Part shown: piece by piece, positions 1 through 64,000 of the stretch
Layout: each line of letters opens with the position of its first letter
Numbering within the stretch: position 1 is the stretch's first letter
Assembly: GCA_035236585.1 (NCBI GenBank)
Contig: CP141136.1
Location: 52,469,136-52,533,135, forward strand
Reading direction: 5' to 3'
Length of the DNA stretch: 64,000 nucleotides
DNA from: Warburgia ugandensis
Taxonomy: Eukaryota > Streptophyta > Magnoliopsida > Canellales > Canellaceae
Program-made: the position numbers and the translations under genes
The notes under the pieces: model-generated
The model's database searches: none
What the model was told of the DNA's origin: nothing
What the model saw: the letters and a program-made list of their open reading frames with translations, nothing else

Positions 1-2429
<2,429 letters not shown>

Positions 2430-3130
2430 ATAGCAATCATCAATCAAAGTAGGTAGCAAAGCTGACCAATATTATTGGTGAGTGGTTCAAACTATCAAAG
2501 AGAAACAAAAGTATATTGAAGATTGTATTATTCACTCAAATCAAATAGTAATGCTTACCTCTATTCCTAGAGAGTACTTCAAGTTATGAAAAGTTGGCAT
2601 GACAAATACCTACATAAGGATGCACTCTTTAATCAAATCAAACTGTAAAGCTTATCATGATATTGGAGTGTGCTTCAAACTACATAAGGCAAACTTGACA
2701 ATTATGGAAAATATTTGCATTGTTCAATCATTTTGGCAGTAATGCTTACCTATATTGGTAGAGAGTGCTTTGAATTACAAAACATAAACATGACAATGAC
2801 GTAGATGAGACTACAATCTTCAATCAGATCAAACTATAAAGCTTACCTCTATTATGGGAGACTATTTCGAATTTTGCAAGGCAGCCAAGACAATTTTATT
2901 AACACTTTGATCAAATGTGGTAGTAAAGCTTAACTCTATTACTAGAGATTGCTTTAAATTATGAAACGCAGACATGATAGTTCTAGTAAAGTTTATACTC
3001 TTTACTCAAATTAGGCAATAAAGCTTACTACTATCACTGACTGCTATTTGAAAGTAATGAAGATAGACACGATAATCTATTAAAGACTGCAATCTTAAGT
3101 AAAACTAAACATAGCAGTCATGACAAATAT
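2430..3130. repeat. Diverged tandem repeat, period about 120 bp
   Basis: Five to six decayed copies of one unit follow each other. Each copy carries in order a CAATCAAATCAAA-like block, AGTAAAGCTTACCTCTATT, a block like AGAGAGTGCTTTAAATTATG, and a block like GCAGACATGACAA. Copies differ from one another by many substitutions and small indels, so the array is old. I see no coding capacity. Unit borders are approximate because they were set by eye. Confidence 0.7.
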
Positions 3131-3560
3131 AACCACCAAGTATTTGCACTTATTCATATAATAAACCCAAATTGTAGTCTTCAGTCAACTCCTGTAGTTC
3201 AAACTTTCATTCTACTAAGAATTTCTTAAGATTTATGTCCCATTATAGACAACTGAAAAGATTTTATCTTAAATTAATTTTGGTCAAATTTGACCCTAAA
3301 GTGATAAATGTAGAAGTGATATATCTATTAAAGACTACATTCTTCTGTCGAATTAACCAGTGTGGTCATAACGACTCTAACCACTAAGTATTTGCATTTA
3401 TTGTTATAATTAACCCCAAATTGCAGTCTTCAATCAAATTAGGTAGTTCAGTCAGAAATGACTCAAACTTCCATTCTGGGTAGAATTTTTCTAAATTTAT
3501 TTCCCATAATGGACAACTAAACAAAGTTTACCTTAAATTAATCTTTGTCAAATTCAATCA
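3075..3560. repeat. Diverged tandem duplication, about 250-bp unit
   Basis: Two copies lie head to tail, the first at about 3075-3310 and the second at about 3325-3560. Shared blocks in the same order are TATTAAAGACT, CCACTAAGTATTTGCA-like, AACCCCAAATTGCAGTCTTC-like, ACTCAAACTTCCATTCT-like, and CTTAAATTAAT followed by GTCAAATT. The field directly follows the 120-bp repeat and shares its AAGACTRCAATCTT-like stretch, so the two are probably one repeat landscape. Confidence 0.7.
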
Positions 3561-6500
3561 AGTCTAGAAGTTCTACTATATTCTAGTCTTTCCAAGTTCC
3601 AATTTTAATAAATTACCCATAGTTTTAATTGTTTTCATTTTATGGAATTGATAAATTCCAAGGCAGTTAATGAAAATTTATTCCTAATTTAATAAAAAAA
3701 ATTATTATTCAGTTATACTAGTAAAAAAGAAACAATAATTGTAAATAAATTGCTAACTATAGTTGAAGTTGTGCACCATCATAATATTTCAACATTAAAA
3801 GTACATACACAATCCACATTATATATTACAACCTTAAAAATGGTCATACTATCTAACATCTAAATCACAAATGTCTAAGGCCTATAATTGGGTAAATAGT
3901 AGCTCAAAAGCCCCACCACATATCCAACTCCATTGTTGCTTATATATACACCTCCACTACTGCATCACGAACATAATAACTCCATATCTAAAACCTCAAC
4001 CTTTTTCTTCCAATAAATACCCCTTATTACCTTATTTTCATCCTTCCATGCTGCTTCCATATTAGTATTTGCTAAGATTAGCTCTACTCTTAACTTTTCC
4101 ATTTCTAAGGTGAAATTACAAGAGCAATTCCTATGATTGTAGTTTTCATACTACTAAAAAATGAGAAAGCTCATCCCCCTATACAATTGAATAGTTACGG
4201 TATTTTAAGCAACAATTTCCATTGAACTCAATGAAAATCACATGAGTAGGATATTAGCAAAAAAATTAACAAAATTTTATTATTTTTATTTATTTAATCT
4301 ATTCCATGACTGGAACAAAGAGGGATACATGTTATGCCATGATTTTGAATTAGAAGAGAGATTTCCTTCCTTTTCAACATTGTTGCTCAAAGAGTTGAAG
4401 GGAGATAGTGCATCAAACTATTCTCAAGGGCCAACTTGATCCTCTTCCCTAGGAATCCTAGATGACAGAATCCTAAGAGAACCGCTCACTTCTTGGGCTT
4501 TGACCCCTCAGTCACTATGAATTCCCCTCAATCAATGATGTGTTTATTTATCTATCTCTTGACTTAAAATGGTATGAAAAACAAGAGATACTTTTTCTCG
4601 AAATATAGATAAATGGAAGTTTAACTCCTAAAGAAACACTTATGAAGCTTTCCATAATTTTATTTATTTATTTATTTGTCCGTGAAGTAAATTGGCCCTC
4701 CTACAATCTAACTAATTGAGAGAGAATCAATATATTCTTTTCTGGGAGGCATTCATCTTTCCCAAATGTAGAATGCAACTCTTCATTGTATTGTGCTTAT
4801 TATATTAGAAGGTTAGGGTTTATAATTGATGTTGATTCATCATTTTTAACATCTCTAATTCAAAATCAAACATGAAACTTTGGTTTTATTTGGCTCCCTT
4901 ATGGAAGATAGATAATCCCCAAAGACATTTTGGCGATAGCTTGTACTTTTTTGGAGGGATTGTCATAAATTATTGATGTTGCTTGTGGGACATAAAATAT
5001 TTAGCCAAAGGAGCTCATGTATAAGGTGCGAATCTTCCACTTCAGCTACCACATGAAACCTTATAATGGGATTCTAACTCATTTCCTTTTGAGATTTTGA
5101 GAAGAGTTTATCTTTAGAGAGCATAATACAAGGATCAATTTGATATAACACCTCGAGTAGAACTAGCAAAAGCAATGTCCCCTTGTATAATATGGATTCC
5201 AAACATTCATGATCTATATGTAAATGAGTGGGGAGTTAGCTGCACCCACAAATGATATAAATACTATTGTTGCTTTAACTTTACTCACATCACTTGTATA
5301 TTTCTATGCAGGTCTTACCTAAAAAGGATTGAGTTATTTCAATAAATACATCAAAATATCTGTGAGATCTTGATCAAATTTGTATCAATTAAACAAATAG
5401 TCAAAATTCCCAAAGTTTTGCATTCTCGAAGAGTTGGTTAAAATTCCACTAGTGCATATTATGCATCAATTATTACTGCATGAGCACCTTCTACTTAACA
5501 GGGTTTTCAGATCCAGCTTCTTCTAAAGGAAAAAAAATAAAAACTACGTAAATAAATACACTTTGAGCATTGTAATTTTAGTTATAAACAATTTCTATTT
5601 TTCCACTCAAATTACAGGCTTGCATAATGATATAGATATGGTCTAGTTGGACGATGAGTATAATTACATGGGTGCTTCAATGTGTGACCTTAGTGATTTC
5701 ACTAAAACTCATTGCATGAATGGGCTCACTCATACATGATATGTATCATTTTTCCAAAATGGTTCTTCTTCATATATATTGCCAACAAAACACTAGATAG
5801 ACCAATAGCTTATGAAATTATGTTGTTGGGCCATTAAATATAGACCATTGCTTACCAAATTCTCAACCATTTTTCAATATAATAATTTTTTACTTGCTAA
5901 GGGCATCCAATATGCATGATTTTGGTACTAGGACACACCCAAAAGCAAAGAAATTAGATGATCTGTATAGATCATCTAAAGATGGATTACTTCCTATCAA
6001 AGTTTGGAGTTCAAAAAACTACAACCTCTAATCAAAGTCTTGCCTGTTGATAATTATAGCCAATAATACTATTTTTAGTCAACAATGGACAACTCAGATA
6101 ATAAAATTCCTACAAATATGAATGTCAATATAGAACACTTGGTTGGTGTTCCCAATCTACAATGTGATCCTGAATATTAAATAATTTGGATTGGGGATTA
6201 GATGGCCTGTAGATGTCTATGTAAAATTTACATTGCTAGATTAATCAACTTTCTATTTGTGACCATAAAAGTTGATAGTTTAGGTATCAAATTTTACTCC
6301 ATCCATTAACAATAGTTTATCTCATTAAAAGTGCTTTGATTAGCCATTCATCATTCATTTTATAATGATAGACAAAAAAGCCACTAATTACAAGTCCAGC
6401 TTAAGAACTTGTGCCATTACATGGAAATTCAAATAACCACCTCTAACAAAGCCAACTAATGCCATCCAAATTTCATAGATAAACACAAATACAATAGCAG

Positions 6501-7102
6501 AACCGTCGACTGCAAATAATTTTTAGACCATTTATCATTCATTTGTAAAAAAATGATCTACTTGCTATCTAATTGCCATGTTCTACCCAATCAATTATTT
6601 TAAAGACAAGAAAAAACTAACCAAGATTTTGAGCAACTTGCTACTAGGAATGATATGCAATCAAAATGATTCACAATGATCCAACCAAAAAATGACCTAA
6701 TGCTTCAAACAATACTATCCATTCAAGTATATACTACTAAAAACAATTGAAGACATTTACAAACCTACAACTTCTACGTAAAAATGGATCTAAAAACTTA
6801 ATCTCCACCAAATGTTCAAAATCACTTTTGACACAGTTTGTTAAAAAATATGAGCTTCTACAAATGGAAATGCATCTTGCCCTGCTTGTATCTTGAAGTT
6901 CCAAACACCTCCTTTTGAATAAAGTCATGCATGGTTAGAAGTTGCTAGTTAGACTGACATAATAGCATAATATATTTTATGAATTTTCAATTTCACAATC
7001 CCTAACGATAAGCCACATAATAGGTTATAAAGGAACTATACCTGACACATCAAATGGTTGCAAAATTGGAGAGAGAGGGTACCAATTGTATAGAATAACT
7101 TC

Positions 7103-7176
<74 letters not shown>

Positions 7177-7900
7177 ATTTTAAGAGTTATATTCTTTAGC
7201 AAATTAGTACAATAGAGAAAACAAAAGACTACTTAGAGACTCTTAAAAAGACCTACTTACTCTACCAATATAATAAGATTATAGTAAAAGAATAATTATA
7301 ATTTAAAGAAGATAATAAGAAAGGTTAGAAAGAGGTGGTTTCTATAAAATTTCTGGTAGAGGAGATATTCAATTAGATAGAATTTTAAAATTTTAAGATA
7401 AAAATGCCTAAAAAGGAAATGTAGGGTAAAACAAACTTTTGGGTTCCATTCATTCAACTAACGAAATATGATAAGAATAAAATAATAACAATTAAAAAAG
7501 GCTAACATAATACAGGAACAAGATAAGGTCAATGTGCTTAAAAAAATTGTAGTAGCTTAAGATTTATCATTTTATTTTCTATAGGGTAGAACAAGTGGAC
7601 TTTTAGAAGAGTTTTAATTTCTTTTTCATTTCAATGTTTGTGTTCAAGGGAAGAATTACAAAATCAAATCATTCCCACACACAAACACACACTCTTATAC
7701 TCTCCTAAATCTAATTCCCTGCCAAGGGAGGACTCAAACTCTCCATCAAATATATTCAAGAAAATGTCATTCGATATTTGCTGGCAAACTCGCTTCTATT
7801 TTTCTCTATCCCTTTTTACTTTCTTTTTTCTAAAATACCTGACTTTCTTAAGAATTCATCCTAATAAATCTCATTGTTTACTTTGTTTTTCTAAAATCGG
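3561..7900. other. AT-rich intergenic DNA, no gene seen
   Basis: No convincing gene. Open frames are short, lack any recognisable family and have AT-driven composition. A short perfect palindromic stretch lies near 5958 (GATGATCTGTATAGATCATC), too isolated to interpret. The GA tract at 7105-7173 is listed separately. The last few hundred bases, rich in A and T, run into the SF1 promoter side. Confidence 0.5.
7105..7173. repeat. (GA)n microsatellite, about 69 bp
   Basis: Pure GA dinucleotide tract roughly 1.1 kb upstream of the SF1 start codon. It may lie at the outer edge of the SF1 promoter side, but nothing in the sequence ties it to regulation. Confidence 0.97.
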
Positions 7901-8259
7901 ATTGACGAAAAGATGAGTTTTGCTCTAGAAGAGCAACTTAAAAGTGCACACAATTCGGCTAGTTGGGTCCATCCTATGCAATTTGCTGTTAAGCAGCTGG
8001 GCTGGGGACGTTATGGCGGTCCAAGTCCGTCGTAACCTACTAGAAGACTCGTATTAGATGCGTGTGGTCTCCATAAGTAACGTCTGCCGCTTCCTGTTAC
8101 GCTTTAAATCTAAATCCGTACCTTCTTGAAAACCAACCTTTCTTGCCGCCGAGGAAATCTCCCGCGGGACACTAATACCGCAATTCCGCATGCTCTCTCT
8201 TCGTTCCAAAATCCCAGATCCTCAAACCCTAGAATTGTTAACCTCTCAGTTTCTCTGTA
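7901..8259 (+). promoter_or_regulatory. SF1 promoter-proximal region and 5' leader
   Basis: Base composition changes sharply here from AT-rich intergenic DNA to a GC-richer stretch, as expected near a plant transcription start. The leader ends in pyrimidine-rich blocks (CTCTCTCTTCG, CCTCTCAGTTTCTCTG) just before the start codon. It also holds a telo-box type AAACCCTAG at 8224-8232, a motif common in the 5' regions of plant genes for translation and RNA processing. No clear TATA box or transcription start can be assigned by eye. An intron in the leader is possible but not demonstrated. Confidence 0.55.
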
Positions 8260-10809
8260 ATGGAGGATTCTGCAATTTCCTCTACTCCTTGTCAGCAGCA
8301 TCTTCGACCATCCTACGAAACTCGAAACTCTAATCCGCCCTCTGAAGCCCCAGATCCTTACTTCACCAATCTTCAGCATCGACCGTACGGTCAAAACCCC
8401 TCCCCACTTCCCGAAAGTCTAGATTCTCAGAGCGCCCCTTCTCCTCCTCCTCCTCCTCCAGAAACCCTATATTGCCAAAATCCACCACCTCCTCCTGAAA
8501 CCCTAGATTACCAAAATCAAAATCATTCTCTAGATTTTGAAAATCGGGCTTCTGCAGGAACTTTTGTATCTTCCGCTCAGGTTTCTGATGCCCTAACTGT
8601 ACCTTCTGAATCCCTAGCTTCTTCTCAGAAGCCTCCAACGGAAAATGCTTCTTTGGATGGAAAAATTGCTGAAAACAACAATCAAACACCCACCACTTCC
8701 AAACCACTTTCAGAAAATGGTTTCAATCTCACTCACAGTGGAACGGATAAAGATTACTCCGGCGGAGAGGAGGAAACAACTAGCCGCAGAAGACGTCGCA
8801 GCCGGTGGGACCCTCCGTCGGAGTCCGATCAGGTGAATAGTGATGGGACTAGCGGGCGGAAAAGGAAATCTCGTTGGGCTGATGATGAACAGAAGCCGGT
8901 TATTCAGTTGCCTGATTTCATGAAGGAATTAACTGGAGGTATGGATTTAGATCCTGAAGTTCAAGCTCTTAATATTAGGCTTCTTGAAATTAGTCGAATG
9001 TTGCAATCTGGTTTGCCATTGGATGATCACCCGGAAGGTGCTCGTTCCCCTTCTCCCGAACCCATTTACGATAATATGGGAATTCGGATAAACACTAGAG
9101 AGTATCGTGCCCGTGAAAAATTTAACCGAGAGAGGCAGGAAATTATCTCTCAACTGATCAAACGGAACCCTGCATTCAAACCTCCACCCGACTATCGCCC
9201 ACCAAAGCTTCAGAAGAAGCTCTACATACCAATGAAGGAATACCCAGGTTACAATTTCATAGGTCTCATAATTGGGCCAAGGGGAAACACGCAGAAGAGA
9301 ATGGAAAAGGAGACTGGGGCAAAGATTGTGATTCGTGGCAAAGGGTCGGTAAAAGAAGGTAGATTGCAGCAGAAGCGTGACTTGAAACCTGATCCCTCTG
9401 AGAATGAGGATTTACATGTTTTGGTTGAGGCTGAAACACAGGAGGCGCTCGATGCTGCAGCTGGGATGGTAGAGAAGCTCTTAATGCCTGTTGATGAAGG
9501 GCTTAATGAACACAAGAGGCAGCAACTGAGGGAACTTGCTGCTTTGAATGGGACGATAAGAGATGACGAATTTTGTCGATTATGTGGTGAACCTGGCCAT
9601 CGTCAGTTTGCTTGTCCGGCACGTACCTCAACTTTTAAGAGTGATGTTCTTTGTAAAATTTGTGGAGATGGAGGGCATCCTACTATTGATTGCCCCATGA
9701 AAGGAACGGGCAAGAAAATGGATGATGAATATCAGAACTTCTTGGCTGAGTTAGGAGGAACTGCACCAGATTCTTTAACTAAGTCAAACCCAGCATTGCC
9801 AATTACTGGTTCAAATGGCTCAGGAAGCAATCCTCCTTGGGCAAGCAGTACTAGCTCTGGAAGTGTTGGAAGCACAACTCCAGCAGGTTTGACAAATGGT
9901 ATCAAGACTGGAAAGGAATATGATGATACAAATTTGTATATTGGGTATTTGCCTCCCAATCTTGATGATGATGGACTTATTCGGCTATTTTCATCTTTTG
10001 GTGATATTGTGATGGCTAAGGTCATTAAGGATCGGGTTACTGGGTTAAGTAAAGGGTATGGTTTTGTGAAGTATTCTGATGTCACTCAGGCAAATTCAGC
10101 TATTGCTCAAATGAATGGGTATCGATTAGAGGGGAGAGTTATAGCTGTAAGAGTTGCAGGCAAGCCACCTCAGCCTACTGTACCTCCTGGTCCACCTGCC
10201 CCAATGCCTACTTACCCTGGTTCAGTTCCATCTGTTGGTGGTTACCCATCCCAACAATTTACACATGGTGGGCCTCTTGCAAGTGCACCACCTGGAAGCT
10301 ATATGGGTGCACCAGCTCCATGGGGACCACCTGCACCTCCTCCATATGCTTCATACAACCCTCCACCTCCTGGTTCAAGTATGTACACCTCTCTCCAAGG
10401 TCAGTCTGTACCTCCTTATGGCTTCCAGTATCCCCCTCCGGTTCAGACTATGCCAGCTGGTGCTGCATCTCAAGGTATTCCTTCCAGTGAGGCACAGCTG
10501 AGTTCCCCGCCCGGAGTGCAATCTCAGAACAATTCATCTGCACAGTCTGTGCCTAGTAATGTCTATGGGAGTTCAGTACCTGGAATGGCACCAAATGTAC
10601 CACCAACATACCCTCCATCTTCCATTAGTTATCAATCTTATTACAGTGTGCCACCTCCTATACCGCATTCAACTGTAGATCATTCACAAAGCATTGTAAG
10701 TACACCATGGTTCGCAAATCTGCCAGCATCTCTGCCTGTTTCGTCTGCAGAACAAACTACCTATGCTACTGACTCAGAGTATGAGAAATTCATGGCGGAG
10801 ATGAAGTGA
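8260..10809 (+). CDS. SF1: Splicing factor SF1 / branchpoint-binding protein, plant type
   Basis: An 849-residue intronless frame. SF1/BBP binds the intron branchpoint in the nucleus during early spliceosome assembly, with U2AF65 as partner. Seen in the sequence: a Pro-rich N-terminus; two basic Ser-Arg-Trp motifs (RRRRRSRWD at 176-184 and RKRKSRW at 200-206) like the U2AF-ligand motif of animal SF1; an SPSP motif at 263-266, like the site phosphorylated in animal SF1; a KH domain at about 318-420 with the GPRG loop at 339-342; CCHC knuckles at 439-452 and 465-478 (both CX2CX4HX4C); an RRM at about 557-635 with RNP2 LYIGYL (559-564) and RNP1 KGYGFVKY (598-605); and a Pro/Gly/Ser/Tyr-rich tail to the stop. 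The RRM is the plant hallmark, since yeast and animal SF1 lack it. The length is close to that of known plant SF1. The start is the first ATG of the frame, has G at +4, and gives the full N-terminus. The frame shows no damage. Confidence 0.95.
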
Positions 10810-12345
10810 TTCTGATCAGTTTGCTGTTTCATTCTTCTGATTGACCAGTAAGTGTGCCTTATCTTCATGCTTCTGTTGTTTCACTATGTGATAGCAATCT
10901 GTTGAACTAGTCATTTTTATAAGTGACATGTTCCATTGTAGTTGATAGATTTCTTTTCCCTGGAATAAGACATTAATATGATGATTCTTTTTTGCCTAAT
11001 CGAAACACCATTGTTATATAGCATGCTCATTAGGTTTTGTGTTTCAAGTAATTCTTCTTGTATGCTATCAGGGAACATCTCAGGTAAGGATTGTGTGGAG
11101 ACAAATATACTTGATGAAATCTTTTTATCTGAATTATTTCCATTTCCCACCATGTATTTTTTTATTATATATTTTATGTTTCAATTAATTATTCTTCTAT
11201 GCTATCAGGGACCATCTCAGGTAAGGATTGTGTGGGAACAATCATACCTCATGAAATCCTTTTATCTGAATTATTTCCATTTTCCACCATGTATTTTTGA
11301 TGTATCTGGTTTTTGCATCTCTTGACCCTGGTTCTGGTTATGATTGGACTTTTGGCAGGCATGAGGTTGTTGGAGCTCTTGTGACCTGATTTATTACCTC
11401 TTGATCTGACTCAACTTGTTGGAAGTTTGGGACTCATAACTTTAACCTTGCTGTACTGTTATGACAATTGCAGAGACATCTGGGCTGAAAGATCACTTCA
11501 TTTAGCATATTATTGGGAAATTTTGTGTCCAGCTTCCTCTAAAGGGATCCAGTTTTTTATCTTGGGACTACATTTTGTGGATGAGGTTGGCTGCTGGAAT
11601 ATGTCTGAGATACTAATGCCTTCATCTTTGTCATTTTGCCTTAAACTCTTTGGAAGGACTGACTACTGACAGTTTTGTGTGTGTTTGTTTTATTTTAGAT
11701 AAATTTATGATGTTCTATTAGGTTTAACTATCTTTAGCTGTTTCTCTTAACTTCTTAACTTCCTTTGTGTCCGTACTAATTCAATTGACCTTTGGAAGCT
11801 TATCTGTTTAACCTGGCTACCATGCCTATGAAGCTGCTTGCTGTGTGCTGTTCTCATCTCTGGAGCAGGTAGTCATATATTAAATGACATGGGTATGAGG
11901 CTGTTGCTGTGTTTGAATACTTCGACTTTGTAGTCCAATAAACTGACGTTTACTTCTTGAATTTCTGTATTGTTGATCTGATATGCCTTTCTAGTTCCCT
12001 TGTGACAGGTCGGAAGAAAATCATCTGTACTATCAGTTAGTGATTTCCGGTATAATTTTGATGATTTTGCATACCAATTTGGAGCTATTGCTTGGGTTTT
12101 ACCTCCTTTATCTGATTGGCTAATAATTTTGATGTGTCATCTCCTAGGTCATCTGTACCTTTTCTGACCTGCCAAGATATGAAGACTACCCCATCCTGGT
12201 GCTTTACAAATTGCTAACCTCAGCGAATGTGAAGTTGCTTCTTGTTATTACATTTTGATGTTGTCTTAACCCGGTGGTAGTCGATTACCCTTTAAGTCAT
12301 TGAGTTTTCTTTGCATGGGTTAAGGGCCGCATCCTTAGTTGTTGG
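10810..12345 (+). other. SF1 3' UTR and downstream region with splice signals
   Basis: After the stop there is a strong donor-like GTAAGT at 10848, two duplicated segments with acceptor and donor signals (listed separately), and further pyrimidine-rich AG sites, for example TTTTGGCAG ending near 11359 and ACAATTGCAG near 11473. This pattern suggests a spliced 3' UTR or read-through transcript. No coding frame continues the SF1 protein. Where the transcript ends cannot be read from the sequence, as no single poly(A) signal stands out. Confidence 0.45.
11036..11297 (+). repeat. Tandem duplication with a 12-nt exon-like segment
   Basis: Two head-to-tail copies, at about 11036-11160 and 11173-11297, are offset by 137 bp and similar over about 125 bp. 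Each has TATGCTATCAG, then a 12-nt segment (GGAACATCTCAG at 11072-11083; GGACCATCTCAG at 11209-11220), then GTAAGGATTGTGTGG. Each 12-mer is thus bounded by an AG acceptor and a GTAAGG donor. The splice-like borders are intact in both copies although the flanks have diverged. It may be a duplicated 3'-UTR microexon, but this is inference without transcript data. Confidence 0.6.
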
Positions 12346-12532
12346 GGGAAGGGGAGCCTTGGTGCAATGGTAGAGTTGTCACTGTGTGAACTGGAGGTCA
12401 TGGTTTTGAGGCGTGAAAATAGCCTATTGCGAAAATGCAAGGTAAGACTGCGTACTTATACCCTTTGTGGTCCGCCCCTTTCCCAGACCCTGCATACACA
12501 GGAGCTTCGTGCACTGGACTGCCCTTTCTTTG
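12346..12532 (+). mobile_element. Au SINE, full length
   Basis: A tRNA-derived SINE of the Au family, beginning GGGGAGCCTTGGTGCAATGG (A-box head) and followed by the Au body landmarks GGTAAGACTGCGTAC, CCTTTGTGGTCCGCCCC, CCCAGACCCTGCATA, GGAGCTTCGTGCAC and a CTGCCCTTTCTT tail. It lies between perfect 14-bp direct repeats TCCTTAGTTGTTGG at 12332-12345 and 12533-12546. The B box (GGTCATGGTTTTGAGGC) has drifted from GGTTCGA. The copy is noncoding; retrotransposition would have needed LINE machinery supplied in trans. Compare the copy at 46976. Confidence 0.93.
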
Positions 12533-12546
12533 TCCTTAGTTGTTGG

Positions 12547-15500
12547 TGATCTCTTGGTTAAAGGGGTATGCTTTCATTTCTACATCTGTCGTGCCATTTT
12601 AATTTCTAATGAGAAATTTTAAGCACTTGGGCCGTAGTGTTGGTGTTGCATCTGTAGGAACGTGGGTTGAAAGAGGTGGCCAGGGGTGGCCGTGATTTTC
12701 TGTTAGTTCTTTTTTTCTTCTTTCGCTTGGGACAATAATCAGCACATACACTTGTCATGGCTGTTTGGAAGTAGTGATGTCTTTTCTGTTGCTGCTAACT
12801 TTCACCATCTTGAATAGTTGTTGTGGAACTTGGTCAAAGGACTATGATATTGAGCATCTTTCACCTGAAGTTGTAGCTGTGAATTGGTTAAGATATTGTT
12901 AGCATTTAGTAATTGCTTCAGTAAATGCCGAGTTCCACATGTCAGCCTTAACAGTTGATTCAACAGGACAATCCCCTGCACTGCAAAGTGGCGCAGCTTT
13001 TGGGATGGGGTTGTTTGGGAGGACCATATATTCTAGGTTGATTACATGTCTTGTCAGTATATTTTGTTTGGTGTATAAGATCTCAGTGGAGAACAATGGC
13101 TCTTGTACAAAGCAGATGCTTTTCCTCTGTCAAGTAGCTCATGTTGCATTAGGTTATCCTGTTGAATCACTTCCTTGAGTTACAAGGGTGTTGTGTTTCA
13201 GTTAACATAGTAATTACTGAGGGACTTGTGCCTGTCACAAGCCATTTTTACTACATCAAAGATAATTTCATTTACTGCTCTCTCATGGGTTTCCTAGATC
13301 CAGTGGCTACTGCTGATTTGATATTTCCTCTGCAATTTTCCATTTCTGCAATTTCTTTTTTTTTTCTTTTGGGGCTCAGTGGATGTGATTTTTACCTCAA
13401 TCAGCACAAATTATTTCAACTGTTCCTATATCCTTAATAGAGATATATAATGTACTTGGGGAAGTAATCCATATAATTTGTATGCTCCCATTTTGATAAG
13501 GTTCCAGAGTTGTAATGAAGGCTAAGTAATATGTAGAGCTTCCTCTTTTTATGGCTGTATTTTCCTCGAGATTTCTTTTGGTCTTATTAATATCAAAGTC
13601 AATTAAAAGCTAAATTGAGAGTTTAGAAAGACTGCCTGATGACCTTTAATTCTGCCATTTTCTTTTCTTCCAGAGGTGCCTTTTTTTTTGCCCCCTTCTT
13701 TCACACTTGTTGATGAATAGAATATCATCAATCGAAAGGAGAACTGTAAGATAAAAAAGAAACACATAGGCCACTATCCCCCAATGAATTTTGTTTCCAA
13801 ATTGGAATGGTGGGTCTTAGCTCTGACCTCCCTGGGGATTTGCAGTTGCAGCTTCTCTTGAGCGTTTCATGGCAAAGGTACATAAAAGCTAATAGATTAG
13901 AGAAACTGGTGAAAATATTAGAATATGCAAAAGATAGATTACAAGGAATGAAGTTATAATGAAAAGCTAATAGGTTATAAGACAACAGGTATAAATAAAA
14001 TATTCTGGAACAAAAAATAACCACTGTTAATTTGTTTGTTGGATTAACCTCAGTTGTAGATAACATCTTGCTAAAATTAATCTGGAGTTTTAGCTACTTT
14101 AGCATGAAATAAGAAATATTATCCTTTTCTTGTAATTATTAATTGATTTATTTATTTTACATTCTGTCTATTGAAAGAAACCATCTGGAACTTTTTGGCA
14201 AAAGTTGCTAACCTTTTTATCCACCTCCTCTTTGTATGACAAATGATAACCTTATGTAGGAATGCAAGAACTGCTTTGCAGAAAACAAATGCAAGCGCAG
14301 CTCCAAGGACGGAATATTTTAGTTTGGTAAGTGCTCAACAAACGTGAATATTTTAATTATTTAGGTTTCTGTAGTTCATGAATAAAATAAGTCAAAGTAT
14401 CTAAAATTGCAGAGAGAATAAATAGGGTTTCAAAAGATGATAATGAAGGTATTGCTTATTTGGACAAAAGAAAAAACAACTCAATGTATATGTACAGTTA
14501 GTCATGTATAATACACTGTAAGTTCAACTTTTGAGAGTATGACATCAAGATCATTTTCTGTTATTTCAAGTGTAGTTTTCATTATCTTCTATTATATAAA
14601 TATTGCTTTCAAACAATTTGGCATATAGGGGCTCATACTACATTTTTGTGATTCTCTTTTTGCTTGTTTGTGCCGCTAGAGAAAAAAAAAGAGGCCATCT
14701 CTGAAAAAGCTTAAGTCCCAAGATATACTTTGACTTTTTGGTTCATTCCAAATCCCATACATAATGATCTCAGACTTTTTGAAGGTGTTTATTACTGATC
14801 CCATCAGTACCTAATGAAATTAACAGGTTATTTGCCTTTGTGGAATTTATTAATGGAAGAAATTTCATGTAGATAAACACTTCAAAATGAGGCTTTCTTA
14901 AATTTTTAAGCCTTCTTTATGATTGTTATTTTCGTACCCTAATGGTCTGCTAATTGGTTCAATATAGCAACTCAATTTTCAAGTCATGTTCACATGATTT
15001 CTCAAGGTATGTTCACATGATTTTTAAGTGACATGGTTGATGTGTTGAATGTGCTGTTTTTACATGTTCGATTATGAAAGAATCGAGTTGTGCCACTGAC
15101 TGCACCTACCATGTCCAGCACATGACAGCATGTCTACTAATGTTATTGTTGTGTAGACTCTCCAGACTACTGTTATTTTGAAGATAACATGATTTTGCTC
15201 CATCTCGTCGGACAGTTTGTTTTGAGAAACACAAGGAGCTGGTATGGTCTGTGATAATTTCTTAATATTACCTTTTGGAAGTTGAGTGTTTGTTGTATGT
15301 TCGAGCAGCTGTCGATATTACTCTTCGTTACATATTTTTACGGCATTTTTTTCGCTTGCTTGGGGAACTAATTATCACATTATTGCTGCTTTGTCCTTTG
15401 TTATATTAGCAAGTAAAGACGCATGCAAGTGCACATGAGAGAGAAGGTCATAAAATTTTGATCAGAAAGGAACTAATAGTAGCATTATTGTTGTTTTGAT

Positions 15501-15853
15501 AAAAAAAATGCTGGTGCAACTTGCAGTGAATACAAAATGAAGGGTTGCAGTTTTGGCAGAAAGAGAAGGAAATGATCATGGAGAGTTAGGTGGTAAATTT
15601 GTTCAAGCTGAGATGGTGATGGTGGTAGATTTCAAGTCGATGATCTACGTTTGTTGCTGATTTTCTTTCTCTAACAATTTTGTTTCCAATCAGTCAATTA
15701 CATAAAGATCTCCACTGGGAGTGTCTAGTTTAAGAGATTGGATGGTCAAACTTGTGAAAGAAAATTTGACAGCTCACTCTGATCGTATGATGTATTTAGA
15801 TGTTGGAATTGTTGAGTTAGGATAGGTCTCTATGTCGATAAGTTGATGATAAT
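12547..15853. other. Intergenic or distal SF1 3' region, no gene seen
   Basis: T-rich DNA with many short pyrimidine tracts and AG sites but no coding frame of recognisable family. It may contain distal introns of the SF1 transcript or be plain intergenic DNA. A short direct repeat built on TATGTTCACATGATTT lies near 14985-15030. No RNA gene was recognised. Confidence 0.4.
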
Positions 15854-16038
15854 ATGCCCATTTAATGGGTTGTGTTCAGTTGGTTGGCGTCATGGATTTG
15901 CTCTCCAAAGATCCTAGTTCAAATTCCTCCCCAACATACCCTGATGTGCGTGGCTTGTGGGTGATTGCGCTGTATCTGCAGGCATTAATGCCACCGCTAA
16001 AGAGTAGGGACGCATTGTGATATCAAATAAAGAAAAAG
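15854..16038 (+). mobile_element. Probable tRNA-derived SINE, family not assigned
   Basis: About 185 bp with SINE architecture. The head reads TTGTGTTCAGTTGGTTGGCG (A-box-like), followed some 30 bp later by TAGTTCAAATTCC (B-box-like), a unique body, and an A-rich end (AAATAAAGAAAAAG). Near-matching direct repeats flank it: AAGTTGATGATAAT at 15840-15853 and AAGTTGATGTAAT at 16039-16051, which differ by one base gap. It does not carry the Au landmarks. It could instead be a decayed tRNA pseudogene, but the tail and flanking repeats favour a SINE. Confidence 0.6.
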
Positions 16039-16676
16039 AAGTTGATGTAATCATTATATACCATAGCTATGGTGGCATACAAATTGATGGAATCAAATAG
16101 ACAACTTGCTGTTTGCTACCTGTTGCTAGTCTGATCTTTGGCGGTAGGTGTTGTTAATAGTGAGGATCCAACTGTGGACTTGGCGTACAAAATGGCCACT
16201 TAATTAGATGAGAGGTGAGTAGAAACAGATTAAATAAAGTATAGAGTACCTATGGAGGTATCATTGATTGGATGAACTCAAAAAGACAAAAAGGGATATT
16301 GGCAAGCAGTGAAGGTTGGGATATTAGACAAATTTTGGTACATGGATGTGGCGCGAAAGGTAAACCTGCCTATAAATGTCTTACAAAGACAACCCTGGTG
16401 GCTGAATACTAATCCAACAATTAAAAGCGTGAGAGAAATATGAACGTTTTAGTCCCTATAATCCTCTTAATATATTAAGTTATTCCTAATATCTTCAATT
16501 TCTTTATCATCTTTCCTTACTTCCTTAAAAGGTGGAAGTTAATGTTGTTACTTTTAGTACTTCCCAAGTAAACTAGGTAGAGTTTCTAGTTTGCTTTTGC
16601 TTTTCATACGCCTAAACTCGCTGTCAAACTGTATTTACAATTTTTGTTGTTCTTATGGTTCAAACTTAGTTTGATT

Positions 16677-16790
16677 GGTTTCTTGGAATTGTTGATCAAG
16701 GGATGGAAAACCTCGGTTTCCTAGAATTGTTGATCAATGGATGGAGTACCTTGGTTTCCTAGAATTGTTGATCAAAGTATGGAGCACCTT
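16677..16790 (+). repeat. 38-bp minisatellite, three copies
   Basis: Three adjacent units start at 16677, 16715 and 16753. Each reads close to GGTTTCCTAGAATTGTTGAT followed by CAANGNATGGAGNACCTT. Units 2 and 3 are more alike than unit 1. The open frame starting inside it does not resemble a known protein. Confidence 0.85.
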
Positions 16791-17020
16791 CGAGTTGTAT
16801 GGTTTGAGCTGTTTTACAATTTGCACAATGATATTTTTGCTCTGTTTCTGCATTTTGCACCAGTTCACTTTTCAGGTATGACTAACAGAATGGCATGGAA
16901 GTGCAGTTATTTTGTAGGAGGGGTTGAAATGCTGGAAATGATTTCCAATTTTTGGAATTTCAAAATAGTTTTATATATTTATTTTGAAGCTGTTGGATCC
17001 ATCTTTTACTATAGTAATTT

Positions 17021-17041
17021 CTCTCTCTCTCTCTCTCTCTC
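17021..17041. repeat. Short (CT)n tract
   Basis: About 21 bp of pure CT dinucleotide in intergenic DNA, bounded by AATTT and ATGATTG. It is much shorter than the other GA/CT tracts of the window and has no obvious association. Confidence 0.9.
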
Positions 17042-18267
17042 ATGATTGTGCTGTTGTTATTTCACGTTTCTGCTGTTTGTTGTTATTTTCTCCTGCATTC
17101 CTGGAAGTGCATTCCCTGTACCGATTAACTTCGTAGAGAATTTGATGTCGTATTCCTTGTATTGCGTGAGTCTAGGCCTTTATGATAGATGTGTAAAAGG
17201 GTCGTCCGTTGTTTCTTACCTAGTTTTGTTGCTAATGATCTATGAGTTCTCCAAATGAGATGTATTACCTTCTTGTCTAGTAGTGGTGGATTTCTCTCAT
17301 TAGTTATTTTACTTGATCTCATGCAAAAGAGTTCTTCGAATATTTTTATGGTGCAAGAATTAGTCTCAGTTGCATATGTTCTTCTTATTGAAAACCTCCT
17401 GATGGTTATTTTGCAATAAAGGCTTCTTTAAGCTGTGTGTGGCATGATCTTATGTTGCGTTATTTTCCTCCTGCTGTCTCCCATTGGGCTTGGGGGTGGT
17501 AAGCTTCAAGAACTCTTGGATATTTCTTGATTTTAATGGGTGCTTCAAAATAGAGGCTATGAAATCAAATATGGTAAGGTCCAAAAAAATTCAATGTAGC
17601 TTCTGGTGGGAGAGGTCCAATTGATTAGATCTTTTGTACACCCTAGTCATGAGAGGTCTTGAAGATAATGGTTTAGATAATTTGAATATGTAGTCACTGA
17701 AAAAAATACCCGTGCTGATATTTTTGCTTGAATGTGTCGTTGGGTGTAGAAGAGCCCATCATTTCTTCTTAATGGAGGGTGGTCGGTTCCAACTCCAATG
17801 TGGATCATTGGGATGTAGCAAGCAAATAATTTCATTTTCTCGTCTCCTTAACGTTGATGCGGACCTTGGAAGTTGCTATTTTCTGTTATACAAGTTCCAG
17901 TATCCTTCACGAAACAGACTCGACAGCTCCAACTGGGTAGCTACCTCCCATGAGCAAATCCTTGAACTGTGTTGATGTGACTTGATTAAATGCCAGCCAG
18001 TAGGTTGTACTCTTAGGTAAACTGGGATTAGGGGCGGCAAAATATGACACGACACGATAACACGACACGAACCCGACACGAATTTAGCGGGTTCGGGTTG
18101 AGTCTTATCGTGTTCGTGTCATTTTCGGGTTACCCAAAAATGACACGCCAAAAATCGTGTCGTGTTCGAGTCAATCAATTTGACCCGTCGTGTGGGCTAA
18201 TTTGTTTGACACGCGACCTATTTACTCATCACCTTGACATGATTCTAACCTATGGAATGGTTGAAAA

Positions 18268-18629
18268 TATAGGACGGTTCTTGAGGAACCGTCTTATATT
18301 ACTCATGTAATATAGGACGGTTCCTGAATAACCGTCCTATATTGCTAGTTATATAGGACGGTTCTTCAAGAACCGTCTATGTGAAGTTATATAGGACGGT
18401 TTTTCAAGAACCGTCCTATATTGCGGATTATATAGTGACGGTTCTAGAATAACCGTCCTATATTGCTAGTTATATAGGGCCGGTTCTTCAAGAACCGTCC
18501 TATATTGCAGTTATATAGGACGGTTCCAGAATAACGTCCTATATTGCTAGTTATATGGGGCGGTTCACGAAGAACCGGTCCCTATATTGCTTAGTTATAT
18601 GACGGTTCTTCAAGAACCATCCTATATTA
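18268..18629. repeat. Left subterminal hairpin array of hAT-1
   Basis: Nine short palindromes occur about 40 bp apart. Each reads like ATAGGACGGTTCTTCAAGAA followed by CCGTCCTATATT: one arm AGGACGGTTC and its complement, with 1-6 bases between. Spacers are mostly TGCTAGTTAT-like. Several units carry substitutions in one arm only, so the array is drifting. It is within the element, about 240 bp from the left end. Comparable subterminal repeats bind transposase in other hAT elements; that role here is inference. Confidence 0.9.
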
Positions 18630-18659
18630 CTAAAAATTAGACTAAATGCTAAAAATTAG

Positions 18660-19407
18660 CTAAAAATCATTAATACATAAAGATTCAAGCATGAGTAAGC
18701 TATATATGTGGATAAGAATAGGTATTAACTAATAAATATAAAAAATAACAAAATTTTCCTAATTTTCGTAACTTATTTTTTTTGAAAAATTAAAAAAAAC
18801 TAAATTACAAAAAAAAGAGATGAAAACATTATCACACATGAATACACAACATGGGAAAGCTTCTATATGTGGATAGAAATACTTTTCAATGAAGAAATAT
18901 GAAAAAACAACGACTTTTTTAAAATTTTATAGTGATTTTTCGAAAAAGCATGAGAAACCTAAAAACAAACTCAAATCTAGAGCAAAGAAATATAAAACTC
19001 AAATGGAATGCTTCTCATACACATAGAACTAAAACCCATCAAGATCTATGAAAAATAGTTAACGAAAAACAAAAAAAATAAATGCAGATTATAAAATTTG
19101 TAAATACATACCTTTTTTGCTTAAATCTATGAAAGATCGAAGAGGAATGGTCGTTTTCACCTTCTCAGACTAAAACCCATCAAGATCTATGGAAAATAGT
19201 TAACAAAAAACAAAAAAATTGAAAAAGTCTTGGCTTTTATGTTTTTTATAGAACTGTATACATATTGTAAAATTTGTAAATACATACCTTATTTTGCTTA
19301 GATCTGTGAAACATCGAAGAGGAATGGTCATTTTCACTTTCTCAGTAGTTTGGACTGGAAGATTGGAAATTTGAAATTAGGGTTGATCAAGGTGAAAAAT
19401 GATATAT
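18660..19407 (-). repeat. Shared internal module of hAT-1
   Basis: This block recurs in hAT-2 (54795-55585, same orientation) and in hAT-3 (61196-61790, opposite orientation). Read on the minus strand it starts with TTGATCAACCCTAATTTCAA and TGAGAAAGTGAAAATGACC, then runs GAGGAATGGTC-complement, TTTCACAGATCTAAGC and AAAATAAGGTATGTATTTAC. That resembles a plant 5' leader followed by a GTATGT intron donor. Part of it (about 140-170 bp, around ATCAAGATCTATGGAAAATA) is duplicated in tandem in hAT-1 and hAT-2. It is probably the remnant promoter, leader and first intron of an ancestral element gene or of a captured host gene. Confidence 0.65.
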
Positions 19408-19412
19408 AGAAC

Positions 19413-19570
19413 AATATAGGACGGTTTTTAAATAACCGTCCTATAATATATATAATGAAATATATGATGATTTTTTTATAACCGTCCTATAAATTATATA
19501 GGATGGTTATTTTATTTATTATAAAGTTATAAGACGGTTGTTAACATGTTGTTGCATAACCGTCATATAA
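19413..19570. repeat. Internal hairpins of hAT-1
   Basis: About three further copies of the AGGACGGTT / AACCGTCCT palindrome with longer loops, one with a loop of some 30 bases. They sit directly beside the shared module. hAT-2 has the same group at about 55600-55790, so this placement predates the split of the two copies. Confidence 0.8.
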
Positions 19571-21900
19571 ACTATAAGAGTTATGTATTTAATTAATCTT
19601 AGTTGAGGATGTATTTAGATAAAAATAATTATTAAGTATAGAGTAAAGAAAGAGTTATGTAATTAACTCATCTTAATTTTCTGAAGGATGAGCTTCAAAA
19701 GATAGAGCATATATGTAATTAACTCATCTCAATTGAGTATCAACTTAAAAACAAAGTTATGTAAATAACTCATACTGTCATACTCAATTCAATAGTTGTT
19801 GAGGTTGAGGATGAGTAAAGTAAGTGTTATGTATTTAACTCATCGATCTCGATTGAGGATCAACTTAAAAAAGCAAAGTTATGTAAGTAACTCATACTCA
19901 ATTCAAAAGTTGTTGAGATAAGTAAAGAAAGAGTCATGTAATTAACTCATTAGGTAAGAATGAGAATGAGAATAGAAACAATTATGTAATTAACTTAGTA
20001 GCTTGAGAGTTGAGAATGAGTATAGAAAGAGTTATGTAATTATCTCATTGGTGGATAATGAGTATAGGAAGGGTCCGAAGGGAATAGTTATTAGTTATGT
20101 AATTAACTCATTAGGTGAGGTAAGAATGAGATCGAGAGAATAGGAGTTATGTGTTGAATTAACACAAATGTTGAATGATATTACTAAGGGAGTTACTAAA
20201 TTTTACTCTACATGAATGATGGATCAATGGATTATGGATGAATGAGTTATTCCTAATATATTATCATCAATTGGGAGCTAGAAATGAGAAACAAATATTG
20301 ACTTATATGAGTTGGATACATGATATTCATGAATTTGATTAAAAAGAGATATATTAGATCAATTGGTGATGACATGTGAAATTAACATAAGAAAATAATT
20401 AGCATTTATAATTTTATACAATATTTGACAGTTAGTTAGTCTCTCACTTCACTTGTCCTTGTACAAGTTACAAAACTTGGTTAACTAATTTTGTACTAAG
20501 TGTGACTTGTAAGTTTGTAATTGATAATGTGTAACTAATCTTAAAATGTTTGATAAGAAAATTAGAGACAGTGTATAGATGTAGCTAAGTCTTAGGTTAT
20601 AACTTATAGTTATAGCAAACAACCGACCAGGGCAGGGGCTTTTGCTTAAGACTTCTAATTCAATTGGATAATTGGATTGAGCTTACTTACTTACATAAAA
20701 AGACAAAACAATTGCCTTGAGAATTGTATATAAAGAGTTATGTAATTATCTCATTGGTGGATAATGAGTATATGAAGGGAATAGTTATTAGCTATGTAAT
20801 TAATTCATTATTTGAGGTGAGAATGAGATCAGAGAATATGAGTTATGTATTGAATTAACATAAAAGCTTATCAAGAGAGAATTAGAAGGATATTGATATG
20901 ATAACTTTGGTGAAACTAAAATTAATTATGGATTGTGGCCTATACTCTATAGTGAAAATTGACAAGAAGTGGCATTGATGGTAAAATGAATAATAATTAT
21001 GAGAGAAAAAACACATGTTAAATGATATTACTAAGGGAGTTACTAAATTTTACACTGCATGAATGATGGATCATGGATGAATGAGTTATTCCTAATCTAT
21101 TATCATCAATTAGGAGTTAGAAAAGAGAAACAAATATTGAGTTATATAAGTTAGATACATGATATTCATGAATTTGATGAAAAAGAGATATATTAGATCA
21201 ATTGGTGATGACATGTGAAATTAACATAAGAAAATCATTAGTATTTATAAATTTATACAATATATGATAGTTAGTTAGTCTCTCACTTCACTTGTACTTG
21301 TACAAGTTACAAAACTTGGTTAACTAATTTTGTACTAAGTGTAACTTGTAAGTTTGTAACTGACAATGTGTAGCTAATCTTAAAATGTTTGATAAGAAAA
21401 TTAGAGACAGTGTGTACGTTAGCTAAGTCTTAGGTTATAACTTATAGTTATAGGCTTATAGCAAACAACCACCAGCTAGGCTAGGTGCTTTAGCTTAGCT
21501 TTAGCATAAGACTTCAAATTTAATTGGATAATTGGATATGGGAATTAGGCTTCTTACATACAAAAGACAAAACAATTGTCTTAGACTAGATTGACTTTGT
21601 AGACAGATAATTATTAATTAGTTAAACCTTTATGTTTCGGTTTTCATTTTGTTTCCTGCCACTACAAGGGGGGCCCACACGTCGGATCTAACATTAAGGA
21701 CTCAAAATATTTGACAAATGATTGAAGTGTAAGTTTCATTAACTCTAGTTGCCACTTGCCAGTTTGGAATTGGAGGAAAGAAAACTATATGTCCCTGTCA
21801 GGCAGGCCGGCGCCAAGGCTAGGCCGTTTGCCGACATAGGCAGACTGGTCACTGGAAGTCTGGCACATCACAGTCACGCTCATAGATTGGTAAAGTACTA
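19571..21900. repeat. AT-rich body of hAT-1 with GTTATGTAATTAACTCAT motifs and a large duplication
   Basis: The body repeats a motif close to AGTTATGTAATTAACTCAT about a dozen times at irregular 40-90-bp spacing. A larger tandem duplication is also present: the stretch at about 20030-20715 recurs at about 20730-21590. The first copy lacks roughly 150 bp (around AAAGCTTATCAAGAGAGAAT) that the second copy and hAT-2 both keep. hAT-2 has a single copy, so the duplication arose in hAT-1 or its close ancestor. No coding frame was found. Confidence 0.75.
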
Positions 21901-21924
21901 ATAAACCATATCCATATGTGTAAA

Positions 21925-22340
21925 AATAGGACGGTTAGTCGTTAACCGTCATATAAAACATAGCATATAGGACGGTTATGACATAACCGTCCTATAAAAC
22001 ATGACATATAGGACGGTTATTTCACAACCGTCCTATAAAACCCATAACATATAGGACGGTTCTGATTTAACCGTCCTATAAAACATAGCATATAGGACGG
22101 TTATTTCACAACCGTCCTATAAAACCCATAACATATAGGACGTTACTGATATAACCGTCCCTATAAAAACATAACATATAGGACGGTTATTTCACAACCG
22201 TCCTATAAAACTCATAACATATGGGACGGTTACGATATAACCGTCCTATAAAAGTTAAAACATAACATATAGGACGGTTATTTCACAACCGTCCTATAAA
22301 ACCCATAACATATAGGACGGTTCTGATTTAACCGTCCTAT
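21925..22340. repeat. Right subterminal hairpin array of hAT-1
   Basis: Ten palindromes occur about 36-40 bp apart, of the form ATAGGACGGTTATTTCACAA followed by CCGTCCTATAAAAC. Five-base to eight-base loops alternate between a TATTTCAC type and a TCTGATTT or TACGATAT type, which gives a higher-order repeat of about 75 bp and points to recent expansion by pairs. The spacer (AAACCCATAACAT) differs from that of the left array. Confidence 0.9.
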
Positions 22341-24983
22341 GTTTTGTGGTTGGTTTGGCTCCATTCACTTGGGAGCAGTTTTTTTACTAAGTCGTAATAG
22401 GAAAATCGAGTCGTTTCATATCGTGCCGTATATCCAACACAACTCAGTCAATTAATCGTGTTACACAGGTCGTGTCGTGTTATTTTTTTAAGAATCGGGT
22501 CGTGTACGAGTCATAGGTTTTTGACACGACTATTAATCGTGCCGTGTTCGTGTTGACCCATAACTCTAATCGTGTCGTGTTCGTGTCGCCACAAACACGA
22601 CCCGCCAACCCGAATTGCCACCCCTAACTGGGATTGGGATTAGACTAGGCCAGGTTGATGTATGATCCCATCTGTGTAATGCTTTTTGTGTTCAGCCTCA
22701 GCTGAAGGGCATCTAAAAGCACTATAAGCTATTTCCTTGGCAGGCTATGATCATGGTCCCCGAGTGGGCAAGTAAATTAGCAAGTGCAATTGTATTAACT
22801 GCAGGTTGCTTATCTTGACCTAGGGTGCTGCAGAATTGGTTGGAACACGCCTCAGACAACTCCCTTCAGATAGTGTCTAGGCTGGGCATGTATTTTCTCT
22901 GCTGTTGGGGAGTCGTCTACTTACGTAGTCTACTCTTGTTAGCCGCTGACTGAAAGGCGGTAAGACGCTGCCGGTGATCCTTTTTGAGTATTTGTGATGA
23001 CTTTTTTCCAATGTATTTGTCTTAACGTGGGAGGCTGGTCAATGCCTCAAGCCTCCAAGATGATGCTTGGGGCTACATGACGAGGTCGTCTACTACCCTG
23101 CATCAGCTGTCACAATGCGTTGTCTAGATGGTTTAGTATGATCCTTTTAGTACTAACTTGGGAAAATCAACTTGTGCTGCTGTTGCCGAGAATCCATTGC
23201 AACCATGTACAGGTCCCATGTGGTAGTGAAATAACGTGCCTTTGAACTGACTTTTTGGCCATCCAACTGGGAAGAATCTTGTTCTCGAGTCTGTTATCTT
23301 CTTGATTTTTCTTTGTCCACCCTACTGGGGAGAGTCCTGATCTCGAGGCAATAATCTTCTAGTACTATGTTTAGAAAGCGGGAGGAAAATATCTAACTTG
23401 ACTCCATTAGAATGTTTATTTTTTTGCCAGTATCTATCACCATGGCCTAGTTTGCAGGGTTCTTCTAGATTTCATGGAAGTATTTTCATAGACAATCACA
23501 ACAGATAGCTGTTATCTGGGGTTCATTTTGGTGGAGGACGTAGCACTGTCCTGGTTTGGTGCTTCCACCGTCTTTGAAATACCGAAGAGATTGATTAAGA
23601 TCAGTGAAACTAGAGGAAACTCAGAATCGTCAACATGCCCATGTATCTTTCCATGGATGTTCAGATATGACTAATATTAGCAGGTGGTGCGGGTGGCTAT
23701 TTTCGGCCGAGTTGTTGTCCGTCGAGTTGGGTTAAAGTCGGACTCTGTCAGAAGCATTGGTTTCGATTTATTTACAGATTACACCGTCGGTTCTATATTA
23801 AATTAGTATATTTGGGCCAAGTGTGGTGCTGTCTCATGATAGTCATTTTCATGTGTGGCATGATGTATTTGCACTTTATCATGGAGCGACTCGGCGGACA
23901 CTTGTTATCGTGCTGTACCCTGGTTTCCTAAATCTTGGCTTGTGCATTGCTTGGTAGGATTTAGTTAATGGCTTAGACAATGATTTACTTGTGTTAAAGT
24001 TTCTATTTACAAAATTTGACAGATTTCCGATAATTTGTTGAGCCAAGAAACATTTGAGCTCTTACGTACTTGCGGTGCTTGGTTATATGTAGGTCAACCA
24101 ACTATAGAATACAGTTGATATATTACAGATTAGATCCATTTTCTGTAGGTAGTTGATGGGAGATTCTAGTTGCTAGAATCCTTAGAAGGGTAAACTCTCG
24201 TATAGGCTGTTAATGGGCGGGATACCGATTGCATCGACTCGTGTCATGGCCATGCTCCATGTAATTATGTCTGAGTCCTATTTGGATAATCCTCTAGATG
24301 TTAATTTTGATGTGTTGATAGATATTATTTTGGATTCGAATTATCTTGGATCTAATTATAAGATTAAACTATTCACTATAATTATTACAGATATATGAGC
24401 AGCTTTTGATTTGAAATATTAATGCAAATATGTTTTAAGCATGTTTTTACACATGAACTAGATTTATTCTAAATGATCATATAAAATTTAAATATATTTA
24501 CTAAATGGGAATGTTAAAGATTTTTTAAGGATTTTATATTTAGGTAAGGGTGTTTAGAGGCGTAGTAGAAGAAAATTAAAAAGATCTTTGTTTAGTCCCT
24601 ATAGAATGCTGTCAAAAAAATCTGCGGTAATGATAATTAAACATAGGTGCTTTAAACAGAAAATCAGACTGTACTATCCAATGGGCATTATAAAATTGTC
24701 TTGGTCCAGTCCACTCAATTTTTAAATCCTGAAAATAGAGTCCCATTATAATACATCAGTTTAAATGTCTTTGATCTGTCTATTCAAATTTTAGATCCTG
24801 AAAATGGAACCCAAATATAATACATCAGGTTTTTTATATGCTTATGTCCCGTCTAATTCTCTTTGTACGGTGATCGTTCATTGAATGTTACTTTCTCTCT
24901 CTCCCTCTTATCTCCAGCGGGTATCTTTTGCAAACATAACTGTTAGTGGGCTAATGCTTGTGAATCAAGCAATACCCAATATC

Positions 24984-25155
24984 GGGCCATGACATAACTG
25001 GTGTATGACCCAGTAATCCATTGCATGACCATGGCGTCGCCGGTGTATGACCCAGTAATCCATTGAATGACCATGGCGTCGCCGGTGTAAGACCCAGTAA
25101 TCCATTGAATGGCCATAACATTGCTGGTGTATGACCAGTAATCCCTTGAACGATC
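24984..25155 (+). repeat. 42-bp minisatellite, nearly four copies
   Basis: Units begin at 25001, 25043, 25085 and 25127 with GTGTATGACCCAGTAATCCA, followed by TTGAATGACCATGGCGTCGCCG. A partial unit precedes 25001. The first two full units are nearly identical, the third has several changes, and the fourth is truncated. It has no recognised coding role. Confidence 0.9.
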
Positions 25156-26311
25156 CTATACGACTCTTGTTTTAAGACAGTTCCACTATTTCTTGCTTGT
25201 CAAAAAGAGTGGTTTGGACCGTCTAATGAATGAGATTCCTGCGTCAGAGGAGCTGTTGAGCAAACGAGTACATTTTGGATTACGGTTAATGTTAGAAAAG
25301 CAGTTTGAATGGTCCTTATAAACCACAAGAAATTTCAAACTTTGCGATGGTAGAGTTAGGGGAAAGAAGAACGAGAAAGTGATCGTGGTGGTAATGTTCT
25401 AGGAGAGGGTAAAAAAAGAGACCTTTTGATTTCTTCCCCGAATAATTCAGAGGTTCTTATGTAATCCCAATTATGGATGGGTTTATCAGATTCGATATAA
25501 ACTTATGAAATCAAACTCAAACTTGAAATAGTTTTGAAATTCTCATATGCGTATCTTCAGTTCTAACAAGAAAAGCAAATTAAAAGATTAAATATATACT
25601 GATAGATTATATCCCAATTCTTTTTTCAGAAGGGAAAAGAAGGTTTGAACCCATTTGCGCTTGAGAATCTTGCTGCTGGTAGAAAAACGTTCTGGTATAA
25701 CTTTTCCCGCGTAGGATGAATAAGAAAGTGATCATAAGCAATTGAGTAACGTGTTAAAATGCAGGCATTTTTCTAGTACATATATATTGAAGGCAATGAA
25801 TTAGATTTTTCTGCCTTGATAGTTGTTTTTCTCATTTGATTATGATCATGGATTTATTTATTGCATGCATCAATATTGTATATGTGTATAAATATTGTCT
25901 GTATACATGTATAAAAAATTTTCTATGTGTTTATATACAATATGCAAGAGGCGTTACTCAACCTTGTTTAATGAAAATCATTTATTATATTTGTTCTTTG
26001 ATTAAAGGACGAGAAAATCATTCCATAAAAGAATTAAAGCACGTTGTTGCTATTTTGTAGGGTGATATGTTGGAAAGAGACAAACTTTAGAAGAACTTGT
26101 GTTGTTAAGGTTACATGGTTTGGGTGGCGCCTCATTGGAAATGATTGATTTTTTCAAGGGAGTTTTTGTCATTTTTGTTGATCCATTTTGAAATTTTGGA
26201 TTTATGCTTATGGACAACTTTTGAAACATTGAATAAATATATGGTGCTCTTTGCAAGAGATCTACAAATTTTTATTTTTCTAGGAATGTACTCATATGTG
26301 AGCACATGCTT

Positions 26312-26314
<3 letters not shown>

Positions 26315-26392
<78 letters not shown>
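26315..26392. repeat. (CT)39 microsatellite
   Basis: A 78-bp uninterrupted CT tract just upstream of the first readable piece of copia H. It is the fourth-longest simple motif run in the window and inflates an open frame with a Ser-Leu run that is not a gene. Confidence 0.98.
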
Positions 26393-26394
<2 letters not shown>

Positions 26395-29300
26395 ATGAAC
26401 AATGTTATCAATGAAACACAACGGTACTAAAGATACGTGTGAACTCCCCATGAAGATGAGGGATATTGTAGTTGTACTTTAATCCTTGAAATTTTTTACC
26501 TCTAAATTATTACTTGTCCATTTCTTATTGAACATTTTGCTGATTACGTATGGCATATTAAACTTTTTGCCTGTTAAGCATGGGTAGTTTGAAAACTTTT
26601 CTATAATATATATAAGTATAAATGGTGAATTAATTAACTTCTAATAATGTGTGTTGAAGAGGAAGGGAGGTTAAAGTAGGAGAAATTAGAGCATATCTAT
26701 CATGTGACTCATGGAAAGGGACATGTAGGAAGAAAAAATATGCTCCTTATGGGAAAAAGGAGAAACCTACGCAGAAAACTTGCAATAAAGATGATACTAA
26801 ATTATTCCTTTGTAAGAGAAGAGGACTTATGAAGAATGAATATATTTACTACAAGAAATGGGTTGAAAAGAAAGGTATAATGTTATCTCATGTATGTCCT
26901 GAATCTAGTCTCCCAAATTCTTATAATAAGATTGGTTTGATTCTAGACAAGCAATTCACGTTGCCAATATGGTGCTTAGCATTCTCAAACAAAGGAAATT
27001 GAAAGAAAATAAACAGTGCTATTACTTAGGAGAGCCGATGAGTTCACGTGTAGAAATTGTAGGAATCTTCACATTGGTTTTGGATTTTCACCTTATTCTA
27101 GACCTGGAAAAGACCTTTACATTCTTTCAATTGCTCATTTGGTTAGAAATTCAATTATGCTTGAAATTGGAATCTTGGATATGTTAAGATAATATAGTCA
27201 AAATAAAAGCCCTCACACGAGAGAGATTAGTATTTGTGTGGTTTGGCTAGTTTAGCCTACATCCACAACAAGAGGGAGAGAGAGTTGAATTACAACATCA
27301 TCTCTAGTTGCAATTTATAGGATTCTAGCGAATCGAAGATCTAATTTTCCTCCAATTTGCCCTTAATTACATATCGTAATTTTTTTTGTATTTCTAAAAC
27401 TACTTTTGGTCAATCTTGATTGATTTCGTCGACCTTTTTGTATTTGGTAGGTCTAATCTAGTCAATCTATTGACTTTCATAATGGGAAATGAGGATGGAT
27501 CTTATCAATTCTTTCCCTCCATCACCATGCTATACTTTTTTAATCAGACCATTCTTGCTATGCTTCTAGATAGCACCAAATTTTCATATGTTACCACCTT
27601 TATCCACATATTTGCAAGATTCTCGTGAGTCTGAATATTTTTTAGTTTTAACATCTGTTCTTCTGTCACCTCTCTTATCTAGTGATACAAAATGTCGATG
27701 TGCTTTGTGCATGGATGATACATTGAGTTTTTGCTTAAGTTTAGAGTATTGTAACTGTTATAATGTATCTTATACTCTTCTTGCATAATGTCGATTTATT
27801 GGAGAAACTGCTATATGTACAACATCTTCTTGCCTGCTTCAGCTATAGTAATGTACTTTACTTATGTTGTTTATAGAAATGCACACTTCTACAACTTGGA
27901 CTATCAAGAAATAGCTCCCCTATAAAAGGGAAAAGAATTCTAACATTGATTTTCTTCTATCAAAATCTCCTGCCATATTAGCATATGTGTATCCTTCTAG
28001 GGTTGTCTCAGTACTTCTGTAACACAAGCACAATTTAGATGTACCCTTTATGTACCTTATTATCCACTTTAAGGCTTCTCAATGATCTTTGCTTGGGTTG
28101 GACAAGAATTTGCTTATGAAGCCTACTGTATGAGCTATATTTAGTCTTGTGCACACCATAGTATACATCAAACTACCAATTGTTAACGAGTAAGGAATTA
28201 TGGCTTTTAGTCTATCTCTTGCGTCAATGTAGGATTGAATCGCTTGATTACACATTCAACATACTTCTTTTATGACAACTATAACTTTCTTGCTTTTTTT
28301 TATTGCATGTAATCTTCATACTCAAGATCTGTTGAGCTAGTCCTAGGTCCTTCATATCAAAGGACTTAGATAATTTCTTTTTCAAACTGCCAATCATGGT
28401 TGTATCTTGTCTAGCTATCATCATATCATTAACATAAAGAAGGAGAATGATGAACTTACCCTCAAGTAATCTCTATACGTATGTACACTGATTTGCAGCT
28501 ATGCTTCTAAATCCTTGACTCATCATGAATGAGTTCAACTTTTTATACCATTGCCTTGGTGCTTGCTTGAGATTATAGAGACTTCTCTTTAGCTTGTAAA
28601 CTATCTGTTCCTTCTCTTCAACTTTAAAGCGTTATGGCTGTTCTATGTATATTTCATCTTCTAGGTCTCTATGAAGAAAAGTTGTCTTTACGTCTATTTG
28701 TTCAAGCTCCAAGTTCTGTTTAGCCACCAGCCCAAGTATAATTCAAATTGATGTCATCTTCACTATTGGTGAGAAGATCTCGTCAACTCCCTTCATCTAT
28801 TCGAAGCCTTTGACAACTAATCACGCTTTATACTTAACTGGTTCACTGTTGCTGCCTCTTTTCACCTTAATCACCCATTTATTTTTCAATGCTCTTTTCT
28901 CATTTAGAAGTTTCATTATCTCATATGTTCGATTTTTCTTTACTGAGCTTATCTCTTCTAGCATTGCTTGCACCCACTTATCCTTGTGTACATGCTTCAG
29001 GGCTTACTAGACACTCTTTGACTCTCCCTCTTTAGCGAGCATGATATACTTTGATTTCGGATATCTTTGTAAAGAAATCAGAATATATCTTCTTGTTGAT
29101 ATCTTTAGTTGTGGCTCAGCATATCTTTAGCTGTGGCTCAGTATCTAGTTAAGAAGTTGTTACACCATCTAATTATGATGACCTGGGTTTTTAAAACACA
29201 TTTTTATAAATATTTGTAAAGGTAGGGCCTTGATTTTGAAAATTTTTAAAATACAAACAGCGAAAACATATTTTCTTTGAAATTGATTTGTAAAAAATCC

Positions 29301-31197
29301 AAGTGTCACCTCAAATTACTTATTATACATAGATTTTTGTATAAAATAAAATTTTCATTGAATACCAATAATAATAATAAAATACTTTTATTAAAATCAA
29401 GATTAATTCAGTGGTTCACAAACACAGCTCCGGTAGTCTTTACATACCTTGGCCAAATATTATAATTCAAATGACAAAATAATGAATACAATCTTCCTCA
29501 AAGTAAATATACTGAGTAGTAGTTTAGTGATAATTATCCTCAAGTCTTGAGTTTTCAATCTTTCTTAACTATAATCATCATCATCATTATCATCAAGACC
29601 TTATCCCAATTAGGGGTCGGCCACATGAATCTTATTCCTTCATTCCACTCTATTAAATACCATGGCTTCATTTAGTTTCAAAGTTTTTAAATCTTTTCTC
29701 ACCATTTCTATCCACGTTCTTTTGGGCCTTCCCCTTGCCCTTTTAGAACCTTTTACTTGTATTGTCTCACTCCTTCTAACCGGTGCCATTGTTGATCTCC
29801 TTTAAACATGTCTAAACCATCTAAGTCTAATCTCCCTTATCTTGTTACTTATTAGTGTTACCCCTAAATTTCCTCTAGTATTTTCATTTCTAATTCTATC
29901 CTTTCTTGTCTTACTACTCATCCATCTCAACATTCTCATTTCTGCAACGCTCATCCTATGAGTATGATGTTCCTTAACTGTCCAACACTCTGATCCATAG
30001 AGCATGACTAGCTTGATGACCATCCTATAAAAAATTTCTTTTAGTTTGAGGGGCACCGCTGATCACACAAAACTTCAGATGCACATCTCCATTTGTTCCA
30101 ACCCGCTTAGATTCTCTGGGTAACCTCCCTCTCAATCTCTCCACTCTCATGAAATATTGATCGTAGGTATCAAAAGTGGTCTTTTATGGGGACTTCTTGG
30201 TTATCAATCTTAACTAGTGTTCCACTCCTCTCCTTACTAAAATTACATTCCACATATTCTGTCTTAGTTCGGCTAATTTTAAATCCTTCAAATTCTAATG
30301 CTTCTCTCTATCACTCTAACTTTATGTCTACACCCTCCCATGTCTCATCAAGTAAGACTATATCATCTATAAATAGCATGCACCAGGGAATCTCCTCATG
30401 CAGATGTTTTGTTAACTCATCCATAACTAATGTGAAAAGGTATGGGCTCAATGTCGATCCTTGGTGCAATCCTACAGTGACAGGGAAATCACCAGTCATG
30501 CCACTAGTGGTCTTAACATTTGTTACCGCTCCCTCCTACATATCTTTAATTATGTCTATACAACCTTGAGAAACCCTTTTATCACCAAACACCCTCCATA
30601 TTAACTCTCTAGGGGCTCTATCATAAGCTTTCGCTAAGTTGATAAAGACCATGTGGAGGTCTTTCCTCCTCTCTCTATATTTCTCTACTAATTGTCTTAA
30701 TAAAAAAAAATAACTTCCATGGTAGACCTCCCAAGCATGAAATCAAACTAATTCTCCTATAAACTTGTTTTATGTCGTAGCCTCTTTTCAATTACTCTTT
30801 CAAAAAGTTTCATAGTGTGGCTCATAAGTTTGATCTCTCGATAATTAGTGTAACTCTCTATGTCTCTTTTATTCTTATAAATTGGTATGATAGAGCTTTT
30901 CCTCTACTCATCATGTATTTTCTTTGATTTTATAATCTTGTTAAACAACTTGGTCAACCAAACTACCCCAATATCTCCCATATGCTTCTAAACCTCTATT
31001 GGTTTACCATCGGGCCCCATGGCCTTCCCTAGCTTCATCTTTTTTAAGGCCTCTTTTACTTCAGGTACTCTAATCCTATGTTCATATCTATAATATCCAG
31101 TGTTATTTAGATTTATAGTATTTTCAATCCCTATATTCTCAGAGCCATTGTCATTTAACAATTTTTGAAAGTATGTTTCTGTAATATCCTCAATTTT

Positions 31198-33980
31198 AAT
31201 CCTAAATTAGTGATAAAATAAATTAAAAATTTTAGTTATAGAATTTAGTCCTGGAAACTTGGGAACTAGAAAGTACACGTCGATAGGATTCCAACGCCAT
31301 AAAGAACGCAGAAAACGGAGCTCAAACGAAGAAGTTATGAGCCGTTGAAGTTATAAGGGCATTTTGGTAAATTGGCAGAGCCGAATTATAGGGGGCGGTT
31401 TTGATAACGGCACCCCCTTCCACCCTACCTTGTCAGATCCGAAGATTTCGCCGGAGAAATCATCGGAGGGAGACGTGTGAGGGAAGAGTTTCCTTTCCCC
31501 TTTACAAGCACGATCTATATCTCCCTCAGTTGGCCATAATCACCATCTTCTCCCTCGTTTTCATTGAGTTTTTTTCCCTAAACCCTAGCTTCGGCAAAAC
31601 TCAAGTTTTTCGGCAAGTAGGGCTTCGGCAACATCAAGAAACACGTAGCAAAGCGAGGTAAGCTCTAATCCCCTAATTGCCATATTATGGGTGTGAATAT
31701 AGATCAATAGCATGCATGGAGATCGGGAAAAAAAAAGGGGTTTTTCTTGGAACATGTACACGCTATTGTTGGAGCGTCAATAAGCGTATAAAACATAGTT
31801 TAAACAAAGATCGGAACATCCATTTAGGGCATAAGGAACCCAGGAACAAGCCCTTTAAATTTGAGAAAGATTGGACGGCTAATGTTGCCAAAAATCATGA
31901 AAAACAGTATCTAGGAAAGTTTTAGGAACATGGGAAAAAATCACATAAAAACCTTAGGTTTTGGCAAAATCAAGCTAGAGGAGTGTTGAAAATGAAAAAT
32001 ACATGAAATTTTGAGCAAAATGGTGAAAAAATGGCGTGATTTGGGCACCTGTGGGGTCACTGGCAACGGTCAGAAGCCTGTCGTCTTCCTTTGCACCGGT
32101 TCCTGCGTCGTGCTGGTGTAAACCGGTGCAAACTGGGGCCACCGGTGTAAACCAGGGCCGCTAGTGTAAACCGTTGCACCGTCCGACACCCTATAAATTA
32201 ATAATATTAATTTATGAAGTATTTTTTACAAAAAACTTGATTTTGAGAGCTACAGAGGTCCAAATCGTGATTCGAAAGAGGTGTTGTGACCGTATTGACA
32301 ACGCGGACCTAGATTTAACTTAAAAACTTAAAATTGACCACTTTTAATGTAGAAAAATTTTAAGATAGTATTAGGGTATTGACAAATACATTTGAACGTG
32401 TCAGATAAAGAGGATATACGCTTGAACTGAGCGATCTCACATTAAGGTAGGTGACGACAATTAATGTTTTATTTTGATTTTTAAAACCTTGCATTTATCA
32501 CAACATTATGATTGATTGTGATTTACATTGCACTTATTATTAGTCGCTGATTTATGAGATTTAGAACTTTATACTACGATCGTTACTTGATTTCAATCAT
32601 GTGTCGAATGGTTTTATAATCCGATGACTTTATGAGAATGATATGATCTATTTGTGCTTAATTAGAAATTTTCTTTCTTTATTTCATCACTGAAATGGAT
32701 GGGTTTCCATAAGAAAGAAAAGTGGAGGCTTGGTAGCTTGTCCTTTTAGAGGCTAACCCTGAGATGAGGGGTGTGCCTTGAGGATTGCGAGCCACGAGTG
32801 CTCCTGGGTTTTTGATATACTTATTTTCGAGTTTTGAGTTTTATGACAGGTGCTTTCACCTAGTGGACGTCATGTTAGGAGGGAGAGGGTTGGCCACCCC
32901 CTTCTGAGATTTGTGATGTGATATGATAGACACCTGCTTGTAGATGGATTTCGGTAGGGGTTGGTAACATGGATAGTCTACACTACCAGTTCGGGCCTTT
33001 CCATGGGGACGGACATTAAGTCTCCCATTATGGTGTCAACGAGGAGCGGTAGTGGTTGAGACCCTAGAGGGTTGTCACTGCGGTATGACGATCCATACTC
33101 TTATTTTGTGTGCTTGCGTGATGAGCATGGAGATGGGATTGTATGCCTGGGTGTGACGACACTCAGAGATTTGGATATGAGTACTCATGATTAGTAATAC
33201 GAGTGTATGCGATGCTCGTGGGACCTATGTATCTTAGGGTGCACTGTTATTATAGTATGCTCATTTACATTGATCATATCATGTTTTAAATCCATGAGAT
33301 GCATGTTTTATCGTACTTAATAATTTGATACTATGTTAGTATAGCTTATAATGATTTTAATTCCATAGATGATAGATCTTTTTATCGCCACTGTTATTCG
33401 GTTATTCCATCTTTATTACATTAATTGTCTATGTACTTACACAAGCAATAGCTTGCTGAGGCATTACTTTGTTTTGCAATGCCTTAGATCTCGAGCACAA
33501 CATCAAGAAGGGCAAGACCGTTAAGAAACCATGATAGCAGTAGGAGATTCCTTTACTTGATTCGATAGACAATGATATGAGTTAATAAATAGGACTACCA
33601 TTTGATTTTCTTTATGGAATGTATACTTTTATATTATGGATTTGATTAAGATGGTTATACATATGATGAACATTTAATGGGATGTTATGATGGATACTCC
33701 CTGGCCATATTATGATAGTGCTTTGGATATTTATTGTTTTGAAAATAAAGGTGCCAAGGCATTTAACTTTGGTAGACATGTGTATTGTTTTCAAATCTAT
33801 TATCACGAAATTATGTTAAGTTTTAAATTACAATTTTGATGTTTGGAAACAGAAAATAACACCCGGAGGTTTTCAAGAAATGTTGTAGTAAAATAATTAA
33901 TAGAATCTTGTTAACATGGGATCCCGAATACGAATATTATTATATTATAAAAAAATGTTATAAAAACCGAGGGTGTTACA
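31198..33980 (+). mobile_element. LTR-type element A, 2.8 kb, solo
   Basis: It is inserted in LINE-1 with a target duplication ATTTT at 31193-31197 and 33981-33985. It ends CCGAGGGTGTTACA, and its left end seems slightly eroded. There is no gag or pol. Landmarks shared with B are a CGGAGCTCAAACGAAGAAGT stretch early on and, about 500 bp before the end, AGCTTGCTGAGGCATTACTT followed by TGTTTTGCAATGCCT. It is best read as a solo LTR or an LTR-only derivative. It is younger than the LINE and younger than C. Confidence 0.7.
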
Positions 33981-35320
33981 ATTTTCCACCTTTGTTTGAT
34001 CTCATCATCTTTGACTAATACTCTTTGATCATCACTTCTAATGCACCTAACATGATCTAAGTCCTTACCCTTCTGTTCTCTTACTTTTGCAAGTTTAAAC
34101 ACATCTTTCTCACCTTCTCTTATTCCTAGTCTATTATAGAGCTTATCATATGCTTTAAGTTTAACCTCACTTACTATTCTCTTAGCAACCTTTTCAGCAT
34201 TCTTATATTGTTCATAGTTTTCATTATTTCTAGTCTTCTGCCATGCTTTAAAACGCATCCATATTTCTTTAATAAAATTTTTCATTGTTTCACTCCACCA
34301 CCATGTTTCCTTTACTAATTGCCTTTTACCTTTAGATACTCGCAAGACATCTTTTGCCACTTTCTTAATGGACTCAACAATATTAATCTACATGGTATTT
34401 ACTTATTTTTCATAGTTCCAAATTCCTTCTACCATCAACTTATTTGTGAATGATGTTATTTTTTCTCCTTTTAAGTTCCACCATTTAATTTTTGGATACC
34501 TATTAAGTTCATTTCCTTTCTTCCATCTTTTGATATGGATATCCATAACCATTAACCTATGTTGTGAGGTTAAACTCTCCCTAGGATTACCTTACAATCT
34601 TTACATATAGATCGTTCATTATTCCTAAGTAGAAAAAAGTCTATTTTGCTTTTATGAAGTCCACTTTTAAAGGTTATTAAGTATTCATCCATCTTCTTAA
34701 AAAGTGCATTTGCAATGGACATGTTATGTGACAAAGCAAAATTGAGGATATTCTCCCCCATATCATTTCGTTCACCTATACCATACCCGATGTGTATTCT
34801 ATCATATCATTCCTTATCTTTTCCTACATGGTCATTTAAGTCCGCTCCTATAAATATCCCCTAAGTGTTGGGAATTTCATGCATGACTCCCTCTATATCT
34901 TCTCAAAACTGTCTCTTGATTATATCTTGTAACCCAACTTGTGGTGCATATGCACTTATAACATTTATAATCAGCTATCGTAGAGCAAGTTTTATTATAA
35001 TAATTTTATCACCGATTCTTTTAACATCCACAACTTTATCCTTTAAATCCTTATCTACTATTATTCCTATGCCATTTCTGTTATTTTCCTTTCCTACGTA
35101 CCATAATTTATACTCATCTATTTCTCTAGCTTTAACCCCTTTCCACTTAGTTTCTTGAATACAGGCAATGTTAACTCTCCCACGTTTCATCGCGTCTACT
35201 AACTCCAAACCCTTACCTATCAATATCCCTATATTCCATGTGGCGATATGAATCTTATGTTTTGGAAATATCCTATTTACTATCGCCTTTCTCGACCTCC
35301 ATGGCATGAACCCATGTCCA

Positions 35321-35500
35321 CTTTTCACTGTACCTAGGTTCTGATGCAGCGCGTCACTTCCTAGGGGACGCTATAATAGCCCTTGCCCATTTTTCACTAC
35401 ACCCGGGATCCGATATAACTTGTCACTTCTAGGAGAACGCCTATTTTTCACCGCACCCGGGATCCGATGCAGCGCGTCGCTTATTGGGAACGCCCTAGCA
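35321..35500 (-). repeat. Tandem 5' monomers of LINE-1
   Basis: Three head-to-tail units of about 55-70 bp start with TTTTCAC at about 35322, 35391 and 35445. Each has CCCGGGATCCGAT (CCTAGGTTCTGAT in the first) and then a GCGCGTCRCTT-like block and GAACGCC. They are GC-rich compared with the surroundings and stop abruptly at the 5' edge of the LINE. Monomer arrays at LINE 5' ends serve as promoters in some mammalian LINEs; a promoter role here is inference. Confidence 0.7.
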
Positions 35501-35509
35501 TGAGGGAAT

Positions 35510-35728
35510 GTTAGTTTTCGATTCATGTCATTTTTGGGTTGCCATAGTTTTAAAAAGCTGAAGATGATTTTCATTTCTTCCTTACAAATATACAAATGCA
35601 TATTCATTTGCAAGTAAAAAAGAAATAACAAAATCATTATTAGCTTCACCTTTGCCGGCTGGCTACCTGACGCAAGGGTTGCCATTTTTTAAGAAGTTGA
35701 AGATGATTTTCATTTCTTCCTCACAAAC
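35510..35728. repeat. Tandem duplication inside element C, split by element B
   Basis: A block beginning GGTTGCCAT and running through GAAGATGATTTTCATTTCTT, ATACAAATGCATATTCATTTG, AATAACAAAATCAT and CCGGCTGGC occurs first at about 35530-35670. It starts again at 35672, is interrupted by the insertion of B, and continues at 38566-38650. The unit is about 160 bp. This continuity across B confirms B as a later insertion. Confidence 0.75.
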
Positions 35729-38560
35729 TATGACACCCTGAGTTTTCAAAAAATCTTTTCCAATATACATAAATTAATAGTAAAAAGTTTATGATTTCAA
35801 AATAGGCGGGATCCCTAAAATAACTCAAATAATTAAAATTTTCTACGCAGCGTCAAGGAAAATGCCCGATAAAGAAAATCTCGAAGGTCATTTACACCCC
35901 AAAATAGCGATGCTGTACCAAATTACTTTCAGACACATTGAGCATGCTCAAATACAAAACTATGAGAGATCGTGCAAACAGAAAGAGACCATGATAATAA
36001 AAGTGCTAAAGCTCCAGGGTCCATCCAAAATCACCACACCATCCATGTGTGAGTGTATGCACACTATACAGTGGTATGGGTCTAATCGATCAATATATAC
36101 AATATCTAGATAGAGTTCCCAAAGTCTGATACCAGCCTCAAAAGGACACTATTGTCTCCGACAACAAAAAGTATGGGATCCTCAGCTCCGCGTCCAGGTC
36201 TACGCTAATCCACCTTCTTCCCTTTGTGGCTATCGCGCTCCAACTCTGAGGTATTGCAAAACAAAGCAATGCCTCAGCAAGCCATGCTTGTGTAGGTGAT
36301 ATATATTCAATATAAAGCAATAAGAAATAACATGGCACAAAACCTCATGTTCATATGATGCAGAATACACCAATTCCATTATATAAACACAGAAACATAA
36401 GTCATAGTGTTATGATATGAAAAATCCGAAAAGATATGCATATACAAGTAAGCCATAATCACGTGAGTCAATATCCAAAAAACCACATGAATGCATACCA
36501 AAAGCATCGAAACATCATACATAATCAAGCCCTATGAGTGTCTCGAGCACACTCATGGCAATGTGGGGTCAACTCTTGATACCATCCACTTTCACCTTTT
36601 CACCCTTTCACCCACAAGGAGCACTCAGGCACTCACGGAAAGGCGCGTTCCAGCTCCGCTTTCACCTTTCACCCTTTCACCCACTCGGGCACTCAGGCAC
36701 TCACGGAAAGGCGAGTTCTAGCTCTGCTTTCACCTTTCACCCACTCAGGCACTCGGGCACTTAGCACTCATGGAGAGACGCATTTCACACTCGCTTTCAC
36801 CCATTTCACACTCGGCAAAACTCAAGAGTCAGACAATGTAACTAAAATATGACAAAAACAGTGCATAAGACATATACAATGATAGTAGTAAACATCTCAG
36901 TAATGCATGCTGAAATGGTCTCATGCAGCGTGATAGGGCATACCACCTATGCCTCAAAGTTGCAATCACTAAATCATAATTTGAAAAATCAAGGAAAATT
37001 TGCTAATAAAATTACTTACCTCGATAATGTCGAACTCCAGTCAGACGCATAGGCGATATCAAGTCGCACGCTCTGACGTACCTGTCACATTATAAGTCAT
37101 TATTGCTAGTTAGACCTCTCATTTTCATCATGACTCTTAAAAATTTCTATTGTGTTTAGTGATTCACGCGTATCTTTATGATCATGTATCACTCTAACGG
37201 TCAAATCATTCTTGATCAGCACATCCTAAGGTTGTTGCCTAATTTGATCATCAAGATCATTTTTCTTGGCAATTCCATGATATCTACCCTTCAAATATCC
37301 TAGATTATCTCATGTTTGATGTGTACAACCGAGGTGTAAGGCCTGATCATTCACTGATCGGCTTGATCTGAATCATCTAATAGCATATAGTAGTTTGGCT
37401 ATTAAAAAGTTTCTCTAAACTAGATTTTTATCTTAAATCTAGGTCCGCTTTGTTGAGACGATTACAACGCCTCTTTTGGATCGTGATTTGGACCTCTATA
37501 GCTCCCAAAATCACGTTTTTGATGAATAAAGGGTAAAAAACACTCAAAATCAAGGAAATGGGCCCGCCGCCCATGCGGCGTGTGTCGTCTGCACCTGCGC
37601 GTGCTGCACATGTGGTGCGCGTGTCTGTGGACCCCCTCTGCGCGTGGGGGCGGAAACAACGTGCGTCGCGCATGTGGCGCGTGCATGTCGAGGGACCGTC
37701 CTCCCACGTGGCGCATGTGTGGCCCATCCTGTGTCCCCCACGTGGCACACGCCTACAGCACCGCGTGGCGCACACGTCACACCACGCGTCGCACCTGGCT
37801 ATGACGGGTGTCGACACGGGCCGCGTGTCGTGTGCGTCTCTGTCCCGTCGTGTGTCGCCGTTGCCGGGGACGGTGACCGGACTGGTTTGCCGTCGCCGGC
37901 GACCCCAGGTGCTCTGTTTTTTGCAATTTTTACACCCATTTGTCTAGTTTTTCACGTACATTCCATTTCCACCCTCCATTTTCACAAATTCATTCATTTT
38001 CTACTGTTTTTTCACGATTTTTGTTTCATTTCTAAAGACCCTTACCTACTGGTTTTGGGGTTTTTCGACGTCTCTAGCCGTCCGATCACCCTGAGATTTT
38101 ATGGGTGTGTTCCTTGCACTGTTACGTTCAAGATGAATGGTTCAGATCCCCATCTGATATCGTTACATCGACATATTCCTAAGGCAACAGTAACTCACTA
38201 AACGCATCGAAAAATGGCAGTTCGCGCCGTTTTCCGGCCCTGAACAAAGGAAAATCAGGGGAGGGGGAATAGAGGTGGCCTACCTAAGTTGTCCCGTCAC
38301 CAATGCCCCCAGGATTATAGCTTCCTCGTCGCAGTTCATCGTTGGAGATACGTTTTTCAGTGGCTGCACGACGGTCGGTCGCCGTGAACACAGAGGGTGT
38401 GGGGAGGGAAATGCATTTAAGGATCCCTCCCCCCTCTTAAATGTGTTATATATCTATTATTTTTATTTATTTATTATTACTAATTATTATGATTATTAGT
38501 ATTATTCTTAAAAATACATATATTTTTTTTTTCTAAAATTCTAAAATAGTGAATGTTACA
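35729..38560 (-). mobile_element. LTR-type element B, 2.8 kb, solo
   Basis: It is inserted in C with a perfect 5-bp target duplication CAAAC at 35724-35728 and 38561-38565. On the minus strand it starts TGTAACATTC and ends CTCAGGGTGTCATA. It carries the same conserved tract as A (complement of CAAAACAAAGCAATGCCTCA at 36249-36280), about 500 bp from its 3' end, so the two are one family in opposite orientation. It also holds a 70-75-bp minisatellite (36580-36815) and a strongly GC- and CpG-rich stretch (37550-37900). There is no gag or pol. Confidence 0.8.
36580..36815. repeat. 70-75-bp minisatellite in element B
   Basis: Three to four units built from TTTCACCTTTCACCCACTC, GGCACTCAGGCACTCA and CGGAAAGGCGNGTTC. 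Units differ by small indels. Open frames here read as His/Ser/Leu-rich peptides and are repeat artefacts. Confidence 0.85.
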
Positions 38561-39048
38561 CAAACTAATATACAAATGCATATTTATTTGTAAGAGAGGA
38601 ATAACAAAATCATCTTCAACTTCTCCCTTGCCAGCTGGCACTTGATGCAAGACCCTCTTCCTTTTTCATCTGGGCTTGGGATCGATATTGGCGGAGTTTT
38701 AACTGTATCTGAGATATTGTAAACATTCAAACATTTACAATATCTCAACAAGTTATGCTTGGTAGGGGATTTAAGAAATATAATCAATATATCCCAAAAT
38801 CAACAGTTCTTTATATCTATGATATAAATCAATTTATACAATTGGATAACCATTTCATCCTTCACTTATCATATAATTATATGTATATATTACATATAGA
38901 TAAAACCACTGAAAATTTGTGAATATATCAATACCATCAATAATATCTCATTTTCAAATTGATTTCAATATTAACACTATGTGTTAATATATAATCATAT
39001 CGTATTAGGAATTATCTTCAAATACAACATCAACAATAACTTTTATCA

Positions 39049-39168
39049 GGCATCTCATTATTCCATAACATAAGGCATCTCATCATGCCATAACATACGG
39101 TATCTCATCATGCCATAACATGAGCATCTAATTATGCCATAACATGAGCATCTAATTATGCCATAATC
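39049..39168. repeat. 27-bp minisatellite in element C
   Basis: Five units of 24-27 bp based on GGCATCTCATCATGCCATAA plus CATA. It occupies the same relative place (before the conserved GCAAG/GAGATATTG tract on the minus strand) as the unrelated minisatellite of element B. Confidence 0.85.
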
Positions 39169-42100
39169 AATTGTATCATAATGCAAAATAATCTCAAGGA
39201 TTACCATGCTTGCAGTCTCAATCTGTATAGTGCGCCTGGATAACTGCTCAATACTCCATTGATACTAGGGTGAAAAATGCATATCCATGTTCGTACGGGG
39301 GGAACTATGGCTGTTACAGTGACGGCCTTCCCATAATTGCCCCACCCAATATTTTGCCTCTCTTTGGGCACGGTATCATCATTATAATCAGTTTTGGAGA
39401 GCGGATGGCCAAACCCTCCTAACTCTCCTAGCATTGGCATACCCAGGCATAAGCCTATCTTAAAACAAAATCACAAGCTTCCATGCTTGTATGAAAAATA
39501 ATATTTCATACTTACAGATTATGTGTTTGGTTATAATAGGATATGCCTATAACTTCTTTCCTTAAGATTTGGGGGTCCAACTTATGTAGTTCAAATATTT
39601 TCATTCTTCCTATTAAGTAATTTCATAATTATTTAATCAATCACTTTGTATTCATTTCAATATCATTTGTTGCCTTAAGTAATTTCATACTTAATCAATC
39701 ACTTTGTATTCATTCACGATTATTTGTTGATTTATAAACAATTCTAACACAATTAGAATCAATTTATAGTTATCAAGATTAGATCATGTGTAAAATACAT
39801 GTATCTTATATATTGAATATATTCTTAAGGTCCACCTACCTTTACTTTTAACAATCCATCTTCCCATTGATCTTGATCATCATATGCTTTATGTATTTGT
39901 CAAATCATATATATACAGTCATTCCTCAACTCATTTATACTTCCTAGTTGTTTTTTTGGTTATCCTTACATATGATGATTTGAATCTTTTTCCTTGGGTC
40001 ATATTGATCAATGGTCTAATTTATTGATCTACATTTGAATTTAATATTTATATTACTTCAAAACATACATACAATGTTATGATTCTTATTATTTTTTATC
40101 ATTCAAGATCTCCTTATGGATTTTATTTGATCTTTGATTATTTTAATTATCATTTTTATTAGGATTAGATAGTTTATTATCCTTTTATGTAATTTATGCA
40201 CTCCTAATTCTAAACAGCTCATCTTATTTTCAATTGACTAAGGTTTATCAAATAAAAGATGTTCACAGAGTGGTTAATTCAATCCTCATGTAAGGAGGCA
40301 TTTAGACCTCACAAACGTCGTCGGAAGGTGGGGGAAGAGCGAGGCTCTATTAAAGAACCCCCTTAACTACCATGTTTAGCATTTACTGGGGTGACCTTAG
40401 TTCAACTTTTTATAAAGGTTCTTATGAGTTTGTATACCTTAAGTTTCATTTCTACTTGATTTTAACTTATATCCATGACCATAAATAATGTCATTCATAG
40501 ATGTTTATTATTCTCCTAAATTGGGCTAAGAAAATGATATTTCTTATATTATCCTACTAACTACAGCCCTTATTATCATTAAGTCCATGTCCATGTCCAT
40601 ATTCATTATAAATGTTCATCAATATCTATTTTCATTTAATTACATTTTTCATGTAATTTACATAACATGAATATTAAAGCATAAATAAGTAAATCTAATA
40701 AACAATTAAAAGAACATTTACAATAGAATATAATAATTCACATGCTCATTTGAATATATCATATTTGTCTATTTTGATCCAATGATCATATTTTGATTTC
40801 TATTTATTTTTCATCGCATTAAAGGTTTAGATCTTGATCTTTCATTTTTATTCAGATCTATCACATTATCTTAATATGATATCATCACTAGATCATTGAT
40901 GCATCTCATCATATGATCTCATCTTTCTTAATCCAATCGATTAAGAAGATTTTAAGTCATTTTATCAAAATTAAGGGTATAGATATCGATTTATCCCAAA
41001 TTAGCCACATTAGGCCATTCATTTCTCATGATCTTATCATTAGATCATCATCCATACTGATTTATAATTTCTGATCAAGGAAATTATTATGTATTTTCAA
41101 GGATTTTGTTACTTTTAATGGTCAAGATCTTAAGATCTGTCAAATAAGTTACATCCAATCCATTTATTCAATTTTCACATTATTAGGTCACTAATGGATT
41201 AACATTCTAAGGTTTAATCATGTCAAATTTGACTGATCTTGGGAATTAGTACAACTTTTTATGATTTACAGAAAGTCACAGTGAATAAAACTTAAAATTT
41301 ATATTTTCATTAGATTCTACTCTTTACCAGAAATTCAGAGTTTCTTTTCGATCTTGATTTAGATTTAAAATGAGCTCTGAATTGCATTTTGAAGTTTCAG
41401 ATATGAATGAACGATTTAGATTTGATCTGAAATCCAAAATGAGACAAAATAGAGGTGGCGTGATTCACCGTAATAGGGAAGCGGCGCACGTCACCGTCCT
41501 CCGTTACTACGCACTCGATGCTCCACACTCGTGAGCACGCATGGAGGTGCACCCAAGTCAAGAGCGTTTAGCACGTCTCCCTGGGTGCGTCTCAGCATTT
41601 GATTGCATGGTTAGGTTGAGATAGTCTGATCTAGACGATCAGATCAACTTTTCCTCCGATCTCCCAAATCTGGACGGGCCATCCTCTGAGATTTCATACC
41701 CTGGGGTTTTTGGCAAGAATGCATCCAACGTCTTAAAAACTCCAACTAATCACATTTCACCACAGTTTTCATGCTAGTTCATTGGTACTGGATTCACCGG
41801 AGAAATTTTGCCAAAATTTTAGTATAATGATCTTCTTGCCATAAAAACTACCAGAAGAGATAAAGTGGAGGATGAGGAACCTACTTGAAGTGTCCAGAAT
41901 CGAAAAATAAAGCTGAAAAAGAGAGATCCACGCTGAAAAATATAAGGTCTATGGTCTTACTGTTTTTCAGTGATTTGACTGGTGAATACACATCCCATCA
42001 ATATGGAATCTTAGGGCTTTTATAGATCATGTCAGCTTGAACCCATCTAATGGTGGTAATTGAATTATAACAGCCAAATTTAGATGGCTACTTGAATTAG

Positions 42101-44949
42101 GGTTTCAAGGTGAAAACCTTATTCAATCAGGGACGACGAGTCCGTAAATGTGCTCGACGCTCTGTGAGGGAAAATTCCCTCTTGTGCATCCACAGACGTG
42201 CTCTGCGGCTATAAAGGTAAGAGAAGAAAGAAAAGAAAAATAAAAAGAAAGAAAGAAAGAAAAGGAAAGAGGGAGAAGGAGAGGAGGAAAGAGAGAGGAA
42301 GAGTGTGGAAGCTTAGAAATTTTGTGTGAATGTTAGGGGAGGTATTTATAGGCTTGTTTTTTAATTAATTTAATTTAATTTTAAATTATTTTTTCACTTT
42401 TCTTATTAAATTCAAAAGAGATTGATCATCATGTTTATTCTTCATCATTGATATTCCCTGAGCTGGCTGTCCACTAGCTCACTTAACTTTTGTGGACCCC
42501 ACACAAAAGTAAAATAACTATTTTACCTATATAGGCAAATGTAAATTCACAAAATTAAGAAAAATAGGGATTTTTCACCCAAGCTCAGATTTCAGCTTGC
42601 TTACAGTCATTCTGACCGGTTTCCTGAGTATGATTCTAAATATCTATATTTCAAAACTTGATTCTTTTTTATAAAAATTAATATTATATTAAATATAATA
42701 TTTCGCCTCCATTTTTGTAAAATTTTTAATTAATTCCAAATAATTCTAGAAAAATTGGGGTTTTCACACTAATGGTCCAACATTATCTAGTAATCGTGGT
42801 TGTTGCTCCCCTTGCTCAAGTTCCTCTGCCTCTTCTTTTTCTGGCATAATTTTTTAGTCAACCTATATGGGCGCAAAATTTGGTACTACATCTAGAGCAT
42901 TAGTCCCTTTTTAATTGACCTTTCTTTGTTCTTTGTAAAATTGATCTTCTTGAAGTATCATGTCCCTGCCTTAGATGATCCTTTTTCCTTCAAGGTCCTA
43001 CAATCTATATCCAAATCCTTTATTTTTGTATCCGATGAAGATACGAGGAATGGACTTAAGTCAAGTTTCTGTCTCATCTCCTTAGATACATGTGCGAAGG
43101 CATTGCAATCAAATACTCTCAGGTGCGAGTAGGATACTTTCTTGCTAAACCACTTATGTTTTAGGACTTCAAAGTCTAGTGGTGTTGACAATGATCTGTT
43201 AATCATATAACAAGCGATTCTTACAGCTTCGCCCTAGAATGGCTTCGATAGCTTAGCTATACTGAACATGCATCTTACTCTCTTTATAATGGTTTAGTTC
43301 ATTATTTCTTCTACTCTATTGTATTGTGGGTTGCGTGAGACAGTCTTCTCTTGTCTAATATCGAGCACCTGCAGTATGCTTTGAACTCCTTTGAGGTGTA
43401 TTCCCCTTCGTTGTTTGTTCGAAGACACTTCAACTTCTTTCTTGTTTGCCATTCCACTATCTCGTGGAATCTCTTGAAGTTTTTGAATACCTAGTTCTTA
43501 CTTTTTACAAAGTATACCCATACCCTCTTAGATGCATCATCTATAAATATTACAAAGTATTTATTTCCCCCTGTTGACTCTACTTCCATTGGACCACATG
43601 CATTCGAGTACACCAAACTCAACATTTCTTTTCTTCTATTGCTTGTGGAAGAGAAAGCAACTTTGTGTTGCTTGCGAAACAAATAATGGTTACAAGGGTT
43701 AAGAGTTATACTTTTGGTTATTTTGATGAGCTGCTTCTTTGTGAGTGTGTCCTTTTTCTCCTATGTGACCTTGTCTTTTGTGTCATAGATTTGGCGATGC
43801 CTCATCTTCCATTGTGTTAAGACTATCTCTGCATATCTTTGTGTGGGTTTTGTATATGGTACTACAGATATGCCCTCTTGCTATAATCATAGCACCTTTT
43901 AATAATTTTCAGGTGCTTTTGTGAAGTAGTTAGAGTAGCCTTACTAGTCTAGAGCTAGGACTGAGATTAAGTTTAACTTTAATTATGGATATGCCACACT
44001 TCCTTTAGCACTACTATGTAGCCAAGATTTGTTTTGATCTGCACATCATCGATCCCTACTATTTTTTATGAGCTATTATTCCCCATCTTCATAATGCCAC
44101 AATCTCCTTCCTTGTAGGTGGTGAAAATTTCTTGTGTGGAGTGGCGTGGTATGAAGTTGTTGGGTCTACCACCTACTCTGCTTCGCTATTCACCATGTGT
44201 AGGCATGATTCCTCTTCAACAGTGAGAACAGCTACGTCTTAAGCAATGGTAACAAGTGTTTCACCATTATCCTCCTTTGGCTTGTATTGTCCTATCTTCT
44301 TTTTCAATTTTTGACAATCCTTTTTCATGTGGCCTGAAATTCCGTAGTGGAAGCACTTGAATTGCCTCGTATGTTGACTCTTTGATTTGCCGCGAGTTTA
44401 CAATCTCCCTTTGTTTTTGTTATCAAGGACTGTGCCTGGTTTGTACCTGCTTCTTTTCTCCTAGCCTTTTCATTGAATAGGGCATCCTTGTCCATAACCA
44501 TAGTTAGTTTGCACTTTAGCGCTAAGTTACCGAGGGAGATTATCAAAGTCTCTCAACTTTCAAGAAGTGAACTCAGCAGTAATAGGGCATTCCCTTCATC
44601 CCTCAATTGTAGCGCAATTGATCCTAGTTAATTCGCCAAAATTGGAAATTCTTTGGTGTGCTCAGCTATGTTTGTACTGCTCATCAGTTTAAGATTCACA
44701 AGCCTTCTCATTAGCAAGGCTTTTGTTTGAGTAGTGTTAGCTTGATACATGTTCTCTCACTTTTTTCTGAGAATATATGCATTTACTTCCAAGGCTACAT
44801 GGTGAAAAACACTATGGTCGATTCACTATCTGATTTGACTAATAGCTTTCTTGTTCATTTTATCCATTCTTTTTTAGAAATTTCCTTAGGTCTTATTCCC
44901 CAATTATCTAGCAAGTCATGAAAATCCTTACAGTATAAGAGATCTTTCA

Positions 44950-46436
44950 TCTTGGGTCTTCATAGGGTATAATTAGTGGCGTTAAGTTCTATCATAGCTC
45001 CCACCACAACAATTTTTGAACGAGAGTCTTCCATGAATTTTAGTGCTTGGTTTTATCTTTTTTAAGTCAAATCGTAAGAAATGGAATGCATGGTTAAGTC
45101 CAGAATAGTAAAAAACCTTACGGGGGTGTCTTTGTCAAATATGAGGGGTGTCCAAAATTTTGAGTAGAGGGGGTGTCCAATGTAAATTTGTAGGGTACTA
45201 TTTCAAATCATTAGGGGGTGTCTTTATCAAAATACCGTGTTTGTTAATTTAAGACCCTAGGGGCTGTTAATATCAAAATCGAGAGCCATAATTTATGCAC
45301 TTGGTGTAAATAGAAAGGGTTAAAAACATAACCTTTTAGGACGTATTTTCCTCCCCTCTCGGCTATGGCAATGCATCTTCTTTGAACGCAGATAAGTGCG
45401 GCGACGAACTGCGGCAATCGGCGATGGACTGTGGCAATTGGTGACTGTATGGACAACCAAAGATGGACTGCGGCATACGGCGACGGAGTATGGCAAATAA
45501 GTTCTTTTTTCTCTCCTTCCCTCTCTCTCTCTCTCTCTTCTTCTTCTTCTTCCCTGATGGCTGACGATGCTGGTTGCTACTTCAGCATTGTCGGCTGTTC
45601 TTCAGATCAGTGATTCCCCCCTTTTTCGATTAGTGGTTTCCAACGATTTTCACTGACCGATTGAAACCCTATTCTCCTTTCCTCTTTTTTTCTTCCCTGA
45701 CAGCCGACGATGTTGGCTGTTACTTTCCTTTCATTGGTCTGCTGTCGTTCGTCGTCAACTTTGTTCCTTTTCTGAGGGGTCGCCAGTTTCTGTCCTTTAG
45801 ATTGGTGCTTTTGGTTTTTTTTTTTTTTTTTTTTCGATTCGGTCGTTTCAGTTGGTTTTCACCGGGCGACCAAAACCATATTCCCTCTTTTTTTCATTTA
45901 CTATGCCAGCAGTCATCGTCGATTTTCTCTGACCGGTGATGATTGCCAGCTCCCCAGTTCCCCTCTTCTTCTTACTCTTTTTGCGTGTGCGTGTGCGTAT
46001 TCTCCAGGGAAAAATCTTTACCAAAAAAGCCTTATGGTCGGTTTGGTCTGGTCGACAAGATTTGATTGGTCTGGGCTGGCCTGCATGGTCGTCCTCGGCC
46101 GATCTGGACTTGTTTGACCAGATTTGGGCTTATCTGCTCTAGGCCTCCCCTTGGCCTGGGTTGGATCAGGACTGGGCCACTCCTCAGCCTGGGTCTGAAC
46201 TGGGTTAGGCCGCACCTCGGCCTAGGCTGGATCAGAACTGGTCAGCTCCTCGGCCTGGATCTGAACTTGGCTGGGCTGCACCACGGCCTGGGCTGGATCA
46301 GAACTGGGCCTCTCCTCAATGAGCAGACCCAGAACCAAGCCTGCAGTCGAACTGTATTTAGGAGAGAGGGGGAAGCCTAGAGCAGAACTGATTTCTGATC
46401 TTTGGCTTCTCATTCTGGCATTTCTCCAGCAAACCT
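44950..46436 (-). repeat. Long, repeat-rich 5' leader of copia F
   Basis: Between the primer-binding-like site and gag of F lies about 1.4 kb unlike the rest of the element. It contains a 33-36-bp minisatellite at 46135-46325 (units like CTCGGCCTGGATCTGAACT), a two-copy duplication at about 45540-45920 built on CTTCCCTGATGGCTGACGAT, CT-rich and CTT runs, and three GGGGTGTC-starting units at 45124-45230. It could be a family-specific leader or host DNA picked up by the element. Confidence 0.5.
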
Positions 46437-46975
46437 CCGGTTCTGATGCCACTGTTAAGATAATAGAGTCAAAATAAAAACATGATAGTGGTTTATATAA
46501 ATTGCATCTTTATTATACCTATGAGTATAGTTTTCAACAATGAGTGATAATATTGGCGTAAAGTGAATTGTCATTAATAAGGGCCCTTTATATTATGACA
46601 TGGGAGATAGTAACATATTTACAAAGGAAATATCAAGAGGCTAGTCTTTGGAGTCATAATATTCTAGACCCTTTTTTTTATTGTTGAACTTTGTATGGAC
46701 ACACACACACACAAGTAGAGAGAGATTTTATGTCTTTGTTGATGACCATAAGCGATATATGTGTCTCTACCTTTTATTTGGTGACATGAAGGCATTAAGT
46801 GAGTTTAAAATGTGTAAGGTAGAAGTAGATAAACAATTAGAAAACATGTTGGCAGTAAGAATCAAATTAGGGTTAATATTTATTGAGTATTGGTGGCAAG
46901 AATCAAATTAGGATTAATTGATTGTAAATATAGAAAGTCTATATTTAGGATTTACTTAATAATTGATTGTAAATA

Positions 46976-47158
46976 GAAGGGGAGCCTTGGCGCAATGGTA
47001 AAAGTTGTCGTCGTGTGACCTTAAGGTCACAGGTTCAAGGCGTGGAAACAACCTCTTGTAAATGCAAGGTAAGGCTGTGTACTTTAGGCCCTTGTGGTCC
47101 GCCCCTTCCCCAGACCTGCATAGGTGGGAGCTTTGTGCCTTGGGGCTGCCCTTTTTTG
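46976..47158 (+). mobile_element. Au SINE inside the 5' LTR of copia G
   Basis: A second full-length Au copy, starting near GGGGAGCCTTGGCGCAATGG, with a well preserved B box (AGGTTCAAGGC), GGTAAGGCTGTGTAC, CCCTTGTGGTCCGCCCC, TTCCCCAGACCTGCATA and a CTGCCCTTTTTT tail. Perfect 14-bp target duplications ATTGATTGTAAATA lie at 46962-46975 and 47159-47172. The 3' LTR of G has no SINE at the equivalent place, so the SINE arrived after G had integrated. Confidence 0.95.
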
Positions 47159-47180
47159 ATTGATTGTAAATACAAAAAGT

Positions 47181-47405
47181 TTCTGTTTAGGAGTTACCTA
47201 AAATTAAGGAGCAGAATTAGTGCATAGGCTGATTTATGTTCCATGTATAGAATGGATGTCCAGTTTGTATAATGAGGGTTCTACCCTAAAATTTCTGTTT
47301 AGGAGTTACCTAAAATTAAGGAGCAGAATTAGTGCATAGGCCGATTTATGTTCCATGTATAGAATGGATGTCCAGTTTGTATAACGAGGGTTCTACCCTA
47401 AAATC
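47181..47405 (+). repeat. 110-bp tandem duplication in the 5' LTR of G
   Basis: Two nearly identical units run from TTCTGTTTAGGAGTTACCTA to GGGTTCTACCCTAAAAT, at about 47179-47291 and 47295-47405, with only a few differences. The 3' LTR at 62493 has one such unit but carries a different internal duplication (GAATCAAAT and GATTGATTGATT blocks). The two LTRs have therefore rearranged separately since insertion. Confidence 0.85.
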
Positions 47406-48462
47406 GAACACAATTTTTTCACAATCAATTGTTTCAACTTGGTGTCAAAGCAGGTTTTGTCCTGCAACCTAAAACCTAGCTGCCACTCCTCTCAAGAACT
47501 AAAAAGAAAAGAAAAAATTCCCCACCAACATCCCAATGGCCGAAGACTATAAGACATCTATTGGAGGTATTCTACCTTTCAATGAAACCCTAGATCAATG
47601 TAATATCCCCATGGTATTCGAAAAAATGAACTCCACCAATTATGTGAGTTGGGCATGGTTAGTCAAAGTAACCATCAAAGGAAGGAGCAAGCTGGGGTAT
47701 CTTGATGGAACAAAGGAGAAACCCAAAGGAGATATGCAAGCCTTGATCAAATGCGAAGAGAAGAACTCTCAAGTGATGGCATGGCTAAATTAGACAATGT
47801 AGTCAAATATAGGGAAGAATTATCTGTTCATTGAGGATGCCAATGATCTTTGGAGCAGTGAAGGAAGTTTTATCTACAGGAAGCAATGATGGCTCTATGT
47901 ATGAGCTTGAGAATCAAATCTGGGAATTCCATCAAGGAGAAGTAGATGTCAACACATATTATGGCACACTAAAAGGACTTTTACAAGAACTTGATTATTA
48001 CCAAAGCTTGGAACTGGATGGTGTTCATGTCCCTTGAAGGTTACTCAATTGATGGAAAAGGGTAGGACATAAATTCCTAGCTGATCTTCACTTTGAGTTT
48101 GATCATATTTACTCCATGGTGATTAGGTGAACACCTTTTCCAACACATGCTGAGGCATTTTCTGCTGTGAGAAATGAGTAGATGAGGAGAAAAGCCATGC
48201 CAAAGGAGAGGAATATGGAGACTTTGAGAATGACAACAAGGACGGACTGGAAAAATTTAGATAAGAAGAAGAGGGATTCCAAAGATGACCTTTGGTGTGA
48301 CCATTGTGATAAGCCAAGGCATGATCAAGCTCCTTGTTGGGTTCTTCATGGTAGAAATGAGTCAAAGAATAAAGGCAAACAAGTGGCTGCACATGTAGCA
48401 GAAACAATCACACAAAAGGATGAGCCTGGGATTGCTTTTACCAACAACAAATGACAGAATTG

Positions 48463-50019
48463 CTATAAATCTAAATAACACTGGATATTATAGATATGAA
48501 CGTAGGATTAGAATGCTTGAAGTAAAAGAGGCCTTGAGAAAGATGAAATCAGGAAAGGCCATGGGGCCTGATGGTATACCAATAGAGGTTTGGTAGCATA
48601 TGGGAGATATTGGGGTAGTTTGGTTGACCAAGTTGTTTAACAAGATTATAAAATCAAAGAAAATGCCTGATGAGTGGAGGAAAAGCTCTATTGTACCAAT
48701 CTATAAGAATAAAGGAGACATTTAGAACTGCACTAATTATCGAGGGATCAAACTTAGGAGCCACACCATGAAACTTTTTGAAAGAATGATTGAGAAGAGG
48801 CTACGACATGAAACAAGTGTATCAGAGAATCAGTTTGGTTTCATGCCTGGGAGGTCTACCATGGAAGCTATTTTCTTACTAAGACAATTAGTAGAGAAAT
48901 ATAGGGAGAGGAGAAAAGACCTACACATGGTCTTTATTGACTTAGAGAAAGCTTATGATAGAGTCCCTAGAGAGTTAATATGGAGGGTGTTGGGTGTTAA
49001 AGGGGTTTCTCAGGGGTATATAGACATAATTAAAGATATGTATGAGGGAGCAAGAATAAATGTTAAGACCACTAGTGGCGTGGTGGTGATTTTTACATCC
49101 TTTGTCGGATTGCACTAAGGATCGGCATTGAGTCCATACCTTTTCACATTAGTTATGGATGAGTTAACAAAACATTTGCATGAGGAGATTCCCTGGTGCA
49201 TGCTATTTGCAGACGATATAGTCCTACTTGATGAGATAAGGGAGGGTGTCAACATAAAGCTAGAGCTATGGAGAGAAGCATTAGAATCAAAAGGATTTAA
49301 AATTAGCCAAACTAAGACAAAATATATGGAATGTAATTTTAACAAGGAGAGTAGGAGTGGAGCACAAGTCAAGATTGATAACCAAGAGGTCCCCATGAGA
49401 GACCACTTCCGATACTTAGGATCATTGATCCATGAGAGTGGAGAGATTGAGAGGGAGGTTACCCAGAGAATCCAAGCAGGTTGGAACAAATGGAGATGTG
49501 CATCGGGTGTTTTATGTGATCGGCGGGTGCCGCTCAAACTAAAGGAAAAATTCTATAGGATGGCTATAAGGCCGGCCATGCTCTATGGATCAGAGTGTTG
49601 GGCAGTTAAGGAACATCATACTCATAGGCTGAGTGTTGCAGAAATGAGGATGTTGAGATGGATGAGTGGTAAGACAAGAAAGGATAGAATTAGAAATGAA
49701 AATATTAGAAGAAATTTAGGGATAGCACCAATAGGTAACAAGATGAGGGAGATTAGACTTAGATTGTTTGGACATGTTCAAAGGAGGCCAACAACGGCAC
49801 CAGTTAGAAGGAGTGAGGCAATACAAGTTGAAGGTTCTAAAAGGGCAAGGGGAAGGGGAAGGCCTAAAAGAACGTGGATAGAAGTGGTGAGGAAAGATTT
49901 AAAAACTTTGGGACTAAATGAAGCCATGGTATGTAATAGAGTGGAATGGAGGAATAAGATTCATGTGGCTGACCCCTAATTGGGATAAGGTCTTGATAAT
50001 GATGATGATGATGATGATG
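48463..50019 (+). mobile_element. LINE-2: 5'-truncated RTE LINE in copia G
   Basis: It starts abruptly at CTATAAATCTAAATAACACT, a point inside the pol region of LINE-1, and runs to the 3' end. Reverse transcriptase blocks are readable in 48768-49118 (MKLFERMIEKRL, FMPGRST, FIDLEKAYDRVP) and 49128-49979 (SPYLFTLVMDEL, MLFADDIVLLDE with the catalytic ADD), then the C-terminal part ending HVADP. One in-frame stop lies between these two frames at about 49117-49119. The tail is TGATAATGATGATG repeats at 49994-50019. It is much better preserved than LINE-1 and is the younger copy. Confidence 0.9.
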
Positions 50020-52797
50020 TTGGATCTTCATACAAGAGTTCTTGCTCCAAAAACTGATAGTAAAGTAAAACATGCTCTTTCTGTTTTTGCAAGTGCTAAT
50101 AATTCAGAATGGATTGTAGATTCTAGTGCCTATGACCATATGACAGGGAATAATACCTTGTTTTGCACATATTCTCCATGTCCTAGTGATTAGAAAGTGA
50201 ATATAGCTAATCGAAAAAAAGTTGTAGTGGCCAGACAAGCAGCAGTTATGATTTCTAATGCCTTGTATTTGAAGGTTGTGTTACATGTCCGTCAACTTTC
50301 TGTTAATTTAATCTTAACACATAAATTAAGTAGGCAATTAAAATGTTTAGTGTGTTTTTCCGAGGATGATTGTTTTCTTTAAGATCCAACCTCAATGCAG
50401 AAGAGTGGTCTTGCTGAAGAAGAAAATGGATTGTACTTAGTAAAGAAGAATAAGGAGAAACAGTGGCTGTCCTCTAATTTTCATGGAATAAAGCAAGAAG
50501 GTGATCCTTCAGATATGTGGCTTTGGCATAGACGTCTTGGTCACCCATCCTTTGAAGTACTTGGAAAAGTTTTTCCTAGCTTAGTAAGTTCCTCTGAGGT
50601 AACAAAATCCATTGCGACATTTGTGAGATTGGTAAACATCACCGTCTTTCTTATCCTTCAAGTGAAAATAAAACTACTCTTCCTTTTTCCATTATCCATT
50701 CTGATGTTTGGGGGCCATGTCATAGTACTAGTCTTTTTGGTCATCGGTGGTTTGTGACTTTTATTGATGAACATACTAGACACATGTGGGTATATCTGAT
50801 GTGTGACAAATCTGAGGTGTTTTCGTTGTTTGTTACATTTTACAACATGTTTTCTAACCTCTTTGACATAGAAAATCAGAATATTACAAAGTGACCAAGG
50901 TAGAGAATATGTCAATACGACTTCAAGAAATTCTTTACCGAAAAAGGCATTGTTCACTATGTCTTGTGTTCACACTTCTCCACAAAATGGACTTGCTGAA
51001 AGAAAAAATGATGATCATCTTAATGTGACTCACAGCTTATTGTTTGCACATAATGTTCCTAAGCATTTTTGGAGCGGTTGCTCTCCTCACAGCTATTTAT
51101 TTAATACATTGGTTGCTATCTAAGGTTTTGAACTTTCAATCACCACATGAAAAATTGATTTCCTTGTTTTCTTCTATTCGTTTTTTCTCTAATCTACCTC
51201 TAAGGGCGTTTGGATGTGTGGCTTTTGTTCATAATGTCTCTACAAGTTTGGGTAAACTTGATCCACAGGCTACCAAATGTGTGTTCTTGGGTTATTCTAT
51301 GTCTCATTAAGGCTAAAAATGTTATTGCCCTTCTTCCCACAAGCTTTTTATCGGCCAGGATGTTTCTTTTCATGAGAATGTTCCCTTCTATGCCACAGCT
51401 GGCTAGCAGGAGGAGCAAATTAGTATTCTGCCCAAGAATATAGAGGCTGACCAGATGTGGTTTTCTAGTTTGAGTTTGGATCTGTTGCTATAATCCAACA
51501 GTTTCAGAATATGCTCAAATAGTTGAGGAACTTAATAAACCAAAGGGAGATACACCTAAAAGTATAGAGACAGGAACAGCTAAGAATGTGAACTCAGGAG
51601 GGGGTGTTTTTGCTGATTCTAAGGAAGATTCTCAGGTTAGTTCAGCTGATTTTGAACACAATTATATCACCTATTAGAGGAAGCTAAAGAATGGTGATCC
51701 AACAATTGCACAAGTTGAACAGGAGATGGCACAATCTGTTTCTTCTTCAACAATACTACCTAATGCATTTTTGGAAATGATCCCTGAAGGTAATAATCTA
51801 AACTTAGATTTAGATGCTGATATTTACTTGCCTATTGCAGTAAGAAAGGGTGTACTTTCTATACTAAGCATCCAATCTCCTAGTATGTGTCATATGAGAA
51901 GCTTGAACCATCTCTCCAAGCATTCGTTATAAGTTTGGATAGTATATCCATTCCACAAGATATCCATGACGCTTTACAGCATGAACAATGGAGAAGAGCT
52001 GTGAGGAGTTGGAGGCTTTAGAAAAGAATTGAAAAGTTTGTATACTACCAAGAGGAAAGAAATTGTTGGGTGTCGTTGGGTGCTTACTGTTAAGTATAGA
52101 GTAGATGGAGTAATACAGTAAGAATTCTGGCCTTGATTATTTTGAAACTTTCTCTCCAATGGCAAAAATTAATACAGTAAGAATTCTGTTATCGCTTGCT
52201 GCAAATCTTGATTGGGAGCTACACTTGTATTATGTGGAGAATGCTTTGTTACATGGGGAGTTAGAGGAAGAAGTATATATGGACATTCCACCTATAACAT
52301 CCTTAATTTTTAAATATGAATTTAAGTAAAATTTTGACTATATTTAATTAGGATAAAAAGAGAATATTGAACTTTTAAAATTTAGATTTTTAGAAAATAA
52401 AATTCTATAGATATCAAATCAAGTTTTTAGACCTCCATAATTGGATTGTACTCGAAAAGATGATTTCAGCGATATTAAGTTTGTTGAAATGAAAGTTCGA
52501 ATGAATAAGTTGTGATTTTTCTCATGATGGGTAATTTAGTATTTTCACTAGTGGGACTCACTTGTAGAAATTTGGGTCCGATAGTAACGAGACATAGGAA
52601 AACCATCATGACTAGCAACCATATCTTTTTTACTAAAATTACGATATTTATAATAATGAAAGAACATCATAATTACATATATAAAATTTAATAAAAGAAT
52701 ATAATTAAAATAGTTAAGGGAGGGGCCAGAATTGATACTGGCACCCTCCCCACTTAAGTGAACCGAAGAACAGATTGTTAGGCTTGTTCCTAAGCCC

Positions 52798-52800
<3 letters not shown>

Positions 52801-52863
<63 letters not shown>
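52801..52863. repeat. (GA)n microsatellite in element E
   Basis: A 63-bp pure GA tract followed by GAGGCCTTGC. Open frames across it are Arg-Glu or Leu-Ser runs and not genes. Confidence 0.97.
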
Positions 52864-52866
<3 letters not shown>

Positions 52867-54605
52867 GCCTTGCTCACCAGAAAAGCTAGACCACGCCGAA
52901 GAACAGAGGGAACTGGGGGCTTTTGTATTACTAAGAGAAATAGAGTTCACCGGCGACAACAATAGCTCAGATCTCTAATTCGGCCATCCACCTCACTCTA
53001 CACAAAGGGAGGAGAAAAACCCCTTTGGTTCCACCGTGATTAGAGGAGGGACAATGTTGGATCAAAGAAAATTGCATGCGCAGGAACAGTCACTGAAAAA
53101 ATCCATGAATCACCCCTTCTCTGGCGACGATTAGAGACTACAAACATGTCATAAAGGTAAGATCTCTACATGATCTTCTTGTTTTCCCTTCAAACTGGAG
53201 GAATACTAGTGAATCTAGGGATTTAACTAATTCACCATAAAACAGGGTCAAACAATCGATCTCGTCCATGTTTAATGGACAGAGATCGAAAGGAACTCTG
53301 ATCATCTTGTTTGAGTTCTGATCATCCATCTTGAACTGGGACTAAAATGATCCGACCCGTAGTTTGTGTTAGATTTCAAATGTTTGAACTGAAAGTTTAC
53401 AAATTTTGTAATCGTTGATGATCTAAGATTGATTAGAGCTTCGATCATTTGGTTGCAATTTTGATCAGCCATCCGATCTTTGAAATTCATATTGATTGGA
53501 ATTAACAATCCACATCAATGAGTAAATTGCAGGGGAATTCTTGATCTAGTGTTGGGAATTTATCAATTAGACTTGAATTGAATGAGAAACATGCTCTAAT
53601 AGAAAACAAATCAGACTATCTTGACCATCTGATCAGTTACTACTAGGATTCAGATAAGACAATGATTGATCAATGATCAGACATTGTCATTGCCTTCTTT
53701 GACCCTTGAATTGTTTGAAAATTAAAGAAAAGTTCAAATTAGAATATTAATCTAGTAGACATGAACAACTAAAATGAAGTTGATGGCTAGATCGCAATCA
53801 TATGCAGAAAAATTAACAATCTGGTATGGTTATATGGAATTAAATAGAATTTGATCATCAAATTTAGATTAGAATTGTTATTTAAAGGATATTATGATAG
53901 TTTATGTAATTTAAGGAGATCTGACTGTTGAATCATTGATATGGATAATAAGTTAAGATCTAATAATAATCTAACCATATCTCCGTGTTTGACCTAGGAA
54001 CAGTAATCGTAAAACATCATATTAGGAGAATTTGGCCATTAGATGATGAATTGAATAAGCGATTAACTATTAACCAATGATAAATTGTAAATCTAATAGT
54101 TTTATGTCTTTGAGATGACTTGAATTGTTAAATCACAACGTAAGCGTTGGATGACCTAGAAGTGTATAATTAGACCAAGTAAACCTTTATATCATTGATG
54201 ACTAATGGCTGGTTGGACCTTGAATTACTTCATTTGAGTTCTGATCACTGACTAGAAAAGAAAAACAAACAAATTGACGGACTAGAACATGATTCATTGG
54301 CTAACAAGATTCGATGATTAGAGAAATCAACATCCAACAAGTTTTAACAGGGGGATCATTGGTCTAGAGTAGGGGCGGCAAAATATGACATGACACGATA
54401 ACACGACTCGAACTCAACACGAATTTAGCGGGTTCAGGTTGAGTCTTATTGTGTTCGTGTCATTTTCGGGTGACCCCTAAAATGACACGCCAAAAATCGT
54501 GTCGTGTTCGAGTCAATCAATTTGACCCATCGTGTCGACTTGTTTGACACGCGACCTATTTACTCATCACCTTGATACGATTCTAACCTATGGAATGGTT
54601 GAAAC

Positions 54606-54790
54606 TATAGGACGGTTCCTCAAGAATTGTCTTATATTACTCATGTAATATAGGATGGTTCCTGAAGAACCGTCCTATATTTCAAGAACCGTCCTCTATT
54701 GCTAGTTATATAGGATGGTTCTTTATGAACCGTCCTATATTACTCAAGTTATGTAGGACGGTTCCTGAAGAACCGTCAAACCGTCCTATA
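54606..54790. repeat. Left hairpin array of hAT-2
   Basis: About four to five AGGACGGTTCCTCAAGAA-type palindromes, some with one arm decayed (GGATGGTT, AATTGTC). It is shorter than the nine-unit array of hAT-1, showing that array length changes between copies. Confidence 0.85.
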
Positions 54791-57700
54791 TGACTAAAAA
54801 ATAGATTAAATGCTAAAAATCATTAATACATGAAGATTCAAGCATGAATAAGCTATATATGTGGATAAGAATAGGTATTAACTAATAAATATAAAAAAGA
54901 ACATTTTTTTTCCTAATTTTCGTAACTTATTCTTTTAGATAATTAAAAAATAACACTAAATTACAAAAGAAGAAGAAGAAGAAGATGATGAAAACATTAT
55001 CACACATGAATACACAACATGGGAAAGCTCTATATGTAGATAGAAATACGTTCAATGAAGAAATACAAAAAAACAACGACTTTTTTTTTTTTTTTTTTAA
55101 CTGATTTTTTCAGAATAACAGTAAAAAACTTAAAAACAAACTCAAATCTAGAGCAAAGAAGTATAAAACTCAAATGGAATGTTTCTTATACACAGAACTA
55201 AAACCCATCAAGATCTATGGAAAATAGTTAACAAAAAACAAAAAAATTGAAAAAAATATAGATTGTAAAATTCATAAATACATACCTTTTTTTGCTTAGA
55301 TCTATGAAAGATTGAAGAGGAATGGTCGTTTTCACCTTCTCAGACTAAAACCCATCAAGATCTATGGAAAATAGTTAACAAAAAACAAAAAATTAAAAAA
55401 AAAAGGTACTGGTTTTTACGTTTTTTTATAGAACTATATACAGATTGTAAAATTCGTAAATACATACCTTATTTTGCTTAGATCTGTGAAAGATTGAAGA
55501 AGAATGGTCGTTTTCACCTTCTCAGTAGTTTGGACTGTTGGAAGATTGAAAATTTGAAATTAGGGCTGATCAAGGTGAAAAACGATATATAGAACAATAT
55601 AACTGTCCTATAATATATATAACAATATAGGAAGGTTTTTAAATAACCATCCTATAATATATATATATATATAATGAAATATAGGACGGTTTTTTTATAA
55701 TCGTCCTATAAGTTATATAGGACGGTTATTTTATTTATTAGAAAGGTATAGGACGGTTGTTGACATGTTGTTGCATAACCGTCGTATAAGCTGTAAAAGT
55801 TATGTATTTAATTAATCTTAGTTGAGGATGTGCTTAAATAAAAATAATTATTAAGTATAGAGTAAAGAAAGAGTTATGTAATTAACTCATCTTAATTTTC
55901 TTAAGGATGAGCTTAAAAAGACAGGGCATATATGTAATTAACTCATCTCAGTTGAGGATGACTGGATGAGTAAAGAAAGAGTTATTAATTAATCTTAGTT
56001 GAGGATGTGCTTAAAAAAAAAAAAAAAGTTATTAAGTATAGACTAAAGAAAGAGTTATGTAATTAACTCGTCTTAATTTCCTTAAGGATGAGCTTAAAAT
56101 GACAGAGCATATATGTAATTAACTCATTTCAGTTGAGTATCAGCTTAAAAACAAAGTTATGTAAGTAACTCATACTGTCATACTCAATTCAATAGTTGTT
56201 GAGGTTGATGATGAGTAAAGTAAGTGTTATGTATTCAACTCATCTGATCTCAGTTGAGGATCAGCTTAAAACAGCAAAGTTATGTAAGTAACTCATGCTT
56301 AATTCAAAAGTTGTAGAGGATAAGTAAAGAAAGAGTCATGTAATTAACTCATTAGGTAAGAATGACTGAATGAGAATAGAAACAGTTATGTAATTAACTC
56401 AGTAGCTTGAGAGTTGAGAATGAGTATAGAAAGAGTTATGTAATTATCTCATTAGTGGATAATAAGTATAGGAAGGGTCCAAAGGGAATAGCTATTAGTT
56501 ATGTAATTAACTCATTAGGTGAGGTGAGAATGAGAACAAAGAATAGGAGTTATGTGTTGAATTAACACAAAAGCTTATCAAGAGAGAATTAGAGAGATAT
56601 TGATATGATAACTTTGGTGAAACTAGAATTAATTATGGATTGTGGTCTATACTCTATAGTGAAAAAAGTGGCATTGATGGTAAAATGAATAATAATCATG
56701 AGAGAAAAAAAAAACACAAATGTTAAATGATATTACTAAGGGAGTTACTTAATTTTACTCTACATGGATCAATGGATCATGGATAAATGAGTTATTCCCA
56801 ATCTATTATCATCAATTGGGAGTTAGAAATGAGAAACGAGTATTAAGTTATATGAGTTGGATACATGATAGTTATGAATTTGATGAAAAAGAGATATATT
56901 AGATCAACTGGTAATGACATGTGAAATTAACATAAGAAAATCATTAGCATTTATAATTTTATACAATATATGACAATTAGTTAGTCTCTCACTTCTACTT
57001 GTACAAGTTACAAAACTTGGTTAACTAATTTTCTACTAAGTGTAATTTGTACGTTTGTAACTGACAATGTGTAGCTAATTTTAAAATGGTTGATAAGAAA
57101 ATTAAAGACAGTGTGTAGGTGTAGGTAAGTCTTAGGTTATAAGTTATAACTTATATGTATAACAAACAACCGGCCCAGCAGGGACTTTAGCATAATAAGA
57201 CTTCAAATTCAATTGGATAATTGGATTTGGGCTTACTTACATATAAAAAGACAAAACAATTGCCTTAGACTAGATTGACTTAGTAGACTTAGATAATTAT
57301 TAATTAGTTAAACCTTTATTTTTTCAATTTTCATTTTGTTTTCCCACCACTACAAGGGGGGCCCACCATTGAATCTAACATCAAGGACTCAAAATATTTG
57401 ACAAATGATTAAAGTGTAAGTTTCATTAACTCCAGTTGCCACGTGCCAGTTTGGAATTGGAGGAAAGGGGGCTATCTGTCCCTGTCATGCAGGCCGGCGC
57501 ATAGGCTAGGCCATTTGCCGGCATAGGCAGACTAGTCACTGGAAGTCTGACACTTCATAACCATCCTATATAGTTTAGTTAATTACAGGATGGTTATGAA
57601 GTAACCGTCCTATATAGTTCAATAAACTATAGGACGATTAGTTTATAACTGTCCTATAATTTAACTATATAGGACGGTTACATCATAATTGTCCTATATA

Positions 57701-57869
57701 GTTGACATAATACACTAATGGATAAAGGCATAAGTGGGGCTAGGCTTTGGTGATCAAAACCATTCATGTGCAAGACCATGACTAGGAAATCTTATCTGTT
57801 GACTGATGCTAGCCTTTTGCAATTCTAAGTTTTAAATGGAAAGCTGAAAACTTTTGAACAGAACTTAAC

Positions 57870-57912
<43 letters not shown>

Positions 57913-58187
57913 ATTAATCTACGAAAAAGGCAATGGGATGCCACAACATGGTCACTTAATTCGTTGCTTCTATTCCTCATTTATTTGGTCTTTACGTTAC
58001 ATTAATTGTTTGGAGCAGCACCGTATTGTCTTGATCCACATGGTGGGAAATGCGAACATGTACGTAGCAATGTTCATTGAAGACTTAAGGCTGGGCCCCC
58101 CTTTTACACCGCATAAGATGGAGTTACATTAAACTAGAAAAGCCCAGACCAGCAATGCGAGGGAGTCGATCCCTTGTAGGACATGGA
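57701..58187. other. Segment unique to hAT-2
   Basis: This 0.49 kb lies within the right hairpin zone and has no counterpart in hAT-1. It includes a GA tract (57872-57909) and an open frame of 64 codons (57938-58132) with no recognised family. The hairpin array stops at its left edge and resumes at its right edge. It may be an insertion of another element or captured host DNA. No flanking duplication was obvious. Confidence 0.6.
57872..57909. repeat. (GA)n microsatellite in the hAT-2 unique segment
   Basis: A GA tract of about 38 bp, bounded by TTAACGT and TAAATTAATC. It falls in the part of hAT-2 that hAT-1 lacks. Confidence 0.95.
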
Positions 58188-59264
58188 TATAGGACGGTTA
58201 CATCATAACCGTCCTATATAGTAAACATATAGGACGGTTATGATATAACCATCATACGTTTTGTGGCTGGGTTCGTTCCGTTCACTTGGGAGCAGTTTTT
58301 CACTAAGTCGTGATAGAAAATAGAGTTGTTTCATGTCGTGTCATGTATCCAACACGACTCAGTCAATTAATCGTGTTACACAGGTCGTGTCGTGTCATTT
58401 TTTTAAGAACTGGGTCATGTACGAGTCATAGGTTTTTGACACGACTATTAATCGTGTCGTGTTGGTGTCGACCCATAACTCTAATCGTGTCGTGTTTGTG
58501 TCGCTACAAACACGACCCGCCAACCCGAATTGCCACTCCTAGTCTAGAGGGTGAATATTAGATTATAAGGGTGATTTGAGCCTTATGAAATGATATTTAA
58601 CATTAAGCAAACAGAGTTTAAATGTGAGAACTAAAAGGAATACAAGTTTTATATTGATTGGCTATTTAGATGCTACTCGATACAAAATGAGGAGATTGAT
58701 TCAAGATAAGTTGTCATTTGAGCTAAGTCGACACAATTGAAATTGAAGGACATCGTAAGAGGTAGGTAATCTGATACTACCAAGTTTTAAATGAACTTCA
58801 AAATGAGAAAATAGTTTGTGGACTATTTCTGGTTCAGAATAGTTTGGTTATCATATCAATTATTTGATACATATGTATGTTATTTGAGCTTATATGATTT
58901 TCATGTAGATTCATGATTTATCATGTGTTCCTTATTTGACATTATTATAATATGAGGCGTGTAAATTGATTTATGATTCTAAGTTCATATTCCATACCTA
59001 ATTTTGAAAGAACAATGTTCAAAGTATTCAAAGATTATGATTTGTATATGCATGATTTCCATACTTTGAAAGGAACGTTGAAGATGCATGGTTTTGCATA
59101 GGGTGTGCATGTCATGTGATACGATTTTGAGATGTATGAATATGAATACAAACTAATTTAACTATTGAGCCATACTTTGAAATGAATATTTGAGATACAT
59201 GGTTTTACATAAAGTATACACACTATCTTATATGATTTAAGGTGTATGATGTTAATCTTTTGGT

Positions 59265-59610
59265 GGTGATTGCCCATTGGTTAGTCCATGTGCATGTGTT
59301 GCAAAGGGACCATTGTTTAGTTTCCTTACATGTGTTGCAAAGGGACCATTGTTTAGTTCGCTTACATGTGTTGCAGTGAGACCATTGGTTAGTCTACCTA
59401 CATGTGTTGCAAAGGGACAATTGGTCATGTTTTGCAAATGGACCATTTGTTAGTTTGCCTGCATGTGCTGCCAAGGGACATTTGGCTGAGTTCGCCTATC
59501 TATGTGCACAAAAGACTATTGGTTAATCACCTTGCATAAGTGCAAAACGACTTAGTAATTTGCCCAATATGGTTCATCTACCTGACATGTGTTGTCAAAA
59601 GACATTTTGT
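59265..59610 (+). repeat. About 36-bp minisatellite in element E
   Basis: Roughly eight to nine units based on CCATTGGTTAGTCTACCT plus ACATGTGTTGCAAAGGGA. Central units are well conserved and the outer ones increasingly diverged, as in arrays that expand from the middle. The minus-strand frame reads as a repeated peptide and is an artefact. Confidence 0.88.
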
Positions 59611-61008
59611 GGCATTTGTTTTACTATTCATGATTTGTTTTTACATGAAGAACTGGTTATTTAAAATACAATACATTTGGTGGATAAAATAGTTGAGGTG
59701 CATATCTTACTTGATTTGTCAAGTATGATGCAGATTTTGTGGATGATATACATCCATATGTGTGCTTATGATGCATTTCATGTGATGGCTTGTGGCCAAG
59801 TGATTTTATCAATAGGAAAACCTTTTCTTCAAATCATTGTTTGTGTATGCCATAATTTCAATTTTGTAGTATTAGATTATCTAATGAGAATATTGTATGC
59901 TCATCCTATCATTTTTAATATAGGCTAGCTTGAAAAGAACTAGAAAGGAGATTAAGATTCTAAGAAAACCACTTGATGATTTCAAGAGGATATGAATCGA
60001 GTTAATGTAGATTTTCATTAAGAAACTCAATTTATGTTGACTATTAGGTGATATTTTAATCTTATATGTGATTTAATTTGTAATTAAGATGTGTGTGATG
60101 AGTCCTAGGAATGTTGTATGTCAAATGTATTTGAAAAGGAGATGGAGTCTCCAATTATGTTTAAAATTTAAATGAATGTTTGTCAGCTACATTGCATCAC
60201 ATGTTAAATGTCTTCTGTCCTAAAAATAGAGGAAATCTATTAAATTTTTGGTAGAAATGTAGAGCTTATTTCATCGAGAATCCATGTTTTGAGAAAAGAA
60301 AAGTAATACTCGAGTTTTCAAAAATGAATTTAAAAGAAAAGGATTCTTTCACTATTAGTTGATTTTCAAAAATGATTTTTAATAGAGATTGATCTTGCTA
60401 TGTAAATGTCTTTTGCATTTAAAAAGTATTATAAAAACCGGGGCCGTCACACCACTAGGCCTTGGAGGAAAGGAACTTGAAGGGAAGATGTGTCATCTGT
60501 AAAAACCTTATATGGATTAAAACAGTAGCTAAGAGCTTGGTTTGGGAGATTCTAAGTTCATGAAGGATAGAGGATATAAACAAAGTCAAGGAGACCACAC
60601 TCTATTAAACATTCGAGAGAAGGTAAAATGGTCATCCTTTTAGACTACGTCAATGATATTATTGTTACTAGAGATGATAATGAGGAAATGGGAGAGTTGA
60701 AGAATAAAATGTCTTAGGAATTTGAAATTAAGGATATTGGAAATCTAAAATATTTCTCAGGCACCGAAGTAGCAAGATCGAATCATGGAATTTTTACCAC
60801 CCAATGAAAATAAGTGTTTGACTTGTTAAATGAGGTTGGAATGCTAGGTGGAAGGCCTATTGGTACTCCCATAGAAGCTAATTTGAAGCTCCAAATTTCT
60901 AAAGAAAATGGAGTAAACAAGGGGAGATATCAAAGGCTAGTTGGAAAATTAATCTACCTATCACATACCAGACCTGATATAGCATTTGATGTTAGCTATG
61001 TGAGCAGA

Positions 61009-61888
61009 CTATGAGGTTAAAGGCGTGCCTAGGCGCAAGTCGACATGTAAGCTCCTGGTAGAGTGCCAGGCACAGAGGAAATGAGGCGCGGTCGCCTAGG
61101 TGCGCGCCTGGGCGCAGCTTTCAGGCGCGCCCCCAAATCCAGGCGTAGACCACTTATCGGTAAAGTATAAACCTCTTTTTTTTATATATATGTTTTTCAC
61201 CTTCCAACCCTAATTTCAATCTTCCAACCTAGTGAGAAGGTGAAAACGACCATTCCTCTTCAATCTTTCACAGATCTAAGCAAAAAAAGGTATGGATTTA
61301 CGAATTTTACTGTGTATACAGTTTCTGTAAAAAACATAAAAACGAGTATTGTTTTTTCAAATTTTTTGTTTTTTGTTAACTATTTTCCATAGATCTTGAT
61401 GGGTTTTAGTTCTATATGTATAAGAAAACATTCCATTTGAGTTTTATACTTCTTTACTCTAGATTTGGGTTTGTTTTTAGGTTTTTTATTGTTTTTTCAA
61501 AAAAATCAGTTACAGAAATAAAAAAAGTCATCGTTTTTTCATATTTCTTCATTGAAACGTATTTCTATCCACATATATAGCTTTCCCATGCTTATGTCTT
61601 CGTGTGTGATAATTTTTTCATCTTTTTTTTGTAATTTAGGGTTATTTTTTTAATTTTTCCAAAAAAAAAGTTACGAAAATTAGGAAAAATTTGTTCTTTT
61701 TATATTTATTAGTTAATACCTATTCTTATCCACATATAGCTTACTCATGCTTGTATCTTCCTGTATGATGTACTTTTCATGCTTTTTTTTTTAAAGCTAA
61801 TTTTTAATTATGAAAAATATAATTTTGTGCCTCAGGCTCTAGGTGCACCCTTTGCGCCTCGGTGCGCCTCATGCCTTTAACTACATAG
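61009..61888 (-). mobile_element. hAT-3: 880-bp MITE-like hAT element
   Basis: It is inserted in the RNase H region of copia G. Its imperfect inverted ends are CTATGAGGTTAAAGGC at the left and the complement of CTATGTAGTTAAAGGC at the right. The 8-bp target duplications TGAGCAGA (61001-61008) and TGAGTAGA (61889-61896) differ at one base. Just inside the ends are GCGCC- and CCTAGGCGC-rich arms. The centre (61196-61790) is the module of hAT-1 and hAT-2 in the opposite orientation, without the internal duplication and without any GGACGGTT hairpins. No coding frame is present. Confidence 0.82.
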
Positions 61889-62864
61889 TGAGTAGATTTA
61901 TGTAATGTCCCAGGAAAGAACACGCTGATGCAGTGAATAGGATCCTAAGATATTTGAAAACATGCCATGGGAAGGGTATTTTGTACGAGAAACAGTAAAG
62001 TATGGATGTAGAAGTCTATAATCATTCAGATTGGTCTGGATCTATTGATGACAAGAGATCTAGGACGGGATATTTTGCCTTCCTAGTTGGAAATTTAGTA
62101 ACATGGAAGAGTAAGAAACAAAATGTTGTCACTCGTTTGAGTACAGAAGCAGAATTTTGAGCCTTAGCAAAAGGATTGGATGAATTGTTGTGGATTAAGT
62201 TGATCCTTAAAGATCTAAAAATAGAACCAATGGGAACATCAAGACTCTACTATAATAATAAATCTACAATATCTTTAGCTCATAATCCGATACAACATGG
62301 TAGGACAAAGCATATTGAAATTGATAGACATTTTATCAAAGAAAAGGTGGAAATCGAGGAAGTAAATATCCTGTATATTCTAACAAAAGAATAGCTAGCA
62401 GATATGCTCACTAAAGGACTTGATATGAAGACATACAGAGCAATTGATAGACAAGCCAGGAATGATTGACATCTATTCTCCAGCTTGAGGAGTGTTGGCA
62501 GGAAGAGTCAAATTAGGGTTATCTAATATTGATTGGGTATTGGTGGCAAGAATCAAATCAGGATTGATTGATTGATTATAAATATAGAAAGCAGGGTTAC
62601 CTAATATTGATTGAGTATTGGTGGCAAGAATCAAACTAGGATTGATTGATTGATTGTATATATAGAAAATCTATATTTGGGATTTACCTAATACTAATTG
62701 ATTGTAAATATAGAAAGTTTCTGTTTAGGAGTTACCTAGAATTTACTAGCAGAATTAGTGCATAAGCTGATTTATGTTTCATGTATAGAGTGGCTGTCCA
62801 GTTTGTATAAATGAGGTTCAACCCTAAAATCCAATACATAAGTTTTTTGCAGTCAATTGTTTCA

Positions 62865-64000
62865 ACTAGACCAAATCAATATCATAAGATTGGATAATAG
62901 GAAATCAAATTGTAGGGAAAAGAATCAAGTACAAACTTTATTAAGGTGGTGTAGCTGAAAGGAGGAGTCACATTCTTGTAGAAGGTAAGGAGCTAGATTA
63001 GCAACCCTAATTTCCCCAAGCCTTGTGGAGTGGGCCTTAAAAATTGGTGTGTATATCCTATACATGGTTCCATCTAAGACAATTCCTAAACACCCTTTGA
63101 GTTATGGAATATCAAGTTTGGGTCATATACAAATACAAGTGATCGACTAAGGCCAAGGTATACAACTTATAAGAGAAATTGAAATTTAGAATGATTGTTA
63201 GATATTTCATTGGCTATAAAAAGGCTAGATCATACACTGGCTAACAACTGTTACTTGAGTCTTTTGAAAGCTCTTTTTGTGTTAACGAGTCAAGTGAGAG
63301 AATATTCAATTTCCTAAAAACGCTTTTGATTTGGCCCTCATTACTACATCATATTCCTTTACTTAATGTTTGAAAACCTAATTTATATGAATAACTAAAA
63401 GAACTAGTGAGAGATTTAAGCATTGGGGTTATACATTCCAACTGGTCCTAATTAGAAGGGTGACACCACATGGTAGACTTGTTTCTTAAGTTTTAGCTTA
63501 CAGGGAAATGTTTGTCAAGATAAAAATGCTTGGGGAAGTCTTAGTATTGCATGTTGTTTTATATTGCCAAGTGAATTACTTTCTATCGTAAAGACCTACT
63601 TATAGTCAATAACCCTGGCTCTTAGTAGTACCTTAGTGGTATCTTATATAAGATCATCCTCTATGGTTTTTTCTCTTCCTCCATGGCATCAAATACTGTT
63701 TTAAATTCTTTCCATTTGTGGCTTTAAAAATAACATACGATCATACCTAATGCTGACATCATATTCAAACTTCATGAGATAATTAGAAGATCTGATGAAA
63801 ATTTTGAGTTTCTTTCTCTAAAGGATCTTTGCAAATCTACTATATCTTCCACATTTTGTAGATTATAAATAGTAGGTTTAATGACACTTAATTTCTCATG
63901 AAGTGGCTGTTCTTAAGTTGGAGTTCCTTGAAAACTAGACCTGTATTTTCTTAAACTCTACCATTTGGCAATTGTTAACCCAACTATTGTTGCCAACTTT
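62865..64000. other. End of copia H and unassigned flank
   Basis: To about 63330 the + strand still shows decayed copia integrase similarity belonging to H. Beyond that, to the window end, I see AT-rich DNA without a recognisable domain, RNA gene or repeat. It may be more of H, since the reverse transcriptase part would be expected next, but I could not recognise it. Confidence 0.45.

Follow-up and report, generated by a model that had tools for sequence, protein, structure and literature searches.

Dyad arrays in a hAT transposon family of Warburgia ugandensis appear to be docking sites for an element-encoded protein

Why should a DNA transposon host some twenty short palindromes packed near its two ends? 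The question is raised by element A (4598 bp, 18029..22626), found in the window analysed here, a stretch of 64,000 nucleotides of the Warburgia ugandensis genome (coordinates are those of the window, and features are unstranded unless otherwise stated). An earlier note, made from the sequence alone, described A as a hAT element carrying hairpins with a common core, and this description holds. The tips TAGGGGCGGCAA...TTGCCACCCCTA at 18029 and 22626 are exact, as is the 8-bp target duplication ACTGGGAT (18021..18028 and 22627-22634). Scanning the whole window by edit distance to the pattern AGGACGGTT-N7-AACCGTCCT, with up to 5 edits allowed, identified 22 units in A: 9 in a left array (18271..18623, the first unit lying 243 bp from the element end), 3 inside (19418..19566, the third being imperfect, 5 edits from the pattern and with a poor left arm), and 10 in a right array (21928..22338). 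The arrays are bordered by outer terminal regions of different type, TAGGGGYGGCAAAATATGACACG at the left (18029..18262, + strand) and TAGGGGTGGCAATTCGGGTTGGCGGGTCGTGT at the right (22351..22626, - strand). As the note had also claimed, loops and linkers at the left end are unlike those at the right end, and the right array is organized as a two-unit, 84-bp higher-order repeat. Tandem Repeats Finder gives 86% for period 84 versus 77% for period 43, and ATTTCAC loops, or relatives, alternate with CTGATTT loops, or relatives. The longest stop-free frame of A spans 92 aa and lies within a terminal region. A Pfam search with six short frames of A found no transposase, and no hAT transposase domain (BED, RNase-H, dimerisation) was seen in A or in the second element of the window.

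This second element, B (4172 bp, 54370..58541), had escaped the earlier note. It is another copy of the same family, flanked by an exact 8-bp duplication, GTCTAGAG (54362..54369 and 58542-58549). B and A are 91.6 and 93.9% identical at the ends, and 89.1-90.1% identical in three further aligned blocks; the right-array block aligns at 55.4% only, with large gaps. B hosts 12 units, 4 at the left (54609..54787, along with stray half-sites), 3 inside (55629..55785, the third imperfect) and 5 at the right, where an inner part of 3 units (57587..57695) and an outer part of 2 units (58191..58255) are separated by about 495 bp lacking dyads. Outside A and B (55,230 bp of the window) the pattern has 4 matches, every one at 5 edits. 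Similarly, AGGACGGTT occurs, with at most one mismatch, at 65 sites of the window versus 7.0 expected by shuffling, and 62 of them reside in the elements (37 in A, 25 in B). Stems were also searched for regardless of the motif, counting non-overlapping stems of at least 9 bp with at least 3 G/C, against 30 dinucleotide shuffles. A has 17 (shuffle mean 0.87, maximum 3), 4 of which are made of non-dyad sequence, and B has 9 versus 0.93.

The host genome was searched with the ends and the core, as the note had proposed, and a family was found. Its members tell whether the arrays are parts of an element, or rather a satellite occurring mostly elsewhere. Across the initial 8.9 Mb of contig 1, taken as a sample of the genome, 13 dyad loci were listed, and every one carries terminal sequences of the family. 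Both tips are present in 12, and missing in the thirteenth; sizes range from 501 bp to 16.6 kb, and the 501-bp derivative retains one dyad. The 8-bp target duplications are exact in 10 loci, have one mismatch in one and two mismatches in another, the last locus being the one without recognisable tips. Four out of four loci on other contigs, a non-random choice from the list of N8 dyads, adjoin family ends. When 20 ends were picked blind to dyads, from the exact ends listed on contigs 1-3, 17 had a dyad within 1 kb. The other three lack a full dyad in this interval, and one of them lacks a half-site too; the first half-site is 184-258 bp from the tip in 19 of the 20. Since dyad loci carry family ends, and most ends have dyads, the arrays are part of the element, and sampling from either side rejects the notion of an independent satellite. 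In 15 elements arrays mostly start 175-392 bp from an end, and at 566 bp in one. A 12-bp terminal inverted repeat, TAGGGGYGGCAA, is present at both ends, followed by two differing end sequences common to the family. The 8-bp duplications, the short matching ends, and the occurrence of a hAT transposase gene in large relatives, described below, support the hAT assignment; within this single hAT family, A and B are non-autonomous members. The termini are not those of CACTA elements, which generate 3-bp duplications. A CACTA element nested in A was considered and discarded, as CACTACAA or its complement occurs as one interior string each in A and B, with no opposite partner. The dyad pattern had no match in two collections of viral and prokaryotic DNA (viral_contigs and genome_contigs).

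The repeat unit, AGGACGGTT-7 nt-AACCGTCCT, consists of two inverted half-sites, approximately TATAGGACGGTT, each containing a CpG. The 9-bp cores start 16 bp apart, and units recur in the arrays every 42 bp or so, about four helical turns. The spacing is nearly fixed. In the 1.12-Gb genome there are 4,307 perfect dyads with 7-nt loops, 46 with 6-nt and 67 with 8-nt loops, and none was scored by the reversed-pattern control at any of the three lengths. Of the 182 steps from a plus half-site to the next minus one in the 15 elements, the bounds of one of which, lacking tips, were set by eye, 171 measure 16 bp. The step from a minus to a plus half-site varies from 20 to 50 bp, and 86 distinct 7-nt loops are found. 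Half-sites are restricted to the elements, which contain 446 of them versus 14 in 100,222 bp flanking 13 of the elements, a number close to chance at the shuffle rate of the window. In 56 pairs of neighbouring half-sites, no more than 60 bp apart, both members point the same way, which indicates that many dyads have lost one partner. Arms are kept, and loops are not. Consensus sequences were compared for the 25 of 34 units which are exactly 25 nt long (left, inside and right, 5/9, 2/3 and 9/10 in A; 2/4, 2/3 and 5/5 in B). Left and right arrays of A agree at 18/18 core positions, and at 4/15 positions in loop and far flanks (Fisher 7e-6). The corresponding figures are 17/18 and 5/15 for B-left and B-right (4.5e-4), 18/18 and 8/15 for A-right and B-right (0.0015). 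Core and loop are not separated when the internal units of A are compared to its right array (17/18 and 10/15, p 0.07).

A relative with a transposase was sought, as the note had recommended, and five large copies were found to carry a hAT transposase gene along with a second gene with a Transposase_24 domain. Dyads reside at both ends of these copies, and between the two genes. A transposase gene featuring BED, RNase-H and dimerisation domains is directly seen in a copy of 13,195 bp. The hAT RNase-H match (PF14372, 4e-27) is on an open frame; those to zf-BED (PF02892, 5e-5) and to the dimerisation domain (PF05699, 1e-22) rest on pieces typed by hand, one with an X at a stop. The protein also matches Hermes (4e-5). 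Peptide segments of the RNase-H domain were found in 5/5 large copies, those of the BED and dimerisation domains in 3/5 each. The second gene matches Transposase_24 (PF03004, E 1.7e-11) in the same 13.2-kb copy when exons are joined by eye, and its unjoined frames have no Pfam match. Its segments occur in 5/5 large copies, with order and strand constant. A gene of the TnpA type, one of the hallmarks of CACTA (En/Spm) elements, is thus found by its PF03004 domain in one large hAT copy; a Transposase_24 gene alone is insufficient to class an element as CACTA. No TNP2 domain was found in the frames scanned, and no VANC-type domain in the Pfam scans made, which were general and not aimed at VANC. 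For Ulp1/C48, the second gene gave E 0.17 on one frame and no match on a segment joined by eye, and this domain is not claimed. Array turnover is directly visible in four large copies, 93.9-96.0% identical over long alignments, whose third arrays contain 9, 9, 6 and 8 units.

The family is a large group of cut-and-paste elements, and dyads resemble landing pads for one of its own proteins, rather than hairpins important as such. Conserved arms and spacing, variable loops, and no compensatory change in the stems favour paired half-sites for a protein over cruciforms or RNA. Multiple protein sites, one of the roles envisaged by the earlier note, are the best reading of the arrays. We give about an even chance to the hypothesis that dyads are two-fold symmetric sites for an element-encoded protein, plausibly the hAT transposase, whose N-terminal BED zinc finger is the first candidate. 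According to this hypothesis, a multimeric protein encoded by the large copies would bind dyads, two subunits per dyad, in a manner cooperative along the array, and may thereby act in transposition. Arrays would raise the local amount of transposase close to either end and, in the large copies, also in the interval that separates its gene from the second one. As half-sites include a CpG, binding could depend on methylation. Points that count against this hypothesis are the sampled ends without a full dyad, the 56 half-site pairs of like orientation, the lack of separation of core and loop among the internal and right units of A, and the share of the regularity that tandem duplication explains.

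Known hAT systems offer parallels, drawn here from excerpts of the papers cited. The BED domains of Hermes bind cooperatively two subterminal repeats that together form a quasi-palindrome, and Hermes requires roughly 220 bp at each terminus (PMC10368747). Inverted half-sites near the end, a BED zinc finger and a hAT transposase are shared features. In the excerpt, Hermes has a single STR1-STR2 pair, close to its left tip, and AAG(T/C) motifs at either end, whereas the family described here has long arrays, mostly starting 175-392 bp inside. The Ac transposase binds cooperatively subterminal AAACGG repeats within the terminal 200 bp (PMC3260210). Maize Ac/Ds are similar in the 8-bp duplications, the short terminal repeats, the short, repeated, CpG-bearing subterminal sites, which in our family are putative transposase sites, and the many non-autonomous derivatives. 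They differ because our sites form inverted pairs with near-fixed spacing, organized in 42-bp tandem arrays that lie for the most part farther in than the terminal 200 bp, and occur between genes as well; AAACGG occurs once in A, and never in B.

The intergenic dyads of the large copies are not explained by end recognition, and the Transposase_24 gene may supply an alternative binder. Dyads could be sites for this second, TnpA-like protein, acting in a two-protein system of the CACTA type, or from the arrays as an anti-silencing or autoregulatory factor. We regard this as possible, yet doubtful. In its favour, the PF03004 domain is present, segments of the gene occur in all five large copies, and arrays flank and separate the two divergent genes. 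In lettuce, tnpA genes were selected by PF03004, and TnpA is described as the protein binding subterminal repeats in CACTA elements (PMC8195511, in excerpt). The soybean CACTA Tgmt*, a 20.5-kb element, has near its ends arrays of an inverted motif that can fold into 12 + 2 stem-loops, along with a presumed subterminal-repeat-binding protein (PMC2613891, in excerpt). Tgmt* has CACTA ends and 3-bp duplications, and differs in this from our elements, which feature hAT ends, 8-bp duplications and a hAT transposase. As regards a VANC-type anti-silencing array, in which an element-encoded protein binds a motif array and removes methylation, the array anatomy and a CpG in the half-site were observed here; VANDAL21 are different elements, and the text consulted does not present their motif as two inverted sites at a fixed distance. 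On the other hand, the unjoined frames of the second gene lack a Pfam match, and the scanned frames lack TNP2. Relative to the most diverged copy, the first segment of the gene has dN/dS values of 0.86-2.5, which denote no constraint, and two other segments have values of 0.18-0.75, based on few changes. Plant elements often carry captured sequences, and captures are reported for the grapevine hAT family Hatvine-6 (PMC2528002, in excerpt), so the second gene may be a passenger. Hatvine-6 is likewise a plant hAT with extra captured sequence, but captures are variable, and dyad arrays are not mentioned in the excerpt; here a constant second gene is found in 5/5 large copies. A bolder scenario, which we hold to be rather unlikely, is that of a hAT lineage equipped with a CACTA-like two-protein system. 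The transposase would cut the TAGGGG ends, and the TnpA-like Transposase_24 protein, encoded within the same element, would bind thousands of CpG-bearing, 16-bp-spaced dyads, both terminal and intergenic, so as to bring ends together, control its own genes or relieve silencing, array length tuning the response of each copy.

The earlier note also suggested that the structure itself acts, as DNA cruciforms, or as hairpin RNA yielding small RNAs, driving transposition or silencing. RNA folding of nine dyad units gave a stable hairpin in every case (-16.8 to -19.3 kcal/mol, with z from -5.6 to -8.7). Among the 86 loops the outermost pair is complementary at 0.49 versus 0.34 expected from composition (0.42 versus 0.37 and 0.31 versus 0.37 for the next two pairs), and some two-sided changes (6 cells) are seen at each of the two loop-edge pairs that were tested. 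This did not extend to the stem. In 24 units (18557, with 4 edits, was also left out) two-sided changes hit 0/13 stem pairs, and over all 15 pairs pairing is 85.4% versus 85.1% in shuffles, with 6 double-change cells versus 5.8, in tests of low power. Moreover, loops vary in sequence at a nearly fixed length of 7, which a hairpin does not require, and many of the best stems pair a half-site with the neighbouring unit instead. A role of the structure is therefore improbable. Equally improbable is that arrays are functionless byproducts of slippage or unequal exchange acting on palindrome-prone sequences: two-unit higher-order repeats and the varying third arrays fit this idea, and tandem duplication by itself accounts for part of the regularity, but the core is kept between A arrays diverged in loops and far flanks, dyad spacing is preserved genome-wide, placement is similar in elements of widely differing size, and the 501-bp derivative still has one dyad.

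The high density of inverted units, deemed unusual by the earlier note, is so for hAT elements as far as the literature found goes: no plant hAT with such arrays emerged among the matches listed in the searches, which covered few subscription papers. Similar stem-loop arrays are, however, described in the soybean CACTA element, and their presence in a hAT looks like a new variant. The family represents a natural data set, with 4,307 perfect sites of near-fixed spacing and variable loops, and unit number varying in closely related copies. It bears on the use of subterminal repeats by transposases, the identity of the binder, and the speed of array turnover. If the binder were the TnpA-like protein, the two-protein logic of CACTA elements could be carried by another superfamily.

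Two further observations concern other repeats. ACACGA/TCGTGT is found 10 times in the 234 bp of the left outer terminal region of A, and 10 times in the right one; 38 of the 45 ACACGA copies of the window fall within the four element ends. Enriched in the outer zone beyond the arrays, this motif might be the true subterminal site, which counts against the dyads in that role. A second palindrome family, GAGTTATGTAATTAACTC, absent from the earlier note, resides in the interior of A (19578..20806), in 12 copies carrying at most 3 substitutions.

Element A (18029-22626) carries 12-bp matching ends and an exact 8-bp target duplication, ACTGGGAT, as the earlier note had read them. It holds 22 dyad units, AGGACGGTT-7-AACCGTCCT, that is, inverted half-sites separated by a 7-nt loop, and their partition (9 left, 3 inside, 10 right) agrees with the count given there. 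Array units follow one another at steps of 38-48 bp, mostly 40-43, by arithmetic about four helical turns at 10.5 bp per turn, and the two-unit higher-order repeat noticed in the right array recurs with a period of 84 bp. A motif-free count found 17 stems in A, versus a mean of 0.87 in 30 shuffles. Core sites (up to 1 mismatch) number 65 in the window versus 7.0 expected, and 62 of them reside within A or element B (54370-58541; target duplication GTCTAGAG), a second copy of the family that the earlier note had overlooked. A and B are 93.9 and 91.6% identical at the ends, 90.1% in the AT-rich spacer, 90.0% in the internal-hairpin block and 89.1% in the block left of the right array; identity falls to 80.3% in the left-array block (187 gap columns) and 55.4% in the right-array block (348 gap columns). 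Since the array blocks are less alike, and unit numbers differ (A vs B, 9 vs 4 left and 10 vs 5 right), the arrays turn over more quickly than other parts of the element.

The host, presumably a plant, has a genome of 1.12 Gb in 14 contigs. Thirteen dyad loci, all sites listed first (contig 1 up to 8.9 Mb), were every one retrieved. Both ends are present in 12, with target duplications that are exact in 10 and carry 1 and 2 mismatches in the others; the thirteenth, L007, lacks the tips and retains both terminal sequences. Elements at these loci measure 501 to 16,641 bp. Throughout the retrieved stretches all dyads (up to 3 substitutions) of the 12 elements lie between the ends, and the flanks of all 13 loci contain about as many half-sites as chance would give (14 in 100,222 bp). 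Family ends also adjoin dyads in four of four loci chosen from the 8-nt loop list (contigs 3, 6, 8 and 9), one being complete, with duplication CTAGAAAG. A 35-base end pattern matches exactly at 473 places; of 20 ends selected solely by their end sequence, 17 carry one or more dyads within 1 kb and 19 one or more half-sites, of which the first lies 184-258 bp from the end. Two end sequences are common to the whole set of 15 elements (A and B plus the 13 genomic ones). The proposal that the arrays are part of the element is thus upheld by family ends at 13 of 13 and 4 of 4 dyad loci, and with both ends at 12 of 13 loci and dyads at 17 of 20 ends the idea of an independent satellite is rejected for the loci sampled. 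At L018, a sampled genome locus, an isolated family end containing ACACGA repeats (2017-2216) lies about 700 bp ahead of a complete 13.3-kb element, and the stretch between them holds no dyads.

Consensus comparisons, based on 25 of 34 units, single out the core. The left and right arrays of A share 18/18 core positions and 7/8 near flanks versus 4/15 in loop and far flanks (p 7e-6), in line with the reported common core and differing spacers and loops. The same holds for A-right vs B-right (18/18 and 8/15, p 0.0015), B-left vs B-right (17/18 and 5/15) and A-left vs A-inside (17/18 and 6/15); for A-inside vs A-right (17/18 and 10/15) the difference is not significant (p 0.07). Across the 15 elements the plus-to-minus half-site step is 16 bp in 171 of 182 cases, with 86 distinct loops, minus-to-plus steps spread over 20-50 bp, mostly 25-27, and in 56 adjacent pairs both half-sites point the same way. 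Perfect dyads genome-wide number 46, 4,307 and 67 for loops of 6, 7 and 8 nt; many 8-nt dyads among the matches listed have one loop sequence in common, and therefore look like a single inherited change. Single loop positions carry 0.04-0.54 bits, and loops are not wholly random.

Five large copies (12.9-16.6 kb) share one layout: end, array, transposase gene (minus strand), array, array, second gene (plus strand), array, end; only single dyads are left of the third array in the 16.6-kb copy. Peptide matching places the RNase-H segment and three second-gene segments in all five, the BED and dimerisation segments in three each. The transposase of the 13,195-bp copy matches PF14372 (4e-27, over a 454-codon open frame), PF05699 (1e-22), PF02892 BED (5e-5, in a piece containing one stop) and Hermes structures (4e-5). 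The second gene, with exons joined by eye, matches PF03004 Transposase_24 (1.7e-11); its single frames gave no PF03004 match, and a C48 protease match was not significant (0.17). Target duplications, ends and the domains of these large relatives establish hAT membership; CACTA identity is rejected, the defining CACTA ends failing. Relative to the most diverged copy, dN/dS is 0.32-0.48 for the transposase, and 0.18-0.39, 0.38-0.75 and, in the first segment, 0.86-2.5 for the second gene; among the four closer copies it is 0.45-1.03 for the transposase. The transposase shows older constraint and little recently, the second gene mixed signs. Several copies have stops within the segments compared.

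Most likely, the dyads would be cooperative sites for a multimeric protein encoded by the element. Of the multiple transposase sites envisaged in the earlier note, protein sites stand as the likeliest reading, while the transposase stays a candidate binder beside the second protein. The hAT transposase may come first: Hermes BED domains bind cooperatively a quasi-palindromic subterminal pair, Hermes requires about 220 terminal bp at both ends (PMC10368747), and repeats of AAACGG serve as binding sites for Ac transposase (PMC3260210). Against it, most dyads start inward of an outer zone holding another motif, and the Hermes study doubts that inner repeats play a role (PMC10368747). The outer about 200 bp at the four ends of A and B hold 38 of the 45 ACACGA/TCGTGT copies of the window, possibly the true subterminal sites.

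That the TnpA-like Transposase_24 protein binds the dyads is a lesser, tentative option. TnpA, singled out by the Transposase_24 match, is described as the binder of subterminal repeats in CACTA elements (PMC8195511), comparable stem-loop arrays are reported in a soybean CACTA element (PMC2613891), and the large copies have arrays between their two divergent genes as well; however, plant elements, hATs among them, are described as often capturing genes (PMC2528002). VANC, whose target motif builds up into tandem repeats and brings about methylation loss (PMC5735166), may offer by analogy a third precedent for array sites, beside the Hermes and Ac transposases and TnpA. CpG density is 104-150 per kb at the sites versus 8-41 in the remaining element sequence, because half-site and ACACGA motif contain CpG by definition. 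The array type is already known from a CACTA element, and is found here in a hAT family; a literature search covering mainly papers outside subscription journals found no hAT family with such arrays and a Transposase_24 gene.

It is improbable that hairpin structure itself, as cruciform or RNA, matters. RNA folding of nine units gives very stable structures, as it must for palindromes of this kind. Some double changes occur at both loop-edge pairs, and complementarity at the first loop pair reaches 0.49 across the 86 distinct loops versus 0.34 expected; the half-site may extend one base further. Yet none of 13 stem pairs changed on both sides among 24 units, and pairing over 15 tested pairs (85.4%) equals that of shuffled partners (85.1%), both at low power because few arm cells depart from consensus; such departures number 10 among the 96 cells at CpG columns and 11 among the other 336, the distribution typical of CpG decay. 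Moreover, many of the stems of greatest length pair sequence of neighbouring units. Variable loops of near-fixed length are what paired protein half-sites require, hence the term dyads rather than hairpins.

A second palindrome family, GAGTTATGTAATTAACTC (up to 3 substitutions), has 12 copies in A (19578-20806), 11 in B (55871-56513), none elsewhere in the window, and 7-10 in each of the five large copies. A contains a 300-bp internal duplication (20227-20526 and 21066-21365; 94%, at an offset of 839 bp). Its B counterpart has a single listed position, 56772-57071, and a separate 181-bp duplication in B lies at 55808-56137. The left array of B is shorter than that of A, and its right array is interrupted by about 495 bp without dyads, flanked by two units with the common loop ACATCAT. 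The window further includes an 855-aa open frame at 8242-10809, a splicing factor 1 homologue with SF1-HH, KH and RRM domains, and a reverse transcriptase spread over two or more frames at 48726-49979 (RVT_1, 1.6e-11 on 49119-49976), which we take to be LINE-like by its motifs. A tandem repeat of about 36 bp, consensus CCATTGGTTAGTCCACTACATGTGTTGCAAAGGGA, spans 59274-59546.
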